Of a stretch of DNA of 64,000 nt, positions 1 to 64,000 are shown one piece after another (the first letter of the stretch is position 1; each line of letters begins with the position of its first letter). Made by a program: the position numbers and the translations under genes. The notes beneath the pieces are model-generated. The model was not told the origin of the DNA. It was given only the letters and a program-made list of their open reading frames with translations, and ran no database searches. The DNA is taken from positions 62,001 to 126,000 of the forward strand of contig NZ_KB907461.1 of NCBI RefSeq assembly GCF_000382045.1, read 5' to 3'. The stretch is from Variovorax atrisoli 110B (GTDB lineage Bacteria; Pseudomonadota; Gammaproteobacteria; Burkholderiales; Burkholderiaceae_C).

Positions 1-57
1 GAGATTTCGTCGGCCCCCGGCGCGGGCACCCGAGTGAGCATCACCAAGTGGAAGTAG
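1..57 (+). CDS. C-terminal end of an RsbT-like anti-sigma/switch kinase (partial)
   Basis: Only the last 18 codons are in the window, ending in TAG at 55-57. The tail contains GAGTRVSITKW, which matches the end of the GHKL ATPase fold in RsbT/RsbW-type serine kinases, where a G-T-x-V strand closes the domain. The next gene starts ten bases before this stop, so the two are translationally coupled. In stressosome operons RsbT phosphorylates RsbR/RsbS and activates a downstream partner. The partner genes here are a PP2C phosphatase and two histidine kinases, which fits that layout. Identity is inferred from a short tail plus context. Confidence 0.5.
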   Translation, partial: EISSAPGAGTRVSITKWK

Positions 58-1067
58 CCACCGTCACGGGCTGGACCCACAAGGCCTTCGCGATCGATGA
101 CGCCAGCCGCGTCGGCGAGGCGCGCCGGCATGCGGCGCGCGCCGCGGCCGAAATGGGCTGGGACGAGGTCGATGCAGGCCGGCTCGCACTGGTGGTGACC
201 GAACTCGGCACCAACCTTCAGCGCCATGCGCAGGGCGGACAGCTGCTGATCGCCGCCCGGCCGCAGTCGCTCGAGGTCGAGGTGGTGGCCATCGACGCAG
301 GCCCCGGCATTCCCGACTTGGCACTGGCCATGCGCGACGGCCATTCTTCCGGCAGCACGCCCGGCACCGGGCTGGGTGCGGTGAGCCGGCTGGCCGACGA
401 GTTCGACCTCCATTCGTCGACGCCGGGCGGTACGGTCGGGGTGGCGCGGGTGCGCATGAAGAATGCCGCCGAGCTTCCCGCTTCGGCGTTCACGATTGGC
501 GCGATCTGTCTGCCGGCGCCCTACGAAACGGTGAGCGGAGATGGCTGGGCCTGCGCGCTGGATGGCGACCAGGCGACGGTGTTGCTGGCTGACGGTCTGG
601 GCCATGGGCCCGAAGCGGCCAAGGCCGCGGAAGCCGCCATCGGCGCATTTGCCCGAGCACCGGCAGGCGACGTGTGCGAGACGGTGCAGCGAGTGCACCA
701 CGAACTGCAGACCACGCGCGGCGCGGCGGTGTGCGCGGTGCGCATCGATGCGGCTGACTCGAGCGTCAGCTACAGCGGGGCCGGCAACATCGCAGGCCGT
801 GTGCTCTCGGGCGTGTTCGACAAATCGATCGTCACGCAGCACGGCACCGCTGGCATGCGGATCCGAAAGCCCGAGCTCGCCTCGCTGGAGCTGCCCGACC
901 ACGCGCTCGTGGTGCTGCACAGCGACGGCATCGAGACCCGATGGACAGTCGACCGCATTCGCCCGCTGCTGCAGCGTGATCCCACGCTGGTGGCCGCCGT
1001 GCTTTTGCGCGACCATACGCGGCACCGCGACGACGCGACCGTCGTTGTGATCCGCCGAAAGGAATAA
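48..1067 (+). CDS. SpoIIE-family PP2C phosphatase with N-terminal HATPase domain
   Basis: A 339-residue protein from a GTG start that overlaps the preceding stop. Residues about 10-130 form a GHKL ATPase fold: an N-box-like VVTELGTNLQRHA, a G1 segment AIDAGPGIPD and a G2 segment GTGLGAVSRLADEF. Residues about 150-339 form a SpoIIE/RsbX-type PP2C domain, with aspartates in LLADGLGHGPEAAKAAEAA and near the end in LHSDGIETRW and HRDDATVVVI. Such proteins dephosphorylate RsbS/RsbR-like stressosome proteins. The histidine kinase follows after 3 bp, so the genes are co-transcribed. The fusion of an anti-sigma-like ATPase and a phosphatase is known in proteobacterial Rsb modules. The target here is not visible. 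Confidence 0.85.
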   Translation: MEVATVTGWTHKAFAIDDASRVGEARRHAARAAAEMGWDEVDAGRLALVVTELGTNLQRHAQGGQLLIAARPQSLEVEVVAIDAGPGIPDLALAMRDGHSSGSTPGTGLGAVSRLADEFDLHSSTPGGTVGVARVRMKNAAELPASAFTIGAICLPAPYETVSGDGWACALDGDQATVLLADGLGHGPEAAKAAEAAIGAFARAPAGDVCETVQRVHHELQTTRGAAVCAVRIDAADSSVSYSGAGNIAGRVLSGVFDKSIVTQHGTAGMRIRKPELASLELPDHALVVLHSDGIETRWTVDRIRPLLQRDPTLVAAVLLRDHTRHRDDATVVVIRRKE

Positions 1068-1070
1068 CCG

Positions 1071-1943
1071 ATGAACAGTCCCGTCGCCGCAACCGACCGG
1101 GAAGACGCGCTGGCCGCAAGCCGTCGCGAGGTGGAGGAGCTGCGCGCGGAACTCGAGGAAACGAATCGCGGCGTGGTCGCGCTGTATGCCGAACTCGATG
1201 CCCAAGCCGAGCAGCTCAAGAAGGCCACCGAACTCAAGAGCCGTTTCCTGGCCTACATGAGCCACGAATTCCGCACGCCGATCAGCGCCATCCGCAGCAT
1301 TGCCCGGCTGCTCAGCGACCGCGTGGACGGCCCGCTCACGCCCGAGCAGGAAAAGCAGGTCGGCTTCGTCGACACCACGGCCGCCGAACTGGCCGACATG
1401 GTCGATGACCTGCTCGACCTGGCCAAGATCGAGGCGGGTCGCGTCGAGATCTCGCCGGCCTGGTTCGAGATGGTCGACTTGTTCTCTGCGCTGCGCGGCA
1501 TGTTCCGCCCGGTGCTGAACAACCCGTCCACCACGTTGATCTTCGAGGAGCCCGAAGGGCTGCCCAAGCTCTACACGGACGACCGCAAGCTGTCGCAGAT
1601 CCTGCGAAATTTCGTTTCCAACGCGCTCAAGTTCACGCCGCATGGCGAGATCCGTGTGACCGCCACTCGCAGTGGCGAGCACGCGGTGAGGTTTTCGGTG
1701 TCGGACACCGGCATCGGCATCGCGCCCGAACACCACGCAGCCGTGTTCGACGACTTCTCGCAGGTCGACTCGCCCGTGCAGAAGCGCCTGCGCGGCACGG
1801 GCCTGGGCCTGTCGCTGAGCCGCCAGCTCGCTGCGCTGCTGGGCGGGAGCGTGGAGCTGGAGAGCGAACTGGGCAAGGGTTCGGTGTTCTCCGTGACGGT
1901 GCCCGTGCTGCTGCCGCCGCGGGGGGCAGCCGGGCCGGAATGA
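1071..1943 (+). CDS. Sensor histidine kinase (HisKA + HATPase_c), no transmembrane segment
   Basis: A 290-residue soluble kinase. Residues about 10-55 look like a coiled coil rich in Glu, Leu and Arg. The H-box follows in FLAYMSHEFRTPISAI, with phospho-acceptor His at about residue 65. The ATPase domain has the N-box LRNFVSNALKFTPHG, G1 VSDTGIGIAPE and G2 GTGLGLSLSRQLA. There is no sensory domain and no membrane segment, so input probably comes from a partner, plausibly the Rsb switch proteins encoded upstream. The ATG is 4 bp after the phosphatase stop, and the hybrid kinase start overlaps this gene's stop (ATGA at 1940-1943). Confidence 0.9.
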   Translation: MNSPVAATDREDALAASRREVEELRAELEETNRGVVALYAELDAQAEQLKKATELKSRFLAYMSHEFRTPISAIRSIARLLSDRVDGPLTPEQEKQVGFVDTTAAELADMVDDLLDLAKIEAGRVEISPAWFEMVDLFSALRGMFRPVLNNPSTTLIFEEPEGLPKLYTDDRKLSQILRNFVSNALKFTPHGEIRVTATRSGEHAVRFSVSDTGIGIAPEHHAAVFDDFSQVDSPVQKRLRGTGLGLSLSRQLAALLGGSVELESELGKGSVFSVTVPVLLPPRGAAGPE

Positions 1944-3955
1944 GCATGCCGCCCGAACCTCTGATCAGCACGACGATCGACCGGTCGCGCCACACCGTGC
2001 TCGTCGTGGACGACAACCCCACGACGCGCTACACGACCGCGCGCGTGATCCGCGCGGCGGGCTTCGAGACCTTGGAGGCCGGTACCGGCGGCGAAGCGCT
2101 GGCGCTCGCGGGCCGCCAGGTCTCGGCCGTCGTTCTCGACGTGCACCTGCCCGACTTCAGCGGCTTCGAGGTGTGCCACGAACTGCGCCTGAAACCCGAG
2201 ACCGCAACGCTACCCGTGGTGCACCTGTCGGCCGCTTTCGTGCGCAATGAGGACAAGGTCGCCGGCCTCAACGCCGGCGCTGACGCCTATCTGGTCCATC
2301 CGGTCGAGCCGCCGGTGCTCATCGCCACGCTGCAGGCGCTGATCCGCGCGCGCATGGCCGAGGAACAGCAGCGCAACAGTGAAGCGCGCTTTCGCGCCAT
2401 CTACGACCACGCGCCCACCGGCATCGCGCTGATCGATGCCGAAGGCCGCTTTGCCGACGTGAATCCCGCCATGGTGGCCATGCTTGGCCAGTCGCGGGAC
2501 GCGCTGATCGGCCAGTCGGTGAGCGCGTTCGCCCCCGACGAATGGACTGCCTTCGTGCGGAGCCAGACCTCCGGCACGCAGCCGTCGGCGTCGTCATGGA
2601 AGGGCGAGTTCCCGCTGCTGCGGCAGGATGGCTCCTGGATACGGCTCGAATGGACCATGTCGGCGCACATCGAGCCGGGCCTGCGCGTCGGCATCGCGCT
2701 CGACGTGTCAGAGCGCTTCGAGCTCGAGGCACGTCGGCGCGAGGTGCTGGAGCGCGAGCAGGCGGCGCGCGCCGCCGCCGAGCGCCTGAATCGCACCAAG
2801 GACGATTTCGTCGCCGTGCTGTCACATGAGCTTCGCAACCCGCTCAACGCCATCAGCGGCTGGGTGCATCTGCTCAAGGTGGGCAACCGCACGCCGGAGC
2901 AGATGGAAAAGGGCCTGACCGCCATCGACCGCAGCGTGAAGGCGCAGACCCGTCTCATCGCCGACATCCTCGACGTATCGCGCATCAGCTCCGGCAAGCT
3001 GCGGCTGCACCGCGAGTGGAACGAGCCGCGCGCCCTGGTGAGCGCGGCCATCGACGCGCTGGCCGTGCCGGCTGCGGCGAAGCGGCTGAACATCGTCTTC
3101 GACCAAGGCGACGCCGACCCGCCCGCCTGGCTCGACGCCACGCGCTTCCAGCAGATCGTGTGGAACCTGCTGTCGAACGCCATCAAGTTCTCCGCGGAGG
3201 AAGGGCACATCCTCGTCGCGCTGCACCGCGAGGGCGACCTGCTCGATCTGACCGTGCAGGACTTCGGACGCGGTATCGGGCCCGACTTCCTGCCGCACCT
3301 CTTCGACCGCTTCTCACAGAGCGATTCGCCCGACAACCGCTTCCACGGCGGGTTGGGCCTTGGCCTGTCGATCGTCAAGAACCTGGCCGAGCTGCACGGC
3401 GGCAGCGTGGCGGCGCACAGTGCGGGCGAAGGGCACGGGACCACGTTGCGCGTGGTGCTCGGTGTGGTGCCTGCAGGCGATGCGCCGCTCGCGCTGACCG
3501 ATGCCGACGATGCACGCCACGCATCGGCGGTGCAGCCGTCCTCGCCGGCCACCGACCGCATGCTGGCCGGACTCGACGTGCTGCTGGTCGAGGACAACGC
3601 CGATGCGAGCGAGATCATGACGGTCGTGCTGTCCGATGCCGGCGCCACCGTGCGCCTGGGCGTCGACTACGACGCAGCGCTGCACCTCTTCGAGCAGAAG
3701 TGGCCCGACGTGCTGATCAGCGACATCGGGCTGCCGGGACGCGACGGCTACGAACTGATCCGCGAGGTGCGTCAGCGCGAACGCACGCGGGGCAGGCCGC
3801 GGCTGTTCTGCGTGGCGCACACTGCCTTCACGCGGCCGCAGGACCATGCCAGGGCCACGGAGGCCGGCTTCGATGCCCACCTCGGAAAACCGCTGCAGCC
3901 TCACGCACTGCTTGCACTGATCCGCAACCGCCCGGCGGCGCCGACGGAAGGTTGA
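1940..3955 (+). CDS. Hybrid histidine kinase, REC-PAS-HisKA-HATPase-REC
   Basis: A 671-residue soluble hybrid kinase. The N-terminal receiver (about 18-135) has the acidic pair in LVVDDNP and phospho-acceptor Asp67 in VVLDVHLPDFSG. Its usual Lys near the end of the fold is replaced by His (AYLVHPVEP). A PAS domain spans about 150-265. The HisKA H-box is VAVLSHELRNPLNAI with His at about 296. The HATPase has VWNLLSNAIKFS and GLGLGLSIVKNLAELHGG. A C-terminal receiver (about 545-665) carries ISDIGLPGRDGYEL and ends with a normal Lys in HLGKPLQP. It overlaps the preceding kinase by 4 bp. The two receivers suggest a phosphorelay; no DNA-binding output is in view. Confidence 0.9.
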   Translation: MSMPPEPLISTTIDRSRHTVLVVDDNPTTRYTTARVIRAAGFETLEAGTGGEALALAGRQVSAVVLDVHLPDFSGFEVCHELRLKPETATLPVVHLSAAFVRNEDKVAGLNAGADAYLVHPVEPPVLIATLQALIRARMAEEQQRNSEARFRAIYDHAPTGIALIDAEGRFADVNPAMVAMLGQSRDALIGQSVSAFAPDEWTAFVRSQTSGTQPSASSWKGEFPLLRQDGSWIRLEWTMSAHIEPGLRVGIALDVSERFELEARRREVLEREQAARAAAERLNRTKDDFVAVLSHELRNPLNAISGWVHLLKVGNRTPEQMEKGLTAIDRSVKAQTRLIADILDVSRISSGKLRLHREWNEPRALVSAAIDALAVPAAAKRLNIVFDQGDADPPAWLDATRFQQIVWNLLSNAIKFSAEEGHILVALHREGDLLDLTVQDFGRGIGPDFLPHLFDRFSQSDSPDNRFHGGLGLGLSIVKNLAELHGGSVAAHSAGEGHGTTLRVVLGVVPAGDAPLALTDADDARHASAVQPSSPATDRMLAGLDVLLVEDNADASEIMTVVLSDAGATVRLGVDYDAALHLFEQKWPDVLISDIGLPGRDGYELIREVRQRERTRGRPRLFCVAHTAFTRPQDHARATEAGFDAHLGKPLQPHALLALIRNRPAAPTEG

Positions 3956-4161
3956 CGCCGCGCCGCGCGAGCCCCATCCTACGCATCAAGCGCTCGCCCG
4001 TGCATCGCGTCACCGCACACCTTGGCAGCGCCGCGGGAGCCGATGCGACGCTTCGCCGCGTGGCTGCGTTCGCGTTGGAGACGCCCCGATCCTCCCCGGC
4101 CAGGCCTGAATCAGATGCCGGTTGTGAAGTGGGTCTTACCGAGGCGCGCCCGCGACACCTG

Positions 4162-5079
4162 TCACCGGAAGTCGAAGCGGTAGACGTGGTCCGGATGCAC
4201 GGCATCCTCGCCCGGGGTCAGCTTCCGCAGCACACCGGCAGTCGGCGCCGGGAAGTGCGCGGGCAGGACCAGCAATCCCGTCTCGGCCAGGTGCGCCATC
4301 ATGCGCAGGCGCGTCGCGCGCGAATGCTCCGGGTCCAGGCAGAAGCGGGTGTTCCAGTGCGGATAACAGCACTGCAGCGGGTGATGAAACAGGTCGGCGG
4401 TCAACAGCACTTCACGATGGCTGCCACTGACGGACACACCCACATGGCCCGGCGTGTGACCAGGCAGGGGCACGAGCGCGATGCCGGGAGCGATCTCGTG
4501 GTCCATGGCGACCAGGTCTGCCTGCCCCGCATGGAACAGGGGCCACACCGAATCGCCGATGTAGTCGCCAGTCCGCACAAGTGCGGGGTGTCCTTCGTTG
4601 TTTCGCCAGTATTCCCACTCGGGATGCGTGAACAGGTAGCGCGCATTGGGGAACGTGCGCTTCCATTCATCCCCCACACGCTGCGTGTGCCATCCGACAT
4701 GATCGACGTGCAGGTGCGTCGATACCGCGAAGTGCACGTCCTGCGGCTGCACACCGGCGGCGGCGAGGCGGTCGAGCCATTGCCATCGCTTGTTGTCGAA
4801 ATCCGGACGCAATCGCTGCTTGCAGTCGCCCACGCAGGTGTCCACCAGGATGTTGAGGCCGCCGGACTGCAGTAGGAACGACTGGATGGTGATGACCAGC
4901 CGGTCCGATTCGGCATCGTAGAAGCGCGGCGACAGCCAGTCCAGGTTTGCCTGGATGATTTCAGGCGTCGAGTCCGGGAAGATCTCGGCCGGGCGCAGTA
5001 TGGGGTCAGACGCCTCCTCCACCCGCGTCACTCGGACGCCGCCGAGGTCGAGGGCGAGGGCCGCGATGTCGTTCTGCAT
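4162..5079 (-). CDS. MBL-fold metallo-hydrolase
   Basis: A 305-residue metallo-beta-lactamase-fold hydrolase. The zinc motif HLHVDH is at residues 122-127, and a later metal His lies in LPGHTPGHVG (about 209-218). There is no signal peptide, so it is probably cytoplasmic. The length and the HVGW continuation resemble the lactonase / methyl-parathion-hydrolase branch of the fold, but the substrate cannot be read from sequence. It lies 7 bp downstream of a Bug-type periplasmic receptor on the same strand, so the pair is probably one operon in which the receptor binds a compound related to the hydrolase substrate. A quorum-quenching lactonase role is possible but unsupported. Confidence 0.85.
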   Translation of the reverse strand: MQNDIAALALDLGGVRVTRVEEASDPILRPAEIFPDSTPEIIQANLDWLSPRFYDAESDRLVITIQSFLLQSGGLNILVDTCVGDCKQRLRPDFDNKRWQWLDRLAAAGVQPQDVHFAVSTHLHVDHVGWHTQRVGDEWKRTFPNARYLFTHPEWEYWRNNEGHPALVRTGDYIGDSVWPLFHAGQADLVAMDHEIAPGIALVPLPGHTPGHVGVSVSGSHREVLLTADLFHHPLQCCYPHWNTRFCLDPEHSRATRLRMMAHLAETGLLVLPAHFPAPTAGVLRKLTPGEDAVHPDHVYRFDFR

Positions 5080-5086
5080 GTCGCAC

Positions 5087-6082
5087 TCACTCCAGCTTGA
5101 TCTTCGCTGCCTCGATGGCCGTGCGCCAGACCGTCGCTTCGCGCGCGAGCTGGGCCGCGAAGTCCGTAGGGCTGTTGCCGACCGTGGTCGTCCCGAGCTT
5201 GGCCAGTTGCTCGATGACCGCCGGCTGGCGCAGCGCGCCCTGGATCGCCGCGGCCAGCTTTTTGATGATCGTCGGATCGGTTTTCGCCGGTGCGGAAAGG
5301 CCCCACCAGTTGCCCACCTTGAGGTCCGGCATACCGAGCTCGGTCACGGAAGGCGTGTCGGGCAGTGGCGCCAAACGCGTCGGGCCCATGATGGCCAACG
5401 CGCGCAGGCGACCGTTGAGCACGTAGCCAGACGTGGAGTCGGCCGTCACGAACATGGCCTGGATGTCGCCGGCCACCACCCCCTGTACGGCGGGCGAGGC
5501 GCCGCGATACGGCACATGCGTCAGCGGTGCGCCGGTGCGGGAGGAGAAGAGTACGCCACCCAGGTGCGGTGCCGTCCCCGGACCTGGCGAGCCGAAGTTC
5601 ACCTTGTCAGGGTTCTGCTTCGCGTACGCAGTGAATTCCGCGAATGTCTTGACGGGCAGCGCGGGGTTGACCATGACAACCAGGGGCGAGTTGACGACCA
5701 TCGTGATGGGCGCGAGGTCCTTCAGGGGGTCGAAACTCATCCTGAAGAGGAATTGGTTCATCACGTAGTTGTTTGTCGCTCCCAGCAGCAGCGTATAGCC
5801 GTCGGCGGGAGCACGCGCCACTTCGGTCGCACCGATGTTCCCCGATGCGCCGGACTTGTTGTCGACGTAGAAGGTGGTGCCCAAGGCTTTCTCGAGGTAG
5901 GGCTGGATCGTCCGGAACGCCACGTCGCCGGAGCCGCCCGCGCTGTACGGGACCACGACCCGAATAGGTTTGTCGGTCGGCCAGCCCGCCGCGGCGGCGG
6001 ATGTGGTCAGCACCGCGAGGCCTGCCAGTGATATCGCCGCGGCGCGGCAGGTGAAAATCTTGGTGAGAAGCTGTTTGTTCAT
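5087..6082 (-). CDS. Bug-family (TctC-like) tripartite tricarboxylate transporter receptor
   Basis: A periplasmic solute-binding protein of about 331 residues from the start MNKQLL; an upstream in-frame ATG at 6094 exists, but GAGG within that codon region serves the inner start. The Sec signal peptide ends near SAAAAG. The mature protein begins with WPTDKPIRVVVPYSAGGSGD, the classic Bug opening, followed by YVDNKSGASGNIGA and DGYTLLLGA. Bug proteins bind small carboxylates or aromatic acids. No TctA/TctB membrane genes are nearby, so it is a solitary receptor that may share a membrane unit encoded elsewhere or act in sensing. It is the first gene of the unit with the MBL hydrolase. Confidence 0.92.
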   Translation of the reverse strand: MNKQLLTKIFTCRAAAISLAGLAVLTTSAAAAGWPTDKPIRVVVPYSAGGSGDVAFRTIQPYLEKALGTTFYVDNKSGASGNIGATEVARAPADGYTLLLGATNNYVMNQFLFRMSFDPLKDLAPITMVVNSPLVVMVNPALPVKTFAEFTAYAKQNPDKVNFGSPGPGTAPHLGGVLFSSRTGAPLTHVPYRGASPAVQGVVAGDIQAMFVTADSTSGYVLNGRLRALAIMGPTRLAPLPDTPSVTELGMPDLKVGNWWGLSAPAKTDPTIIKKLAAAIQGALRQPAVIEQLAKLGTTTVGNSPTDFAAQLAREATVWRTAIEAAKIKLE

Positions 6083-6691
6083 GTCGGACCTCATTCGTCG
6101 CGCCCAGTGGGAACCGCCGCCGCGGGGTGATGCTGCGCCAGGACCTCGTGCCGCCGGCGCCAGGCGCCTGCGTTCCTGGTTGCGGCGGTATCGACAGCTA
6201 GCTCCACGGATACATGGGAGACGGTGGCGCTGGGCATGGCGCGATTAGAGGCGAGGCCCCGCGTCACAACAAACGGGAAATATTCATCGACTTAGAAGTC
6301 GGCCTTCTGAATTCGTTGGCAGCGAAGGCGGGTGGGAGCGCCAGCGTGCCTGGAATGAGGCATGGGCATGGATTGCGGAACAGTCGTTGCCTCGTCCTCT
6401 ATGCCTCTCAGAAGCACGTGCCGCGGAATTGGCAGACGCGGCTCGTTCTCGAAAGTCAGAAGCCGCTCGTCCAACGGATGCAGACCCGATGGCGCAGCGA
6501 ACCTGTGCACCCGTGCTCTCACTGCAAGGTGAATCGACGCAACGCGCTCTGGAAATGCCTCGAGCTGGTCTACACCTGATCGAGATCGAGGTACGCATTC
6601 GCTGAGACGTTCGGGCCGAGCTTTTTCGAGCGTCGGAGGCAGGCATCGCCGGTCAACGAAGACGCATGGACGGCTGCTGCCGTGCACCCGG
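6083..6691. other. Intergenic stretch, no supported gene
   Basis: About 600 bp between a divergent-facing receptor promoter side and the 3' end of a tetR gene. Open frames exist on both strands, but their translations show no domain, have skewed Arg/Ser/Pro content typical of off-frame GC-rich DNA, and lack a good ribosome site. A short inverted repeat CGACTT-AG-AAGTCG lies at 6288-6301. The promoter of the receptor/MBL unit should lie near 6083-6250, but I cannot point to convincing -35/-10 boxes. Nothing else is seen. Confidence 0.4.
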
Positions 6692-7288
6692 TCATTCAGG
6701 CGGGATGCAATGTGCAAGCGCCGTCGCTGCGATGCGTGCGGTGGCCAGCAGGCGATCCAACGACTGCCCATGGCGAGCGCTCGCGGACATGCCGGCCATG
6801 GTGGTGGAAACGAAGTCCGCGAGCCTGTCCGCGTCCCGCGGATTGCGCTTGGCGATGAAATCGCGGATCGCCTCTTGCGCCGCGACGTGGAAAACGCAAG
6901 CTGCCGCTCGTGCATCCGGATCGTTGCTGCGTGTCCCCTCCAGCACCAGGCAACCCGAAGTTGCAGGGTTGCCGGCGTAAGCCTTGGCAGCCTCTACCAA
7001 CAATTCCGCCAGCGACTCCGCCGACGGCCTGTCCGGCCGGAGGATCCTTTGCAGCGGGATGGCCCCCGTCTCGGCATAGTGGTCCAGGATGCGCGCATAC
7101 AACCCCGCCTTGCTTCCATAGGCCGCGTAGAAACTGGGCGGATTGATGCCGAGTGCCGTGGTGATATCCACCACGCTCAACGCGTCGTAGCCCTTCGCAT
7201 GGAACAGCTGTTGGGCAGTCGCCAATGCCTCCTCGGGGTCGAAGCGGCGCGGCCGACCCCTTGGGCGAGATTGTTTCGTAGTAACCAT
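6692..7288 (-). CDS. TetR/AcrR family repressor
   Basis: A 198-residue regulator. The basic N-terminus RPRGRPRRFDPEEAL leads into a TetR helix-turn-helix (about 20-65: ALSVVDITTALGINPPSFYAAYGSKAGLYARIL). The remaining about 130 residues are the helical ligand-binding domain. It is divergent from the SDR gene at 7358, with only 69 bp between the two starts. That gap holds a consensus-like promoter with a perfect inverted repeat across the -10 box (7323-7338), the expected place for an autoregulated TetR operator. The inducer is unknown; the neighbouring SDR substrate is the likely candidate. Confidence 0.92.
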   Translation of the reverse strand: MVTTKQSRPRGRPRRFDPEEALATAQQLFHAKGYDALSVVDITTALGINPPSFYAAYGSKAGLYARILDHYAETGAIPLQRILRPDRPSAESLAELLVEAAKAYAGNPATSGCLVLEGTRSNDPDARAAACVFHVAAQEAIRDFIAKRNPRDADRLADFVSTTMAGMSASARHGQSLDRLLATARIAATALAHCIPPE

Positions 7289-7299
7289 TACAAAAATCG

Positions 7300-7338
7300 T
7301 TGACAGGCCTGGTGGTTGATTATGTAATCAAGATTACA
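7300..7338 (+). promoter_or_regulatory. Sigma-70 promoter with overlapping TetR-type operator
   Basis: TTGACA at 7300-7305 is separated by 17 bp from TGTAAT at 7323-7328, a near-consensus promoter reading towards the SDR gene. Overlapping the -10 is a perfect inverted repeat TGTAATC-AA-GATTACA (7323-7338), AT-rich against a GC-rich background. A repressor bound here would block RNA polymerase directly. The divergent tetR is the obvious candidate. The motifs are directly visible; the binding protein is inferred. Confidence 0.75.
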
Positions 7339-7357
7339 TTAATCACAAGGAATGACC

Positions 7358-8071
7358 ATGTCAGTGTTCAAGGGCAAATCCGTCCTGGTGCTTGGCGGCA
7401 GCCGGGGAATCGGCGCCGCGATCGCTCGGCGCTTCGCGTCGGAAGGTGCCAGAGTCACCTTCACCTATTCGGGCTCGCCGGATGCAGCGAAGCTCGTGGC
7501 CGAGGAAACGGGCGCGATCGCGTTTCAGACCGACAGTTCCGACCGTGACGCGGTGATCGCCCGGGTCCGCGACAGCGGGCCGCTCGATGTGCTGGTGGTG
7601 AATGCGGGCGTGGCCATCTTCGGCGATGCGCTGGAGCAGGACCCGGACGCCGTCGACCGTCTGTTCCGGATCAACGTCCAATCGCCTTACCACGCTGCGG
7701 TGGAGGCGGCGCGCAAGATGCCGCAGGGCGGTCGCATCATCGTGATCGGCTCGGTGAACGGCGACCGCATGCCGGTGCCGGGAATGGCTTCCTATGCGCT
7801 CAGCAAGTCTGCGCTGCAGGGCATGGCGCGGGGATTGGCTCGCGACTTCGGCCCTCGCGGCATCACGATCAATATCGTGCAGCCCGGCCCGATCGACACG
7901 GACGCGAACCCAGAAGACGGACCGATGAAGGACCTGATGCACAGCTTCATGGCCATCAAGCGCCATGGACGTCCGGAGGAGGTGGCAGGGATGGTGGCCT
8001 GGCTGGCAGGTCCGGAGGCCGGCTTTGTCACCGGAGCGATGCACACGATCGATGGTGCGTTCGGAGCTTGA
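7358..8071 (+). CDS. SDR family oxidoreductase
   Basis: A short-chain dehydrogenase/reductase of 237 residues from MSVFKGK. An ATG six bases upstream is in frame, but AAGGA at 7347-7351 is spaced correctly only for 7358. The Rossmann motif GGSRGIG is at 13-19, NAGVA follows the fourth strand, and the catalytic S...YxxxK is IGSVNGD...SYALSKSAL (Tyr about 146, Lys about 150). The C-terminus FVTGAMHTIDGAFGA is typical of classical SDRs. It is controlled by the operator at 7323-7338. Such TetR-SDR pairs often form an inducible detoxification unit; the substrate is unknown. Confidence 0.92.
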   Translation: MSVFKGKSVLVLGGSRGIGAAIARRFASEGARVTFTYSGSPDAAKLVAEETGAIAFQTDSSDRDAVIARVRDSGPLDVLVVNAGVAIFGDALEQDPDAVDRLFRINVQSPYHAAVEAARKMPQGGRIIVIGSVNGDRMPVPGMASYALSKSALQGMARGLARDFGPRGITINIVQPGPIDTDANPEDGPMKDLMHSFMAIKRHGRPEEVAGMVAWLAGPEAGFVTGAMHTIDGAFGA

Positions 8072-8076
8072 CCTCG

Positions 8077-9054
8077 TCAATTGAGTCTGATGCCGGACGC
8101 CTCGACCACCTCCTTCCATTTGCGGTTTTCCGAAGCGATGAAGTCCCGCGCTTCCTTCGGACCGGCTGCGAACGGTTCGATATCCAGGTCCTTCAAGCGC
8201 TGTTTCATCTCTTCCGCTCGAACCGCGCCCATAGCCGCCCGGTAGAGTTGGTCGATCACGGCAGGAGGCGTCGCACGAGGCGCCACGAGGCCGAACCAGA
8301 CCGGAATTTCCAGGTTCGCGATACCCGCTTCCGCGAGCGTGGGGACTTCCGGAAAAAGCGCGCTGCGCTTTCGCCCGGTCACGGCCAGGGGCCGCAATGC
8401 CCCCGATTGCACATGAGGCAATGCTGTCGTGGTGTTGTCGAACATCGCGCTCACTCGGCCACCCAGCAGATCCGAGTATGCGGGGGCCGTGCCGCGGTAC
8501 GGCACATGCAGCCACTCCGTCCCTGTCCGCTGCTTGAAGATCTCTCCGGCGAGATGCAGCGGGCTGCCTGCGCCGGCTGATGCGTAGGTGTATGTGCCGG
8601 GCGCGGCTTTGAGCAATTCGACGAAGTCCGCCAAATTGCGTGCCGGGACTTTGGAGTTGACGACCAGTACGAGCGACGAAAGGCCGAGAATGGTGATCGG
8701 CTCGAAGTCTCGCATCGGCTGGTATCGCAATGATGGATAGATGCTCGAGTTGATGGCCAGAGAAGCGGTGTTGCCCAGCAGCAGGGTGTAGCCGTCCGGA
8801 GTTGCACCGGCGACCATCTGGGCGCCCACCGACCCGGCCGCACCGCCGGAACGGTTGTCGACAACCAGGGTTCCGTGCAGCAGTGGTCCCATCGCCTGAG
8901 CGAGCGATCGTGCAATCAGGTCGTTGGCGCCTCCAGGCGGGAAGGGGACCACGATGGTGATTGGCTTGTCGGGATATTTCGCCGCCGCCGCCGCGCCGTG
9001 CAGGGCGGCCGCAAGCGGCGACGTTGCAAGGGCAAGGAAGTGACGTCTTCTCAC
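8077..9054 (-). CDS. Bug-family (TctC-like) receptor with twin-arginine-type leader
   Basis: A 325-residue periplasmic receptor. The leader MRRRHFLALATSPLAAA has an RRxFL twin-arginine-like motif followed by a hydrophobic stretch and an A-rich cleavage zone. The mature protein starts KYPDKPITIVVPFPPGGAND, then VVDNRSGGAAGSVGAQ and DGYTLLLGN, all Bug hallmarks. The C-terminus KWKEVVEASGIRLN is the usual ending. It overlaps the amidohydrolase by 4 bp (ATGA) and is translated after it. Its 3' end converges on the SDR gene with a 5-bp gap. It probably binds the amidohydrolase substrate or product. No permease genes accompany it. Confidence 0.92.
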   Translation of the reverse strand: MRRRHFLALATSPLAAALHGAAAAAKYPDKPITIVVPFPPGGANDLIARSLAQAMGPLLHGTLVVDNRSGGAAGSVGAQMVAGATPDGYTLLLGNTASLAINSSIYPSLRYQPMRDFEPITILGLSSLVLVVNSKVPARNLADFVELLKAAPGTYTYASAGAGSPLHLAGEIFKQRTGTEWLHVPYRGTAPAYSDLLGGRVSAMFDNTTTALPHVQSGALRPLAVTGRKRSALFPEVPTLAEAGIANLEIPVWFGLVAPRATPPAVIDQLYRAAMGAVRAEEMKQRLKDLDIEPFAAGPKEARDFIASENRKWKEVVEASGIRLN

Positions 9055-10040
9055 GCCTTCACCTTTGCAGGCTCGATGCGCAGGAGGCGGGCGGCGTTCG
9101 ACCAGCCGATTTTTTCCCGCGTGGCGTCGGACAGCTCGAGCTTCTCGAAGAAAGCTGCGCCTGCCCGGTTGGACTCATACGGCCAGTCCACCGAGAACAT
9201 GATGTTGTCCTCACCCATGATGTCCACGGCGCAACGAAACGCAGGGGCCGAGAACGCACCACTTGTCGTGATGTAGAGATTCTCGCGGAAGCAGTCGCGA
9301 GGCGATCTCTTGAGCCCTCGCCTGGAAGCTACGTAGGGCGTGTGATCGACCATGCGATCGAATCCGAACGGCAGCCCCTCGCCGAGATGACCCAGAATGA
9401 TCTTCAGTCGAGGAAAGGCGTCGAAAACGCCTGCAAAAACCAGCCGAAGAAGGTGCATGCTGGCGTCCATCGCGAATCCCCATGCTGGTCGCGCCAGATC
9501 TTCGTAGCCGTTGAAGTAGCTTCCCATCAGGCCTGGATGCGGTGCACCCGGATGAATGTAAATCGGCACATCCTTGGACTGGGCCAACTCGAACAGGGGC
9601 CAGAACTTCCTGTCGTCGAGAAAGAGGCCGCCGGTATGCCCGCTGATCAGCGCGCCCACAAAGCCGCGGCCCAGGTTTCGCTCGAACTCTGACTGGCTCG
9701 AACCCACATCCGAGGTCGGAAGCGCCGCGAAAGCACGGAACCGGTCAGGATGCTCGGCCACTGCGCGAGCCATGCGATCGTTCGCGTCGATTGCGATCTC
9801 CAAAGCGAGCGGGCCAGAAAAAGCCTGCGTGCCTGGGGTCGTCAGCGACAAGACCTGCAACGAGATACCGCTGCGGTCCATTGCGGCAAGTCTGTTCTCG
9901 CCGACGTCAAGCAACTCCTTTTCGATGTCGTGACCGATGTGAGCACTTCGGTCCCGGTACCACTTCTGCCTTGTTTCGTCGTACGTGTTCGTCTTGTGCA
10001 AGGGCGTTGTGATGTGTTCTTCAAGAGCGATCAGCGGCAT
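9051..10040 (-). CDS. Amidohydrolase-family (ACMSD-like) decarboxylase/hydrolase
   Basis: A 329-residue protein from MPLIALEEH; a longer in-frame start at 10088 exists, but conservation begins at MPLIALEEH. The N-terminus is ALEEHITTP rather than the metal-binding HxH of classical amidohydrolases, as seen in the amidohydrolase-2 / gamma-resorcylate decarboxylase branch. Further motifs are IYIHPGAPHPG, ILGHLGEGLPFGFDR and the metal Asp in MFSVDWPYE. Members decarboxylate aromatic or muconate-type acids or open lactones. It is coupled by 4 bp to a Bug receptor and divergent from a LysR gene, so it is most likely an inducible aromatic-acid unit. Confidence 0.87.
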   Translation of the reverse strand: MPLIALEEHITTPLHKTNTYDETRQKWYRDRSAHIGHDIEKELLDVGENRLAAMDRSGISLQVLSLTTPGTQAFSGPLALEIAIDANDRMARAVAEHPDRFRAFAALPTSDVGSSQSEFERNLGRGFVGALISGHTGGLFLDDRKFWPLFELAQSKDVPIYIHPGAPHPGLMGSYFNGYEDLARPAWGFAMDASMHLLRLVFAGVFDAFPRLKIILGHLGEGLPFGFDRMVDHTPYVASRRGLKRSPRDCFRENLYITTSGAFSAPAFRCAVDIMGEDNIMFSVDWPYESNRAGAAFFEKLELSDATREKIGWSNAARLLRIEPAKVKA

Positions 10041-10097
10041 GGTGGTCTGCAATGAACTGGGGAAAGACCGATTACGCCCCGGCCCCATGCATGCGTA

Positions 10098-10118
10098 AAG
10101 TTCAAAACTTCGATATCG
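10098..10118. promoter_or_regulatory. Candidate LysR operator in divergent promoter
   Basis: In the roughly 90-bp gap between the amidohydrolase and lysR starts, a perfect inverted repeat AAGTT-CAA-AACTT (10098-10110) is directly followed by the palindrome CGATATCG (10111-10118). Both are AT-richer than the surroundings. LysR proteins typically bind such dyads upstream of a divergent partner. The dyads are seen; the binding is inferred. Confidence 0.45.
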
Positions 10119-10133
10119 CTATTGATGAAATTC

Positions 10134-11039
10134 ATGAATCGGGTCAAGCTTCGCCAGCTCGAGGTCTTTGTCGGCATCTTTCAACGAAAGAAGATCGCGG
10201 CTGCGGCTGCCAGCCTCGGTATGACGCAATCCGCCGCCAGCATTGCATTGCGGGAACTGGAACATTCGATCGGTGCCGCACTGTTCGATCGCACCACGCG
10301 CTCGATGCTGCCGACGAAGGCCGCACTGGACCTGTTGCCCATTGCCGAGCGAATGCTGCGTGATGCGAGGCTGGCCGTGGGCATGTTCCGCAGCGGATCC
10401 GACCCCGCTGCGCGGCTTGGCATCGCAGTCACCCCGACCATCGCCCAGACGTTGTTGCCCGGGCTGCTCCAAGAGTTCCTTCGGCACCATCCGGATGTGG
10501 AGGTCGACATCCTCGACGTTCCGCCGTCTCGCTTCGTGATGACGATGGTCTCGGGACAGGCCGACCTTGGACTTGGCTACGTTGGAGCCGAAGAGAAGGA
10601 CCTGCGCCAGCACCGGCTGCTGAGCGACCAGCTTTGCCTCGTGTCACGCAGAGTTCCTGGAAGTCCTGCGGGTCCGTCGCCGACCTGGAAATCCATCCAG
10701 AACCTTCCGCTGGTGCTGATCCAACCGGGCTATGGCATACGCGCGCTGATCGATGACACGGCCCGCGAAGCCGGCATCTCTCTGAAGATCTCGCATGAGG
10801 TCAGCCTGCTGACCACAGCGCTGGCGATGGCGCGCATCGGATTGGCGCACACCATCGCCCCTTCGCAGATCGCAGGCATGGGCATGTTCCCAGACCTGGA
10901 CGCGCGCCGGATCGGCGCACCGATCGTCAGGCGGGACATGTCGGCGGTTTTTGCAGTGGACCGATCGCCCACACCTGTGGCACTCAAGTTCTTGAGCCAC
11001 TGCCGCGAGACCATGAAGCGCGCGCCACTCGATGGCTAA
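10134..11039 (+). CDS. LysR-type transcriptional regulator
   Basis: About 301 residues from MNRVKLRQLEVFVGIF. In-frame TTG (10122) and ATG (10125) codons lie just upstream and none has a strong Shine-Dalgarno, so the start is uncertain by four codons. The winged HTH spans about 5-65 (AAAAASLGMTQSAASIALRELEHSIGAALFDR). The effector domain follows with DLGLGYVGAEE and VLIQPGYGIRALID. It is divergent from the amidohydrolase-Bug unit and is its likely regulator, with the effector probably being the receptor ligand or an intermediate. Confidence 0.9.
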   Translation: MNRVKLRQLEVFVGIFQRKKIAAAAASLGMTQSAASIALRELEHSIGAALFDRTTRSMLPTKAALDLLPIAERMLRDARLAVGMFRSGSDPAARLGIAVTPTIAQTLLPGLLQEFLRHHPDVEVDILDVPPSRFVMTMVSGQADLGLGYVGAEEKDLRQHRLLSDQLCLVSRRVPGSPAGPSPTWKSIQNLPLVLIQPGYGIRALIDDTAREAGISLKISHEVSLLTTALAMARIGLAHTIAPSQIAGMGMFPDLDARRIGAPIVRRDMSAVFAVDRSPTPVALKFLSHCRETMKRAPLDG

Positions 11040-11309
11040 CGAGCCCTCGGCCGTCGATGCAGTTTCCAATGCCGCAACATCCCGTGAGAGATGTGAGGCG
11101 AGACATTCATCGAAAAGCGATTGAGGATAAGACGGTTGCTTGTGGGGCTTCCAGGAATTGAGGAGGTGGTGGGTCGATTCCGCACCCAAGCCCAGGGAGC
11201 GGGGCCGGGGCTACGCTTCGCCTCGTCCACCGTCAAGCAGTTGCTTCCATTTCGGGATTGCGACAGAGATGCAAGTCAGTCTCGGGCCATCTCTGCGCGC
11301 GCTGCGCGT

Positions 11310-12239
11310 TCAGGAGCGGGCCCTGAACTGGCTGGGCGACAAGCCGGTCGAATGACGGAAGGCCTTGGAGAAGTTGGCCAGAGACGAGAAGCCCGCCGAA
11401 AACGCGATCTCCTCGATCGAGCAGCTTTCGTCGCGCAGACGGCGCTTCGCCATCACGAGCCGCCGCTCGGCTACGAAGGCATGTGGCGCCCGCCCCGTTG
11501 CCGCACTGAAGCTGCGTGTGAAGTGGCCCACGCTCATGCAGGCAATGCCTGCGAGATCGAGCACGGTGATGTCCTGGTCGAGATTTCCGTCAATGAAGTC
11601 GACCACACGCGACAGACGCCGGCTGTCCAACGGCTTGGCCGTCCTGTCCGCTGGCGGCCGGATCAGCCCCAGCTCCGAATAGTTCTTCAAAAGGTGAGCG
11701 CTGAGCGCCACCGAGAGACTCTCGACGAACAGCCGCCCTACGCCCGTCTCGTTGGACAGTTCACCCACGATCTGGTCCGCGATCATGCTCACGAAGGGAT
11801 CGTGGTCGATCGCCTGGTAACGCAGGCCGGCGCGCGCCGGATCGATGTCGAACTCACGCTGAACCATATCGGAGAACGGCCGCCCGGGCAGGAACAAATG
11901 CAAGCAATCGCCTATGGGCTCAGCCACATTGATGTACTCCTCCTCGACGCCTGCGGGGCAAAGCCAAATGGTGCCGCGGTGGCCATGGGTGTGCTCGCGC
12001 CGGCCACCGCCCGCACGATCGACAAGTGACCGGCCGCTCAACTGGATGGCCACCTCGGTGTCGCGTGGCACCAGTCTCGGAAGCTCGCCTGCTGAATGAC
12101 TCCAGCGCTCAGCCAGGATGTTCGACCAGCCCTGCGCGTTGGAGGTCTGGCGCATCGTGCTGTTGACGTACTTGTCCAACGAATGCGCGAACATGGTGCG
12201 AGGCCGACTCAAGAGGTTGATTGCAGTTGGCAGGCGCAA
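11310..12239 (-). CDS. AraC-family transcriptional regulator
   Basis: A 309-residue regulator (the start could also be MFAHSLDKY at 12194). The N-terminal about 190 residues are a variable sensor domain. Residues about 205-305 hold the double HTH: DITVLDLAGIACMSVGHFTRSFSAATGRAPHAF, then SIEEIAFSAGFSSLANFSKAFRHSTGLSPSQFR. It is divergent from the molybdoenzyme operon with 134 bp between the starts, and no other regulator lies within 5 kb on that side, so it probably activates that operon. A small inverted repeat CGAAT-CATC-ATTCG (12249-12262) sits near its own start. Confidence 0.9.
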   Translation of the reverse strand: MRLPTAINLLSRPRTMFAHSLDKYVNSTMRQTSNAQGWSNILAERWSHSAGELPRLVPRDTEVAIQLSGRSLVDRAGGGRREHTHGHRGTIWLCPAGVEEEYINVAEPIGDCLHLFLPGRPFSDMVQREFDIDPARAGLRYQAIDHDPFVSMIADQIVGELSNETGVGRLFVESLSVALSAHLLKNYSELGLIRPPADRTAKPLDSRRLSRVVDFIDGNLDQDITVLDLAGIACMSVGHFTRSFSAATGRAPHAFVAERRLVMAKRRLRDESCSIEEIAFSAGFSSLANFSKAFRHSTGLSPSQFRARS

Positions 12240-12373
12240 GAAGCGTGCCGAATCATCATTCGCACCCCAGGAAAAGTAAAGGTCGTAATCGGATAAGGCG
12301 CCACGGCCCCTTGCTCGCCAGACTTGCTGCGTAACGCCAATCGCATCAAAGCACCGGAGAGAAAGGACACGCT

Positions 12374-14500
12374 ATGGCCCGACACGTTGTCGTGGGCGCT
12401 TGCCCCCACGATTGCCCCGATACCTGCTCGATCCTGACCACTGTCGAAGATGGCAAGGCTATCGCGGTGCGCGGCAATCCGGATCACCCTTTCACGCGAG
12501 GGCGCCTCTGTGTGAAGGTCAACAACTACCAGGACCGGACCTACAGCGAACAGCGATCGCTCTACCCAATGCGCCGCAGCGGACCCAAGGGCAGCGGCAA
12601 GTTCGAGCGCATCTCGTGGGACGAGGCGCTATCCGAAATCGCCATCCGCTGGAAGGCGCTCATCGCCTCGGATGGCCCGCAGTCCATCCTGCCCTACAGC
12701 TACCTCGGAACCCAGGGCATCCTCAACGGCCTGAACGTGGGGGACCCCCTTTTCAACAAACTGGGTGCCACGGTGTGCGAGCGCACCTTCTGCGACTCGG
12801 GCTCGTGCACCGCCTACATGATGACCATCGGCCACACGCCGGGCGCGGACCCCGAGAGCTTCGTGCATTCGAAGTACATCGTGCTGTGGGCCTGCAATAC
12901 GCTGAGCACGAACTCGCATCACTGGCCGTTCATCGAGCAGGCGCGCAAGAACGGCGCCAAGCTGGTGGTGATCGATCCTGTGCGCACGCGCACCGCGCGG
13001 CTGGCGGATTGGCACATTCCCATCCGTCCGGGCACTGACGGCGCGCTGGCCCTGGCGATGGCGCACATCCTCATCAAGGAAAACCTGATCGATCGCGACT
13101 ACATCGAGCGGCACACACTGGGTTTCGATGAACTCGCCGAGCGCGTGGAGACGTACACGCCGGAATTCGCCGCGGAGCAAACCGGCATTCCCGTGGAGGA
13201 CATCCTCAAGCTGACCCGCGAATACGCCGCGACGCCCCCCGCGGTCGTGCGCATCGGCGTCGCGGTGGAGCGCCATGCAGGCGGCGGACAGACGGTGCGC
13301 GCCATCGCCTGCCTGCCCGCGCTGATCGGCGCCTGGAAGCATGTGGGCGGCGGCTTGCTGCAACTGCCGATCTGGGCCTTTCCGGTGAATTGGCCGGGGC
13401 TGATGCGCCCGGATCTCCAGCCCGAATCGATGCGGGTGATCAACTCCTGGCGCCTGGGCCCGGCGCTCACGGGCGACATGCCGCTCGACCCGCCGATCCG
13501 CTCGCTGTTCGTCTACAACGCCAACCCCATGGCCATGGTCAGCGACCAGGAAAGGATAGAACGGGGTCTCGCGCGCGACGAACTCTTCACCGTGGTCAGC
13601 GAGCACTTCATGACCGATACCGCACGCTACGCGGACATCCTGCTGCCGGCCACGACGCAGCTCGAGCAGAAGGACATCATGTTCTCCTGGGGCCATCTCT
13701 ATCTCTCGTACAACAACCAGGCCATCGAGCCGCTGGGCGAGGCGGTGTCCAACACCGAGCTCTTCAGGCGCCTGGCCAGGGCGTTGGGCATCGACGACCC
13801 GTTCTTCTTCCGGTCGGACGACGAGATGATCGAGGCCTCCATGGACTGGAGCAGCCCGGTTCTCGAGGGCATCACCCTGGAGGAGCTGAAGCGCAAGGGC
13901 TTCATGCGCCTGAACATGCCTGCATCCGACGACTGGGCGCCGCACCGTGAAGGCAACTTCCCGACGCCCTCGGGCAAGTGCGAATTCAAGTCGTCGATAG
14001 CAGCGGGCGGAAACTTCGTGGCGCCGCTCTTCAGGCAGGGCTTCGGCGGCCAGCAGTCGGGTGAGCCGGTGGACCCGCTGCCGCACTACATCGCGCCGAA
14101 CGAAAGCCCGGCAACCGCGGCCGCCCTGGCGCAGCGCTATCCCCTGAGCCTGATCTCGCCCAAGAGCCACGCCTTCCTCAATTCCAACTACGGCAACCTG
14201 CCGGCCCAGCGCGCGCAGGCAGGCGAGGAACAGATGGTGGTGCTGCATCCAGACGACGCGAGTGCACGCGGCATCACCGCCGGGACGCCGATCCGGGTCT
14301 TCAATGATCGGGGCACCTTCGAGGCCAAGGCCACGGTCTCGGCGGACGTCTCGCCGGGGCTCGTGATGGCGCCCTCGGGTTACTGGCACCGCTCGAACCG
14401 CGCCGGCCCTACGGTGCACGCGCTCACGCCCCTGGCCTTCGCCGACCTGGGCAGCGCGCCGACCTTCTCCGACGCGCTGGTGCAGGTCGTCGCGCTCTGA
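12374..14500 (+). CDS. Molybdopterin (bis-MGD) oxidoreductase with N-terminal [4Fe-4S] cluster
   Basis: A 708-residue DMSO-reductase-superfamily enzyme. The Fe-S ligands are Cys10, Cys14, Cys18 and Cys46 (ACPHDCPDTCS...GRLCVKV). The mid region has FCDSGSC (Cys140/Cys145) where this family often places the Mo-coordinating residue, then LWACNTLSTNSHHWP and VVIDPVRTRTARLADWH. The C-terminal dinucleotide-binding domain has SPKSHAFLNSNYGN. No Tat signal is seen, so it is cytoplasmic. A good site (AAAGGA) precedes the ATG. It is followed by ferredoxin, ferredoxin reductase and moaA, implying electrons flow from NADPH through ferredoxin to the Mo centre, i.e. a reductive or hydroxyl-transfer role. 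The substrate is unknown; acetylene-hydratase-like or sulfoxide-reductase-like assignments cannot be separated by eye. Confidence 0.87.
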   Translation: MARHVVVGACPHDCPDTCSILTTVEDGKAIAVRGNPDHPFTRGRLCVKVNNYQDRTYSEQRSLYPMRRSGPKGSGKFERISWDEALSEIAIRWKALIASDGPQSILPYSYLGTQGILNGLNVGDPLFNKLGATVCERTFCDSGSCTAYMMTIGHTPGADPESFVHSKYIVLWACNTLSTNSHHWPFIEQARKNGAKLVVIDPVRTRTARLADWHIPIRPGTDGALALAMAHILIKENLIDRDYIERHTLGFDELAERVETYTPEFAAEQTGIPVEDILKLTREYAATPPAVVRIGVAVERHAGGGQTVRAIACLPALIGAWKHVGGGLLQLPIWAFPVNWPGLMRPDLQPESMRVINSWRLGPALTGDMPLDPPIRSLFVYNANPMAMVSDQERIERGLARDELFTVVSEHFMTDTARYADILLPATTQLEQKDIMFSWGHLYLSYNNQAIEPLGEAVSNTELFRRLARALGIDDPFFFRSDDEMIEASMDWSSPVLEGITLEELKRKGFMRLNMPASDDWAPHREGNFPTPSGKCEFKSSIAAGGNFVAPLFRQGFGGQQSGEPVDPLPHYIAPNESPATAAALAQRYPLSLISPKSHAFLNSNYGNLPAQRAQAGEEQMVVLHPDDASARGITAGTPIRVFNDRGTFEAKATVSADVSPGLVMAPSGYWHRSNRAGPTVHALTPLAFADLGSAPTFSDALVQVVAL

Positions 14501-14538
14501 GCAGGCGCCTCCTTCCCATCTTTTGTTCTTTCACGCAA

Positions 14539-14844
14539 ATGGCCTACGTTGTCACCGACCTCTGCACCGGGTGCCGCTACACGGAATGCGTCACCGTCTG
14601 CCCTGTCACCTGCTTCCACATGGATGAGCGGATGACCTACATCGATCCGGAGAACTGCATCGACTGCGGCGGCTGTGCCACCGCATGTCCGGTGGGCGCC
14701 ATCCAGGCCTCATTCCTTCTTCCTGCCGACAAGGCGCCGTGGATCGAGATCAACAGGCTTCGCTCGGCCGAGACGCCAGTGATCGCCGAACGCCTGCCGC
14801 CGTTGCCCACCGCTGAAGCGCGACGAACGGAGTTGGGGCTATGA
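14539..14844 (+). CDS. FdxA-type seven-iron ferredoxin
   Basis: A 101-residue ferredoxin. The Cys pattern is C9-x2-C12-x4-C17-x3-C21-P, then C40-x2-C43-x2-C46-x3-C50-P. This matches the FdxA family, which holds one [3Fe-4S] and one [4Fe-4S] cluster. The C-terminal 45 residues are a Pro/Glu/Arg-rich tail longer than the cluster domain needs. It lies 38 bp after the molybdoenzyme and overlaps the reductase gene by 4 bp. It is the likely electron carrier between the reductase and the molybdoenzyme. Confidence 0.88.
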   Translation: MAYVVTDLCTGCRYTECVTVCPVTCFHMDERMTYIDPENCIDCGGCATACPVGAIQASFLLPADKAPWIEINRLRSAETPVIAERLPPLPTAEARRTELGL

Positions 14845-16199
14845 GTGATGCCGGCACCTCACCTTTCAGGGTGGCCATCGTGGGCGCGGGACCCAGCGGC
14901 TTCTACGCCGCAGAGCGCCTGCTGGGCTCGGCGCTGCCGATGCGCGTGGACCTGCTGGAGCGCCTGCCTGTGCCCTACGGCCTCGTGCGCTACGGCGTGG
15001 CCCCGGACCACCCCAAGCTCAAGCAGGTGACCGCCGTGTTCGACCGCATCGCGGCGATGCCCGGCTTTCGGTTCGTGGGCGGCCTCGAACTCGGCCCGGA
15101 CGTGTCGGTCGACGATCTGCTGGCGAGCTACCACGCGGTCATCCTGGCCACGGGCGCACCGCTCGGCCGACACATGGGCATTCCGGGTGAAGACCTGCCT
15201 GGCAGCCACCTGGCCAGCGATTTCGTCGGTTGGTACAACGGACATCCGGACCAGAAGAACCGGCACTTCGACCTGTCCGGGGAGCGCGCGGTGATCGTCG
15301 GCCAGGGCAACGTCTCGCTCGACATCGCGCGCATCCTGCTCAAGAGCGTGGACGAACTGCGCCGCACCGACATCGCGGCGCACGCGCTCGAGGCCCTGGC
15401 TCACAGCCGAGTTCGCGAAGTGCACATCGTCGGGCGCCGCGGACCTGCCGATATCCGCTTCTCGCCCAAGGAGCTGCATGAGATCGCCCAGCTTCCTTCA
15501 TGCGAGGCGCTGGTGGACGCAGCCGACATCCACACCGAAAGCTTTGCGCTGCCCGCCGGAACGGATGCGGAGAAGGCCGCGGCCATCGCGATGCTGGAAC
15601 GCCTGGCATGCGTCAGCGCTGCCAGGGAACAACACAAGCGCTGCGTGTTCCGCTTTCACCTGGAGCCGCAAGGCATCGAAGGCGCCGCTTCGGTCGAGCG
15701 TATTCGTTTCGGCAGGCCGAGCGGCTGGGCGGCGGAGCCGGAGTCCGTCGGCATCGACTGCGGACTGGTGTTCTCCAGCATCGGACGCCGGTCCTGCTCG
15801 CTCGAGGGCGTGCCCTACGACGATGGGCGGGGCACGCACGCCAATCTCCACGGCCGCGTCGTCGACGGCGGCAGGCTGGTGAGCGGTCTCTACGTATGCG
15901 GCTGGAGCAAGCGCGGGCCGCAAGGCACCATCGGCACCAACCGCGCCTGCAGCCACGAGACCGCCGCGGCGGTGCTGGCCGACCTGCCTGCCCTGGCGCA
16001 TCGGACGCTGGCGACCGAACATCCCCTCCTTGGCATCATCGGGCCCACGCACCGTGCCGGGAAGTACATCGACTTCCAGGACTGGGCACGCATCAATGCC
16101 GCCGAGGTAGCGCGCGGCGCCAGGCTCGGCAAGCCCAGGGAGAAATTCGTGTCGCTCGAGCATCTTTACGCGGCGGCGCGCGAGGAGCTTCCATGCTGA
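14841..16199 (+). CDS. FAD-dependent NADPH-ferredoxin reductase (adrenodoxin-reductase/FprA type)
   Basis: A 452-residue flavoprotein. The FAD-binding motif is VAIVGAGPSGFYAAERLL (residues about 9-26). It is followed by RYGVAPDHPKLKQV, typical of the adrenodoxin reductase/FprA family, then a second Rossmann motif VIVGQGNVSLDIARIL with VGRRGPADIRFSPKEL for NADP. The C-terminus has GWSKRGPQGTIGTNRACS. It transfers electrons from NADPH to ferredoxin. It is coupled by an ATGA overlap to the ferredoxin gene and overlaps moaA by 7 bp, so the three are translated together. Confidence 0.9.
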   Translation: MSDAGTSPFRVAIVGAGPSGFYAAERLLGSALPMRVDLLERLPVPYGLVRYGVAPDHPKLKQVTAVFDRIAAMPGFRFVGGLELGPDVSVDDLLASYHAVILATGAPLGRHMGIPGEDLPGSHLASDFVGWYNGHPDQKNRHFDLSGERAVIVGQGNVSLDIARILLKSVDELRRTDIAAHALEALAHSRVREVHIVGRRGPADIRFSPKELHEIAQLPSCEALVDAADIHTESFALPAGTDAEKAAAIAMLERLACVSAAREQHKRCVFRFHLEPQGIEGAASVERIRFGRPSGWAAEPESVGIDCGLVFSSIGRRSCSLEGVPYDDGRGTHANLHGRVVDGGRLVSGLYVCGWSKRGPQGTIGTNRACSHETAAAVLADLPALAHRTLATEHPLLGIIGPTHRAGKYIDFQDWARINAAEVARGARLGKPREKFVSLEHLYAAAREELPC

Positions 16200-17230
16200 T
16201 GGAGCTGCGCCGGCCTGCGTTGGTGCCCTCCGTGGCGCCGCTGGCCGACAGTCTGGGGCGGCGGATCAGCTATCTGCGCCTGTCCGTGACCGACCGCTGC
16301 AACCTGCGCTGCGTCTACTGCATGTCGGAGGACATGCAATTTCATTCCAGCCCGGAGTTGCTCTCCATCGAGGAACTGGACCGGGTCGCGCGCCTGTTCA
16401 TCGCGCGCGGCGTCAGAAAGCTGCGCATCACCGGCGGCGAACCCCTGGTGCGCAAGGGCGTCATCGAGCTGTTCCGTTCACTGTCCGGCTGCCTGAAGGA
16501 CGGCTCCCTGAACGAGCTGACACTGACGACCAACGCCCTGCGGCTGGCGCACTTCGCGCAGGACCTCGCGGCGGCGGGCGTCCGGCGGGTGAACGTTTCG
16601 CTCGACACCCTGGATCCGCAGCGCTTCGCGCAGATCACGCGCGGCGGCGCGCTGCAAAAGGTGCTGGACGGCATCGAGGCCGCACAGCACGCGGGCATTG
16701 CCGTCAAGCTCAATGCGGTCGCGCTGCGCGGCGTCACCGACCTGGAGATCCATGAGTTGATCGAGTTTGCGCACGGTCGCGGCATGACCCTGACGCTGAT
16801 CGAAACCATGCCCCTGGGCGAGACAGGCTGCGACCGCACGGAGCAGTTCCTGGGGCTGGATGCGCTTCGCCGCGAGATCGGCAGGCGCTGGACTCTGAGC
16901 GACGTGGCCGATCGCAGCGGCGGCCCCGCGCGCTACGCAAGGGTCGAGCAAACCGGCGGCCTCGTCGGCTTCATCACACCGCTCACCGCGCACTTCTGCG
17001 GCGACTGCAACCGCGTCCGTGTGACGGCTGCCGGCACTCTCTATACCTGCCTCGGGCATGAGAACGGCGTCGATCTCGGAAAGCTGCTGCGCAACTCGAT
17101 GAGCGAGGCGCGCCTGTATGAAGCCATCGGGCATGCCGTGGAGCAAAAGCCCAAGGGACACGACTTCTCGCTTCAAGGACGCGTCTTGCCGGTCAAGCTG
17201 ATCCGCCATATGTCCGCGACTGGCGGGTAG
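16193..17230 (+). CDS. moaA: GTP 3',8-cyclase MoaA (molybdenum cofactor biosynthesis)
   Basis: A 345-residue radical-SAM enzyme. The SAM cluster motif CNLRCVYC gives Cys36, Cys40 and Cys43. The C-terminal second cluster is FCGDCNRVRVTAAG...YTCLG, and the protein ends in the conserved Gly-Gly (ATGG) needed for catalysis. It makes 3',8-cyclo-dihydro-GTP, the first step to molybdopterin. GAGGAG at 16182-16187 serves the ATG at 16193; another in-frame ATG lies at 16199. It is the last gene of the molybdoenzyme operon, so it probably supplies extra cofactor when the enzyme is induced; a second housekeeping moaA elsewhere would be expected. Confidence 0.93.
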   Translation: MLMELRRPALVPSVAPLADSLGRRISYLRLSVTDRCNLRCVYCMSEDMQFHSSPELLSIEELDRVARLFIARGVRKLRITGGEPLVRKGVIELFRSLSGCLKDGSLNELTLTTNALRLAHFAQDLAAAGVRRVNVSLDTLDPQRFAQITRGGALQKVLDGIEAAQHAGIAVKLNAVALRGVTDLEIHELIEFAHGRGMTLTLIETMPLGETGCDRTEQFLGLDALRREIGRRWTLSDVADRSGGPARYARVEQTGGLVGFITPLTAHFCGDCNRVRVTAAGTLYTCLGHENGVDLGKLLRNSMSEARLYEAIGHAVEQKPKGHDFSLQGRVLPVKLIRHMSATGG

Positions 17231-17287
17231 GCATTGCCTCGTCGTTCCTGATCCCAAGGTTGCTGCATGCTCGGCATCCTGCGCAAG

Positions 17288-17917
17288 CTACTTCAGCCTT
17301 TCCGTGTCCAGCGCTTTGCGGACGGAAGGTCGTTCGCGCATGCGGACATACCAGGCTTCGAGGTTGCCAAGGCCGTCGAAATGGATGTCGGCGCTGTAGA
17401 CGGATGCCAGCCACGGTGCCTGGCCCCATCCAGCGAGCGCGTACAGGTAGGCGTCGGCCACGGTGAATCTGTCGCCCATGAGGTAGTCGCGGCCAGCCAA
17501 CTGTTCGTCAATCCAGCTGAAGCGTCTCTCCAGCTTCGGCTTGACGGCTTCCACGTATTTGCCGGCAAGCACCGGGTACAGGAGCGGAATGAAGCCCTTG
17601 TGGATTTCGGAAGTCAGGAAGCTCAGCCATTCTTGAAGGCGGTAGCGCTCGATGGTGCCGTTCATCGGTGCAAGGCCCTATTCGGGCTTCAAGTCGGCCA
17701 GGTATTGCACGATGGCAGGGCCTTCGCGCAGTGCCGTGCCGTCGTCGAGCTCCAGGAGTGGGACATAGCCGAACGGACTGATTTCGCGGAAGTCGCGGCC
17801 GTCCTCGGTCTTGTGAGTCTTGTAGTCCACTTTGACCAAGTTGGCTTCCAAGCCCAGTTCATTGAGGACGATATGGGGCGAAAGCGAGCAGGCCCCGGGT
17901 ATGTAATAAAGCTTCAT
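17288..17917 (-). pseudogene. Beta-class glutathione S-transferase interrupted by an in-frame amber stop
   Basis: Reading down from 17917, [20 protein letters not shown] through QYLADLKPE is the thioredoxin-fold half of a beta-class GST, with Cys10. Codon 80 is TAG (complement of 17678-17680). The same frame then continues GLAP-MNGTIERYRLQEWLSF and runs to the normal end EAWYVRMRERPSVRKAL at 17288. The total of 210 codons is normal for the family, and no frameshift is needed. A single base change therefore separates this from an intact gene. It could be a real null allele, a sequencing error or, less likely, a suppressed amber. It is divergent from a HxlR regulator. Confidence 0.85.
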
Positions 17918-18056
17918 GCAGGTTCATTCCAATGTGATAGGCGTCGAAGCGCGCCGCCGGGCCATGCTATGGCGCAGGGATAAAATTGGAAGAAGGCAAT
18001 AAAACTGCACGTAGGCTAAAAAAGTATACCGACGGCCCTTTTCTGGACGACGTGCT

Positions 18057-18380
18057 ATGAAAGCAAACGTGACGGGGTGTTCGGTGGAGGAAGCCATGCG
18101 CCTCCTGGGTGGCAGATGGCGGCTCCTTCTCGTGTCCTATCTCGTCGACGGGCCCAAGCGCTTCAGTGAGTTGCGGCGAGACGTCCCCGGTATTTCGCAG
18201 CGCTCTCTCACCCTTGACCTTCGCGCGCTCGAGGAGGCCGGCTTGGTCAAGCGCACCGTGCATCCCACCGCACCTGTGAGGGTCGAATATGCGCTGACTG
18301 CCGACGGTGAGCGCTTGAAGCCCGTCGTGAAGGTGATGATGGACTTCGGGCTTTGGCTGAAGCAAAAGGCGCAGGCTTGA
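18057..18380 (+). CDS. HxlR-family winged-helix regulator
   Basis: A 107-residue single-domain regulator. Cys8 in VTGCSVEEAM matches the N-terminal Cys of many HxlR redox/electrophile sensors. The wHTH is LLGGRWRLLLVSYLVDGPKRFSELRRDVPGISQRSLTLDLRALEEAGLVKR. It is divergent from the GST gene across 139 bp that include AT-rich DNA and a GTATAC palindrome near 18024. A role in controlling the GST is inferred from position and from the electrophile-response theme of both families. Confidence 0.88.
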   Translation: MKANVTGCSVEEAMRLLGGRWRLLLVSYLVDGPKRFSELRRDVPGISQRSLTLDLRALEEAGLVKRTVHPTAPVRVEYALTADGERLKPVVKVMMDFGLWLKQKAQA

Positions 18381-18497
18381 GTTCATCGAAGCTCCGTTGA
18401 AGTGGCCTGCGCCGTGGCGCGCACCTGACCCGCACCGAGGCGTCGCTGGGCAGTTGCCCGGAGCGCAGGGATGCGCAACCGCAAGCACGGGCGTCCC

Positions 18498-19070
18498 TCA
18501 ACCCTCGGATGCGCGCCGGCGCCCGGATGGAAATCCCCGGCTCCGGCCGCGCCATGCGATGAACCATCCGGCGAACGCCAGCGCGGTGAGCATCCAGGGA
18601 AACACGAAGCTGCCCACCGTCTCCAGCAGCACGCCGCCGAGGAGGCCGCTGCCCGCGAAAGACAGGTTGAAGACCGTGACCAGCATGGACTGGGCAACAT
18701 CCGCGTCTTTGCCGGCCTCGTCGGCCAAGGCCGTCTGCAACAACGTCGGCGCTCCGCTGAAGCTCAGTCCCCAGAGCACAACGCCGGCCAGCATTGCCGC
18801 AGCCGATGAACCGCAGAGGCCGAACACGAGACCCGAGGCCGCAAACATGCAAAGGGAAGAAAGCAGCAGTGCGCGCGGGCATCGATCGATGAGCCATCCA
18901 ACCACCCACAGGCCCGCCATGGTGCAAAGCCCGAAGATCAGCAGCACCGCATCGAGTCGGTCCGCCAGGCCGACGGAAGCGAGGAATGGCGCGATGTACG
19001 TGTAGAACAGGTAGTGCGCAAGAATCCAGAGCATCACGACGAGCAGCACGGGGCGCACGCCCGGGATGGC
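18498..19070 (-). pseudogene. C-terminal half of an MFS transporter, 5' half deleted
   Basis: The translation IPGVRPVLLVVMLWILAHYL through MLTALAFAGWFIAWRG is the second six-helix bundle of a DHA1-type MFS drug/sugar efflux protein, including the LAHYLFYTYIAPFL helix and GLWVVGWLIDRCPR loop. The first bundle (about 190 residues) is absent. The similarity stops near 19070, where similarity to a LysR effector domain on the other strand begins. The stop at 18498 is normal. Even if transcribed, a six-helix fragment without the N-domain is unlikely to work. Confidence 0.8.
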
Positions 19071-19564
19071 AGCCCGAGAACAGCGCCCTGATCGCACGGC
19101 GCCTGGCACCCAACTGCCGCGTGCTGTGCGCTTCGCCCGACTATCTGGCCCGCCATGGAACGCCGCGCACGCCGGAGGACCTGGGGCAGCACCGCTTCAT
19201 CGTGCTGGTCACGGCCAGCGGACCGCTCAACCAGTTCCACTTCGCCAAAGGCGACCGTTCCTGGCAGTACACCGTGCCGATGGCCGACGCATGGGAAAGC
19301 AATGACGGTGCGCTGGTGCGCGCATGGGCGCTGGCAGGACGCGGCATCGCGCGCAAGACGATCTGGGATGCGGCCGAAGATCTGCGCGCAGGCAGGCTTC
19401 GAATCCTGCTGCCGGACTACGTGGCACACGAAGCGGGTGTCTATGCCCTGCGGCACGGCACGCGGTACATGACGCCGCGTGTTCGAGCGTTCCTCGACTT
19501 TCTGGTCGTGCAGTTCGCCCGCGAGGCAGCCGCGCTGTCCGACGTATTTCCGTTCCAAGAGTAG
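19070..19564 (+). pseudogene. C-terminal half of a LysR regulator, DNA-binding half deleted
   Basis: From about 19079 the frame reads SALIARRLAPNCRVLCASPD, the effector domain of a LysR regulator. It continues through ALAGRGIARKTIWDAAEDL and ends in the family-typical VRAFLDFLVVQFAREA before TAG. The HTH and linker (about 140 residues) are missing. Upstream in frame is antisense to the MFS remnant. The pair was evidently a divergent LysR/MFS unit from which one deletion removed both 5' halves and the promoters between them. Confidence 0.8.
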
Positions 19565-19940
19565 GCCCGCAGCATCGCAGCCGAGGGCTCGTTCGTCTCA
19601 GCGCTCGGACGGGAGGCATTTTTCAGCGGCGCGGTCGGAATTGTCCTGGCGGCCCGGCACGCAATCGATGCCAGGTCTTTGAGCGTGACGTATGTCTCTC
19701 TGGGGTGGCCGGCCACAAGGTCCTTGTGGTTTTCTTGGCGCACCAACCAAGTGCCGCGTCAGCGCTGCATGCAAATCCGCGCCTCTACGTGCTCGAGCGG
19801 GGTGCGAAATGCGCCAGAACTGCGCGGGCAACGCCCCGAAGAATGCTCTGATTATTCGATCATTTCCTTCTAAATATTGATCTGCAGTCGCGCATTCCAA
19901 TCGATAACCTTCGTCGGAAGTTTTCCCTCAAGGCCATTCG
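19565..19940. other. Intergenic region upstream of ABC operon, with inverted repeat
   Basis: About 375 bp with no credible gene. It contains CCACAAGG-T-CCTTGTGG at 19713-19729, a perfect dyad followed by TTTT. As RNA this folds as a 7-bp stem with a 3-nt loop and may be a weak terminator behind the lysR remnant, or an operator. The stretch 19848-19895 is unusually AT-rich (TGATTATTCGATCATTTCC, then TAAATATTGATC) and is the most likely promoter region for the operon starting at 19941. Confidence 0.45.
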
Positions 19941-21062
19941 ATGAAGCACTCTCTTCGCACCCGTTGGAATCGCCTCGCGGCATTGGCGGCAGGCACCGCA
20001 TTCGGCCTGTTGGCCCTGCAGGTGCAGGCTCAGCAGTCATCCGCCAAGCCCCTGAAGCCCGTCACCATCGCCCTGGGCACCCAGGTGGTGAACGTCACCT
20101 ACCCATGGCTCACCCTGCCCATCGCGCTGGGCTACTGGAAGGACGAGGGCTACGACGTCAAGATCGTCACGACCGGCGGATCGCTGCAAGGCATCCAGCA
20201 GATGGTGGCCGGCGGCGTGGACTTCGCGCAAGTGAACTCCACAGGCCTGATCCAGGCCAACGCCGAGAACAACGTGGCGGTGCGCGGCCTCATGGGCACG
20301 GGCGTCATCGACTGGGGCGTGGGCGTGCCTCAGGACAGCAGCATCAAGACGGCGGCCGACCTCAAGGGCAAGAAGATCGGCATCTTCAGCCTGGGCACCG
20401 GCGGCATGCCGCTGCTCAAGGGCTACCTGCGCGCCAACGGGGTCGATCCGGACAAGGACGTGCAGATCATCGCCACCGGTGCCGGCGCACCGGCGCTCGA
20501 AGCCCTCAAGTCGGACCGCGTGCAGGCGTTGATGTTCTGGGGCTCGGCACTCACCGGCTTCCAGAACACGGGCACCAGGATGCGCGTGATCTTCGACCCC
20601 AGCTGGCGCGCGCTGCCAGACTTCACCTTCGCGACCATGCAGAAGACCATCGACGCCGACCCCGCCATGGTCGAGGCGATTTCGCGCGGGGCGGCCAAGG
20701 CCACGCTCTTTGCGCAGACCAATCCCGAATGCGCACGCAAGATCCATTGGAAGAACTTCCCCAGCACCAAGCCCACAGGGGCGGACGAGGCCACCCTGGC
20801 CAAGTGGGACCTGGCCCTGCTGCAGACGCAGCTGGACACCATGTCCGCCGCGCAGACGATGAACGGCGGCAAGCTGATCGGCTCGATGAGCCCGACCGCC
20901 TACGGCCGCATGCAGGACCTGATGCTCAAGGACGGCCTGATCAAGCGCACGCTGCCGCCCGAATCCATGCTCTACCTCAAGCCGGGCTTCGTGGAAGCCA
21001 TCAACCGCTTCGACCGCAACGCGGTCATCGATGCGGCCCGGTCCTGCAGCGTGGGCCTGTGA
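19941..21062 (+). CDS. NitT/TauT-type ABC transporter substrate-binding protein
   Basis: A 373-residue periplasmic binding protein. A long Sec signal peptide (about 1-33) ends at ALQVQA-QQS. The mature protein starts PVTIALGTQVVNVTYPWLTL and has EGYDVKIVTTGGSLQGIQQM and DFAQVNSTGL, the pattern of the SsuA/TauA/ThiY class (COG0715). ADLKGKKIGIFSLGTGG forms the hinge region. It starts a five-gene run with a deaminase, ATPase, permease and oxygenase. The ligand is not determinable by eye; the neighbour suggests a purine or other N-heterocycle rather than a sulfonate. Confidence 0.9.
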   Translation: MKHSLRTRWNRLAALAAGTAFGLLALQVQAQQSSAKPLKPVTIALGTQVVNVTYPWLTLPIALGYWKDEGYDVKIVTTGGSLQGIQQMVAGGVDFAQVNSTGLIQANAENNVAVRGLMGTGVIDWGVGVPQDSSIKTAADLKGKKIGIFSLGTGGMPLLKGYLRANGVDPDKDVQIIATGAGAPALEALKSDRVQALMFWGSALTGFQNTGTRMRVIFDPSWRALPDFTFATMQKTIDADPAMVEAISRGAAKATLFAQTNPECARKIHWKNFPSTKPTGADEATLAKWDLALLQTQLDTMSAAQTMNGGKLIGSMSPTAYGRMQDLMLKDGLIKRTLPPESMLYLKPGFVEAINRFDRNAVIDAARSCSVGL

Positions 21063-21075
21063 GCCGGCGACCGCG

Positions 21076-22113
21076 ATGACACCGGAGCAATTCGTGGCCG
21101 GCCTGCCGAAGGCCGAGTTGCACATGCACGTGGAGGGCTCCATCGAGCCCGACCTGTTCCTTCGCCTGGCCCGCCGCAATGGCGTGGCGATACGCTGGAG
21201 CACCGAGGAAGAGCTGCGAGCGGCCTACCGTTTCAGCGACCTGCAGGACTTCCTGGACCTGTACTACGACGGCTGCCGCGTGCTGGTGCAGGCGCAGGAC
21301 TTCCATGACGTGACGCGGGCTTACATGCGCCGCGCGCATGCCGACAGCGTGCTGCATTGCGAGCTGTTCCTCGGCCCGCAGGGGCACACCTCGCGCGGTG
21401 TTCCGATCGCCGCCGTGATGGATGGCGTTCTGGGCGCCATGGAGGAGGCCCGCGCGCAGGACGGCATCACCGGCGGCCTCATCGCGGTGGCGCAGCGCCA
21501 CCGCAGCGAGGAGGAGGCGCTGGCCATGCTCGACGAACTGGCGCCCTGGCACGAACGCCTGCTGGGCTTCGGGCTGGGCGGCGCCGAGGTGGGCAACCCG
21601 CCGGCCAAGTTCACGCGCTTCTTCGAGCGCTGCCGCACACTGGGCTTCAAGGTGGTGGCGCATGCCGGCGAGGAAGGCCCGGCCGCCTACGTGCGCGAAT
21701 CGGTGGAGCTGTTGCAGGTGCAGCGCGTGGACCACGGCAACGCCTGCGTGGACGATGCCGCGCTGGTCAGCGAGCTGGCACGGCGCCGCATGCCGCTGAC
21801 CATGTGCCCGCTCTCGAATCTCAAGCTGCAGGTGATCGACTCGGTGGCTGAGCACCCGCTCAAGCGGCTGCTCGATGCGGGCCTGTGCGTCACCGTCAAC
21901 TCCGACGATCCCTCCTACTTCGGCGGCTACGTCAACGACAACTACCTGGCCTGCCAGCAGGCTTTCGGCCTGAGCCGGCAGGACCTGGCCCAGCTCGCGC
22001 GCAACAGCTTCGAGGCCGCCTTCATCCCGCAAGAGCAGCGCCTGGCCGCGTTCGCACAGGTGGACGACTGGCTCGCGCGCGCCGTCGGGCCTGAGCTGGA
22101 AGCCAAGGAATAG
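21076..22113 (+). CDS. Adenine-deaminase-type member of the adenosine deaminase superfamily
   Basis: A 345-residue zinc deaminase. The metal and catalytic residues are in ELHMHVEGS (His16, His18), HAGEEGP, DHGNACV and NSDDPSYFGG. The EGS after HxH, YYDGCRVLVQAQDFHDVT and GYVNDN match the prokaryotic/fungal adenine deaminase branch (Ade2/Aah1) rather than true adenosine deaminases, which have LDG. Known members deaminate adenine, and some act on N6-substituted adenines such as the cytokinin isopentenyladenine. It sits between the binding protein and ATPase of an importer, so it probably acts on the imported compound. The product would be hypoxanthine or a relative. Confidence 0.85.
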   Translation: MTPEQFVAGLPKAELHMHVEGSIEPDLFLRLARRNGVAIRWSTEEELRAAYRFSDLQDFLDLYYDGCRVLVQAQDFHDVTRAYMRRAHADSVLHCELFLGPQGHTSRGVPIAAVMDGVLGAMEEARAQDGITGGLIAVAQRHRSEEEALAMLDELAPWHERLLGFGLGGAEVGNPPAKFTRFFERCRTLGFKVVAHAGEEGPAAYVRESVELLQVQRVDHGNACVDDAALVSELARRRMPLTMCPLSNLKLQVIDSVAEHPLKRLLDAGLCVTVNSDDPSYFGGYVNDNYLACQQAFGLSRQDLAQLARNSFEAAFIPQEQRLAAFAQVDDWLARAVGPELEAKE

Positions 22114-22144
22114 CAACGCCATGTATCTGCAAGCAGGACACCCC

Positions 22145-22951
22145 ATGAGCGCTGCCGCAGCAGCCCAGGCCGCACCAGAGGTCGCGACGGCGTTCCGTTT
22201 CGACCGGCTGCGCAAGACATTCCGCTCCAAGGATGGCGGCGATGTGGTCGCGCTGCAGGACGTGGACTTCCGCGTGCGTCGCGGCGAGTTCGTCACCGTC
22301 GTGGGCCCCAGCGGCTGTGGCAAGAGCACCCTGCTTCGCATCCTCGCGGGGCTGGAGCGCGCGAGCAGCGGCAACGTCGAGCTGGGCGGGCGCGAGCACA
22401 CCGGCCCCAGCCGTGACGTCGGGGTGGTGTTCCAGGCGCCCGTGCTGCTGCCCTGGCGCAACATCATCGACAACGTGCTCGTGCCCGCGCAGATCCAGGG
22501 CCGGGACGCGAAGACGTCGCGCGAGCGCGCTCTCCACTACCTGAACCTGGTGGGCCTGTCCGGCTTCGAGACCAAGTACCCCAACGAGCTCTCCGGCGGC
22601 ATGCAGCAGCGCGTGGGAATCGCCCGCGCGCTGGTCAACGATCCGATGCTGCTGCTGATGGACGAGCCCTTCGGTGCGCTGGACGCCATGACGCGCGAGA
22701 CCATGAACGTGGAGCTGCTCAAGCTGCGCGAGCGCACGGGCGCCACGATCATGCTCGTCACGCACAGCATTCCCGAGGCGGTGTTCCTGGGCGACCGCGT
22801 CATCGTCATGTCGCCAAGGCCCGGTCGCGTCACGCAGGTGATCGAGGTCGACCTGCCATCGCGCACGCTGGATGTCATCAACACCGAGCGCTTCGGCGCC
22901 TACGTGTCGGGTATCCGGGCCAACCTGAACGCCAGTGGAGGGCTCGACTGA
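22145..22951 (+). CDS. NitT/TauT-type ABC transporter ATP-binding protein
   Basis: A 268-residue ATPase from MSAAAAAQA; AGGA at 22135-22138 fits this start better than the ATG at 22121. Walker A is GPSGCGKST, the Q-loop follows in FQAPVLLPWRN, the signature is LSGGMQQRVGIARAL and Walker B is LLLMDEPFGALD. The family (COG1116) partners SsuC/TauC permeases. The stop overlaps the permease ATG by one base (TGATG), so both subunits are made together. Confidence 0.93.
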   Translation: MSAAAAAQAAPEVATAFRFDRLRKTFRSKDGGDVVALQDVDFRVRRGEFVTVVGPSGCGKSTLLRILAGLERASSGNVELGGREHTGPSRDVGVVFQAPVLLPWRNIIDNVLVPAQIQGRDAKTSRERALHYLNLVGLSGFETKYPNELSGGMQQRVGIARALVNDPMLLLMDEPFGALDAMTRETMNVELLKLRERTGATIMLVTHSIPEAVFLGDRVIVMSPRPGRVTQVIEVDLPSRTLDVINTERFGAYVSGIRANLNASGGLD

Positions 22952-23772
22952 TGAGCAGCAACGCCAACACCCCCGCGAACCTGCCGGGCAGTCTCGCGCC
23001 ATCCAGGCGGCGCACGCTCATCGCGTTGTTCTTCATCGCGGTGATCGCCTTCTGGCATGTGATCGTGTCCGCCTTCGGCGTGTCGCATCTGATCTTCCCC
23101 GGGCCCGCGGGCGTTCTCGGCGCGATGCGCGACGTGCTCGCTTCGGGCGAGCTGTGGCCGCACCTGGGCGTCACCCTCTACGAGATACTGGCTGGCTTCG
23201 CGGCCGGGGCGCTGGCCGGCTTCGTGCTGGGCGCGCTGATCGGCCAGAGCGCTGTGCTGGAGGCCGTGCTCTACCCGTACGTGGTGGCCTTCCAGACGGT
23301 GCCGAAGGTGGCCGTGGCGCCCCTGTTCGTGCTGTGGTTCGGCTTCGGCACCACCTCCAAGGTGGTGATCACCGCGACCATCGTCTTCTTCCCGGTGCTG
23401 GCCAACACCATCGTGGGGCTGCGCTCGGCACCGCGCGACCAGGTCGACCTGATGCGCGCCTTCACTGCCTCGGGCTGGCACGTGTTCCGCATGGTCCGGC
23501 TGCCGCACGCCCTTCCCTACGTATTCGCGGGGCTGGACATCGGCATCGTGCTCGCCGTCATCGGCGCCATCGTGGGCGAGTTCGTCGGCGCGCAGGCGGG
23601 GCTGGGCTACCTGATCCTGCAGCGCAACTTCTCGATGGATGCGGCGGGCATGTTCGCCATCCTCATCGTCCTGTCCCTGATCGGGATCGTGCTGCACGCG
23701 GTGGTCAAGACCATCGCGCGGCGCGCCATCTTCTGGGCCGACGCGTTCACCGACCTGTCGCGCGGCTCTTGA
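22951..23772 (+). CDS. NitT/TauT-type ABC transporter permease
   Basis: A 273-residue inner-membrane permease with about six hydrophobic helices. The EAA loop is AFTASGWHVFRMVRLPHALP, which contacts the ATPase. LFVLWFGFGTTSKVVI and AIVGEFVGAQAGLGYLI are typical of the SsuC/TauC (COG0600) family. It starts at the stop of the ATPase gene. Together with 19941 and 22145 it forms a complete importer. Confidence 0.93.
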   Translation: MSSNANTPANLPGSLAPSRRRTLIALFFIAVIAFWHVIVSAFGVSHLIFPGPAGVLGAMRDVLASGELWPHLGVTLYEILAGFAAGALAGFVLGALIGQSAVLEAVLYPYVVAFQTVPKVAVAPLFVLWFGFGTTSKVVITATIVFFPVLANTIVGLRSAPRDQVDLMRAFTASGWHVFRMVRLPHALPYVFAGLDIGIVLAVIGAIVGEFVGAQAGLGYLILQRNFSMDAAGMFAILIVLSLIGIVLHAVVKTIARRAIFWADAFTDLSRGS

Positions 23773-23803
23773 ACACCTTCATGCCAACCAAGGAGCCAAA
23801 CCC

Positions 23804-24814
23804 ATGAACACCCAAGAACACCAAGTCGACGCGCCGCGCCGCGCCTCCGCCGAGGAAATGCCCATCCTCGACCTGGGCGACTGGCTGGCCGGCGGCTCCA
23901 TCGAGCCGCTGGTGGCGCAGTTCAAGGCGGCCTGCACCAACACCGGCTTCTTCTACGTGAAGAACCACGGCGTGCCACAGGCCACCATCGACAAGGCCTT
24001 CGAGGCGACGCGCCGCTACATGTCGTTGCCCATGGAGGAGCGGCTGCGCGACAGGATCGACGAGCGCTTCCGTCGCGGCTTCATGCCCATCGGCGTGACG
24101 CAGCACCCTGGCCACAAGCCGGACCTGAAGGAAAGCTACGAACTGGGCCTGGACCTGCCCCTGAGCGACCCCGACGTGGCCAGCGGCCGCCCCCTGCACG
24201 GCCCCAATCGCTGGCCGCAGGACAAGCCGTGGCTGGAATCGGCTGCCATGGATTACTTCAATGCGACCATCGCACTGGGCCGCAACCTGCTGCGCGTGTT
24301 CGCCGTGGCGGTCGGAAAGGACGAAGGCTTCTTCCTGCAGTACGCGCAAAAGCCGATGGTGCAGGCGCGCCTGTTCCACTACCCGCCGCAGGAATCCTTC
24401 ACCAACCTCGAGCTGGGCGCGGCGGCGCACACCGACTACGGAATGATCACGCTCCTGGCGCAGGACCCTATCGGCGGGCTGGAGCTGTGCACCCGCAGCG
24501 GCGAATGGGTGGCCGCGCCTTTCATCGAGGGCACGCTGGTCATCAACCTGGGCGACCTCGTCAAGGTCTGGACCAACGGCGTGTATGTGTCCAACCCGCA
24601 CCGCGTGGCCAATCGCACAGGGCGCGAGCGCTATTCGATCCCGACCTTCTTCAACCTGGACTACGACACGCCCGTGGCCTGCCTGCCGGAGTTCGCGCCC
24701 GAGGCTGGCGAGCCGCTGCATGCGCCGATCAAGTCCGGCGAATACCTCGTCAAGCGTTTCGCGGCGGTGCAGAAGTACAAGACGCCCGCCGAGCTGGCTG
24801 CCGCCGCCGCCTGA
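23804..24814 (+). CDS. Isopenicillin-N-synthase-like 2-oxoglutarate/Fe(II) oxygenase
   Basis: A 336-residue non-haem iron oxygenase. The N-terminal DIOX_N domain has VKNHGVPQATIDKAFEATRR. The iron facial triad is His209 and Asp211 (AAHTDYGMITLL) with His266 (SNPHRVANR), and RYSIPTFFN supplies the 2-oxoglutarate-binding Arg-x-Ser. AAGGAG precedes the ATG. It is the last gene of the importer/deaminase run, so it presumably hydroxylates or dealkylates the imported N-heterocycle or its product. Bacterial relatives have varied roles, and the substrate here is unknown. Confidence 0.88.
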   Translation: MNTQEHQVDAPRRASAEEMPILDLGDWLAGGSIEPLVAQFKAACTNTGFFYVKNHGVPQATIDKAFEATRRYMSLPMEERLRDRIDERFRRGFMPIGVTQHPGHKPDLKESYELGLDLPLSDPDVASGRPLHGPNRWPQDKPWLESAAMDYFNATIALGRNLLRVFAVAVGKDEGFFLQYAQKPMVQARLFHYPPQESFTNLELGAAAHTDYGMITLLAQDPIGGLELCTRSGEWVAAPFIEGTLVINLGDLVKVWTNGVYVSNPHRVANRTGRERYSIPTFFNLDYDTPVACLPEFAPEAGEPLHAPIKSGEYLVKRFAAVQKYKTPAELAAAAA

Positions 24815-24826
24815 CGACTCCCCGGC

Positions 24827-25777
24827 TCAGGTCGCGGCCGCACGCGGCGGTCCGGCCTTGGCTCGCCGCTCGATGTCTTCCAGCGTGGCCGTCAACTCGC
24901 CCAGGAAGGCCTCGACCGCCAGCGGCAGGTTGCGGCCCTTGTGCACGCTCAGCGCGAAGCGCTGCGGACGAGCGCGCGGGTCCTTCAGCGGCACGTAGGA
25001 ACCGGCCCTCGGGTTGCCGAAGGGGTCGTCCAGCGGCCGGGTGGTGAAGGTCAGGCACATGCCTGCGGCCGCCACGTTGCGCATGAGCTCGTAGGAGTTG
25101 GTCTCCAGCGCCACGCGTGGCCGGATCTTGGCCTTGGCCAGCATCTCGTCGTACTGCTGCTTGGCCCACAGGGAGGTGTCGAGCGTGGACATGCTGTATT
25201 CGGCGCAGTCGCTCAGCCGCAGCGTCTCGTAGTGCTCCAGCGGATGCCCCTTGGGCACGAGCACGAACAGCGGCAGCAAACGCGAATAGAGGATCGACAG
25301 GTCCTGCATCGCGACGTCGCCGAAGGTGAAGCAGGCATCCAGCTCATCCTCCAGCACCAGCTTGGCCAGCGTGGGGCTTCCGGCCACATGCACATTGAAC
25401 GAGATGCCGGGATAGCGGCTGGCGAACTTCGACAGGAACCTGGGCATCAGGTCGCGCACCAGCGACTCGGGCATGCCGAAGTTGATGGCCCCGCGCTTGA
25501 GGCCCTGGAGCGATTCGATCTCCGAATGCAGCCGCCGCGTCTCATTGCCGACGTTCTTGTAGTAGCGCATGAGCGCTTCGCCTGCGGCGGTCAGCTTGAC
25601 CTTGCCGCGTCCCTGGCGCCGCTCCAGGACCGGCGCGCCGAGCGCATCCTCCAGCATCGCGAGCTGTCGGCTGATGGCCGAGGAGGCCACGAAGAGGGTC
25701 TCCGACGCCGCACGAAGCGAGCCGGTGCGCACGACCTCGGCGAAGTAGCGAAGCGATGTGGTCGAAACGGCATTCAA
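24827..25777 (-). CDS. LysR-type transcriptional regulator
   Basis: About 316 residues if translation begins at TTG 25777 (LNAVSTTSLRYFAEVVR); the open frame extends upstream without homology, and no ATG lies close to the HTH. The wHTH is GSLRAASETLFVASSAISRQLAMLEDALGAPVLER. The effector domain includes AINFGMPESLVRDLMPRFL. It converges on the oxygenase gene with a 12-bp gap and has the importer/oxygenase operon as its nearest target, although it is not divergent from it. Start uncertain; family sure. Confidence 0.87.
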   Translation of the reverse strand: MNAVSTTSLRYFAEVVRTGSLRAASETLFVASSAISRQLAMLEDALGAPVLERRQGRGKVKLTAAGEALMRYYKNVGNETRRLHSEIESLQGLKRGAINFGMPESLVRDLMPRFLSKFASRYPGISFNVHVAGSPTLAKLVLEDELDACFTFGDVAMQDLSILYSRLLPLFVLVPKGHPLEHYETLRLSDCAEYSMSTLDTSLWAKQQYDEMLAKAKIRPRVALETNSYELMRNVAAAGMCLTFTTRPLDDPFGNPRAGSYVPLKDPRARPQRFALSVHKGRNLPLAVEAFLGELTATLEDIERRAKAGPPRAAAT

Positions 25778-26037
25778 GGGGCGGCTCCGCAACGTGACAG
25801 GGACACAGGATTCAGCCGCGATGATGCCCGAGATGGAATGCCGTACGGGGCCTGCGAATGTCTGTGCACCCGGCTGGAGGCGGGCGGACGTGGCCGAACG
25901 CACCGCGCAAGCATCTGCCATGCCGTGCTGAGTTTCGACCGATTTCGGAAGCGGCCGGAACGCGCAAATCTCCTACTTTCTCGACGCCCGGCAGCGCGCA
26001 GTCTCGGCGCATCCTTTCTATCGAGGCATGGCAGATC

Positions 26038-26367
26038 ATGGCAACCAGCAGCATCCTCGGCGGCGAGCGCGCGCCGATCACACCCAAGGGCACCGATGCG
26101 GAGAGCCTCGGACCGAGCGACTCCAGCGACAGCGGCAGCGACGCATCAGGCGTCAATGAAGCGGCGGCCGAAGGCGGACTCGAAACCCCGACCAATGCCG
26201 ACATTCTTCCGGACCGTGTGGGCGTGCTCCCGGATGCCGCAGCCGAGGTCGAGGGTTCGGTGGACGACCCGGAGGCGCTGAGCATGCAGGACCTGGCCGA
26301 CGAGATTGCAGCCGATTCGGAAGGCGAGGGCGAAGAGGCCGACGACCAGGGCAGCGGACAGCGCTGA
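26038..26367 (+). CDS. Small acidic low-complexity protein of unknown function
   Basis: A 109-residue protein from ATG 26038, with GAGG 11 bases upstream. It is very acidic and rich in Ser, Gly, Ala, Asp and Glu, with SLGPSDSSDSGSDASG near residue 25 and a Glu/Asp/Gly-rich tail; it is probably disordered. I recall similar GPSDSSDSGSD-containing small proteins in Burkholderiales, sometimes loosely called chemotaxis proteins, without a known function. Its stop overlaps the recQ ATG by one base (TGATG), so translation is coupled to the helicase. The upstream open frame without homology is not included. Confidence 0.65.
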   Translation: MATSSILGGERAPITPKGTDAESLGPSDSSDSGSDASGVNEAAAEGGLETPTNADILPDRVGVLPDAAAEVEGSVDDPEALSMQDLADEIAADSEGEGEEADDQGSGQR

Positions 26368-28205
26368 TGCCTTCGACCCGATCCCCTGCCACCGCCGGGC
26401 GGCGGTCATCCTCCAGCCAGTTGAATCGAACCCTGCGCGGCGTGTTCGGCCACACCCGATTGCGCGCCGGTCAAGCCGAAGTCATCGAGCGGGTCATGCA
26501 GGGGCTGTCCACGCTCGCCGTGATGCCCACGGGTGCGGGAAAGTCGCTGTGCTATCAGTTGCCGGCGATGTTGCTGGAAGGGCGCACGGTGGTGGTCTCG
26601 CCACTAATTGCGCTGATGAAGGACCAGTGCGACAAGCTCAGGGCCCTGGGTGTACAGGCGATCCAGGTCAACAGCGCCCTCTCGGCGGACGAGCTCGCTG
26701 CGGCCGAGACGGCGCTGCGAGACGGCAGCGCGCGCATCGTGCTGACAACGCCCGAGCGGCTCGCCGACCACGCCTTCCTGCAGCAACTCGCGGCCCATCC
26801 GGTCGCCCTGGTGGCGGTGGACGAGGCGCACTGCATCTCGCAATGGGGCCATGACTTTCGGCCGGCTTTCCTGGACATCGGCCCTGCCATCCGGGCGCTG
26901 GGCAGTCCCACCGTGCTGGCACTCACCGCCACGGCCGGCTCGGAGGTTGCCGCCGACGTGATGAAACACCTCGGGATTCCGCGCAGCGGGCTGATCGACA
27001 CGGGTGCCTATCGCGCCAACCTGCACTTCGCGGTGGAGCAGATGCAGCACGAGGACGACCGCCAGCGACGCATCGTGGAGCTGGTGCAGGAGGAAGGCGG
27101 CAGCGGCATCGTCTACGCAGCCACGGTGAAAGCCGCCGAGCAGGCCTTCGAGACTCTCCGTGCGCGCGGCGAGTCGGTTGCGCTCTATCACGGCAAGTTG
27201 GGAGCGCGCGAGCGTGACGAAGCGCAAGAGCGTTTCATGAGCGGTGCCGCGCGGGTGATGGTGGCAACCAACGCCTTCGGCATGGGCATCGACAAGCCCG
27301 ACATCCGCTTCATTGTTCATTCCCAGATGCCGTCGAGCCTGCACGCCTACTATCAGGAAGCAGGCCGCGCCGGCCGCGATGGACAGCGAGCACGTTGTGT
27401 TCTGCTCTTCCACGCCAAGGACCGGGCGGTTCAGCAGTTCTTCCTGGCCGGAAAGTATCCCCAGCTCGAGGACCTCGATGCGGTCTATCGCCAGCTGCTC
27501 GCCGCGCCGCCTGCCCACGAGAGCTGGACCTCGACCAGCCTCCTTGCCGCCCTGGATCGCCCGCGCAGCAGGATGCAGGCCGCCGTGGCGCTGCTGCGGC
27601 AGGAGAAGCTGCTGCGCATCGGCCGGCGAGGAGAGATGTCGCTTCGAAAGGAGGCAGTCTCGGGCGCCGACCTGGGCAAGATGCTGGACGCCTACAAGGA
27701 GCGCCGGGTGCAGGACCGGGAGACGCTCGAGCGCATGCTCTCGTACGCGCAGTCGGGTCAGTGCCGCTGGCAGATGCTGCTGGCCGATCTGGACCCTTCG
27801 GCCGGCGCGAAGCGCTGCGGCACATGCGACAACTGCCGTCGTATCGCAGCCCACGAGGCCGCGCTGGCGCAGCCGATCCTCGTGAGCACGCAGTCGACAA
27901 CGGCGACTGCGGACAGGGCGCAGAGCTCTTCGACGACGGCGCCCGCCCGACCGCCGGTGCGTTTCGCCGAAAGCGATCCGGTCAAGGTCAGGCGTTTCGG
28001 GGCGGGCGTCGTCGTCGCCTCGACGGAGGGATCCATCACCGTGGCTTTCGAAGATGGCACCCAGCGTTGCATCCACCCGGACTACGTCACCCGCCGCCGC
28101 GTGCCACGAAAGTCGGCGGGCTCCGATCCCGAGACGGAGGCCGGTTCGCTCTTGGCCGGTGGCGCTCCGGCGCGCGGCCTGCTCAAAGCAAGCATGCCGG
28201 CCTGA
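26367..28205 (+). CDS. recQ: RecQ-family ATP-dependent DNA helicase, tudor-like C-terminus instead of HRDC
   Basis: A 612-residue 3'-5' helicase. Walker A is MPTGAGKSLCYQLPAM, the DEAH box is VDEAHCISQWGHDFRP, and motif VI is YYQEAGRAGRDGQ. The RecQ zinc domain has CRWQ...RCGTCDNCRR near residue 475-495. The usual HRDC domain is absent. Instead, after a Ser/Thr/Ala linker, residues about 545-580 read VRRFGAGVVVASTEGSITVAF...RCIHPDYV. This resembles the small KOW/tudor-like ending of UvrD/PcrA helicases. It may be a RqlH-like paralogue rather than the housekeeping RecQ. It is coupled to the small acidic protein gene. Confidence 0.9.
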   Translation: MPSTRSPATAGRRSSSSQLNRTLRGVFGHTRLRAGQAEVIERVMQGLSTLAVMPTGAGKSLCYQLPAMLLEGRTVVVSPLIALMKDQCDKLRALGVQAIQVNSALSADELAAAETALRDGSARIVLTTPERLADHAFLQQLAAHPVALVAVDEAHCISQWGHDFRPAFLDIGPAIRALGSPTVLALTATAGSEVAADVMKHLGIPRSGLIDTGAYRANLHFAVEQMQHEDDRQRRIVELVQEEGGSGIVYAATVKAAEQAFETLRARGESVALYHGKLGARERDEAQERFMSGAARVMVATNAFGMGIDKPDIRFIVHSQMPSSLHAYYQEAGRAGRDGQRARCVLLFHAKDRAVQQFFLAGKYPQLEDLDAVYRQLLAAPPAHESWTSTSLLAALDRPRSRMQAAVALLRQEKLLRIGRRGEMSLRKEAVSGADLGKMLDAYKERRVQDRETLERMLSYAQSGQCRWQMLLADLDPSAGAKRCGTCDNCRRIAAHEAALAQPILVSTQSTTATADRAQSSSTTAPARPPVRFAESDPVKVRRFGAGVVVASTEGSITVAFEDGTQRCIHPDYVTRRRVPRKSAGSDPETEAGSLLAGGAPARGLLKASMPA

Positions 28206-28268
28206 GTGCCTTGGCCGGGCGCTGTGTCGCCTTGGAGCCCAGGCCTCGACAGCATGGCGACGCCGGGC

Positions 28269-29402
28269 TCAGGTCGGGCCTCGGCGATGCCGCGCGCGTG
28301 AAGTGCGGCGCCTGCCGCTCAGCAGCGAGCGGAGCATCGCGAGACCCGCCACCACGATGACCCGCGAAGCGATCGCCACGATCAGCTCCTTGCGCTCCAC
28401 AGCCGCGTGCACCTCCGAAGGTTCGCGCAGGCTCCGGGGCGTTCGTTCGACATCGTCCGTTCCCGCTTCGGCCTGGCGCGCTGTTTCCTGGGTGGCGGCT
28501 TGTGCCTTGCTCGCTGCCACGGAACCGTGCGCATGGGCGTAGACCTTGGTGAACTCCGCGCCGAGCAGGAAGATCTGCGCCGCGTAGTAGACCCAGGCCA
28601 GCAGGACGACGAGCGAACCTGCCGCCGCAAACGACTCGTTGACGCCGCTCTTGCCGAGGTACAGGCCGATCAGCACCTTGCCGATCTCGAACAGCACCGC
28701 CGTGACGGCCGCGCCGGTCCAGACATCCCGCCAGGCGATCGGTGCGCTTGGCATGAACTTGAAGATCATCGCGAAGAGGACCGTCAGGATGGTGAGCGAC
28801 ACCAGCAGGTTGAGGCCCTGCAGCATCAGCTCCCATCCCGGTACGAGGTTCGTGCTCCAGGTGCCGAGAGCGGCCAGGGCGGCACTCACCACGAGGGAAA
28901 CCATCAACATGAAGGCCAGGCCCAGGATCAGTCCGAACGACAGCACGCGCGCGCGCAGGACGCCCCACACGCCGTGCGGTTTAGCGCGCTCCGGCACATG
29001 CCAGATGCGATCAAGCGCGCTCTGCAGTTCGGCGAAGACCGTGGTTGCTCCCACGACAAGCACGATGATGCTGATCGCGCCGGCGATGAGTCCCCGTTCG
29101 GGCTCGCTGGCACTTCGGATCAGGCCTTGCACGGCGAGCGCGCCTTCCTCGCCCACCAGGCCCGACAGCTGCGCGGCGATCTGGCCCTGCACGGCCTCCG
29201 TGCCGAACAGCGCGCCCGCCACCGCAATGACGATGATCAGCAGCGGCGCCAGCGAGAACATCGTGTAGTACGCGATCGCCGCTCCCATGCTGGGCGCCAG
29301 ATCGTCGATCCACGCGCTGATCGCCTCCCTGCACAGAGGCAGGAGGCGGACTGAGCGAGGGCTGCCTGATGCATCGGCTGCCGGGAGAGGCGTTGGTGTC
29401 AT
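28269..29402 (-). CDS. YihY/virulence factor BrkB-family membrane protein
   Basis: A 377-residue inner-membrane protein from MTPTPLPAAD, with GGAAGG seven bases upstream. The family opening is DDLAPSMGAAIAYYTMFSLAP, followed by six hydrophobic helices and LAWVYYAAQIFLLGAEFTKVYA before a charged cytoplasmic tail. The family (UPF0761) was once mislabelled RNase BN; its function is not settled. The last about 70 residues are Gln/Glu/Arg-rich, end in RRTSRARHRR and include another hydrophobic stretch. It is convergent with recQ. Confidence 0.9.
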   Translation of the reverse strand: MTPTPLPAADASGSPRSVRLLPLCREAISAWIDDLAPSMGAAIAYYTMFSLAPLLIIVIAVAGALFGTEAVQGQIAAQLSGLVGEEGALAVQGLIRSASEPERGLIAGAISIIVLVVGATTVFAELQSALDRIWHVPERAKPHGVWGVLRARVLSFGLILGLAFMLMVSLVVSAALAALGTWSTNLVPGWELMLQGLNLLVSLTILTVLFAMIFKFMPSAPIAWRDVWTGAAVTAVLFEIGKVLIGLYLGKSGVNESFAAAGSLVVLLAWVYYAAQIFLLGAEFTKVYAHAHGSVAASKAQAATQETARQAEAGTDDVERTPRSLREPSEVHAAVERKELIVAIASRVIVVAGLAMLRSLLSGRRRTSRARHRRGPT

Positions 29403-29742
29403 CCGCTGGCCTTCCCCGCAAGGTGCGCGTGACGCTGAAATCGGTCCATGGCTGCATGATGCGCAGCCGAGCGACTCGCCCCGTAGGAGGGCGGCGGCAG
29501 CGGGCGTCGGGCAGCACTGCGGCCGGGGACATTGCTCAGTGTTGGATCCGGTGCGCGAGGTCAGCCTCAGTGTGTCGATGGCCGGTTTCCGTCGTTGTCG
29601 CTCCAGTGCGTCCTGCACATTCAGCCGGGAAGGCATTCGTGGAGATGCGGCCGCGGGAGGTGTAGCGTTCCAGGGGCAAGGCACGGCGCCCGAGGGTGCT
29701 GAAAGCCGCCGGGCCAGCGCGATGGCTCCGCAGGATATGGCC
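29403..29742. other. Intergenic stretch, nothing recognised
   Basis: 340 bp between the start of the YihY gene and the end of a lysR gene. Short frames on both strands have no homology I recognise. The yihY promoter should lie near 29410-29500, but no clear -35/-10 pair or dyad is seen. Confidence 0.4.
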
Positions 29743-30645
29743 TCAGGTCGACAGGCTCTGTGCCTTCAGGAAATCGACGAATGCCCGCAGCGGCGCCGGC
29801 ATGTGCGTGCGGCTCGGGTAGTAGAGAAAGGGCCCCGAGAAGCTCTGCCACCAGTCCTCCAGGACCGGCACCAGCGTGCCCTTGTCGATGGAAGGGCGCA
29901 GGTACTCGTCGAAGGTGTAGATCACGCCCAGGCCCGACTCGGCGGCATGCAGCTCCAGGTCGAGCATCGACGCGATCAGCGGTCCGCTCGGCGTGATCTT
30001 CACGGCCTTTCCCTTGCGCACGAAGCCCCAGGCCGCAAGCACGCCGCTCGGGAAGCGGTGGCCGATGCAGGCGTGCTGCAGCAGATCGGTCGGGTGCTTC
30101 GGCACCCCATGCTCGGCGAGGTAGCCCGGTGACACCGCGGCCACGAAGCGCTGCGTGCGCGGACCCAGGGGCACGGCGATCATGTCGCGGGCGATGCTCT
30201 CGTCGTAGCGCACGCCGGCGTCGAAGCCCGCTGCGAGCACGTCGATGAAGGTGTCGTTGGTCGTGATCTCCAGCGTGATGCCCGGGTGCGTGCGCAGGAA
30301 GCGGCTGGCCAGCGGCGGCAGCACGCGCTGCGCCACGATGGTCGGTACGTTGAGCCGCAGGGTGCCGGTGGGGCTGTCGCGAAAGCTGTTGAGCGTATCG
30401 AGCGCGCCGGCGATGTCGTCCAGCGCGGGCGAGATGCGATCGAGCAGCCGCTGGCCCGCTTCGGTGGGGGTCACGCTGCGTGTGGTGCGGTTCAGCAGGC
30501 GCACGCCGAGTTGTGCCTCGAGCCGCCGCATGGCCTCGCTGAGCGAGGAGGGCGACACGCCGCGCAGGGCGGCCGCGCCCCGGAAACCGCGCGCGCGCGT
30601 GACGGCCACGAAGGCGCCCAGGTCGGAGAGATCGGGTTCGGTCAT
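29743..30645 (-). CDS. LysR-type transcriptional regulator
   Basis: A 300-residue regulator starting MTEPDLSDLGAFVAV. The wHTH is GAAALRGVSPSSLSEAMRRLEAQLGVRLLNRTTRSV. The effector domain has LRLNVPTIVAQRVLPPLASR and DAGVRYDESIARDMI. This CrgA/PecT-like type often controls a divergent oxidoreductase. Here it faces an aldo/keto reductase across 127 bp containing a perfect 7-6-7 inverted repeat just outside its own start. Confidence 0.92.
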   Translation of the reverse strand: MTEPDLSDLGAFVAVTRARGFRGAAALRGVSPSSLSEAMRRLEAQLGVRLLNRTTRSVTPTEAGQRLLDRISPALDDIAGALDTLNSFRDSPTGTLRLNVPTIVAQRVLPPLASRFLRTHPGITLEITTNDTFIDVLAAGFDAGVRYDESIARDMIAVPLGPRTQRFVAAVSPGYLAEHGVPKHPTDLLQHACIGHRFPSGVLAAWGFVRKGKAVKITPSGPLIASMLDLELHAAESGLGVIYTFDEYLRPSIDKGTLVPVLEDWWQSFSGPFLYYPSRTHMPAPLRAFVDFLKAQSLST

Positions 30646-30652
30646 CGGGCAA

Positions 30653-30672
30653 TTGTGCGTTTTTCCGCACAA
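30653..30672. promoter_or_regulatory. Candidate LysR operator (perfect 20-bp dyad)
   Basis: TTGTGCG at 30653-30659 and CGCACAA at 30666-30672 are separated by TTTTTC, giving a perfect dyad 7 bp upstream of the lysR start and about 100 bp upstream of the aldo/keto reductase. It fits the T-N11-A type of LysR site. Binding is inferred from position. Confidence 0.55.
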
Positions 30673-30772
30673 CCTGTGCAGTCTCGGGCGGATTATCGAA
30701 CGGGGTGTTTGCTTCCAGACTACCGCCATGCCGCTCGCCATCGCGTCCGGCCCCTCTGAAAGGACAGATCCA

Positions 30773-31783
30773 ATGAACACCCTCCAACTCGGTGCCACCG
30801 GCCCCAAGGTTTCCGCGATCGGCCTCGGCTGCATGGGCATGTCGGGCATGTATGGCCCCTCCGACCGCGCGGAAAGCATCGCCACCATCCACGCCGCCAC
30901 GGATGCGGGCATCACGCTGCTCGACACCGGCGACTTCTACGGCAGCGGCCACAACGAGATGCTGATCGGCGAAGCGCTCAAGAGCCTGAAGCCCTCGCAG
31001 CGCGACGCGGCACTGCTCAGCGTGAAGTTCGGCGCCATGCGCGATCCGGCCGGCGGCTGGGTCGGCTACGACGCGCGGCCCGCAGCGGTGAAGAACTTCG
31101 CCACCTACTCATTGCAGCGCCTGGGCGTGGATCACATCGACATCTACCGCCCCGCGCGGCTCGATCCGAATGTGCCGATCGAGGAGACGGTGGGCGCCAT
31201 CGCCGACCTGGTGAAGGCGGGCTACGTGCGCCACATCGGCCTGTCGGAGGTGGGCTCGAACACCATCCGCAAGGCCGCGGCGGTGCATCCGATCAGCGAC
31301 CTGCAGATCGAGTATTCGCTGATCTCGCGCGGCATCGAGGACGACATCCTCGCGACCTGCCGCGAGCTGGGTATCGGCATCACCGCGTATGGCGTGCTGT
31401 CGCGCGGCCTGATCAGCGGGCACTGGAAGAAGGACGCCACGGGCGAGAAGGATTTCCGTGCGCACAGCCCGCGCTTTCAGGGCGAGAACGTGGAACGCAA
31501 TCTCGCACTGGTCGAGGCGCTGCGCCGGATCGCCGACGCGAAGGGCGTGACCGTCGCGCAGATTGCCATCGCCTGGGTGGCGGCACAGGGCGACGACATC
31601 GTGCCGCTGATCGGCGCGCGGCAGCGCGCACGGCTTGAAGAAGCGCTCGGCGCGCGGGCCGTGAAGCTGGGACCTGACGATTTCGCGGCCATCGAGCGCG
31701 CGGTGCCCAAGGGCGCCGCCGCCGGCGAGCGCTATGCTGCGGCGCAGATGGCCAGCCTGGACAGCGAATCGCGCAGCGCCTGA
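30773..31783 (+). CDS. Aldo/keto reductase lacking the catalytic His
   Basis: A 336-residue NADPH-dependent (beta/alpha)8 reductase. GAAAGGA precedes the ATG by 8 bp. Asp51 and Tyr56 lie in LLDTGDFYGSGHNE and Lys85 in LLSVKFGAM. The usual catalytic His (in YxxHRxD) is Ala128 in IYRPARLDP, a variant found in a subgroup of AKR13-like proteins. GLSEVGSNTIRKA and VPLIGARQRARLEEAL bind the cofactor. It is divergent from a LysR regulator and probably controlled by it; the substrate is unknown. Confidence 0.9.
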   Translation: MNTLQLGATGPKVSAIGLGCMGMSGMYGPSDRAESIATIHAATDAGITLLDTGDFYGSGHNEMLIGEALKSLKPSQRDAALLSVKFGAMRDPAGGWVGYDARPAAVKNFATYSLQRLGVDHIDIYRPARLDPNVPIEETVGAIADLVKAGYVRHIGLSEVGSNTIRKAAAVHPISDLQIEYSLISRGIEDDILATCRELGIGITAYGVLSRGLISGHWKKDATGEKDFRAHSPRFQGENVERNLALVEALRRIADAKGVTVAQIAIAWVAAQGDDIVPLIGARQRARLEEALGARAVKLGPDDFAAIERAVPKGAAAGERYAAAQMASLDSESRSA

Positions 31784-31807
31784 ACGGCGCCCTCCACGCA
31801 GACGCAG

Positions 31808-32029
31808 TCAGCCAGGCGTCTGCCCGACCTCGCCGGCAAACCAGCGGAAGATGTTGTTCTGGCTTCGTCTTCCGTTGCTCAGCCGCACGAACAGAAAGCC
31901 ATGCTGCGCATTGCCCATGGCGTCGACCGGTATGCCGGCCGCCCGCAACGCGGTGAGTTCCGCGTGGGCTCCAATGTCGAAGGGTAGCTTCAGGGTCACG
32001 GTTGCGTTGTGGATGGTTCGTTTGGACAT
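31808..32029 (-). CDS. Small conserved-looking hypothetical protein
   Basis: A 73-residue protein beginning MSKRTIHNATVTLKLPFDIG and ending RWFAGEVGQTPG. Its composition is balanced, unlike shadow frames here, and GAGGAAG lies 7 bp before the ATG. I do not recognise a domain; the pattern of beta-type hydrophobics (VTLKLPF, GFLFVRLS) suggests a small alpha/beta fold. It sits between a convergent aldo/keto reductase and an epimerase gene on the same strand. Confidence 0.5.
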   Translation of the reverse strand: MSKRTIHNATVTLKLPFDIGAHAELTALRAAGIPVDAMGNAQHGFLFVRLSNGRRSQNNIFRWFAGEVGQTPG

Positions 32030-32184
32030 GCGCTGGCTTCCTCACCGTGGATGCAGTGGAATCGCAAAGCGCGGTGTCTGGAATCCCATGTTCATAGGAG
32101 GACCGGCGAGAGATCGCGCAGCGCCGCAACCCGCCGCGACATGCCAGCCAGGTGCGAGGCTTCAGGAGAGGCTCCCGATGTCTT

Positions 32185-33078
32185 TCAGGTGCCCGGGTAG
32201 TGGCCCGCCGCGATGTCTTCGAGCAATGTCGGGTGCTGCGGCTTCCAGCCCAGCAGTTCGCGTGTCTGGGCACTTGAAGCCGGTGCGTCGGCACCGAAGA
32301 ACATGCCGATCCAGCCGAAATGCGCGGCCGCAAGGTCCGAAGGAATCGATTGCACCGGAACGGCCAGCTGCTGCCCAAGCGCAGTGGCGATCGTGTGCGC
32401 GGTGATGGCCTCCTCGGCGACCGCGTGGAGTATGGAGCCAGGCGCAGCCTTGTCGATGGCAAGCCGCACCAGCTTCGCGGCATCGAGCCGGTGGACCGCC
32501 GACCAGCGGTTCTGGCCGGTGCCCAGATAGGCCGAGACACCCTGAGTGCGCGCAGTCTTGGCCAGCGTTGCCACGAAGCCGTGGTCGCCGCCGGCGCCAT
32601 GGACGGTCGGCGCAAAACGCACCACCAGGGATCGGATGCCGCGATCGGCCAGGCCCAGCGTGTAGGCCGCATTGCCGACGCGCGGATGCACCGCCGGGTC
32701 CGGCACGTCTGCTTCGGTGCCGATGCGTCCCGGCGCCAGGCCCAGCGTGCCCGAGGCGATCAGCAGCGGGCCGCGGGTGCCCTGCAGCACCTCGGCGAAG
32801 GTGTCGATCGCCGCGCGATCGGTTCGCGCAGCGTCGGCCATCTGGGAAAAGTCGTGCTTGTAGCCCAGGTGCACGACGCCCTCGGCGCGGGCGGCAGCAG
32901 CGCGCAGGCTGTCCAGGTCGTCGAGCGAGCCGTGCGTCACCTCGGCTCCCAGGGCCTTGATCCTGGTGGCGGCCGCGTCGTTGCGTGCAAGTCCGATCAC
33001 GTGGTGTCCGGCCGCGATGAGCTCGGTGACGCTGGCCGAGCCGATCCAGCCGGAAGCGCCGGTCACGAGGATGCGCAT
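32185..33078 (-). CDS. NAD(P)-dependent epimerase/dehydratase-family (extended SDR) protein
   Basis: A 297-residue extended SDR starting MRILVTGASGWIGSASV, with AAAGGA six bases upstream. The dinucleotide motif is GASGWIG at residues 7-13. The usual YxxxK is not conserved as such (AAYTLGLADRGIRSLVVRF), as in atypical SDR-a members. WSAVHRLDAAKLVRLAID and FFGADAPASSAQTRELLGW are typical of this branch, which includes NmrA/YwnB-like and flavanone-reductase-like proteins. It is divergent from a tetR gene, with two dyads between them. The role is unknown; a stress or xenobiotic reductase is likely. Confidence 0.87.
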   Translation of the reverse strand: MRILVTGASGWIGSASVTELIAAGHHVIGLARNDAAATRIKALGAEVTHGSLDDLDSLRAAAARAEGVVHLGYKHDFSQMADAARTDRAAIDTFAEVLQGTRGPLLIASGTLGLAPGRIGTEADVPDPAVHPRVGNAAYTLGLADRGIRSLVVRFAPTVHGAGGDHGFVATLAKTARTQGVSAYLGTGQNRWSAVHRLDAAKLVRLAIDKAAPGSILHAVAEEAITAHTIATALGQQLAVPVQSIPSDLAAAHFGWIGMFFGADAPASSAQTRELLGWKPQHPTLLEDIAAGHYPGT

Positions 33079-33089
33079 GGATGTCCTTT

Positions 33090-33142
33090 TGATGTCATTA
33101 AGTGACATCATTGTAGGCCTATGATGTCACTTTGTGTCAACA
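33090..33142. promoter_or_regulatory. Two TetR-type operators in the epimerase/tetR divergent gap
   Basis: Site 1 is a perfect dyad TGATGTCA-TTAAG-TGACATCA (33090-33110). Site 2 is a degenerate copy with the same left half TGATGTCA (33122-33129), the same 5-bp spacing and the right half TGTCAACA (33135-33142; 6 of 8 positions match site 1). They are spaced 32 bp apart, about three helical turns, so two dimers would sit on one DNA face. Both lie between the starts at 33078 and 33159. The divergent TetR is the likely ligand. Confidence 0.75.
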
Positions 33143-33158
33143 CCATGAGGAAGCGACG

Positions 33159-33728
33159 ATGGGGCGTTGGGAGCCGGACGGCGAGGGCCGTCTTCGGATG
33201 GCGGCCATGGAACTGTTTGCGGAGGTCGGCTACGAACAGACGACCGTCGCCGCCATCGCCGAGCGCGCAGGGCTCACTTCGCGCACGTTCTTCCGCTATT
33301 TCGCCGACAAGCGCGAAGTCCTCTTCAGCGGCTCGGAAGTGCTGCAGGCGTCGATGGTGGCGGCGCTTCGAAGCGCGCCGGTGGATGCCACGGCCATGGA
33401 TGCGATGGCGTTCGCGCTGCAGGCACCTGCCGATTTCTTCAGCGAGGACCGCCGCGACTTCGCTCGCCTGCGCGCCTCGGTCATCGCGGCCAATGGCGAA
33501 CTGCACGAGCGGGAGCTCATCAAGCTGGCGAGGCTCTCCGCGGCGCTGGCTGCGGCGCTGCGCGCAAGAGGCATCGGCGAGCCCGACGCGAGCCTCGTGG
33601 CGGAGGTGGGCATCGCCGTCTTCCGGGTGGCATTCGCGCAGTGGGTCGGGCCGTCCGAGCGGCGCACGTACAGCGGCATCGTCGGTTCGCTGCTGGCGCG
33701 ACTAAAGACGCTCGCGGCGCTTCATTGA
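33159..33728 (+). CDS. TetR/AcrR family repressor
   Basis: A 189-residue regulator from MGRWEPDGEGRL; GAGGAAG lies 5 bases upstream, so the longer in-frame start at 33132 is not preferred. The HTH is TTVAAIAERAGLTSRTFFRYFADKREVLF, of the type with a MftR-like C-domain. The rest is an Ala/Arg/Leu-rich helical ligand domain. It is divergent from the epimerase and probably represses both genes through the paired dyads at 33090-33142. Confidence 0.92.
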   Translation: MGRWEPDGEGRLRMAAMELFAEVGYEQTTVAAIAERAGLTSRTFFRYFADKREVLFSGSEVLQASMVAALRSAPVDATAMDAMAFALQAPADFFSEDRRDFARLRASVIAANGELHERELIKLARLSAALAAALRARGIGEPDASLVAEVGIAVFRVAFAQWVGPSERRTYSGIVGSLLARLKTLAALH

Positions 33729-34036
33729 GGTTGGCAGGTCCGTCTGCCGGGGCGATGGCCTGCGGTCGTGCAACGAATGAAGGTAGCTTCTCGGTGCAGT
33801 GCCGTGGTACGGGCCATATCGCGGCGCCCGCGCTCATCGCCCTGTCGGCAGAGATCGAAAGTCGGCGGGCTGGGTGGGACGGCGCTGTGCGTCACTGCTT
33901 CGGTTTCGGCTTCGGCCTTTCGACGGTCGACTGAACCTGCGCCATCGAGGCCAGTGCCTATGACGGCTTGTGGGCGAAGTTTGCGCACTGCATAATATGA
34001 CCGGTCGTCTTAAAAAAGACCTGTTGAGGAAAGACC
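33729..34036. other. Intergenic region holding the phospholipase D promoter
   Basis: 308 bp between tetR and the phospholipase D gene. No credible gene is present. The last 50 bp contain the 24-bp operator-like element at 33990-34013 and, after it, an A-rich run (TTAAAAAAGACC) leading to the ribosome site GAGGAAAG. The rest shows nothing. Confidence 0.5.
33990..34013 (+). promoter_or_regulatory. 24-bp operator, copy 1 (upstream of phospholipase D)
   Basis: An imperfect palindrome centred on GACCGGTC, with half-sites AATATGACC (33994-34002) and GGTCGTCTT (34003-34011). Over 24 bp it differs from the element at 39189-39212 (read on the other strand) at only two positions. Such GACC/GGTC palindromes are typical of NemR-like TetR repressors, and a TetR gene lies just downstream (35681-36253). 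A shared regulon is inferred. Confidence 0.75.
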
Positions 34037-35641
34037 GTGATCATGTCGAGCTGGCGCCTGTGGGGCCTCAGGTTCTTTGCTTCGGCCGCATGGGTGGCCG
34101 CCACCATCGTGATGAGCGGGTGCGCCACGCCGTTGCCGAACGCACCGCGGGAAACCTCCCGCGCGCTGCCGCCGGCGTCAGGATCGCCCCTGGTGGCGCT
34201 CGTCGAATCATCCGGCATTCCTTCCGGGCAGTCGGGCTTCTGGCCGATCCCGCAGGGGGCCTATGCACTGGACGCGCGCCTGACTCTGCTGCGGGAGGCC
34301 ACCCATTCCTTGGACTTGCAGTACTACTTGCTTGGAAACGACGGTGTTGGCCGTGCGGTGATGCGTGAGTTGCGCAATGCGGCCATGCGTGGTGTCCGCG
34401 TGCGCTTGCTTCTCGATGACCTGTACACCCAGGACATCGAATCGGACCTGCTGGCGTTGCAGACCTTTGCGAACGTCGAGATTCGACTTTTCAATCCGTT
34501 CACCTTTGGGCGCCAGTCGGCCAGTGGTCGCCTGCTCAACTTCGTCGGCGATTTCCGACGACTGAACCATCGGATGCACAACAAGACGTTCATCGCGGAC
34601 GGTGCCCTGGCGGTGGTAGGTGGGCGCAATCTTGCCGATGAGTATTTCCTGCGCAGCAAGGACGCCAATTTTCTCGATATGGACGTCCTGGTCGGCGGTC
34701 AACTGGTTCCGGAGCTCTCTTCGATCTTCGACCGATACTGGAACAGCGATCAGGTCTTTCCGTTGCATGCGGTGGATGCGGCACCGGGCGCAGCGTCGGA
34801 TCTTCAACGGGCCTTTGCGCACCGTGTGGAAGATCCCGGCCCGAACCCCGTCATTTCGGCTCCCGAAGAGCCGGACGCCATGGGGCAGCCACCGTTGAGT
34901 CGAGCCCTGCGGCAGGGCCGGCAGCCGTTCGTGCCAGCCAGGGCGATCGCCGTGGCGGACCTTCCATCCAAGGCCGATACGCGCGACCACCACCCCGCGC
35001 CGGCGTTCGAGGACACGGTCACGCACCGCTACATCGACACCCTGCGCCGTGCGCAGTCCGAGATCGTGATCTTCTCTCCCTACTTCGTGCCGGGACGCAA
35101 GGGCGTCGAGTACCTGCGCGAGGCCCGGGATCGGGGTGTGGAGGTGCGCGTCGTCACGAACGCCATGAGCACCAGCGACGAGCCCATCGTCAATATGGGA
35201 TACCAGCGATATCGAGAGCAGCTGCTTCGCATGGGCGTGCAGCTCTACGAGCTCAGTGCAACACGCTCGGCGACCGACCCGGCGCTCATGCAAGCGCTCG
35301 GTGGTTCGCGGGGGAGACTGCATGCCAAGATGGCGTTCGTCGATCGGCGCATCGTCATGGTGGGATCGATGAACGTCGACCTCCGCTCCGCCTACAGCAA
35401 CACCGAGATCGGGGTGGGGATCGACAGCCCGGAGCTTGCGAAGCTCATCCTGGATGCCTATCGTGCCGACAACTTCTCCGGCGTGTACCAGGTACAGCTC
35501 AAGCCCGACGGTGGCGGAGTGCAGTGGAGCGGACACGATCCCCAAGGAGAACAGGTGCTCGTCGACGAGCCCGAAGTCAGTGTGATCCAGCGGTTCAAGC
35601 TCTGGCTTCAGTTCCTGTTCGTGCCAGAAGACCTGCTGTGA
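34037..35641 (+). CDS. Lipoprotein phospholipase D family protein, ClsC/YmdC-like
   Basis: A 534-residue protein with a GTG start; an ATG two codons on (34043) is also possible. The signal peptide ends in a lipobox-like VMSGC, so it is probably a lipoprotein. Two HKD motifs are present: RMHNKTFIADGALAVVGGRN and GRLHAKMAFVDRRIVMVGS, each with H-x-K-x4-D. The flanking LFNPFTFGR and DFRRLNHRMHNK closely follow ClsC/YmdC, which makes cardiolipin from phosphatidylglycerol and phosphatidylethanolamine. ClsC is not usually a lipoprotein, so an envelope phospholipase role is also possible. The operator at 33990 lies directly upstream. Confidence 0.88.
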   Translation: MIMSSWRLWGLRFFASAAWVAATIVMSGCATPLPNAPRETSRALPPASGSPLVALVESSGIPSGQSGFWPIPQGAYALDARLTLLREATHSLDLQYYLLGNDGVGRAVMRELRNAAMRGVRVRLLLDDLYTQDIESDLLALQTFANVEIRLFNPFTFGRQSASGRLLNFVGDFRRLNHRMHNKTFIADGALAVVGGRNLADEYFLRSKDANFLDMDVLVGGQLVPELSSIFDRYWNSDQVFPLHAVDAAPGAASDLQRAFAHRVEDPGPNPVISAPEEPDAMGQPPLSRALRQGRQPFVPARAIAVADLPSKADTRDHHPAPAFEDTVTHRYIDTLRRAQSEIVIFSPYFVPGRKGVEYLREARDRGVEVRVVTNAMSTSDEPIVNMGYQRYREQLLRMGVQLYELSATRSATDPALMQALGGSRGRLHAKMAFVDRRIVMVGSMNVDLRSAYSNTEIGVGIDSPELAKLILDAYRADNFSGVYQVQLKPDGGGVQWSGHDPQGEQVLVDEPEVSVIQRFKLWLQFLFVPEDLL

Positions 35642-35680
35642 TCCGCCTGGGGCGCTGTCGTCCGGCGGATGAGTCCTCTC

Positions 35681-36253
35681 CTATTTCAAGAGGACATCGA
35701 AGACCATCGAGATGAAATCCTTGAGGGGCCCCTCTCCCTTGACGACCTTCATCCGTACGAGCGTTCCCTGCCATGCGTTCAACACGAAGCGGGAAAGGAG
35801 CGCCGGGTCGCGGTCTTTCGCAACCTCACCGCGTTCCTGCGCTTCTTTGATGGCCCGCTCGATGAGCACGCTCCATACCTGGAATACGTTCAGGAAGGCG
35901 GCACGCGATTTTTCGTGCGTGTCGGCGATCTCGGAAGCCATCGTGCCCAGGAAGCAGCCTGCCGTATAGCCGCGGTCCTTGGCGGTTTTCCAGTTCGCGC
36001 GGAAATGGCGCTTCAGCCGGTCGAGGGGCTCGAGCCGCTCATCGCGCAGAATCTCCGCGCCGCTGCATTCCAGATACAGCTTCAGTGCCTCCAGAGCCAG
36101 GTCTTCCTTGCTCTTGAAGTGGTTGTAGAACGATCCCTTGGGAACACCTGCAGCATCGGTCAGGTCCTGCACGCTGGAGCCATTGAATCCGTGCGCCTGG
36201 AAGACCCCCAGGGATGCCGCCACAAGTTGCTCTCGAACGCTGGGTCGTCCCAT
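35681..36253 (-). CDS. TetR/AcrR family repressor (NemR/AcuR-like)
   Basis: A 190-residue regulator from MGRPSVREQLV. The HTH is SSVQDLTDAAGVPKGSFYNHFKSKEDLALEALK. The GSFYNHFKSKED recognition segment and GYTAGCFLGTMASEIA are shared with NemR-type repressors of electrophile-responsive reductases; the Cys in AGCFLG is a possible sensor. It is the last gene of a minus-strand run (AcuI-like reductase, crotonase, SDR, this gene), 67 bp after the SDR, and converges on the phospholipase D gene. It probably binds the twin operators at 33990 and 39189, giving autoregulation through its own operon promoter. Confidence 0.9.
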   Translation of the reverse strand: MGRPSVREQLVAASLGVFQAHGFNGSSVQDLTDAAGVPKGSFYNHFKSKEDLALEALKLYLECSGAEILRDERLEPLDRLKRHFRANWKTAKDRGYTAGCFLGTMASEIADTHEKSRAAFLNVFQVWSVLIERAIKEAQERGEVAKDRDPALLSRFVLNAWQGTLVRMKVVKGEGPLKDFISMVFDVLLK

Positions 36254-36320
36254 GCTGCACCTGACAAAGAAAGCGCCATTATCCCGTACGGTGTGGCGGG
36301 CGGCTGACGCTGTGCAGGGG

Positions 36321-37121
<801 letters not shown>

Positions 37122-37160
37122 GGTTGTCTCTTCTAAAAAAAGCGGTGTTTGCGGATGCGG

Positions 37161-38078
37161 TCATGGCCCGACCTTGCCCAGGTATTCGCCCAACTGGAGT
37201 TCGACGTCGAGTCCCTTGTCCGCCACGAACTTGCCGAGCCTGGGCACGCGTTCGCGATACCCTGCCCAGCCCAGCGAGCGCGTGTATTCGCCGTAGGCGG
37301 CCCGCAGATCCGCATCCGGCGGCAACGACGCGCGATTGACCTGCTCCTTGGCCATCATCAATGCTGCCTTGTCGAAGGACGCGAGACGCGCGGCCATCGT
37401 ATCGACGAGGTGATCCAGCTGCGCATCGGGAACGGCGCGTGTCACCCAGCCCAATTGCCGGGCCGATTCGGCGTCATAGTCCTGGCTGCTCAGGATGGCC
37501 TCGAGCGCGCGGTCGCGTCCGATCAGGCGCGGCAATCGCTCCGAACCGCCTCCACCGGGCAGGATGCCGGTGCCGACCTCCGGCTGGGAAAAGAACGCCT
37601 GCTCCTTGCTCGCGTAGCGCAGGTCCATCGCCAGGGCCAGCTCGTTGCCGCCGCCTCGCGTTCGCCCACGCACCAAGGCAATGCTGACGAACGGCGCCTT
37701 CGACAGCCGGATGACCAGGTCGACCCAAGCGGGAGACGACGGGTCGCCGGGGACGCTCGGAAATTTCGCGGCCTGACGCAGGTCGAAGTGGTTGTAGAAG
37801 AAGCGAGGCGTGCTGCTGGTGAAGATGACGACCTGAACGTCAGGATCTGCACTCAGGGCGATGACGACCTCGCGCAGGCCGGCCACCGTTTCCGGAACAA
37901 TCAAATTGGCGGGTGGATTGGAGAAGATGACCTTGCGGATCTTCGGCGTCACCGTCTCGATGGTGATGGTGGAGCCCGGATTCGTCGCAGGTGCCTGCGA
38001 TTGGGCGACGGCGGCATGGAAGGGCGCCAGCGCAGCAGCCGCAACACATGTCGCCAGCATTCTGGAAAAGGTCTTCAT
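37161..38078 (-). CDS. Crotonase (enoyl-CoA hydratase/isomerase) family protein with a signal peptide
   Basis: About 305 residues from MKTFSRMLAT. Residues 1-25 look like a Sec signal peptide (hydrophobic AAAALAPFHAAVA, cleavage AVA-Q). The crotonase fold follows: oxyanion-hole GRTRGGGNELALAMD and the catalytic-Glu region SQPEVGTGILPGGGGSERL. A GTG at 38141 that overlaps the reductase stop as GTGA is an alternative start, giving 21 more residues ahead of the hydrophobic segment. Crotonases act on CoA thioesters, which are cytoplasmic, so an exported member is odd; either the leader is not cleaved or the substrate is not a CoA ester. Confidence 0.83.
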   Translation of the reverse strand: MKTFSRMLATCVAAAALAPFHAAVAQSQAPATNPGSTITIETVTPKIRKVIFSNPPANLIVPETVAGLREVVIALSADPDVQVVIFTSSTPRFFYNHFDLRQAAKFPSVPGDPSSPAWVDLVIRLSKAPFVSIALVRGRTRGGGNELALAMDLRYASKEQAFFSQPEVGTGILPGGGGSERLPRLIGRDRALEAILSSQDYDAESARQLGWVTRAVPDAQLDHLVDTMAARLASFDKAALMMAKEQVNRASLPPDADLRAAYGEYTRSLGWAGYRERVPRLGKFVADKGLDVELQLGEYLGKVGP

Positions 38079-38137
38079 GACGCCCCGGCTCAGCGACACC
38101 TGCAGAGCCGCCATCGTCGATCGCACTTCAGGTCGCC

Positions 38138-39124
38138 TCACAGGTTCACGTCGACCAGGGTCCGACCGCGCACGGTGCCCTTGAGCACCTGGACGGCACG
38201 GGCGGCAGCTTCGCCCAGTCCCACCGTCGAAACCATGCCTTCCAGCAGGCCCGGGTCCAGGTCGGAGGCGAGCCTGGCCCAGGCACGCTCGCGCACATGC
38301 ATGGGCGCATTGACGGTGTCGATGCCCGCGAGCGTCACGCCGCGCAGGATGAACGGGGCCATGCTGCCAGGAAGATCCATGCCTTGCGCCAGCCCGCAGG
38401 CCGAGACCGTGCCGCCGTAGCGGGTCTGGGCCAGGACATTGACCAGCGTGTGGCTGCCGACCGTGTCGACGGCGCCGCTCCAGCGTTCTGCGCCAAGAGG
38501 CCGCTGCGCTGCAGCGGAAAGACTCGCCCGGTCGATGATCTCGGCGGCACCCAGATGGCGCAGGTACGCCTCCTCCGAGGAGCGCCCCGTGGATGCCAGT
38601 ACGCGGTATCCCAGCTTCGCGAGGATGGCGATGGCCACCGAGCCGACGCCACCGGCGGCACCCGTGACGAGCACCTCGCCGTCTCGAACGCCTCCGTGCT
38701 CCAGTGCAAGAACACTCAGCATCGCCGCGAAGCCGGCGGTTCCGATCGCGGCCGCCTGCCGGGTCGAGAGCCCCGGTGGTAGCTTCACCAGCCAGTCCCC
38801 TCGCACACGCGCGCGTTGGGCGAAGCCGCCGTGGTGAGTCACGCCGGCCTCATAGCCGTTGAGGACCACCTTGTCGCCCGCCTGGAATTTCGGGTTGGAC
38901 GACGCCAGCACGGTGCCGGCCAGATCGATCCCCGGCACCATCGGAAAGCGCTTGATGAAGCCACCGAGGCCGGTGATGGCCAAGCCGTCCTTGTAGTTGA
39001 CGGTCGAGTACTCCACGGCGACGGTGACGTCGCCCGAATCCAGATCTGCGTCGCTCAGGTTCGCCACCGTGGCTGCCAGCTTTCCTTCTTCCTGCGTGAC
39101 GCGCACGGCCTTGAATGTTTCCAT
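38138..39124 (-). CDS. acuI: YhdH/AcuI-family acrylyl-CoA reductase-like quinone oxidoreductase
   Basis: A 328-residue zinc-free MDR enzyme from METFKAVRVTQEEG. Diagnostic segments are STVNYKDGLAITG, VPGIDLAGTVLAS, YEAGVTHHGGFAQRARVRGD and GTAGFAAMLSVLALE. These follow AcuI/YhdH, which reduces acryloyl-CoA to propionyl-CoA with NADPH and protects against acrylate. The Rossmann motif is VTGAAGGVGSVAIAIL. It is the first gene of the operon and lies 65 bp downstream of operator copy 2 (39189-39212). Acrylate or another electrophilic enoyl compound is a reasonable guess for the inducer. The symbol rests on family match only. Confidence 0.85.
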   Translation of the reverse strand: METFKAVRVTQEEGKLAATVANLSDADLDSGDVTVAVEYSTVNYKDGLAITGLGGFIKRFPMVPGIDLAGTVLASSNPKFQAGDKVVLNGYEAGVTHHGGFAQRARVRGDWLVKLPPGLSTRQAAAIGTAGFAAMLSVLALEHGGVRDGEVLVTGAAGGVGSVAIAILAKLGYRVLASTGRSSEEAYLRHLGAAEIIDRASLSAAAQRPLGAERWSGAVDTVGSHTLVNVLAQTRYGGTVSACGLAQGMDLPGSMAPFILRGVTLAGIDTVNAPMHVRERAWARLASDLDPGLLEGMVSTVGLGEAAARAVQVLKGTVRGRTLVDVNL

Positions 39125-39188
39125 GAATGCTCCATTGATTGCACGTCCGGCCGGCAGCGATTGCTGCCAGAGACGAGCGCGGTCGATA

Positions 39189-39212
39189 TTAAGATGACCG
39201 GTCATATTGTGC
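39189..39212 (-). promoter_or_regulatory. 24-bp operator, copy 2 (upstream of the acuI-like operon)
   Basis: Half-sites AAGATGACC (39191-39199) and GGTCATATT (39200-39208) form a nearly perfect 18-bp palindrome (8 of 9 pairs). Read on the minus strand, 22 of 24 bases match copy 1 at 33990-34013, including the non-palindromic flanks GCA and TTAA, which hints that promoter elements are shared too. It is placed to control the reductase-crotonase-SDR-tetR operon. Confidence 0.8.
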
Positions 39213-39383
39213 AAGGGCAAGAATGGAGACGCAATGCCGACAATTAAGGGCGTCTTTTTGCTGATGGAGATGGCGAGTTGGCGCTGCAAGCCACTGCGAG
39301 CCTCCGGCTACCGCCGCGTCGATGGCGCTGACTGCATCCGAAGTGCGCATCAACTCAGGGGTGGCTTTCTGCCGCGCATCCGG

Positions 39384-40295
39384 TCACAACAACGCCGCAT
39401 GCTCCCCGATGAACTTCCTGAACCATACCTGTGCAGGATGCGAGTCACTGCGTCGATGCCAGATCAGGTCGAATTCCACTTTCGGCAGCGAGACTGGAGG
39501 CGGAAAAAGGACGAGCTTCCGGCCGGCTTGCGCGTGAAGGGCAACGCGTTTCAAGACGGTGGCCGTCATGTCCGTCTTGGCCACGATGGCTGGCACGGCG
39601 AACATTTGTGGCAGGGTCAGCGCAAGCGTGCGCCTCTTCCCCTGCTGTGCGAGTGCCTGGTCCACGATGCCGTGGAGCTCGCCTTCGGGAGACACGAGTA
39701 CGTGCGGGAGCTCCAGGTAGTTCTTCATGTTCATCCCGCGCCTGGCTGCCGGGTTGCCGTGCGCGACGATGGTGACGAATTCATCCTGCAATACAGGGCG
39801 CATCAGTATCCGAGCGTCTGCATGGGTGGGCGGCACACCGATGGCGGCGTCGATGAGGCCCGCGTCCAGCAGGTCGACGGCCTGATCCCGGTCGTTGAAC
39901 GCCTGCACGTTCAACGACACGCCGGGCGCAGTCTTCCCAAGCGCCTGCAGCAGTGAAGGAAGCAGCGCGAACGCTGGATAGTCGGACAGCCCCAGCTTGA
40001 AAGTGAACGACGCCTTCCCGGGCACGAACTCGGGCTTCTTCACCAGTGTCGACTCGAGCTGTTGCAAGGCCCGCGCAATCGGCTCGGCCAACTCCCTTGC
40101 GCGTGCCGTGGGCGTCAAGCCCTCGGCGCTGCGCATGAACAACGGGTCACCGAATAGTTTTCGCAACCTCGAAAGGGCTGCACTCATTGCGGGTTGGCTC
40201 ACGCCAACTTGCGTCGCGGCGCGCGTGACGCTCTGCTCGTTCATCAGCGCGTCGAAGGCCACCAGAAGGTTCAGGTCGATGCCATGAAAATCCAT
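39384..40295 (-). CDS. LysR-type transcriptional regulator
   Basis: A 303-residue regulator of the NodD/LinR-like type beginning MDFHGIDLNLLVAFDALMNE. The wHTH is SVTRAATQVGVSQPAMSAALSRLRKLFGDPLFMR. The effector domain has AFTFKLG-like opening (ASFTFKLGLSDYPAFALLP) and DLIWHRRSDSHPAQVWFRKF. It is divergent from the SnoaL/quinone-oxidoreductase pair across 94 bp and is the likely regulator of it. Confidence 0.92.
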   Translation of the reverse strand: MDFHGIDLNLLVAFDALMNEQSVTRAATQVGVSQPAMSAALSRLRKLFGDPLFMRSAEGLTPTARARELAEPIARALQQLESTLVKKPEFVPGKASFTFKLGLSDYPAFALLPSLLQALGKTAPGVSLNVQAFNDRDQAVDLLDAGLIDAAIGVPPTHADARILMRPVLQDEFVTIVAHGNPAARRGMNMKNYLELPHVLVSPEGELHGIVDQALAQQGKRRTLALTLPQMFAVPAIVAKTDMTATVLKRVALHAQAGRKLVLFPPPVSLPKVEFDLIWHRRSDSHPAQVWFRKFIGEHAALL

Positions 40296-40312
40296 GCGAC
40301 GAATAGAAAGAT

Positions 40313-40323
40313 ATATCGGATAT
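40313..40323. promoter_or_regulatory. AT-rich dyad in LysR/SnoaL divergent gap
   Basis: ATATC-G-GATAT is a perfect dyad in an AT-rich patch (about 40301-40326) between the lysR and snoaL-like starts. The patch stands out from GC-rich surroundings. It may be the LysR site or part of a promoter; evidence is positional only. Confidence 0.35.
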
Positions 40324-40389
40324 TTGTTGGACGGATTCTAGGTCGGTGCCCAGAATCGCGCCATCTTCAACAACTGGCGAAGCCCAGCC

Positions 40390-40836
40390 ATGAGCACCCT
40401 CCCTACCGAACACACCGAGCGCCTTCGCATCGAGCGCCAGGCGGTGGAAACCTTCTACCGTGCCTTCTCCAACAAGAACCCCGACCTCGTCGATGAGGTT
40501 CTCGCGCCCAACTGGGACGACATTCCGCTTGCTCCAGGCCAGGGGCCCGGGCCAGAGGGCATCAAGCCCATCATCCGCAGCGTCGTTCAGGCATTTCCCG
40601 ATGTCAGGATCACCGTCCACGACATGGTCCAGGAGCCCGGCCGTATCGGCGTCCGCGCGGAGATCAGCGGCACGCACGAGGGCGAACTGTTCGGCATTGC
40701 TCCGACGGGCAAGAGCGTCGGCTTTCGCCTCCATGAATTCCACACACTCGTCGACGGGCGTCTGACGGCGACCTGGCACATGGAGGACTGGTTCGGTCTG
40801 TTCCTCCAGCTCGGCCAGTTCCCACCGCAAGCCTGA
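40390..40836 (+). CDS. SnoaL-like (ester/polyketide cyclase family) protein
   Basis: A 148-residue single-domain protein of the NTF2-like fold: FYRAFSNKNPDLVDEVLAPNWDDIP, FPDVRITVHDMVQEPGRIGVRAE and WHMEDWFGLFLQLG. Many small catabolic operons carry such a protein as a cyclase, isomerase or binding protein of unproven function. It is followed after 22 bp by a quinone-oxidoreductase-like gene in the same direction, and the pair is divergent from a LysR regulator. Confidence 0.85.
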   Translation: MSTLPTEHTERLRIERQAVETFYRAFSNKNPDLVDEVLAPNWDDIPLAPGQGPGPEGIKPIIRSVVQAFPDVRITVHDMVQEPGRIGVRAEISGTHEGELFGIAPTGKSVGFRLHEFHTLVDGRLTATWHMEDWFGLFLQLGQFPPQA

Positions 40837-40858
40837 GCCCGGCTTTGGAGATATTCAA

Positions 40859-41779
40859 ATGAAAACTGCATCCATCAATGCCTTCGGCAGCCCCGACGCC
40901 GTGGTGATCGGGCAGCGCCCTGTGCGCGCAACCAACCCCGGCGAAGTCCTCGTGCGTGTGCAGGCTGCGAGCGTGAACCCGCTGGACGTGAAGATGATCG
41001 CCGGCCACATGCAGCAGGTCTTCCCCGTGAAGCTTCCCTATGTGCCGGGAACGGACTTCAGCGGGGTCATCGAGTCCGTTGGCGCCGAGGTCACCGCCGT
41101 CAAGCCGGGCGACCGCGTCGTCGGACGCACGACTCCGAACGCCGGCGGCGCCTTTGCTCAGACGGTGGTGGTTGCCGTCGATGATGTGTGCATCATCCCG
41201 GCGGACATGAGTGCCGAACAGGCGGCGGCCCTTCCAACCGCCTTCGGCACCGCTCAGCAAGCCCTGTTCGATTTCGGTCAACTGAAGCGCGGGCAGCGCG
41301 TGTTGATTCATGCGGCGGCGGGAGGCGTGGGCAGCATGGCCGTCCAGCTGGCTCGCCAGGCGGGCGCCTACGTTGTCGCCACCGCGTCGGCAAGGAACAC
41401 GGATCTCGTCAAGAGCCTCGGTGCGGACGAAGTCATCGACTACCGGACGCAGGACTTTGCGACAACGCGCGACATCGACCTCGTGCTGGACACCGTCGGG
41501 GGAGACACACTGGCGAAGTCCTGGTCCGTGCTGCGCGCAGGCGGGCGCATCGCAACGCTCGTGGAGTTCGAGATCAAGTCGACCAATGGACACCACGGCG
41601 AGTTCATCTTCTTCGCAAGCGCGTCGCCTTTTCTCCCGCGAGCCACCCACATGTTCCAGGTGGGGCACCTGCAGGTCATCACGGACTCCGTCTTTCCGTT
41701 GGAGGAGGCCCGATCAGCGCTGGAAAAGGTAGCCACCGGACATGCCTGCGGCAAGGTGCTCATCCGCGTCGACAACTGA
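40859..41779 (+). CDS. Zinc-independent NADP-dependent MDR oxidoreductase (quinone-oxidoreductase-like)
   Basis: A 306-residue medium-chain reductase. VQAASVNPLDVKMIAGH, YVPGTDFSGVIESVG and HAAAGGVGSMAVQLARQAG are the quinone oxidoreductase motifs. The structural and catalytic zinc ligands of alcohol dehydrogenases are absent. It likely reduces a quinone or an enone with NADPH. GGAG is weak here (GGAGAT before the ATG). It is co-transcribed with the SnoaL-like gene. Confidence 0.9.
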   Translation: MKTASINAFGSPDAVVIGQRPVRATNPGEVLVRVQAASVNPLDVKMIAGHMQQVFPVKLPYVPGTDFSGVIESVGAEVTAVKPGDRVVGRTTPNAGGAFAQTVVVAVDDVCIIPADMSAEQAAALPTAFGTAQQALFDFGQLKRGQRVLIHAAAGGVGSMAVQLARQAGAYVVATASARNTDLVKSLGADEVIDYRTQDFATTRDIDLVLDTVGGDTLAKSWSVLRAGGRIATLVEFEIKSTNGHHGEFIFFASASPFLPRATHMFQVGHLQVITDSVFPLEEARSALEKVATGHACGKVLIRVDN

Positions 41780-41904
41780 CCCGTGGCCGCTTCTGTGGCA
41801 AGCGATGCGCAAGTGGCCCTGGGGAAAGGAACTACGACACAGGATTGCGCCTGGGCATGGTTGGCTCTAGACAGCGCGAGGAAGACGGACGCGCGAGGTG
41901 GAAG

Positions 41905-43293
41905 CTATGCAGATGCCTGGTCGATCACGCGCTCGATCAGACCTGCGATGGCGAGCAAGTAGTCGTCGTCGTACCAGCGTCCCGCGAGCTGCAGTCCGAT
42001 CGGCAGGCCGTTCGAGCTTCTCCCGCAAGGCATCGACAACGCCGGATGCCCGGTGAGGTTCATCGGGTAGGTGTACGGATACCACGCGCCACGGACGGTG
42101 CCGGCGGGTCGGCCTGCAATCTCGATCTCGCCGCTTACGTCCATGTCGATGGGAAGCGGGGGCGCAGACACCGTTGGAGAAACCAGCACGTCGAAGCGGT
42201 CGAGCAGCGCCTGCAACTCGCCAAAGCACCGGGTCTTGGCGAAGGTCGCGTCGTGCAGGTCTACCGCGCTGTGGCGGCGCCCCTTCTGCACCGCGTCGAT
42301 CAACGTGGGATCGAGCCGTGCTCCGAAGCGCTCGAGGTTGGCACCCACGCGTGCGGCCAGCATCGACTGCAGCACCACCAGGAAATGGCGCTCGAGCGAG
42401 ACAAAGTTCAGCGGCACGTCCTCCACGATCGCTCCTTCGCGTTCCATGGCCCGCACGGCGGCGGTAGTCACGGCTTCGACCTCGGGATCGACCCGGTTAC
42501 CCGCCGTGGGGAGCCACGCCACGCGTAGGCCTCGCAGCGAAGCTGGCGCTGCACGCCGCGGCATGGGTCCTCCCAAGCCATAAGGGTCGCGCAGATCGAA
42601 GCCCTTGATCACGTCGAACAGCAACTGCGTGTCGGCGACGTCTCGCGCCATCGGACCGGTGAAGGAGTTCGCGGAAAACAGATCGGGCGCCTGCAGGTTC
42701 GGCACCACGCCGAGCGTGGCCTTGAGCCCGACGATGCCGCAGCATGAAGCGGGAATGCGGATCGACCCGCCGCCGTCGGTGCCCAGCGCGAGCGAGCCCA
42801 TGCCTGCGGCGACGGCCACGGCCGCGCCGCTGCTCGAGGCGCCAGGGGTATAGCGCGGATCGATCGGGTTGAGCGTTCGTCCGAAGATCGGCGCGGCGGC
42901 CACCTGCTTGTGGCCGAACTCCGGCGTGGTTGTCTTGCCGATGAGGATGGCGCCAGCCGCCTTGGCGCGTGCCACGGCCACGGCATCCTCCTTCGGGACG
43001 AAGTCTTCGTAGATGGCCGACCCCATCGTCGTGCGCACGCCCGCGGTCAGCGTGAGGTCCTTGACGGAGTAGGGCACACCATGCAGCGGCCCGAGCATCT
43101 CGCCCTTCATGACCGCCGCCTCCGCCTGACGTGCGGCTTCGAGGGCCTGCTCGCCCGTAACGGTGATGAAGGCATTGAGTTCGCGCCGCCCCTCGATGCG
43201 ATCCAGTGCCGAGCGCACGGCCTCCACGGGAGAGGCCTTCTTGTTGCGGATCAGCACGGCGAGATCACGCGCGTTGTGGTCCATCAGGTCCAT
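41905..43293 (-). CDS. Amidase signature family enzyme
   Basis: A 462-residue amidase. The Ser-cisSer-Lys triad can be placed at Lys78 (GVPYSVKDLTL), Ser153 (TPGASSSGAAVA) and Ser177 (GTDGGGSIRIPAS). Note GASSSG rather than the common GGSSGG. GLPIGLQLAGRWYDD closes the domain. No signal peptide is present. It is the last gene of the importer-deacetylase-SDR-SDR operon, 34 bp after the SDR. It probably hydrolyses an amide bond in the imported compound or in the product of the upstream steps. Confidence 0.92.
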   Translation of the reverse strand: MDLMDHNARDLAVLIRNKKASPVEAVRSALDRIEGRRELNAFITVTGEQALEAARQAEAAVMKGEMLGPLHGVPYSVKDLTLTAGVRTTMGSAIYEDFVPKEDAVAVARAKAAGAILIGKTTTPEFGHKQVAAAPIFGRTLNPIDPRYTPGASSSGAAVAVAAGMGSLALGTDGGGSIRIPASCCGIVGLKATLGVVPNLQAPDLFSANSFTGPMARDVADTQLLFDVIKGFDLRDPYGLGGPMPRRAAPASLRGLRVAWLPTAGNRVDPEVEAVTTAAVRAMEREGAIVEDVPLNFVSLERHFLVVLQSMLAARVGANLERFGARLDPTLIDAVQKGRRHSAVDLHDATFAKTRCFGELQALLDRFDVLVSPTVSAPPLPIDMDVSGEIEIAGRPAGTVRGAWYPYTYPMNLTGHPALSMPCGRSSNGLPIGLQLAGRWYDDDYLLAIAGLIERVIDQASA

Positions 43294-43326
43294 GTTCGTA
43301 TCCTTGGAACAGCAGGTATGGAAGGC

Positions 43327-44079
43327 TCAGAGCATCCAGCGGCCGCCGTCGATCAGCAGCGTCTGGCCGGTGATGAAGCGTGCTTCTTCACTGGCCAGGA
43401 AGCGCACCGCAGCGGCCACGTCCTGGGGCGAACCGACGAAGCCCGCCGGGGTGTCGGCGACGATCCTCTTCAGGACTTCGGGCTTGAGCTTGTCATGTGC
43501 ACGTGTGCGTATGGCACCGGGGCTCACGGCATTCACCGTGACACCGTGCGGGGCGAGCTCGCGTGCCAGCGAGCGCGTGAAACCGATCACGCCCATCTTC
43601 GCGGCGGCGTAGTCGGCAAGGCCCACGTCGCCAGCGAAGGCGGCGTCGGTGCTCATGTTGACGATGCGCCCGAAGCCGCGGGCCTTCATGCCCGGCGCGG
43701 TGCAGCGCGAGGCGCGCATCGTCGTCAGCAACGAGACCTCCAGGACGAACCGCCAGGTGGCCTCTTCGGATTCGGCGAACAGGCTGCCGCGATCGCGCGC
43801 GCTCTGGCCGACGTTGTTGAAGAGGATGTCCACCGGCCCCATGTCTTTCTCGACCTGGCCGAAAAAGGCAGAAACCACTGTGGCGTCGGTGCAGTCCCCT
43901 GTCATACGCAGGCAGCGCGCCGCCATGTCCGGGTGCGCAGCCAATTTCCGGCTGAGCGGTGCGCAGTCGAGGTCCAGTACGGCGACGCGAGCGCCCTTGT
44001 CGAGGAAGTCGAGCGCAGTGGCTGCGCCGATGCCCTGGCCGCCGCCGGTGACGACGGCGATGCGTTGGTCGAAGCCCAT
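43327..44079 (-). CDS. SDR family oxidoreductase
   Basis: A 250-residue classical SDR from MGFDQRIAVVTGGGQGIGAA; GAGG lies about 9 bases upstream. The cofactor motif is TGGGQGIG and the catalytic region NMSTDAAF...DYAAAKMGVIGFTRSL. The catalytic Tyr-x3-Lys is YAAAK. RFITGQTLLIDGG is the standard ending. It lies 10 bp downstream of a second SDR gene; two different SDRs side by side suggest two oxidation or reduction steps. Confidence 0.92.
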   Translation of the reverse strand: MGFDQRIAVVTGGGQGIGAATALDFLDKGARVAVLDLDCAPLSRKLAAHPDMAARCLRMTGDCTDATVVSAFFGQVEKDMGPVDILFNNVGQSARDRGSLFAESEEATWRFVLEVSLLTTMRASRCTAPGMKARGFGRIVNMSTDAAFAGDVGLADYAAAKMGVIGFTRSLARELAPHGVTVNAVSPGAIRTRAHDKLKPEVLKRIVADTPAGFVGSPQDVAAAVRFLASEEARFITGQTLLIDGGRWML

Positions 44080-44089
44080 GCCTGCCGCC

Positions 44090-44851
44090 TCAGTGGAAGG
44101 TGCGGCCGCCATCGACGGCCAGCGCGGTGCCGGTGATGTAGCTGGCGCCGGGACCGCTCAGGTAGAGCACGGCCTCGGCCACTTCCTCCGGCGCTGCCAC
44201 GCGGCCGAGCGCGTAGCGCTGCCGGATCTCCTCGAGTGCGCCCTCTGGATCCTCGCTGCGTTCGTAGCTGCTGCGAAACAGCGGCGTGTCGATGGCGCCG
44301 GGGCACACCGCGTTGACGCGGATGCCGTCGGCCGCCGCCTCGATGGACAGCGCCTTGCCGAACATAATGACGGCCGCCTTCGTCGCGCAGTACGCCGTGC
44401 GGTTCGGCAAAGGCCGCAGCCCCGCGCCGGAAGCGATGTTGACGATGCTGCCGCCTCCGGCCGCGCGAAGGTGCAGCATGGCGGCTCGGCACGTCAGCAT
44501 CGGGCCGGTCAGATTGACAGCCAGCGTGCGGGCCCATTCGTCGTCGCCGGTCTGCTCCAGCGGCTTGAGCGAATCGATACCGGCTGAGTTCACCAGTGCA
44601 TCGAGGCCGCCCAGCCAGTCGACGGCATGGTTCATCGCGGCCATCACGGCCTCCGAGTCGGTGACGTCGCACACCAGTGGCAACGCGGCGTCGCCCAGGG
44701 CTTCGGCGCTGGCCTGCACGCGGGACGCATCATGGTCGAGCAGCACGACCCGGGCGCCCCTTTCCACGGCCAGGCGAGCCACCGCGAGCCCGATGCCGCT
44801 GGCGCCCCCGCTCACGATGAAGCGCCGGGGGGTGGAGGCTGCGGTGTTCAT
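44090..44851 (-). CDS. SDR family oxidoreductase
   Basis: A 253-residue classical SDR from MNTAASTPRRFIVSGGASGI. The cofactor motif is SGGASGIG, Asp in LLDHDASRV suggests NAD preference, and the catalytic region is NIASGAGL...AYCATKAAVIMFGKAL. YITGTALAVDGG closes the protein. It overlaps the deacetylase gene by 4 bp (ATGA), so translation is coupled. The substrate is unknown. Confidence 0.92.
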   Translation of the reverse strand: MNTAASTPRRFIVSGGASGIGLAVARLAVERGARVVLLDHDASRVQASAEALGDAALPLVCDVTDSEAVMAAMNHAVDWLGGLDALVNSAGIDSLKPLEQTGDDEWARTLAVNLTGPMLTCRAAMLHLRAAGGGSIVNIASGAGLRPLPNRTAYCATKAAVIMFGKALSIEAAADGIRVNAVCPGAIDTPLFRSSYERSEDPEGALEEIRQRYALGRVAAPEEVAEAVLYLSGPGASYITGTALAVDGGRTFH

Positions 44852-45681
44852 GCCGGTACGGCCCGGGCGGCCGCCTTCAGGCGCGGGCGCATGTCTTCGG
44901 AGATGCGGTCGCAGCGATCGATCCACACCTGTGAGTGCGCCAGCGCATGCTCGATCAATCCTTCGAGCACCTTCAGCCGGGACGGCTGGCCGATGATCTG
45001 TGGGTGCATGCCGACCATCATCATGCGGTCCTCGGCGTAGAGCATGTCGAACTCGCTCTTCCACGCCTCCAGCGCGGCGGAGGGCGCCTGCAGCGTGCGG
45101 CCAGGCAGCGTGATCGAGTATTGGAAGAAGGGTGCGTCGTCGAGCACCCAGCGAAAGGGCAGTTCCACGATGTCGGTGCGCTCGCCCCCGATCTCCAGCA
45201 GGTAGGGCGAATCGTCGTCGAAGAAGTTCGAGGAATAGTCGAAGCCGTATTCCTTGAGGAGATCGAGCGTGATGCTGCTGAACTCCGCAGCCGGAGAGCG
45301 CCAGCCGCGCGGGCGGGCGCCTGTCAGGCGCGTGAGCGTCTCCATGCCGCGTTCCATCTCCTCGCGCTCTTCTTCCGGGCTGAGGCTGACGATCCAGCGG
45401 TGGCTGTAGCTGTGATGGGCCACCTCATGGCCCCTGTCCACCACCTCGCGTACCAGGTCGGGATGCTTGTCGGCCACCTCGCCGGGGATGAAGAAAGTAG
45501 CGGAAATGCCGTAGCGCGCCAGCAGTGCGAGGATGCGCGGCATGCCCACCTTCCAGCCGTAGGCGCCCTGCGACATCAGGATGGGCCGCTTGGCGTTGGC
45601 CGGATCGCGTCCGGTCCACATGGTCTCGGCGTCGAGATCGAAGGTCAGCATGAGCGGGAAGCCTTTGCTCGTGGTCGGCAT
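44848..45681 (-). CDS. Polysaccharide deacetylase (CE4/NodB, PuuE-like) family hydrolase
   Basis: A 277-residue protein from MPTTSKGFPLML, with AAGGAG eight bases upstream. The NodB motif 1 is TFDLDAET (Asp15/Asp17) and motif 2 is HEVAHHSYSH (metal His90 and His94). WRSPAAEFSS and MMVGMHPQI match motifs 3-5. There is no signal peptide, so polysaccharide is not the likely substrate. Cytoplasmic members such as PuuE are allantoinases or amidohydrolases of small N-compounds, which fits an operon with a polyamine-type importer and an amidase. Confidence 0.87.
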   Translation of the reverse strand: MPTTSKGFPLMLTFDLDAETMWTGRDPANAKRPILMSQGAYGWKVGMPRILALLARYGISATFFIPGEVADKHPDLVREVVDRGHEVAHHSYSHRWIVSLSPEEEREEMERGMETLTRLTGARPRGWRSPAAEFSSITLDLLKEYGFDYSSNFFDDDSPYLLEIGGERTDIVELPFRWVLDDAPFFQYSITLPGRTLQAPSAALEAWKSEFDMLYAEDRMMMVGMHPQIIGQPSRLKVLEGLIEHALAHSQVWIDRCDRISEDMRPRLKAAARAVPA

Positions 45682-45761
45682 CAGAAAACTCCTTGGCGGA
45701 TGTCGAGGTGAACGACGTGAGGATGGGGTGGATCGACGAGGCTGGGAGGTGTCCGGGCGCC

Positions 45762-46553
45762 TCAGACGTGCTTGTGGAAACCGGTCCACCGTTCGGCCAG
45801 CAGCAGCGCGATGCCGGTCGCCACAATCAGCAGGGTGGAGACCGCAGCCACGCTCGGGTCCACTCCTTGTTCGACGGAGGTGAATATCTTCACGGGCAGC
45901 GTGGTCTGGCTCGCCGACAGCAGGAACACCGAGACCGGCACGTTGTCGAGCGAGGTGATGAACGCGAAAAGACCGCCCGCGACGAGACCGGGCTTCACCA
46001 GTGGCAGCGTGACGAGGCGAAAGCTCGTGAGGCCGTCGGCACCCAGCACGCGGGCGGCATCTTCCAGCGACTCGTCGACCGCCGCAAGGCTGCTGAGGCT
46101 GGCGCGCACCACATAGGGCACCGTGATGACCACGTGCGCGATCCAGAGCCCGAAGGGGCTTCCACGCAGGCCGGTCAGCGTGTAGTACTGCAGCAGTGCG
46201 ACGCCCAGCACCACCGATGGCAGGATCAGGGGCGCCATGAACAGTGAGGTGAGCGCCGTGGCACCGGGCAGCATGCGGCGGTGGATCGCATAGGCCGCGA
46301 TGAGCCCCAGGACGAGGGCAGCGGCGGTCGAGGCACCAGCCAGCCACACGCTGGTCCACGCGGCGCTGAGATATTCCGGATCGCGCAGCACCACATCGAA
46401 CCAGTGGAACGTCAGGCCCCTGGGCGGAATCGTGAGGTAGGCGGTCTTGCTGAAGGCCGCGAGCATCACGACCAGCACCGGCACCTGCAGGAACACCACC
46501 ACCGCGATGGCGGCAGCCGCGAGCAGCGGCATCTTCCTGTTCTCGAGGTTCAT
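45762..46553 (-). CDS. Polyamine/Fe-type ABC transporter permease (PotC-like)
   Basis: A 263-residue permease from MNLENRKMPLL with six predicted helices. The EAA loop is DAARVLGADGLTSFRLVTLP. FMAPLILPSVVLGVALLQYY and AFITSLDNVPVSVFLLSAS are typical PotC/YdcV segments. It overlaps the first permease gene by 4 bp. About 80 bp separate it from the deacetylase. Confidence 0.92.
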   Translation of the reverse strand: MNLENRKMPLLAAAAIAVVVFLQVPVLVVMLAAFSKTAYLTIPPRGLTFHWFDVVLRDPEYLSAAWTSVWLAGASTAAALVLGLIAAYAIHRRMLPGATALTSLFMAPLILPSVVLGVALLQYYTLTGLRGSPFGLWIAHVVITVPYVVRASLSSLAAVDESLEDAARVLGADGLTSFRLVTLPLVKPGLVAGGLFAFITSLDNVPVSVFLLSASQTTLPVKIFTSVEQGVDPSVAAVSTLLIVATGIALLLAERWTGFHKHV

Positions 46554-47401
46554 GCATGACCTCCCCAGCGCCTGAGCATGCGGCTCGACAGGCCGATGAC
46601 CACGAGCGTCAGCAAGGTCAGGGTGAATGACATCGCGGCGCCTGCCGGCCAATCGAGAGTCTGCAGGAAGTCGTCGTAGATCAGGGTGGCCATCACCTTG
46701 TAGGTCGGGCCACCCAGCATGCGCGGCGTGACCAGCGCGCTGATGGTCAGGACGAACACCAGGATCGAGCCCGACAGGATGCCGGGCGCGCTCATCGGCA
46801 GCGTGACCGACCAGAACACCCGCAGCCGGCTCGCTGCCAGCGTGTACGCCGCAGCTTGCACGTCCTTGGAGACTGCCTGGATGGCTGGCACCAGCATCAG
46901 CACCATGAAGGGCAGGAAGATGTGCGACATGCCCACGAGCAGGCCGAACAGGTTGAACATCATTTTGATGGGCCGCTCGATCAGGCCCATGTCGATCAGC
47001 AGGTTGTTCACCAGGCCCCGATTGGCCAGCAGGGCGATCCACCCGAAGGAGCGAACCACGAGGTTCAGCAGCATCGGAAAGATGACGAGCATGGTGAGCG
47101 CGAGCCGTATCTTCGGTCCCGCGTTGGCGATGTAGCAGGCCAGCGGATAGCCCATCAGCAGGCAGATCAGCGTCACGCCAAAGCCCAGCACCAGCGTGCG
47201 CACGACGACCTCTCGGTAGTACTCGTCGGTGACGATGCTGGTGTAGTTGGCAAGCGTCCAGCCCGAGGAGATGCCGGTGCCCGGCTCGTACGGATGCAGG
47301 CTCAGCGGCACCATCAGCAGCACTGGCGCGACGAAAACCAGCAGCAGGAGCAGCAGCAGCGGCGACGCCAGCAGCGCGCCGTTCGTCTTGCGCGTCGTCA
47401 T
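46550..47401 (-). CDS. Polyamine/Fe-type ABC transporter permease (PotB-like)
   Basis: A 283-residue permease from MTTRKTNGALLASPL with six predicted helices. The EAA loop region is AAAYTLAASRLRVFWSVTLP. FPMLLNLVVRSFGWIALL and ISALVTPRMLGGPTYKVMA match the PotB/YdcU family. It overlaps both the ATPase gene and the second permease gene by 4 bp. Confidence 0.92.
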   Translation of the reverse strand: MTTRKTNGALLASPLLLLLLLVFVAPVLLMVPLSLHPYEPGTGISSGWTLANYTSIVTDEYYREVVVRTLVLGFGVTLICLLMGYPLACYIANAGPKIRLALTMLVIFPMLLNLVVRSFGWIALLANRGLVNNLLIDMGLIERPIKMMFNLFGLLVGMSHIFLPFMVLMLVPAIQAVSKDVQAAAYTLAASRLRVFWSVTLPMSAPGILSGSILVFVLTISALVTPRMLGGPTYKVMATLIYDDFLQTLDWPAGAAMSFTLTLLTLVVIGLSSRMLRRWGGHA

Positions 47402-48504
47402 GGCTCGGTACGCACTTCCGCGGTCGCGGCGGGCGTCACGTAGACATGTTGCGGGTCGATGCTCACGCGCGTAGGCGCGTCGACCGCCAACCCGGCATGC
47501 GGTCCGTTGGTGGCGGTTTCGGCGAGGAGTTCGATGCCGCCGAAGGAAAGCAGGTATTGCACGCGGGCGCCGATGAAGGAGCGCATGGCGACGCGGACCG
47601 ACAGGGCATGCGCGTGGGATGGAGGCGTTTCGCCGAAGCTGATGTCCTCCTGGCGGATCACGATGTCCACCGGGCTGCCGAGCGCCATGCCGTCCGCGCC
47701 GGACGCCGCGAGCACGGGACCGTCGTCGATCTGCACGCCGGCGCCGCCGGACGGCGTTCGCGCGACCCGGCCCGCGAGGCGATTCGGGCGGCCGATGAAG
47801 CTTGCAACGAAGCCTGTGGCAGGACGGTGGTAGATGGCCTCGGGCGTGTCGAACTGCTGCACGACACCGTGCGCCAGGACGCACACGCGGTCGGACATCG
47901 ACATCGCCTCGCCCTGGTCGTGCGTGACGAACAGCGTCGTGATGCCGACGTCGCGCTGCAGGCGCTTGAGTTCGATCTGCATCTCGTCGCGCAGCGAGGC
48001 ATCGAGATTGGACAGCGGTTCGTCGAAGAGAAGGATGCTCGGCCGCGGCGCGATCGAACGCGCCACCGCCACCCGCTGCTGCTGGCCGCCGGAGAGTTGC
48101 CGCGGCATCCGCGCGCCGAGCGCGGACAGGCGTACATCCGCCAGCGCTTGGTCCACGCGCCGCTTCAGTTCTGGGCCCTGCACGCCCTGGCGTCGCAGGC
48201 CGAAGGCGACGTTCTCGAACACGCTCATGTGCGGGAACAGCGCGTACGACTGGAAGACCAGCCCGATGTTGCGCTTGTTGGTGGGCAGCGCCGTGATGTC
48301 GCGGCCGTCGACCAGGATGCGCCCGCCGGTGGGCTCGATCAGGCCGGCCACCATGCGCAGCACGGTCGTCTTGCCACAGCCCGAGGGACCGAGCAGCGAG
48401 ATGAACTCGCCATCGTGCACGTTGAGGGAGACCGACTTGGCGGCGGTATGGGAGGGAGGGCCCGGGTAGTGTTTCTCGAGTCGATCGAGCGTGAGCGCAG
48501 GCAT
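47398..48504 (-). CDS. Polyamine-type ABC transporter ATP-binding protein (PotA-like)
   Basis: A 368-residue ATPase from MPALTLDRLEKHY; an in-frame ATG at 48558 would overlap the binding-protein gene, and neither start has a strong site. Walker A is LGPSGCGKTT, the signature LSGGQQQRVAVARSI, Walker B ILLFDEPLSNLD. The last about 130 residues form a TOBE regulatory domain (GRPNRLAGRVARTPSGGAGV onwards) that usually senses substrate. It energises the two permeases downstream. Confidence 0.92.
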   Translation of the reverse strand: MPALTLDRLEKHYPGPPSHTAAKSVSLNVHDGEFISLLGPSGCGKTTVLRMVAGLIEPTGGRILVDGRDITALPTNKRNIGLVFQSYALFPHMSVFENVAFGLRRQGVQGPELKRRVDQALADVRLSALGARMPRQLSGGQQQRVAVARSIAPRPSILLFDEPLSNLDASLRDEMQIELKRLQRDVGITTLFVTHDQGEAMSMSDRVCVLAHGVVQQFDTPEAIYHRPATGFVASFIGRPNRLAGRVARTPSGGAGVQIDDGPVLAASGADGMALGSPVDIVIRQEDISFGETPPSHAHALSVRVAMRSFIGARVQYLLSFGGIELLAETATNGPHAGLAVDAPTRVSIDPQHVYVTPAATAEVRTEP

Positions 48505-48547
48505 GTCGGTCGGTCCAGGAGTGGGTGGGCGAGGCGTCGCAAAGGCT

Positions 48548-49573
48548 TCAGCGGGCAACCTCGCGCTGCCAGCGCTTGGTCCAGTCGGGAAGCGACTTGG
48601 CCACGGCCTCCGGGTCGGGCAGCCACAGGTTGTCGAAGGTCTCCTTGTACGGAACGATCCTGGCGGCCTTGTCGCTGAGCTTGACCTGTGTGTTGACCGG
48701 ACCCGCGTACTTGCGTTCGGCGAAGCAGGTCTGTCCTTCCTTGGACAGCACCTCGTCGATGTACTTGAGCGCGAGTGCGGGCGACTTCGCGCCCTTCGGG
48801 ATCACCAGCGCAGGCAGGATGCCCACCGCACCTTCCTTCGGGTAGACGATGGCCAGCGGCAGGCCCTTGTCGATGGCGGAGCCTGCGCGGTCGGGATACC
48901 AGACGGCCGCGGCGATCTCCTGGCGCTCGAAGAGCGAGACGATCTGGTCCGCCTGCGTGTAGAGCGTGACCGAGGACTTCGCGATCGGCTTGACGGCCGC
49001 GAAGCCCGCGTCCATGTTCGCAAGCGTGCCGCCCTTCATGCGATTGAGCGCCATCAGGAACTGCGAGCCCGAGGTGCCGCTGATGTCACCGATGGCGAGT
49101 CGCCCGTCGTACTCCGGCTTGGCGAGATCGGCCCATGAGCTGGGAGGCGTCTTGATCTGCTTGGTGTCGTAGACGATGACGGTCGCACCCGTCATGAACA
49201 CCACGTATTGCCCGTCCTTGTCGAGCGCACGCGGGGAGATCTCGGCGACGTTGGCGAGCTTGCCTTTGTCGATGGTCTCCAGGAGCTTCTCGTTCTTGAG
49301 CTGCGCCGCGAGCGAGTTGTCGATGTAGACCACGTCGAAGTCGGACTTGCCGCCCGTCGCACGGATCGAGGCCGCGAACTGCGACGAGCTGCCAAGCTTG
49401 AGCGAGACCTTCGCGCCGGTTTTCTTTTCGAACGAACTGATGTGGCAGGTCTTGGAGTCTTCGGCGAACGAGCCGCCGAAGATGCCGACCACGAGCTCTT
49501 CGGCGTGTGCCGCACCCGCGAGAACGGTGGCCACGAAGCCGGAGACGACACAACGCGAGAACGTGCTTTTCAT
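48548..49573 (-). CDS. PotD-like ABC transporter substrate-binding protein
   Basis: A 341-residue binding protein. The Sec signal is MKSTFSRCVVSGFVATVLAG with cleavage at AHA-EE. The mature part has VVGIFGGSFAEDSKTCHISS, the opening of the spermidine/putrescine and related class (COG0687), and DFDVVYIDNSLAAQL, PPSSWADLAKPEYDGRLAIG. The ligand may be a polyamine, amino-acid derivative or other cation. It is the first gene of an eight-gene operon and starts 48 bp downstream of the palindrome at 49621-49642. Confidence 0.92.
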   Translation of the reverse strand: MKSTFSRCVVSGFVATVLAGAAHAEELVVGIFGGSFAEDSKTCHISSFEKKTGAKVSLKLGSSSQFAASIRATGGKSDFDVVYIDNSLAAQLKNEKLLETIDKGKLANVAEISPRALDKDGQYVVFMTGATVIVYDTKQIKTPPSSWADLAKPEYDGRLAIGDISGTSGSQFLMALNRMKGGTLANMDAGFAAVKPIAKSSVTLYTQADQIVSLFERQEIAAAVWYPDRAGSAIDKGLPLAIVYPKEGAVGILPALVIPKGAKSPALALKYIDEVLSKEGQTCFAERKYAGPVNTQVKLSDKAARIVPYKETFDNLWLPDPEAVAKSLPDWTKRWQREVAR

Positions 49574-49620
49574 GAAGAGCTCCTGTGAGGCGAGGACCTG
49601 ATGGCCGCGTCGGAATTCAC

Positions 49621-49654
49621 TTTATCTTTCGCGAAAGATAAATGCAAGGCATTT
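49621..49654. promoter_or_regulatory. Perfect 22-bp palindrome plus adjoining dyad (MarR operator candidate)
   Basis: TTTATCTTTCG (49621-49631) is followed directly by its exact complement CGAAAGATAAA (49632-49642): a perfect 22-bp palindrome. A second dyad AAATGC-AAG-GCATTT follows at 49640-49654, sharing three bases. Both are AT-rich within GC-rich DNA and lie between the starts of the PotD-like gene and marR. MarR dimers bind such sites. It probably controls both directions. Confidence 0.8.
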
Positions 49655-49731
49655 AAGATAGGTGCCAACCCGAGCCGTTTCGCTGCACCAGAATGGCGGT
49701 GCGATGGCATCAACCAGGAGAGAAAGACGTC

Positions 49732-50403
49732 ATGCCGCACAAGAAGGAAGCATCGATCCGACGTTCGCCCCAAGCCGATGCGCGGCACCAGCGCGGTGCC
49801 GTGGGAGCTGCCGAAACTGCCTTCGTGGACCAGGAGTCACAGGCAAATGCAGATGCCGACCTGGTGGAGCGGGGCATACGGCAATGGCAACGCGAGCGTC
49901 CTGACATCGACAGCAGCGGCAAGGCCGTGGTTGGCCGCCTGCTCAGGCTGGAGGAAGTGGTGCTGCGCACGCTGAACCAGGTGCTGGAGCCCTTCGGCCT
50001 GAAATACCAGGAGTACGCCGTGCTCGCGACGTTGCGCGTTGCCGGTGCCCCCTACAAGCTCTCGCCCTCCCGCTTGCAAAGCACGCTGCTGTTCACTTCG
50101 GGCGGCTTGTCGAACCTGCTGAAGCGGCTCGAGAAGGAAGGATGGATCAAGCGCTCCATCGATCCGAACGATGGGCGGGGCGTATTGGTCAAGCTCACGG
50201 CCAAGGGAATTCGCTTGGCCGACGAAGCGATGCCACGACATGCGGCCGCAGAATTGCATCTCCTGCGAATGTTCGACGCGTCTCAGCGCGACGCGCTGGC
50301 AACCCTGCTGAGCCGGATGATGACCGAGAATGCGCCGGAGACGGGGCCGATCCTCGGAGGGGGCAACCCGGCCGTTTCGACTGGCGGCCTGTTGCGCGAC
50401 TGA
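49732..50403 (+). CDS. MarR-family transcriptional regulator
   Basis: A 223-residue regulator from MPHKKEASIRRSP, with AGGAGA ten bases upstream; an ATG at 49693 is in frame but less likely. The first about 70 residues are an Ala/Gln/Arg-rich extension not typical of MarR. The winged HTH is LSPSRLQSTLLFTSGGLSNLLKRLEKEGWIKRS with the wing DPNDGRGVLVKLTAKG. It is divergent from the eight-gene importer operon and is its likely repressor through the palindrome at 49621. Confidence 0.9.
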   Translation: MPHKKEASIRRSPQADARHQRGAVGAAETAFVDQESQANADADLVERGIRQWQRERPDIDSSGKAVVGRLLRLEEVVLRTLNQVLEPFGLKYQEYAVLATLRVAGAPYKLSPSRLQSTLLFTSGGLSNLLKRLEKEGWIKRSIDPNDGRGVLVKLTAKGIRLADEAMPRHAAAELHLLRMFDASQRDALATLLSRMMTENAPETGPILGGGNPAVSTGGLLRD

Positions 50404-50599
50404 GGCGATTGCACGGAGAAGAGACGAGGCGTTGTTCGATGCCGCCGATCGCGGACCTTCGTCCTTTTCAGCTCCCTGAGCCCGGCCGTGTTGGGTCTCG
50501 TGACCGCGTTCCCGCCGATGATCTCCAGGGCAGGAACTGCTTTTCGATTTGTCCGCGGCCCTTCGTGGTTTTCCCACGAGGCTGCTACAGTAGCGCGGA

Positions 50600-50643
50600 C
50601 GAGGCCGCGAAGCCTCGACATTGACATGGAGCAGTGAAGCTCC
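50600..50643 (+). promoter_or_regulatory. Tandem hairpins of ANTAR-binding type in the amiC leader
   Basis: Hairpin P1 is CGAGGC-[CGCGAA]-GCCTCG (50600-50617), a 6-bp stem with a hexaloop. Hairpin P2 is GGAGC-[AGTGAA]-GCTCC (50628-50643), a 5-bp stem with a hexaloop having A at position 1 and G at position 4, the ANTAR recognition pattern. P2's 3' arm is part of the terminator's 5' arm (50638-50644), so the two folds exclude each other. Binding of AmiR to P1-P2 would block termination. Structure is seen; protein binding follows from knowledge of ANTAR proteins. Confidence 0.75.
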
Positions 50644-50680
50644 CGGCGGCCGCGATGGCTGCTGGGAGCTTTTTTCTTTT
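50638..50680 (+). terminator. Intrinsic terminator in the amiC leader (attenuator)
   Basis: AGCTCCC (50638-50644) pairs with GGGAGCT (50664-50670), and the inner bases continue pairing to a 14-bp stem with two G-U pairs and a 5-nt loop at 50652-50656. A U-rich tract follows (TTTTTCTTTT, 50671-50680). The amiC ribosome site GGAG lies at once after it, so the terminator is inside the transcription unit, not at its end. It also lies about 235 bp past the marR stop. Confidence 0.85.
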
Positions 50681-50691
50681 GGAGTTCGGAA

Positions 50692-51837
50692 ATGACCAGA
50701 TCCACAGCGCAGCCTTGGCGTGTCGGAGTGCTCTTCTCTTCCACGGGCGTCACCGCGGCGGTGGAGCGAACCCAGCAGGCCGCCACCCTGCTGGCGATCG
50801 AGGAAGTGAACGCGGCGGGCGGGGTCCTCGGCAGGCCGGTCGAGCCGCTGGTCCACGATCCGGCCTCACGCCCTCCGCGATACCGCGAGCTGGCCAAGCA
50901 GCTGTGCGACGAAGCGGGCGTGCCGGTGATATTCGGCTGCTACATGTCGAGCACACGAAAGGCGGTGCTTCCCGTGGTCGAGGCTCACCGCGCGCTGCTG
51001 TTCTACCCGACGCTGTATGAAGGCTTCGAGTACTCGCCGAACTGCGTCTACACCGGCGCTGCACCGAATCAGAACTCGGTCCAGCTGGTGCGCTACATGG
51101 CTAGCCACTTCGGCAAGAGACTGTTCCTGATCGGTTCGGACTACGTGTATCCCTACGAGTCCAACCGGATCATCGCGGACTTGTTCAGGCAAGCCGGCGG
51201 TGAGGTGCTCGACGAGATGTACATCCCGCTGCGGGTGGCGGACATCGATATGGCCAAGGTCATCCGGCGGATCGAGGCTGCGAAGCCCGACGTCGTCTAT
51301 TCGACGGTCGTGGGCGATGGCATTGCGCGCTTCTACGAGGCCTACCGTGCTGCGGGCTTCGACCCGAATACGCATCCGATCGCCAGTCAGTCGACCCAGG
51401 AGGCGGAGATCGCCCAGATGTCGCCACGGGCTGCCGCGGGCAGCATCACGGCGGCGCCGTATTTCTCGACACTGCAGACACCGGAGAACCTTAAGTTCGT
51501 CGCGGCCTGGCGCAAGCGCTTTGGCACAGGTTTGCCGATCACCGCGTGCGCCGAGTCGGCCTACTTCCAGGTGATGCTCTACGCGCAGACCCTGGAGCGC
51601 GCGGGCAGTGATCGGCTTGAAGCGATGCTGCCCCACCTGCACGAACATGAATTTGATGCGCCTCAGGGGAAGGTGCGGATCGACCAGGAAAACCACCATA
51701 CCTATCTGTGGCCGCGCGTCGCGCGCGTGGATGCACAAGGGGTGTTCCAGGTCGTTGACGACCCCGGTCTGCGGGTCAAACCCGACCCGTACATGTACGA
51801 GAGTCGCTTCGACCCGCTGGCGGGGCGCCCGGCGTGA
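50692..51837 (+). CDS. amiC: AmiC-type cytoplasmic amide-sensing regulator
   Basis: A 381-residue periplasmic-binding-protein-fold protein without a signal peptide: MTRSTAQPWRVGVLFSSTGV goes straight into the fold. GCYMSSTRKAVLPVVE, YPTLYEGFEYSPN, GAAPNQNS and FIGSDYVYP-like LIGSDYVYPYESN match Pseudomonas AmiC closely, as do GKVRIDQENHHTYLW and the KPDPYMYESRFD end. AmiC holds AmiR inactive and releases it when short amides bind. It is preceded by a conditional terminator and followed 15 bp later by amiR, so the regulator pair probably drives its own expression. Confidence 0.93.
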   Translation: MTRSTAQPWRVGVLFSSTGVTAAVERTQQAATLLAIEEVNAAGGVLGRPVEPLVHDPASRPPRYRELAKQLCDEAGVPVIFGCYMSSTRKAVLPVVEAHRALLFYPTLYEGFEYSPNCVYTGAAPNQNSVQLVRYMASHFGKRLFLIGSDYVYPYESNRIIADLFRQAGGEVLDEMYIPLRVADIDMAKVIRRIEAAKPDVVYSTVVGDGIARFYEAYRAAGFDPNTHPIASQSTQEAEIAQMSPRAAAGSITAAPYFSTLQTPENLKFVAAWRKRFGTGLPITACAESAYFQVMLYAQTLERAGSDRLEAMLPHLHEHEFDAPQGKVRIDQENHHTYLWPRVARVDAQGVFQVVDDPGLRVKPDPYMYESRFDPLAGRPA

Positions 51838-51852
51838 AGGAGGCAGGGCGCC

Positions 51853-52452
51853 ATGACCATATCGCTGCTGAGAGAGCTGCCCGAACTCAAGATCGTCGTC
51901 GTCCATCCGCCTGACGAGGAGGGGGACGCACTGGTAAGCCACTTGCGGCGCGTCGGCTGCATGGTCACCACGGCCTGGCCGATGCCCGCCAGCGTGCCGC
52001 CCAATGTCGATGTCCTCTTCCTGCTGGTGGAGGGGGAGGCGCGCCACGCGACCGAGGCGTTGCTCAAGACGCTGCCCCGACCCGAGCCGACGGTGATCGC
52101 CATCGTGAACTACGAGGATCCCACGACCTTGCAGCTGGTGCTCGAGAGCGCCGCATTTGCAGTGGTGCAAAAACCCATCAAGCCATTCGGTCTGCTGGCG
52201 CACCTCGTGACGGCGCGAAGCCTATGGGCCGAGCGTCAGGCCATGCTCAAGGAAAACCGCAAGCTGCGCCGTAAGATCACCAGCGACCAGGCCATGAGTC
52301 GCGCCAAGACGATCCTCATGGCCTCCAAGGGAATCAGCGAGGTGGACGCCTACCAGGCGATCCGGGCACAGGCGATGGCCAAGCGCTTGTCGATGGAACA
52401 GATTGCGAGTTCGATCATCAACATGGAAACCCTGTTGCAACCGCCGCCCTAA
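51853..52452 (+). CDS. amiR: AmiR-type antiterminator with ANTAR domain
   Basis: A 199-residue protein. Residues about 1-130 are a pseudo-receiver lacking the phospho-acceptor Asp (VVHPPDEEGDALVSHLRRVG, then FLLVEGEARHATEALLK). Residues about 130-160 form the coiled coil, and about 140-195 the ANTAR domain: SRAKTILMASKGISEVDAYQAIRAQAMAKRLSMEQIA. ANTAR proteins bind paired hexaloop hairpins in nascent RNA and prevent intrinsic termination. Two matching leaders flank this gene pair (50600-50680 and 52535-52613). Confidence 0.93.
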   Translation: MTISLLRELPELKIVVVHPPDEEGDALVSHLRRVGCMVTTAWPMPASVPPNVDVLFLLVEGEARHATEALLKTLPRPEPTVIAIVNYEDPTTLQLVLESAAFAVVQKPIKPFGLLAHLVTARSLWAERQAMLKENRKLRRKITSDQAMSRAKTILMASKGISEVDAYQAIRAQAMAKRLSMEQIASSIINMETLLQPPP

Positions 52453-52534
52453 CTCGTTAGCATGAACGCATCGAGTCGGCATGCCGATTCGGTGGTTGCA
52501 TCCCCTTGATATTCAGGCGCCGATGCGACCGGCT

Positions 52535-52577
52535 CCGGGAACCATGTGTGTTCTCCGGGCCACCTGGCAATGAAGCC
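52535..52577 (+). promoter_or_regulatory. Tandem hairpins of ANTAR-binding type in the importer leader
   Basis: P1 is CCGGGAAC (52535-52542) with GTTC-T-CCGG (52550-52558), an 8-bp stem with one bulge and loop CATGTGT, so C at position 1 and G at position 4, as in the amiC leader P1 loop. P2 is a short stem GGC-[AATGAA]-GCC (52566-52577) with hexaloop A1/G4, ending in the same UGAA as the amiC leader P2. Its 3' arm overlaps the terminator stem at 52573 onwards. P2 is weak alone and would need protein support. A separate hairpin GAGTCGG-CATG-CCGATTC lies at 52473-52490. Confidence 0.6.
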
Positions 52578-52613
52578 CACACCGCGGTGCAAACCGCGTT
52601 GTGGGTTTTTTTT
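52573..52613 (+). terminator. Intrinsic terminator in the importer leader (attenuator)
   Basis: CCCACA (52576-52581) pairs with TGTGGG (52600-52605), then after one mismatch CGCGGT (52583-52588) pairs with ACCGCG (52593-52598) around a GCAA tetraloop. Eight T follow at 52606-52613. It sits about 120 bp after the amiR stop and about 95 bp before the binding-protein gene, so it may end amiCR transcripts and also gate the importer operon, with read-through when AmiR is active. Confidence 0.88.
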
Positions 52614-52709
52614 CGCCTGAAACCGACAGTGTTGTCGGCTGGTCCTGTTAGTCGAGCTCATCAACCATCGGCAGCGCATGGTTCGCTGCGTCACGTCCTG
52701 AGGTCCCCT

Positions 52710-53957
52710 ATGTTGAAAACCAACCGTCGCCACTTCCTTCTTTCCTCGGCTGCTTCTGCGACCGCGCTCGCATCGCCGGTCCTCATGCGGCCCGCGTACG
52801 CAGCCGACGCCATCAGGGTCGGCGCGCTCTATTCGCAGACCGGCGGACTCTCGATCGTCGAGAAGATGCTCGCCAACGGCGTGCGCATGGCCGTCGCCGA
52901 GATCAATGCCGCAGGCGGTGTCATGGGGCGCAAGGTCGAAGTGGTGCTCGAGGACGGCGCTTCTGACCCGAAGACTTTCAACGAGAAGGCCTCCAAGCTG
53001 ATCACGCGTGATCGCATCGAGACCGTGTTCGGCTGCCACACCTCGGCGAGCCGCAAGGCGGTATTGCCCGTCTTCGAGCGGCGCAACGCGATGCTGTTCT
53101 ATCAGACCCACTACGAAGGCTTCGAGTGCTCGAAGAATGTCGTCTACAGCGGCGCGGTCGCCAACCAGCAGCTGGCCAACTACATTCCCTGGATCGTCGA
53201 GAAGCTGGGCAAGAAGAAGTTCTTCATCGTCGGCTCGAACTACGTCTATCCGCGAGAGATGTCCAAGGTCAGCAAGAAGCTGATCGAGCAGGCCGGTGCC
53301 AAGTGGGTGGCGGACGAGTACCTCGAGCTCGGTCATTCCGAATGGGCCTCGGTGGTGCGCAAGATCAAGGAGTCGGGCGCCGACGTGGTGCTCTCGCATG
53401 TGGTCGGTGACTCGCTGGTGGCCTTCTACCGGGAATACAAGAACCAGGGGATGTCCCAGGCTGCGGTGCCGATCTGCGCCACGGTGATCAGCGAGATCGA
53501 GATTGCAGCAATGGGGGGCGAATACGCGGCCGGCAGCTACACCTCGGTGCCCTACTTCATGTCCATCGACACGCCGGCCAACAAGTCCTTCATCGAGCGC
53601 TACCGCAAGTTTGTCAACGACCCGAAGGCGGTGACCTATCACTCGCTCGAAGCTGCTTACTTTCAAGTCTTCCTCTGGAAGCAGGCGGTGGAGGCGGGCA
53701 AGGCCACGACGGCCGATGCGATCCGCGCCAACATCGGTGGTCAGAGCTACGACGCACCCGGCGGCAAGGTTCGCATCGATCCGGAGAGCCTGCATGCATG
53801 GGTCACGCCGCGTATCGGCCAGTGGCAGGCCGACGGCCAGAGCAAGGTGGTCGATGCCAGTCCCCAGCCCGTTCGCCCGCTGCCTTACTTCGCCTACGGC
53901 GAGACCGATGCCAACCTGATCTGCAAGCGCACGGGCGCCGCTCCGGTCAAGGCCTGA
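52710..53957 (+). CDS. Urea/short-chain amide ABC transporter substrate-binding protein (UrtA/FmdD-like)
   Basis: A 415-residue exported receptor. The leader MLKTNRRHFLLSSAASATAL carries a twin-arginine motif (NRRHFL) and ends near AYAAD, so it is probably Tat-exported. The mature protein has IRVGALYSQTGGLSIVEKM, GCHTSASRKAVLPVFER and YQTHYEGFECS, the same fold and motifs as AmiC 2 kb upstream. Receptor and cytoplasmic sensor therefore probably recognise related ligands. It is the first gene of the importer operon under the terminator at 52573-52613. Confidence 0.92.
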   Translation: MLKTNRRHFLLSSAASATALASPVLMRPAYAADAIRVGALYSQTGGLSIVEKMLANGVRMAVAEINAAGGVMGRKVEVVLEDGASDPKTFNEKASKLITRDRIETVFGCHTSASRKAVLPVFERRNAMLFYQTHYEGFECSKNVVYSGAVANQQLANYIPWIVEKLGKKKFFIVGSNYVYPREMSKVSKKLIEQAGAKWVADEYLELGHSEWASVVRKIKESGADVVLSHVVGDSLVAFYREYKNQGMSQAAVPICATVISEIEIAAMGGEYAAGSYTSVPYFMSIDTPANKSFIERYRKFVNDPKAVTYHSLEAAYFQVFLWKQAVEAGKATTADAIRANIGGQSYDAPGGKVRIDPESLHAWVTPRIGQWQADGQSKVVDASPQPVRPLPYFAYGETDANLICKRTGAAPVKA

Positions 53958-54018
53958 GACGCCCAAGACCTGCAAGGCGCGCCTTGCAGGTCGAGCCTCT
54001 TCGAGAGAAAGACTTCCG

Positions 54019-54912
54019 ATGCTGGATGTAATACTGATCGGGCTCAGCATGGGCTCGATACTTCTGCTGGCCGCGCTGGGGCTGGTCATCATCTATGGCG
54101 CGATGGGCGTGGTGAACATGGCCCATGGCGAGATGATCATGGTTGGTGCCTATGCCGCCGTGATGGCGCAGATATGGCTGGGCCTTGGCCTGTTCGCTGC
54201 GATCCCGATCGCGTTCGTCGTCTCGGGCGCACTGGGCCTGCTGATTGAGCGATGTGTGGTGAGGCGCCTTTACGGCCGGCTTGGCGACACACTGCTTGCG
54301 ACCTGGGGGGTTGCCATCCTGATCCAGCAGGCGGTGCGGCTCGAAGGTGGCCTGGCCTTCTTCGGCATCCATATCGAGGGGCTGGGGCCGGGGCTGCAGA
54401 ACATGCCCATTCCGCAGATGCTGCAAGGCGCGGTGATGATCGGCCAGACGCCGATCAATGCCTATCGCGCGTTCATCGTGGCCAGCACCGTGGTGCTCAC
54501 CTTCGCGACCTGGCTGCTCCTGTATCGCACGCGCATCGGCATGCAGGTGCGCGCCATCATTCGAAATCCACGCATGGCCGCGGCCTGCGGCATCGATGTG
54601 CAACGGGTCAATGCATGGACCTTTGCCTTTGGTGCCGGCCTGGCCGGCATCACCGGCGTGCTCGTGGCGGGCTTCAAGACGGTATCCCCCGACATGGGAA
54701 CGGCCCTGGTCGTCGACAGCTTCCTGGTGGTGGTGTCGGGCGGTGTCGGCAGCCTGCTTGGCGCGATCGTCACCTCGATCGGGCTCGGAGAAGTCACCGG
54801 CGTGGTGGCGGCATTCAGCAACGACATCCTCGCGCGTGCGGTGGTGTTCGGCCTGGTGATTCTTCTGATCATCGTGCGCCCGCAGGGGCTCTTCTCGTTC
54901 AAGGGGCGGTGA
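54019..54912 (+). CDS. LivH/UrtB-type ABC transporter permease
   Basis: A 297-residue permease with about eight hydrophobic helices. GAMGVVNMAHGEMIMVGAYA is the family's N-terminal hallmark, and the EAA-like loop AIIRNPRMAAACGIDVQRVN contacts the ATPase. GGVGSLLGAIVTSIGLGEV and VRPQGLFSFKGR end it. It is shorter than cyanobacterial UrtB, which carries an extra exported domain. Its stop overlaps the next ATG (TGATG). Confidence 0.92.
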   Translation: MLDVILIGLSMGSILLLAALGLVIIYGAMGVVNMAHGEMIMVGAYAAVMAQIWLGLGLFAAIPIAFVVSGALGLLIERCVVRRLYGRLGDTLLATWGVAILIQQAVRLEGGLAFFGIHIEGLGPGLQNMPIPQMLQGAVMIGQTPINAYRAFIVASTVVLTFATWLLLYRTRIGMQVRAIIRNPRMAAACGIDVQRVNAWTFAFGAGLAGITGVLVAGFKTVSPDMGTALVVDSFLVVVSGGVGSLLGAIVTSIGLGEVTGVVAAFSNDILARAVVFGLVILLIIVRPQGLFSFKGR

Positions 54913-56042
54913 TGGCCATGGGAACCTCTCTGGACAAGCGTCTGACCGTGGCTGCGTATGCACTGTTCCTGGGGCTGATCTTTCTGGCTCCGCTCGTGCT
55001 CGACGGCTTCGGACTCAATCGGCTCGCCAAGTATCTGGTGTTCGGTATGCTCGGCATTGCCGTTGCCATGTGCTGGGGCTACGCAGGCATCCTCAACCTC
55101 GGGCAAGGCCTTTTCTTCGGCTTGGGCGCCTACATGCTCGCCATGTCGCTGAAGATGGCGAGCCCCACCAGCCTGCAGCATGGGGGCGCGAATCCCGTGC
55201 CCGATTTCATGCTGTCCAACGCCGAGCCCGGCGCGACAGTGGATCTGTGCTGCATCAACCAGGGCTCGTTCCTCTGGCTGCCTTTCCAATCCCAGGGCTT
55301 CGGCATCTTCATGGGCGTGGTGTTGCCGGTGCTGGTAGCCTTCGTTTTGGGGGGCGTGTTGTTCCGAAAGCGCATCGCGGGGGTGTTCGTCTCGATCGTC
55401 ACGCTCGCGCTGGTGTTGCTGGTGCGCCTCCTGCTGGTGGACGCGCAGCCGCTGACCAACGGGTTCAACGGGCTGTCCGACCTCGCATGGCTGCGCGTTG
55501 GCGCGCACGAGTTCGACCCTTACGGCACATCGACGTACTACCTGGTCGCGCTCACGCTCGCATTCGTGCTGATCGGCGCGCGAGTCTTGCTCGCCACGCG
55601 CGCCGGCGTGATCCTGCGCGCGACTTCGGGCGATCCGCAGCGCGCGCGCTACCTGGGATTCGACGTGGCGCACTATCAGACCTTCTTCTTCGCGTTGTCC
55701 GCGGCCATCGCCGCCGTGGCCGGCATGCTCTATGTGGTGGTGGCCGAGTTCGCTTCGCCCACTTTCATGGACCTGAGCTTCTCGATCACGATGGTGGTCT
55801 GGGCTGCGGTGGGTGGCCGGGGCTCGCTGCTGGGTGCGTGCATCGGCGCGATCCTGATCAACATTCTGGAGGCGACCGCGAGCGAGACGCAGTCGCTGGT
55901 CGAAGCCTGGCGTGTCATCGTGGGCTTGACCTTCGTGCTGGTGGTGCTCTACCTGCCCAAAGGCATCGGTGGCTGGGCCCACGACCTGATCGCGCGCTTC
56001 GACCACCGCACGCGCGCCCGCGCGGCCGGGGGGAGGTCATGA
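54912..56042 (+). CDS. LivM/UrtC-type ABC transporter permease
   Basis: A 376-residue permease. CWGYAGILNLGQGLFFGLGAY is the LivM/UrtC hallmark. The long extracytoplasmic loop MASPTSLQHGGANPVPDFML with DLCCINQGSFLWLPF is a feature of the UrtC branch. The cytoplasmic loop RATSGDPQRARYLGFDVAHYQ meets the ATPase. It overlaps the ATPase gene by 4 bp. Confidence 0.92.
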   Translation: MAMGTSLDKRLTVAAYALFLGLIFLAPLVLDGFGLNRLAKYLVFGMLGIAVAMCWGYAGILNLGQGLFFGLGAYMLAMSLKMASPTSLQHGGANPVPDFMLSNAEPGATVDLCCINQGSFLWLPFQSQGFGIFMGVVLPVLVAFVLGGVLFRKRIAGVFVSIVTLALVLLVRLLLVDAQPLTNGFNGLSDLAWLRVGAHEFDPYGTSTYYLVALTLAFVLIGARVLLATRAGVILRATSGDPQRARYLGFDVAHYQTFFFALSAAIAAVAGMLYVVVAEFASPTFMDLSFSITMVVWAAVGGRGSLLGACIGAILINILEATASETQSLVEAWRVIVGLTFVLVVLYLPKGIGGWAHDLIARFDHRTRARAAGGRS

Positions 56043-56791
56043 CCGCGCTCGAACTCCAGTCGCTGGGCGTGAGTTTTGGCGGCTTCAAGGCCGTGGATGG
56101 CGTCTCGCTGCGCGTGGCCGACGGCGAGTTGCGCGTGCTGCTGGGTGCCAATGGGGCAGGGAAGACCACCTTGATGGATCTGATCTCGGGCAAGACGGCG
56201 AGTACGACGGGCCGTGTCCTGCTTTACGGACGCGACCTGACGAATCGGCCCGAATACCGGATCGCCCGCGCGGGCATCGGCCGCAAGTTCCAGATCCCCA
56301 GTGTTTTCCGCGAACTCTCGGTGCGACACAACCTGTGCGTGGCTGCGAGCCGGGAGCCTTCCATCCTGCGCAATCTGCGCTGGGGCTTCGGGCACGGGAT
56401 CGATGCTCGGGTGGATGAGATCCTGAACCTCATCGGCCTGGAAGCCGAGCAGCACCGACTTGGCGGTGACCTCAGCCACGGGCAGACGCAGTGGCTGGAA
56501 CTGGGGCTGCTGATCGCGCAGGACCCCAAGGTGATCCTGCTCGACGAACCCACCGCCGGCATGACGGCCGCCGAAACGCGCAAGACCGCCCAGATTCTCA
56601 AGAGCCTGCGCGGACGCCACACCATCCTGGTGGTCGAGCACGACATGGCCTTCGTACGCGACATTGCCGAGCGCATCACCGTGCTGCATCTGGGGCGCGT
56701 GCTGGCCGAAGGCAACGTCGCCGAGATCGAGCGGGATCCCCGCGTGCGGCAGGCCTATCTCGGATCCCACGGAATCGCATCGCCATGTTGA
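56039..56791 (+). CDS. LivG/UrtD-type ABC transporter ATP-binding protein
   Basis: A 250-residue ATPase from ATG 56039 with GGGAGG just upstream. Walker A is LGANGAGKTT, the signature is LSHGQTQWLELGLLI (LSHGQ, as in UrtD), and Walker B is VILLDEPTAGMT. The frame upstream of the ATG is off-frame of the permease and is not included. It overlaps the permease by 4 bp and the next ATPase by 7 bp. Confidence 0.92.
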   Translation: MTALELQSLGVSFGGFKAVDGVSLRVADGELRVLLGANGAGKTTLMDLISGKTASTTGRVLLYGRDLTNRPEYRIARAGIGRKFQIPSVFRELSVRHNLCVAASREPSILRNLRWGFGHGIDARVDEILNLIGLEAEQHRLGGDLSHGQTQWLELGLLIAQDPKVILLDEPTAGMTAAETRKTAQILKSLRGRHTILVVEHDMAFVRDIAERITVLHLGRVLAEGNVAEIERDPRVRQAYLGSHGIASPC

Positions 56792-57477
56792 CACTCACGA
56801 ATCTCGACAGCTACTACGGCCGCAGCCATGCGCTGCACGACGTCAGCCTGGTCATTCCCCGAGGAAAGATCACTGCCATTCTCGGGCGCAACGGCATGGG
56901 CAAGACGACGCTGCTGCGCGCGCTGATGGGCACCATGGTGAACTCGACCGGCCGCATCGAGCTCGATGGGCAGCGCGTCGACGCGCTGCCCACGCACCTG
57001 CGCGCTCGTGCGGGCATTGCCTATGTACCGCAGGGGCGCGAGATCATTCCCGACTTCAGCGTCCGTCAGAACATTCTGATGGGCGCCTTCGCCGGGCGGG
57101 GTCCGCGCACGATCCCCGCACTGGCGCTCGAACTGTTTCCGTATCTTGCAGCGAATCTGGAGCGCCCAGGCGGTGTGCTGTCCGGTGGCCAGCAGCAGCA
57201 GCTCGCCCTGGCGCGCGCCTTGGCGATCCATCCGAGCGTGATGCTGCTCGACGAGCCCAACGAGGGCATCCAGCCATCGGTCGTGCAGGAGATCGAGGCT
57301 GCGATCTCGCGCATGAATCGCGAACTGGGGCTCACGATGGTGCTGGTGGAGCAGAACATCGATTTCGTGCGCCGTGTCGCCAGCAGCTTCGCGATGCTCG
57401 AGAAGGGATCGTTCGTCGCGAGCGGTCCCATCGAGATGCTGAGCGACGAGATCGTCGATCTCCACATGACCTTCTGA
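56785..57477 (+). CDS. LivF/UrtE-type ABC transporter ATP-binding protein
   Basis: A 230-residue ATPase from MLTLTNLDSYYGRS. Walker A is LGRNGMGKTT, the signature LSGGQQQQLALARAL, Walker B VMLLDEPNEGIQ, and the switch His lies just before VEQNIDFV. The LSGGQQQQ and EGIQPSVVQEIE segments are typical of UrtE. It completes the importer (receptor, two permeases, two ATPases). Confidence 0.92.
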   Translation: MLTLTNLDSYYGRSHALHDVSLVIPRGKITAILGRNGMGKTTLLRALMGTMVNSTGRIELDGQRVDALPTHLRARAGIAYVPQGREIIPDFSVRQNILMGAFAGRGPRTIPALALELFPYLAANLERPGGVLSGGQQQQLALARALAIHPSVMLLDEPNEGIQPSVVQEIEAAISRMNRELGLTMVLVEQNIDFVRRVASSFAMLEKGSFVASGPIEMLSDEIVDLHMTF

Positions 57478-57543
57478 ACGGGGCGCCGCCCCGCCTTTAC
57501 TTCCATCCATCTTCTTCACGAGATCCAAGCGAGCTTCAACGCC

Positions 57544-59085
57544 ATGAACCAGATCACCCCTGACATCGACCTCACGACCCTGACCATCGACAGCGTCCAG
57601 GAGGGTTTCCGAAGCGGCCGTTTCAATGCAGAGTCGCTTGCACGAGCCTGCCTTGCTCAGATCGAGACCTGGAACGCGCGCTACAACGCCGTCATCTTCC
57701 TCAACGACGAAGCCGTCGACGACGCGCGTGCCATTGATCGTCGACGCCAGGCCGGCGAAGCGCTGGGCCCGCTCGCAGGCGTGCCCGTCGTGGTCAAGGA
57801 TCCGATGGACATGGTCGGCTTTCCGACGACCGCCGGCTGGGCGCTGTTGCACAGCAAGACCGGCGGCGTCGACCTGATGCCTGCGACCGATGCTCCTGTC
57901 GTGGCGCGCATGCGCGCCGCCGGTGCCATCATCCTCGGCAAGACCAACGTGCCGATCCTGAGCCACACCGGAACGCACGCGGACGACAGCTGGGCGGGTC
58001 CCACGCTCAACGTTGTCGTGCCGGATCGCGTGCCTGGAGGAAGCAGCGCCGGTACGGCAACGGCGGTGGGCGCCAGCATGGCGGTATTGGGACTCGCTGA
58101 GGAAACGGGAGGCTCCATCCAGAATCCGGCTTCGGCTCAGGATCTGGTGGGCATCAAGCCGACCATCGGCCTGGTGCCCAACGCCGGCGTCATGCCGCTG
58201 TCTGGCAACCGGGACGTCGTCGGACCGATCGCACGTACCGTGAAGGATGCGGCGCTCTGCCTGGACGTGCTGGCGGGCTACTCCGCAGAAGACCCGAAGA
58301 CGCTGGCCGGCGTCGGCAAGAAGCCGGTGGGGGGCTACACCTCGAAGTTCGGCAGCCGCACCCTGGAAGGGGCACGCATCGGCTTGTATGGGCCCGGCTG
58401 GCGCACACAGCCGCTCTCTGGCGAGGCGAACGCGCTCTATCTGCGTGCGGCTGATGAACTAAAGGCGCGAGGTGCCGTGCTGATCGATGACCCGTTTGCA
58501 GGCACCGGCTTCGCAGACCTGCGCCAGCCGACGCCGCCACTGGCGAACTTCGATGCCCGCGGGATGGAATCCGTACCCTATGACCTGCAGAAGTACCTCG
58601 AGCGCCTGGGCCCCGATGCGGCGCTCACGTCCTTCGCCGAGTTCGCCGCAGCGACCCAGAGCGAGTCCGCCTTCGGACCGAAGGGGGTGTTGAGCTATCT
58701 GCACAATCTGCCGCAGTTCGCAGCCGCCCTGAAGTCGCCCACCGTGCCACCGGACCTTTCGGATTTCATCGCACTGAAGGAAGCCTATCTGCGAATCGTG
58801 GACGAGGTGTTCGGGCGCGAGCGACTCGATGCACTGGTGTTTCCTCAGATGCGCGAGGAGTTGCCTGCCGTGAAGACCGGCACCATTCAGGAAACCACGG
58901 TGGGCGAACTCAACATCGCGGGCCTTCCGGCGGTGACCGTGCCGGCAGGCTACTACGCGTCGGGTGCGCCCTTTGGTCTGCTGTTCGTCGGTCCGCTGTG
59001 GAGCGAAGCGGTGCTGCTCGCGCTGGCGCACGACTACGAGCAGGCAACCCAGCATCGCAAGCCACCCCGTCTCCGCGGCGCCTGA
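57544..59085 (+). CDS. Amidase signature family enzyme
   Basis: A 513-residue amidase from MNQITPDIDLTT, 66 bp after the importer. The triad can be placed at Lys85 (VPVVVKDPMDM), Ser167 (PGGSSAGTATAV) and Ser191 (EETGGSIQNPAS). PAGYYASGAPFGLLFVGPLW ends the fold. No signal peptide is seen. It is the obvious catabolic partner of the importer: it would release ammonia and acid from the imported amide. Pseudomonas uses the unrelated nitrilase-type AmiE in this role, so the enzyme class has been swapped here. No strong ribosome site precedes the ATG. Confidence 0.92.
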   Translation: MNQITPDIDLTTLTIDSVQEGFRSGRFNAESLARACLAQIETWNARYNAVIFLNDEAVDDARAIDRRRQAGEALGPLAGVPVVVKDPMDMVGFPTTAGWALLHSKTGGVDLMPATDAPVVARMRAAGAIILGKTNVPILSHTGTHADDSWAGPTLNVVVPDRVPGGSSAGTATAVGASMAVLGLAEETGGSIQNPASAQDLVGIKPTIGLVPNAGVMPLSGNRDVVGPIARTVKDAALCLDVLAGYSAEDPKTLAGVGKKPVGGYTSKFGSRTLEGARIGLYGPGWRTQPLSGEANALYLRAADELKARGAVLIDDPFAGTGFADLRQPTPPLANFDARGMESVPYDLQKYLERLGPDAALTSFAEFAAATQSESAFGPKGVLSYLHNLPQFAAALKSPTVPPDLSDFIALKEAYLRIVDEVFGRERLDALVFPQMREELPAVKTGTIQETTVGELNIAGLPAVTVPAGYYASGAPFGLLFVGPLWSEAVLLALAHDYEQATQHRKPPRLRGA

Positions 59086-59335
59086 GCCGGTCTGGAGCCT
59101 GTCAATACGCGCCGGGGCACACCGGAACGGGGGGATCAGCGCAACGACGCGACAGAGCGGGTTGCTGCTCGTGACGCACGGGAGATGCACACGACGCCGG
59201 AACTCGCCCGAGTGAACCCACCGCTGCCCATGTTTTTGTGTTCCACTGCAGTGCTGTTTTGCAGCGGCTCCTTCATCGGCATCGCGGTCCGGCAGTACCC
59301 CGGCGGCAGCGCCTCATGACTTCACGGAGCTCGAC

Positions 59336-59575
59336 ATGGAAAAGACGGACGTTCTGGCGGCGACGATCGAGATGGCGCGCGCCGGCCTGGGCTTCACGCC
59401 TGCAGCAGGGCTGGACTGCATCTGCGATCTGATTGATGAGGAAGACCCTCAGGACGTGAATCACGACCGGAACGTGGAACGGCTGCTTCGACTCGCTGCC
59501 TGTATCTGGAGCCTGAGACATACCCTGCTTGCGCCGGCCTCCGTCGCAGCCCTGCATCCGCAGCCACTCAAGTAA
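59336..59575 (+). CDS. Small hypothetical protein
   Basis: A 79-residue protein starting MEKTDVLAATIEMARAGLGF. It has CICDLIDEEDPQDVNHDRNVERLL in the middle (two Cys and an acidic patch) and LAACIWSLRHTLLAP near the end. GGAGC lies about six bases before the ATG, and the composition is unlike that of the shadow frames. No domain recognised. Its position after the amidase, about 250 bp away, does not suggest membership of that operon. Confidence 0.45.
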   Translation: MEKTDVLAATIEMARAGLGFTPAAGLDCICDLIDEEDPQDVNHDRNVERLLRLAACIWSLRHTLLAPASVAALHPQPLK

Positions 59576-59772
59576 CGCGGGGATTGTTCAGCCTGCGGCT
59601 CGACGCCGTCGACGGTGGATCGATGTTGGGGCAGGGTCATCACCGCCGCGTTGGGTCCGTCCGACCGGGGCAGTCCGCCGGCGTTGGGTGAGCACCGCGA
59701 CGAGGTGCCGCCCCAATTCGGCTTCGATGGCCTTGTCCGTTTCGCTGCGTGCGCCTGCGCGGTGGCCCGACT

Positions 59773-60600
59773 TCAGTCGATCCCCGGCCCCGCACGAAGT
59801 TCGTCGACGAGTGCGCGCGGCGTCACGCCGGCAATCGCGCGGAACTCGGCGATGAGGTGCGCCTGGTCGTAGTAACCCGCGGCAGCGGCGATGCCGGCCC
59901 AGCCCATGCGGCTGTCATGGCGGGCGTCGCGCAACGCGCGATGGAAGCGCGTGAGCCTGGCGAATGCCTTGGGGCTGATGCCCAGGGCCTCGCGAAACAC
60001 ACGGCGCAGGTGCCGGGCGCTCACGCCAAGGTCTGCGGCGACAACGTCCACGCTCGCGCTCTCCAGCCTCCTGGCGGCTTCGAGCGCGAAACGCGGCTGG
60101 ACACCGCCTCCCTGCGCGGTGCCGAGGCGCTCGGAGATGGCGCCTTCCAGCGCCGCGGCCGCCTCGGTCATGCTGCGCGCGCCGGCGAGCCGATCGAACA
60201 GCTGCGCGCTGTCGTCCCACAGATCCTCGAGTGCGACAGTGTGCCCGGCGATGGCGGAAGCGGGCGCGCCGAGAACCGCTTCGTGCACGCCCAGGCGAAG
60301 ACGCGCCACCACGATCCGCTGGCCGCCGCGAACCAGCTTGCGATGCACCTGCTGACGCGCCCCGAGCACATGTGCATCGAGTCCGTCCCGTGCCATCGAT
60401 CCGAAGCGAACGACGATCTGGGTTTCCAGGCGGGGCACCAGGGTGCCCCGCGCATCGCGGTCGATCATGTGCAGGGAGAGAGCGGCCACGGAGGACGCGG
60501 CCGAAGTTCCCTGCGCCAGGTGACCTTGGTGAATGTGGTGCGCGCGCATGGCCCCATTATTTAACCGCTTGGCGAGCTCATGGGATTCCGCCCCCTTCAT
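59773..60600 (-). CDS. AraC-family transcriptional regulator
   Basis: A 275-residue regulator from MKGAESHELAKRL; GGAAG lies upstream. The N-terminal about 165 residues include VVRFGSMARDGLDAHVLGAR, resembling the DUF6597-type sensor domain. The C-terminal about 100 residues carry the HTH pair: VDVVAADLGVSARHLRRVFREALGISPKAF, then WAGIAAAAGYYDQAHLIAEFRAIAGVTPRAL. It is divergent from an epimerase-like gene with only 49 bp between the starts, so they probably share regulation. Confidence 0.9.
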   Translation of the reverse strand: MKGAESHELAKRLNNGAMRAHHIHQGHLAQGTSAASSVAALSLHMIDRDARGTLVPRLETQIVVRFGSMARDGLDAHVLGARQQVHRKLVRGGQRIVVARLRLGVHEAVLGAPASAIAGHTVALEDLWDDSAQLFDRLAGARSMTEAAAALEGAISERLGTAQGGGVQPRFALEAARRLESASVDVVAADLGVSARHLRRVFREALGISPKAFARLTRFHRALRDARHDSRMGWAGIAAAAGYYDQAHLIAEFRAIAGVTPRALVDELRAGPGID

Positions 60601-60649
60601 GTCCGTTTCTTCCAATTCGCGTCGCGGGCGCGCCGCTACGCTGCAGGTC

Positions 60650-61474
60650 ATGAAAATCCTGATCACTGGAGCGACCGGAAAGGTCGGAAGCCGACTCGCC
60701 AAGCGACTTGCCCTGCGGGGTGACCACGTGCGAGCCCTTGTGCGCGATCCAGCGCGCGCTGCCCCTTTGCAAGACGCGGGTGTCGAGATCATCCAGGGCG
60801 ACCTGCAGGACGCGGACTCGCTGGCCGCTGCAGTGCACGGCATCGAGGCCGTGGTCCACTGTGCCGCCTTCTTCCGCGGTGCGACGCCCGAGCAGGCGCG
60901 CGCGGTCAATGATCTCGGTACGCAGCGCCTGGCGCACGCCGCGCGCGACGCCTCGGTGCGGCGTTTCCTCTTCACCAGTACCGGTCTTGTCTACGGCGCC
61001 AACGGTGGACAGCTCGCTCGGGAGGACGACCCCTGTGCGCCGACGGTGGCCTATCCGGTGAGCAAGCTGGCGGCCGAGCGTTTTCTCCTGGAACTCCAGG
61101 GCCTGGACGTGCGTGTGCTTCGCCTGCCGTTCGTATACGGTGACGGCGATCCGCACATCGAGGAGGTGGTTCCGGTGATGCGCGGCTTCCCCGCGGCGCA
61201 ACGCATGTCGATCGCCCACCACGTCGACGTCGCGCAGGCCGTCACTCTGCTGCTCGATGCCCCGTCGCCTGCGCACCGCATCTACAACGTGGTCGGCGAC
61301 GAAGCCCCCACCCTTGGCGCGCTCTTCGCATCGGTGGGCGCTCCGCCGCCCGATGGCTCCAACGCCGAGTTCGCACGTGCCTTCGATGCGCTCATGGACG
61401 GCCGCCGCATCCGCGAGGAACTGGGCTTCATGCCGAGATTCCCAGGCCTCGAAACGGCGAGCGCGCGCGAATGA
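60650..61474 (+). CDS. NAD-dependent epimerase/dehydratase-family (extended SDR) protein
   Basis: A 274-residue extended SDR from MKILITGATGKVGSRLAKRL. The cofactor motif is TGATGKVG (6-13). FTSTGLVYGANGG and AYPVSKLAAERFLLEL supply the catalytic S and YxxxK. RIYNVVGDEAPTLGAL ends the substrate domain. It is divergent from an AraC regulator. Such pairs often reduce or epimerise small carbonyl compounds; the substrate is unknown. Confidence 0.88.
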   Translation: MKILITGATGKVGSRLAKRLALRGDHVRALVRDPARAAPLQDAGVEIIQGDLQDADSLAAAVHGIEAVVHCAAFFRGATPEQARAVNDLGTQRLAHAARDASVRRFLFTSTGLVYGANGGQLAREDDPCAPTVAYPVSKLAAERFLLELQGLDVRVLRLPFVYGDGDPHIEEVVPVMRGFPAAQRMSIAHHVDVAQAVTLLLDAPSPAHRIYNVVGDEAPTLGALFASVGAPPPDGSNAEFARAFDALMDGRRIREELGFMPRFPGLETASARE

Positions 61475-61511
61475 GCGGGGGGTGACTCCAGCGGGAGTGG
61501 CGCTGCAGCTG

Positions 61512-61580
61512 TCATTGCGAAGGTTGAATGCCGCGCGCCTCGACCACCTCGGCCCAGGTCTGCGGTCTCGGCCCTGTCGC
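61512..61580 (-). pseudogene. Probable fossil of a Bug receptor C-terminus
   Basis: On the minus strand the sequence just before a TGA at 61512-61514 reads TWAEVVEARGIQPSQ. This matches the usual end of Bug receptors (compare KWKEVVEASGIRLN at 8077). A one-base shift upstream gives RAETA, which would continue the family pattern. Only about 20 codons survive, and the rest is not present. It lies between an epimerase and a c-di-GMP enzyme gene. Short match, so moderate confidence. Confidence 0.4.
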
Positions 61581-61603
61581 CCTTCATCGTGGAACGTGTG
61601 CGC

Positions 61604-64000
61604 CTATTGCGGCACGAAGGCGAGATTCGAGGCAGGAAGCTCTCCGTCGAGCTCGCGTTCGTAGATTTCCAGCGGCTGCGGCACGCCGAAAAGGTAGCCC
61701 TGGCACAGTTCGCAGCCATGGCGCAGCAGGAACTCGCGCTGCGCAGGCGTCTCCACGCCTTCGGCCACGAGTTCCAGTTCCATGCTGCGCGCCATGCCGA
61801 TGATGGCCTGGATGATCGACTCCACCTTCGGGTCCAGCCCGATGCGGTGCACGAAGAACTTGTCGATCTTCACCTGGCTCAGCGGCAACTGCGTCATGTA
61901 GGACAGCGAAGAGAAGCCGGTGCCGAAATCGTCCATGGAGAACTGGATGCCCAGCGCGGCGAGTGCCTCCATCTTGCCGATCGCGTCGGCCACCTTCTCG
62001 TGCAGCAGGCTCTCGGTGAGCTCCAGTTCGAGCTTGCCCGGATCGGCACCGGTGCGCGTCAGCACGCGGCTCACCTGATCGACGAAGTCACCCTCGCGGA
62101 ACTGCCGGGCACTGACGTTGACCGACAGCTTGAGGTGTCGCCGGCGCGGGTCGCCTTGCCACGCCGTGAGCTGCCTGCAGGCCGTCTCCAGCACCCACAG
62201 GCCCATCGGGATGATGAGCCCGGTGTCCTCCGCCACATCGATGAACTGGCCCGGCAGCAGCAGCCCGCGCACCGGATGGTGCCAGCGCACCAGCACCTCC
62301 GCGCCCACCACGCGGTTTTCGCTGGTCACCTGGCTCTGGTAGTGCAGCACGAACTGCTGTGCCGCGATGGCGGCATGCAGCTCGTTCTCCAGTGCGGCAC
62401 GCGCGGTGATGCGGGTCTGCATGTCCGACTCGAAGAAGCGCAGCGCGTTGCCGCCGTCCGTCTTGGCGCGGTACATGGCGATGTCGGCCTGCTTGAGGAC
62501 TTCCTCGATCGAGGCGGTACGGGCATCGAACAGCGAGGCGCCGATGCTGCAGGTGCTGTGATGGTGCTGCGTGCCCAGCGTATAGGGCTGGTTCAGGTGC
62601 GCGAGGATGGCTGCGCCGACAGTCTCGGTCTGCGAGACTGCGACCGCGATCTCGTCGTCCAGGTCGTCCAGGATCACCACGAACTCGTCGCCGCCCAGGC
62701 GTGCCACGGTGTCGCCGTCGCGCAGGCAGCTCTTGAGCCGTTGCGCCACCTGCTGGAGGAGCACGTCGCCCACGTCGTGGCCGAGCGCGTCGTTCAGCGT
62801 CTTGAAGTTGTCCAGATCGAGAAAGAGCAGCGCGCACAGCCCCGGGCGCTGCGCGGCGCTGCCGAGGGTCTGGTGCAGGCGGTCGAGCAGCCGCCGCCGG
62901 TTGGGCAGGCCCGTGAGCGTGTCGTAGAAGGCGAGGTGTTCGATCTCGCGCGCGGCGCGCTTGCTCTGCGTGATGTCGCGCAGGATCACGATGAAGCGCG
63001 CGCCAGGCGCATCGGTCCTGCTGGCGTCGTCGTCGATCGGTCCATGGACCGTCTCATCGACCGCCTCGTCAACCGCCTTGCGCGACGCCGAGATCTCGAA
63101 CCAGGTGCGTTCGCCCTTGTCGCGCCGCTCGAACTGGCGCCCCGCCGAGTAGCCGCTGGCGTGGGCCTCGCGCAGCGCCGCCATCACCTGCGAGGCAGCA
63201 TCGGACGGTAGCAGTTCCTGCAGGGTACGCCCCACGGGGCTTTCGAATCCTGCGACGTGAAATGGCACGCGCGGCGCGTGATGGCCATGACAGCGGCCAT
63301 CGAGCCCGACCTCGAGCAACAGGTCGGGCAGGGCGTCGAGCGTCGCCTGCAGCTGCGCCTTGCTCTCGATGATGGCGGCGGTGTGGCGACGCTTCTCGGT
63401 GATGTCGTGGTAGACGCAGACCAGGCCGCCGTCCGGCGTCCGGCTGCGCGTCGCGCGGATCACCTGGCCGTTCTGCAGCAGCGCCTCCTGTTCGGAGTGC
63501 GCCTGTGCGAGCTGCGGCGCATTCAGGGCCGACCAGCCGGCGGGTCCTCGCCCGTGCACCACGTGCTTTGCGGTTTCGTCCATGATGCGCTGAAAGGGCA
63601 GCTGTGGCGCGATCATCGATGCCGTCCACGGGAACATCGCGACGAAGCTGTGGTTCCAGTTGAGCACGCGGTGCTCGGCGTCCAGGAGGATGAAGCCCTC
63701 GGCCATGGATTCCAGCGCCTGGTCCAGCGTGGCCTTGGAACGCACCAGCTCCATGCGGGAGTGCCATTGACGGCGCAGCTGGACGTGCGCGAAGCGCGCC
63801 ACGGCCACGCTCATCAGCGCGATGAGCGCACCGGTCCATGCGACCATGTCCCGTTCGCGGCGCCAGTCCTGCAGCGCCGCGCTCAACGGCAAGCTCGCCA
63901 CGATCAGCAGATTGCGGTGCAGCGTGGGACGAGCCACCACGATGGCCGGTTCGCCGCTCAGGCGCGCGGCCATGCGCTTCGGCTTGCCGTCGCTGGTCTG
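61604..64000 (-). CDS. PAS-GGDEF-EAL bifunctional c-di-GMP enzyme (5' end outside window)
   Basis: At least 798 residues; the frame stays open to the window edge, so the start lies beyond 64000. Visible order: end of an extracytoplasmic sensor (Cache-like, LIVASLPLSAALQDWRRERD), one transmembrane helix (MVAWTGALIALMSVAVARFA), two PAS domains, GGDEF, EAL. The cyclase motif is ARLGGDEFVVIL, with an I-site RDGD five residues before it. The phosphodiesterase domain has EVLVRWHHP (EVL variant of EAL), DDFGTGFSSLSY and KIDKFF, with the other metal and catalytic residues apparently kept. Both activities are therefore possible. It ends close to the Bug fossil. Confidence 0.92.
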   Translation of the reverse strand, partial: QTSDGKPKRMAARLSGEPAIVVARPTLHRNLLIVASLPLSAALQDWRRERDMVAWTGALIALMSVAVARFAHVQLRRQWHSRMELVRSKATLDQALESMAEGFILLDAEHRVLNWNHSFVAMFPWTASMIAPQLPFQRIMDETAKHVVHGRGPAGWSALNAPQLAQAHSEQEALLQNGQVIRATRSRTPDGGLVCVYHDITEKRRHTAAIIESKAQLQATLDALPDLLLEVGLDGRCHGHHAPRVPFHVAGFESPVGRTLQELLPSDAASQVMAALREAHASGYSAGRQFERRDKGERTWFEISASRKAVDEAVDETVHGPIDDDASRTDAPGARFIVILRDITQSKRAAREIEHLAFYDTLTGLPNRRRLLDRLHQTLGSAAQRPGLCALLFLDLDNFKTLNDALGHDVGDVLLQQVAQRLKSCLRDGDTVARLGGDEFVVILDDLDDEIAVAVSQTETVGAAILAHLNQPYTLGTQHHHSTCSIGASLFDARTASIEEVLKQADIAMYRAKTDGGNALRFFESDMQTRITARAALENELHAAIAAQQFVLHYQSQVTSENRVVGAEVLVRWHHPVRGLLLPGQFIDVAEDTGLIIPMGLWVLETACRQLTAWQGDPRRRHLKLSVNVSARQFREGDFVDQVSRVLTRTGADPGKLELELTESLLHEKVADAIGKMEALAALGIQFSMDDFGTGFSSLSYMTQLPLSQVKIDKFFVHRIGLDPKVESIIQAIIGMARSMELELVAEGVETPAQREFLLRHGCELCQGYLFGVPQPLEIYERELDGELPASNLAFVPQ

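Follow-up and report, generated by a model that had tools for sequence, protein, structure and literature searches.

The locus considered here, on the plus strand of a 64,000-nt stretch of Variovorax atrisoli 110B DNA (hereafter the window), raises the question of whether an AmiC/AmiR pair controls by antitermination only the importer operon next to it or also its own expression. Domain and profile matches agree with the gene assignments of an earlier note on this DNA: amiC (50692-51837; Peripla_BP_5; PDB 1pea/1qo0 AmiC, E 4e-111), an amide-sensing negative regulator, is followed by amiR (51853-52452; Pfam AmiR_N and ANTAR; PDB 1qo0 AmiR, E 3e-28), an ANTAR antiterminator, by a urtABCDE-like ABC importer (52710-57477; NCBIfam models) and by an amidase-signature enzyme (57544-59085; Pfam Amidase, E 3.6e-75), all on the plus strand. 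The locus thus has the AmiR_N and ANTAR protein adjoining a cognate amide-binding AmiC that characterizes such pairs, and homology suggests that AmiC gates AmiR in response to amide. UrtB, UrtC and UrtD exceed their NCBIfam cut-offs and UrtA (415.8 vs 492.75) and UrtE (284.6 vs 285.8, 1.2 bits short) do not, so that the five subunits do not all pass the curated cut-offs, as a UrtABCDE urea transporter would; the importer appears related to UrtABCDE.

Ahead of both amiC and the urtABCDE-amidase operon, an intrinsic terminator shares its 5′ arm with P2, a hexaloop hairpin and the candidate antiterminator. In the amiC leader, the terminator lies at 50637-50671 (T-run to 50675) and P2, GGAGC[AGTGAA]GCTCC with the loop in brackets, at 50628-50643 (5-bp stem, loop at 50633-50638); in the importer leader, the terminator lies at 52573-52608 (T-run to 52613) and P2, GGC[AATGAA]GCC, at 52566-52577 (3-bp stem, loop at 52569-52574). 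Terminator scans and alignments alike bear out this overlap, as the earlier note had described it, and both P2 hairpins combine A1 and G4 in the loop with a stem of at least 3 bp. A scan of both strands of the window gives five terminator-like entries, two at amiC (two T-runs), one at the importer and two on the minus strand, and an A1/G4 P2 is present only at the amiC and importer terminators. Twenty dinucleotide shuffles of the window give 55 such entries, one of them with an A1/G4 P2, which sets two observed P2/terminator pairs against about 0.05 per window by chance. A looser scan of 50400-52720 finds the same two terminators and no others; since its shuffles average 1.3, terminators alone are weak evidence, and the weight of the case rests on the P2 overlap and its conservation. 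Rfam at gathering thresholds returned 0 matches over the whole window and therefore offers no curated family of use.

Conservation was assessed in nine orthologous loci, comprising the window, six contigs from Variovorax, Pseudorhodoferax and Paracidovorax, and two same-genus genomes. All nine keep both leaders, with an intrinsic terminator ahead of the controlled gene in each and with the P2 hexaloop, whose persistence in homologous loci the earlier note had singled out for checking; the amiC P2 is invariant in 9/9 loci, loop AGTGAA included, and the importer loop is AATGAA in eight loci and AATGGA, still A1/G4, in one (L029). As the loci are related, identity among them is partly due to shared descent. 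The amiC leader is found in 9/9 loci of the window type and in 0/26 other amiCR loci, and is limited to one AmiR clade (100/99), which suggests that amiCR has a gate of its own in this clade. Searches of 101 same-genus genomes at E 0.01 with models R1 and R2, in which the best 38 or 58 candidates of a first look were scored in each genome, gave matches in 10 and 9 genomes, respectively. The strong matches of both models fall in the same six genomes, which are the six with a window-type AmiR; as all six were part of the model alignments, only the absence of strong matches from the other 95 is informative. By eye, the weak R1 match in G682 looks like the leader of a paralogous ami/urt type, and the remaining weak matches (R1: G703, G737, G761; R2: G689, G715, G749) resemble unrelated terminators or chance matches. 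On the minus strand, weak matches in L172 and L182-L184 coincide with true sites. Neither exact-pattern nor model searches, the latter among the best first-look candidates, found a second such site in the genome itself. Of 399 order-level genomes, 41 contain the P2 pattern at up to one mismatch, at 42 places in total, and the reversed pattern, taken as control, also gives many matches (about 26, counted by hand); among the 30 places made into loci, a separate terminator comes next only at the window's own, and at two others the hairpin itself is the terminator.

We consider it quite likely that both leaders are AmiR-controlled transcription attenuators and that the amiCR leader forms a local positive loop. 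Attenuation by AmiR as such appears well supported, and the proposal of two AmiR-type antitermination leaders, one for the importer and one for amiCR, has stood up well on position, conservation and clade restriction; architecture, covariation and the identity of the regulator are likewise observed. We infer AmiR binding, read-through, an inducer and an amplifying effect, as follows. Without inducer, AmiC would hold AmiR, both transcripts would end at their terminators and amiCR expression would be only leaky. An inducing amide would free AmiR to bind the P2 hexaloop before RNA polymerase has left the leader and to keep P2 paired; as paired P2 occupies the terminator's 5′ arm, read-through would ensue. 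The outcome would be expression of urtABCDE and the amidase from the importer leader, and more AmiC and AmiR from the amiC leader. In this small group of related bacteria, the amide switch thus probably amplifies itself via an RNA stop signal ahead of amiCR, the sensor genes apparently lying behind a stop that one of their products has to overcome. In favour of AmiR-controlled attenuation, AmiR retains 6 of 11 EutV RNA contacts in 9/9 loci, including Tyr164 and Met172. Points against it are the importer P2 stem, with only 3 bp and an unremarkable stability (z -0.97), the presence in AmiR of Asp, Gln, Ala and Ser in place of EutV Arg142, Lys143, Asn173 and Arg177, the assignment of both promoters by eye, the thin covariation of the amiC terminator and the relatedness of the nine loci.

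The importer leader follows a likely promoter (TTGCAA, 17 nt, TAGCAT; 52435-52463), hand-assigned from alignments, that overlaps the end of amiR and was not detected in a consensus scan of 50400-52720. It begins with two covarying hairpins, which are a new observation: H1 (52469-52494), with 98.8% of cells paired and two-sided changes in 4/9 pairs, and H2 (52495-52529), whose outer stem is 98.6% paired with two-sided changes in 4/8 pairs and whose inner stem is 93.3% paired with such changes in none. The P1 hairpin (52537-52555) is paired at 100%, with two-sided changes in 3/6 pairs, and the terminator at 94.0%, with 5/13. The upstream C1/G4 hexaloop claimed for this leader is not borne out, the P1 loop being 7 nt long (CATGTGT, 52543-52549; CAUGUGU in 8/9 loci and GGUCAAC in L031). 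A coding role for the leader was considered and rejected: the frame 5′ of urtA is open from 52506 in the window, and in the relatives it changes length, several having stops.

Beyond the importer terminator lies a further conserved A1/G4 hexaloop hairpin, P3 (52623-52643), also a new observation, which consists of CCGAC[AGTGTT]GTCGG followed by CTGGT. It is kept in 9/9 loci with 18/21 columns invariant, variation being confined to the first base of the stem and to loop positions 5-6. Its exact pattern has a single match in the genome itself, and a repeated genomic element was rejected as an explanation (nine matches with two mismatches, against three for the reversed-pattern control). AmiR bound to P3, perhaps together with the hairpin at the start codon, may act on translation or mRNA stability and so control the importer a second time after the terminator, a possibility that we rate as somewhat unlikely and that is compatible with AmiR-controlled attenuation, so that both may hold. 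It is favoured by the invariance of P3 and by L110, a locus of the neighbouring AmiR clade, which has CCGAC[AGCGCC]GTCGG 5′ of urtA and no convincing intrinsic terminator. On the other hand, P3 shows no covariation in the nine-locus alignment, so that it may instead be a DNA operator, and conservation of the hairpin near the importer start codon is low, at 3/24 columns.

As for the amiC leader, the amiCR promoter probably has an extended -10 element at 50583-50591 (TGCTACAGT), assigned by hand from the alignment. The pattern TGNTANAGT, picked after the alignment had been viewed, lies 45-54 nt 5′ of P2 in 9/9 loci and occurs once on that strand in each locus, as it does in the 64-kb window; a sigma-70 consensus scan of 50400-52720 found no promoter. 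Folding places a 5′ hairpin with a 6-bp stem and the loop CGCGAA at 50600-50617, which the earlier note took for a P1 with a C1/G4 hexaloop. At the same position, L026 has CGCAAA and L103 has CGCGAG on a stem with a mismatch; the relatives also fold hairpins in this stretch, with loop sizes and sequences that differ among loci. G4 hexaloops upstream of P2 occur in 4/9 leaders at differing positions, and the nine loci share neither a C1/G4 nor an A1/G4 hexaloop there. The stretch just 5′ of P2, hairpin and linker, is invariant at only 4/38 columns, as against 11/11 for the P2 5′ arm and loop. The terminator stem is paired in 100% of 126 cells, with thin covariation (three pairs with two-sided changes, matched by 34/500 shuffles), and in L103 its 3′ arm carries an A to G change, the shared 5′ arm being unaltered. 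The view that this leader is the cleaner of the two thus holds for P2 and the terminator and fails for P1, and the leader appears to operate with a single conserved hexaloop.

This singleness is what speaks for the next reading, in which AmiR controls only the importer leader, and the amiC leader acts as an unregulated, leaky attenuator holding amiCR at a low level: EutV requires both hairpins for antitermination in vivo (PMC3369931, PMC8934654), which, neither leader having a conserved upstream A1/G4 hexaloop, also counts against AmiR-controlled attenuation in general. We find it improbable, since conservation of the P2 5′ arm is perfect and extends to its loop, AGTGAA, which belongs to the same type as the importer's AATGAA. 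That the hairpin is a mere terminator of the upstream gene, in the window a same-strand MarR-type gene whose end lies 234 nt upstream, with an accidental likeness to P2, is very improbable: tblastn over the nine loci places marR close to amiC in just two, the window and L026, and the terminator is kept in all nine, the P2 5′ arm is invariant though dispensable for termination (of arm plus loop, at least the first five bases fall outside the terminator), and a constitutive terminator 22-24 nt ahead of the start codon would silence amiC. This distance, seen in 9/9 loci, also bears on the earlier note's concern that amiC might start 3′ of the terminator, as it is too short for a promoter, so that amiC must be transcribed through the hairpin.

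Neither leader has the upstream A1/G4 P1 hexaloop of the dual-hexaloop ANTAR definition (Ramesh 2012), and with the failure of the proposed C1/G4 hexaloops both fall outside the classical two-hexaloop class; the single-hexaloop minimum for an ANTAR target, one hexaloop with G4 and a stem, as defined in Walshe 2022 (PMC8934654), is present. That source does not settle why two hairpins should be required or how important single-hexaloop targets are. At this locus, a single AmiR seems to act on both natural leaders, and in neither of them is the terminator preceded by a second A1/G4 hexaloop. We advance only tentatively, at less than even chances, the fuller proposal that the AmiR of this clade antiterminates with one pre-terminator hexaloop, that the amiC leader is a natural one-hexaloop switch acting on its own regulator and that P3 gives AmiR a second, post-termination role at the importer. 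If true, a one-hexaloop AmiR switch would contradict the rule of two upstream hexaloops for antitermination. As the same genome also has a canonical leader with two hexaloops, which separates its other ANTAR gene from nirB and genes for nitrate uptake, the two-hairpin question is open to simple reporter tests, and the dedicated amiC leader offers a small model for RNA-level positive feedback.

Among known systems, the other AmiC/AmiR-urt loci likewise have urt genes or an amidase next to amiCR and, in several cases, a leader with one or more hexaloops and a terminator ahead of the target operon; they differ in the amiC leader, detected in none of the 26, and in their loops, the same-genus paralogue L169 pairing P1 AGTGCT with P2 AATAAA and more distant loci of the phylum having three tandem hexaloops. 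An importer as target is not new in kind, since urea transporters are among the ANTAR leader matches of Ramesh 2012 (PMC3369931). The eut system of Enterococcus faecalis likewise has several P2-antiterminator terminators under one ANTAR protein, as reported in PMC3369931 and PMC5821096, but its leaders have two A1/G4 hexaloops, where here there is one ahead of each terminator, and EutV is phosphorylated, whereas AmiR would presumably be gated by AmiC. The ami operon of Pseudomonas aeruginosa has the same AmiC/AmiR pair (PDB 1pea/1qo0) and, in the leader, a terminator that a hexaloop hairpin overlaps (PMC3369936, PMC3369931); its amiE leader is described with A1/G4 in both loops (PMC3369931), unlike the leaders here. 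The contrast drawn in the earlier note, that here the regulators also appear to have a terminator of their own, was overstated: AmiR acts on the leader 5′ of amiE in an operon written amiECBRS (PMC3369936), and that order already places the regulator 3′ of the terminator that it controls. Regulators within their own antiterminated operon are thus known, and where the account of Pseudomonas gives one leader for the amiE operon, regulators included, this locus has one for the importer and amidase and a separate one dedicated to amiCR, which is what is new.

In the 7.5-Mb genome that contains the window, amiC (50692-51837, forward strand) and amiR (51853-52452, forward) match the solved AmiC (PDB 1pea, E 4e-111) and AmiR (PDB 1qo0, E 3e-28), and lie 5' of a urtABCDE-like importer (52710-57477, forward), itself followed by an amidase-signature enzyme (57544-59085, forward). 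UrtB, C and D score above the NCBIfam urea-transporter cut-offs, UrtA below and UrtE narrowly below; because of these last two, we assign the importer no substrate. The nearest named relative found at the locus is Variovorax sp. SG517 (L026), with an AmiR identity of 98%.

Both amiC and the importer are, with good confidence, predicted to be preceded by AmiR-controlled attenuation leaders. The earlier note's proposal of a terminator overlapped by an A1/G4 hexaloop before each was borne out, as both are present and unique in the window: a scan of both strands returned five terminator-like entries (the amiC terminator appearing twice) and a predicted antiterminator hairpin (P2) with an A1/G4 loop solely at these two leaders, while 20 dinucleotide shuffles gave 55 terminator-like entries, one with such a P2. 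The amiC leader consists of a 5' hairpin, P2 (GGAGC[AGTGAA]GCTCC), a terminator whose 5' side begins with the P2 3' arm (50637-50671, forward), six T and 16 bases up to the start codon, among which a GGAG may be the ribosome-binding site. The terminator stem begins at 50636 or 50637, or at 50633 in a longer version pairing the loop with the T-run. The importer leader is composed of hairpins H1, H2, P1 (7-nt loop) and P2 (GGC[AATGAA]GCC), a terminator likewise beginning with the P2 3' arm (52573-52608, forward), eight T, a further hairpin, P3, and urtA. H1 and H2 (52469-52529) are two covarying hairpins, and H2 encloses a CCTTGA..TCAGG element retained in eight of nine loci.

These nine window-type loci (the window, L026-L031, L103 and L105; L104, L106 and L107, whose contigs by their length duplicate those of L030, L028 and L026, were not added to the count) share the amiC-amiR-urt order and an AmiR identity of 69-100%. 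At P2 the hexaloops are conserved, as the earlier note's reading requires, both P2/terminator pairs being retained in all nine. All 11 columns of the amiC-leader P2 5' arm plus loop are invariant, against 4 of 38 in the preceding hairpin and linker; judged by the terminator start, termination can do without five to nine bases at the P2 5' end, and that these stay constant speaks for the antiterminator as such. With start codons set by alignment, 22-24 nt separate hairpin and amiC in 9/9 loci, so that this terminator must be conditional. About 100-110 nt lie between the importer terminator and urtA, leaving room for a downstream promoter. A consensus scan of the leader region (50400-52720) found no promoters; TGNTANAGT, 45-54 nt 5' of the amiC-leader P2 and occurring once per locus on that strand in all nine, looks like an extended -10, a pattern picked only after the alignment had been inspected.

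For the importer leader (46 pairs, nine rows, structure hand-drawn from the alignment), 97.1% of cells are paired, 16 pairs show two-sided changes (shuffled mean 6.7) and the covariation score is 0.323 (0.166 shuffled), values matched by 0/500 shuffles, and further pair types by 19/500, counts that are not probabilities because the aligned rows are related. This covariation resides in H1, the H2 outer stem, P1 and the terminator; P3 is too invariant to show any. The amiC terminator is 100% paired, with a covariation score matched by 0/500 shuffles, three two-sided pairs matched by 34/500 and pair types by 314/500.

Among 35 amiCR loci (34 different AmiR sequences), a script that looked up to 450 nt from amiC detected a P2-bearing terminator in 9/9 window-type loci and in 0 of the 26 others. 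Where sequence sufficed, amiCR in the latter lies 3' of urt genes or an amidase, or 5' of its target; in L043, urtA is oriented oppositely. Ten of the 26 (L034, L037, L044, L109, L111, L113-L116 and L118) carry a terminator before urtA or after amiR, setting aside a weak one in L040 and with several remaining loci lacking the urtA start in the compared stretch; separate inspection also reported one in L112. L117, with a Pseudomonas-like gene order, has a terminator before a gene with an aliphatic amidase score of 705 bits against a cut-off of 427. L044 and L116, from different families of one order, have identical AmiR and terminator regions, which hints at recent transfer. In a midpoint-rooted AmiR tree with some long branches, the window-type sequences form one clade (100/99) adjoining L040, L108 and L110 (99/94). 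Window-type AmiR (at least 85% identity) occurs in 6 of 101 genus genomes, and strong leader matches in the same six.

The second hexaloop proposed for each leader fared differently. The C1/G4 loop that the earlier note had read upstream in the amiC leader, CGCGAA in the window, reads CGCAAA in L026 and CGCGAG on a mismatched stem in L103 and is elsewhere of other size and sequence, and its importer counterpart, P1, has a seven-base loop (CAUGUGU in eight of nine, GGUCAAC in L031). With stems of at least 3 bp, G4 hexaloops lie 5' of P2 in four of nine amiC leaders, none common to all; in the importer leaders, P2 and P3 alone are common to 9/9. Neither leader qualifies under the definition of Ramesh 2012 (PMC3369931), by which an ANTAR leader carries two A1/G4 hexaloops. 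Walshe 2022 (PMC8934654), in the portion available, reduces the minimal binding site to one hexaloop, reports that EutV antitermination still depends on both hairpins, no more than a set distance apart, and leaves the importance of single-hexaloop targets open. Matching residue numbers by hand in a pairwise EutV alignment to the contacts listed there, we found 6/11 RNA contacts retained in window-type AmiR: Tyr164, Met172, Glu160, Arg168, Lys149 and Arg175 correspond to Y167, M175, E163, R171, K152 and R178 in 9/9. Lys147 is replaced by Arg, and Arg142, Lys143, Asn173 and Arg177 by Asp, Gln, Ala and Ser in the window; the loop-reading face is therefore kept and some of the remaining contacts are missing. 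L111-L115 and L118 differ in having Thr at the Met172 position.

Of the 21 columns of P3 (CCGAC[AGTGYY]GTCGGCTGGT), 18 are invariant; the exceptions are the first base of the stem and bases 5-6 of the loop. Hexaloops similar to that of P3 occur upstream in other loci (AGTGCT in L037 and L169, AGTGTT in L115), and a near copy, CCGAC[AGCGCC]GTCGG, lies 5' of urtA in L110. P3 could be an AmiR site that is older than a terminator gate and was retained on its addition, or else a DNA operator. A genuine single-hexaloop switch at amiC together with a role for P3 is a prediction we advance tentatively and with appreciable doubt.

Related arrangements were seen elsewhere. L108 and L110 each have an A1/G4 hexaloop before urtA, on a mismatched stem in L108; no convincing intrinsic terminator was found upstream of urtA in L108 or L110, and both have a pyrimidine-rich stretch 3' of the hexaloop, from which one might guess at Rho-dependent or translational control. 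Paralogous ami/urt leaders of the genus and family (L169, L034, L037) carry the G4 hexaloop in P1 (AGTGCT, AACGTT) and P2 loops without G4 (AATAAA, AACAAG, A-rich), a mirror image of the window's leaders as to which hairpin has G4. Between amiR and the downstream amidase, L111-L115 and L118 show, by eye, three hexaloop hairpins, two preceding the terminator one; the next gene in L115 and L118 is a carbon-nitrogen hydrolase. The window's own genome has another ANTAR gene, its second (domain at C1:1610652-1610804). Downstream of it lies a leader (L046:7066-7163, contig C1) in which AACGGC and AAAGGC form canonical A1/G4 hexaloops; the AAAGGC one overlaps a terminator, and after the leader come genes scoring as nitrate ABC transporter ATPase and NirB.

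In the proposed mechanism, AmiC would release AmiR, which would stabilise P2 in both leaders, inducing the importer and amplifying amiCR. Published ANTAR-type leaders, in the accessible parts of the sources, precede amiE, nas, eut, nitrogen genes and urea transporters (PMC3369931, PMC3369936, PMC8934654, PMC8164766, PMC5821096). No description of a separate leader before amiCR was found in the literature covered, which took in a minority of subscription-journal papers. In P. aeruginosa, according to the available part of PMC3369936, the regulators belong to the amiE operon, so that feedback by read-through is already implied there.
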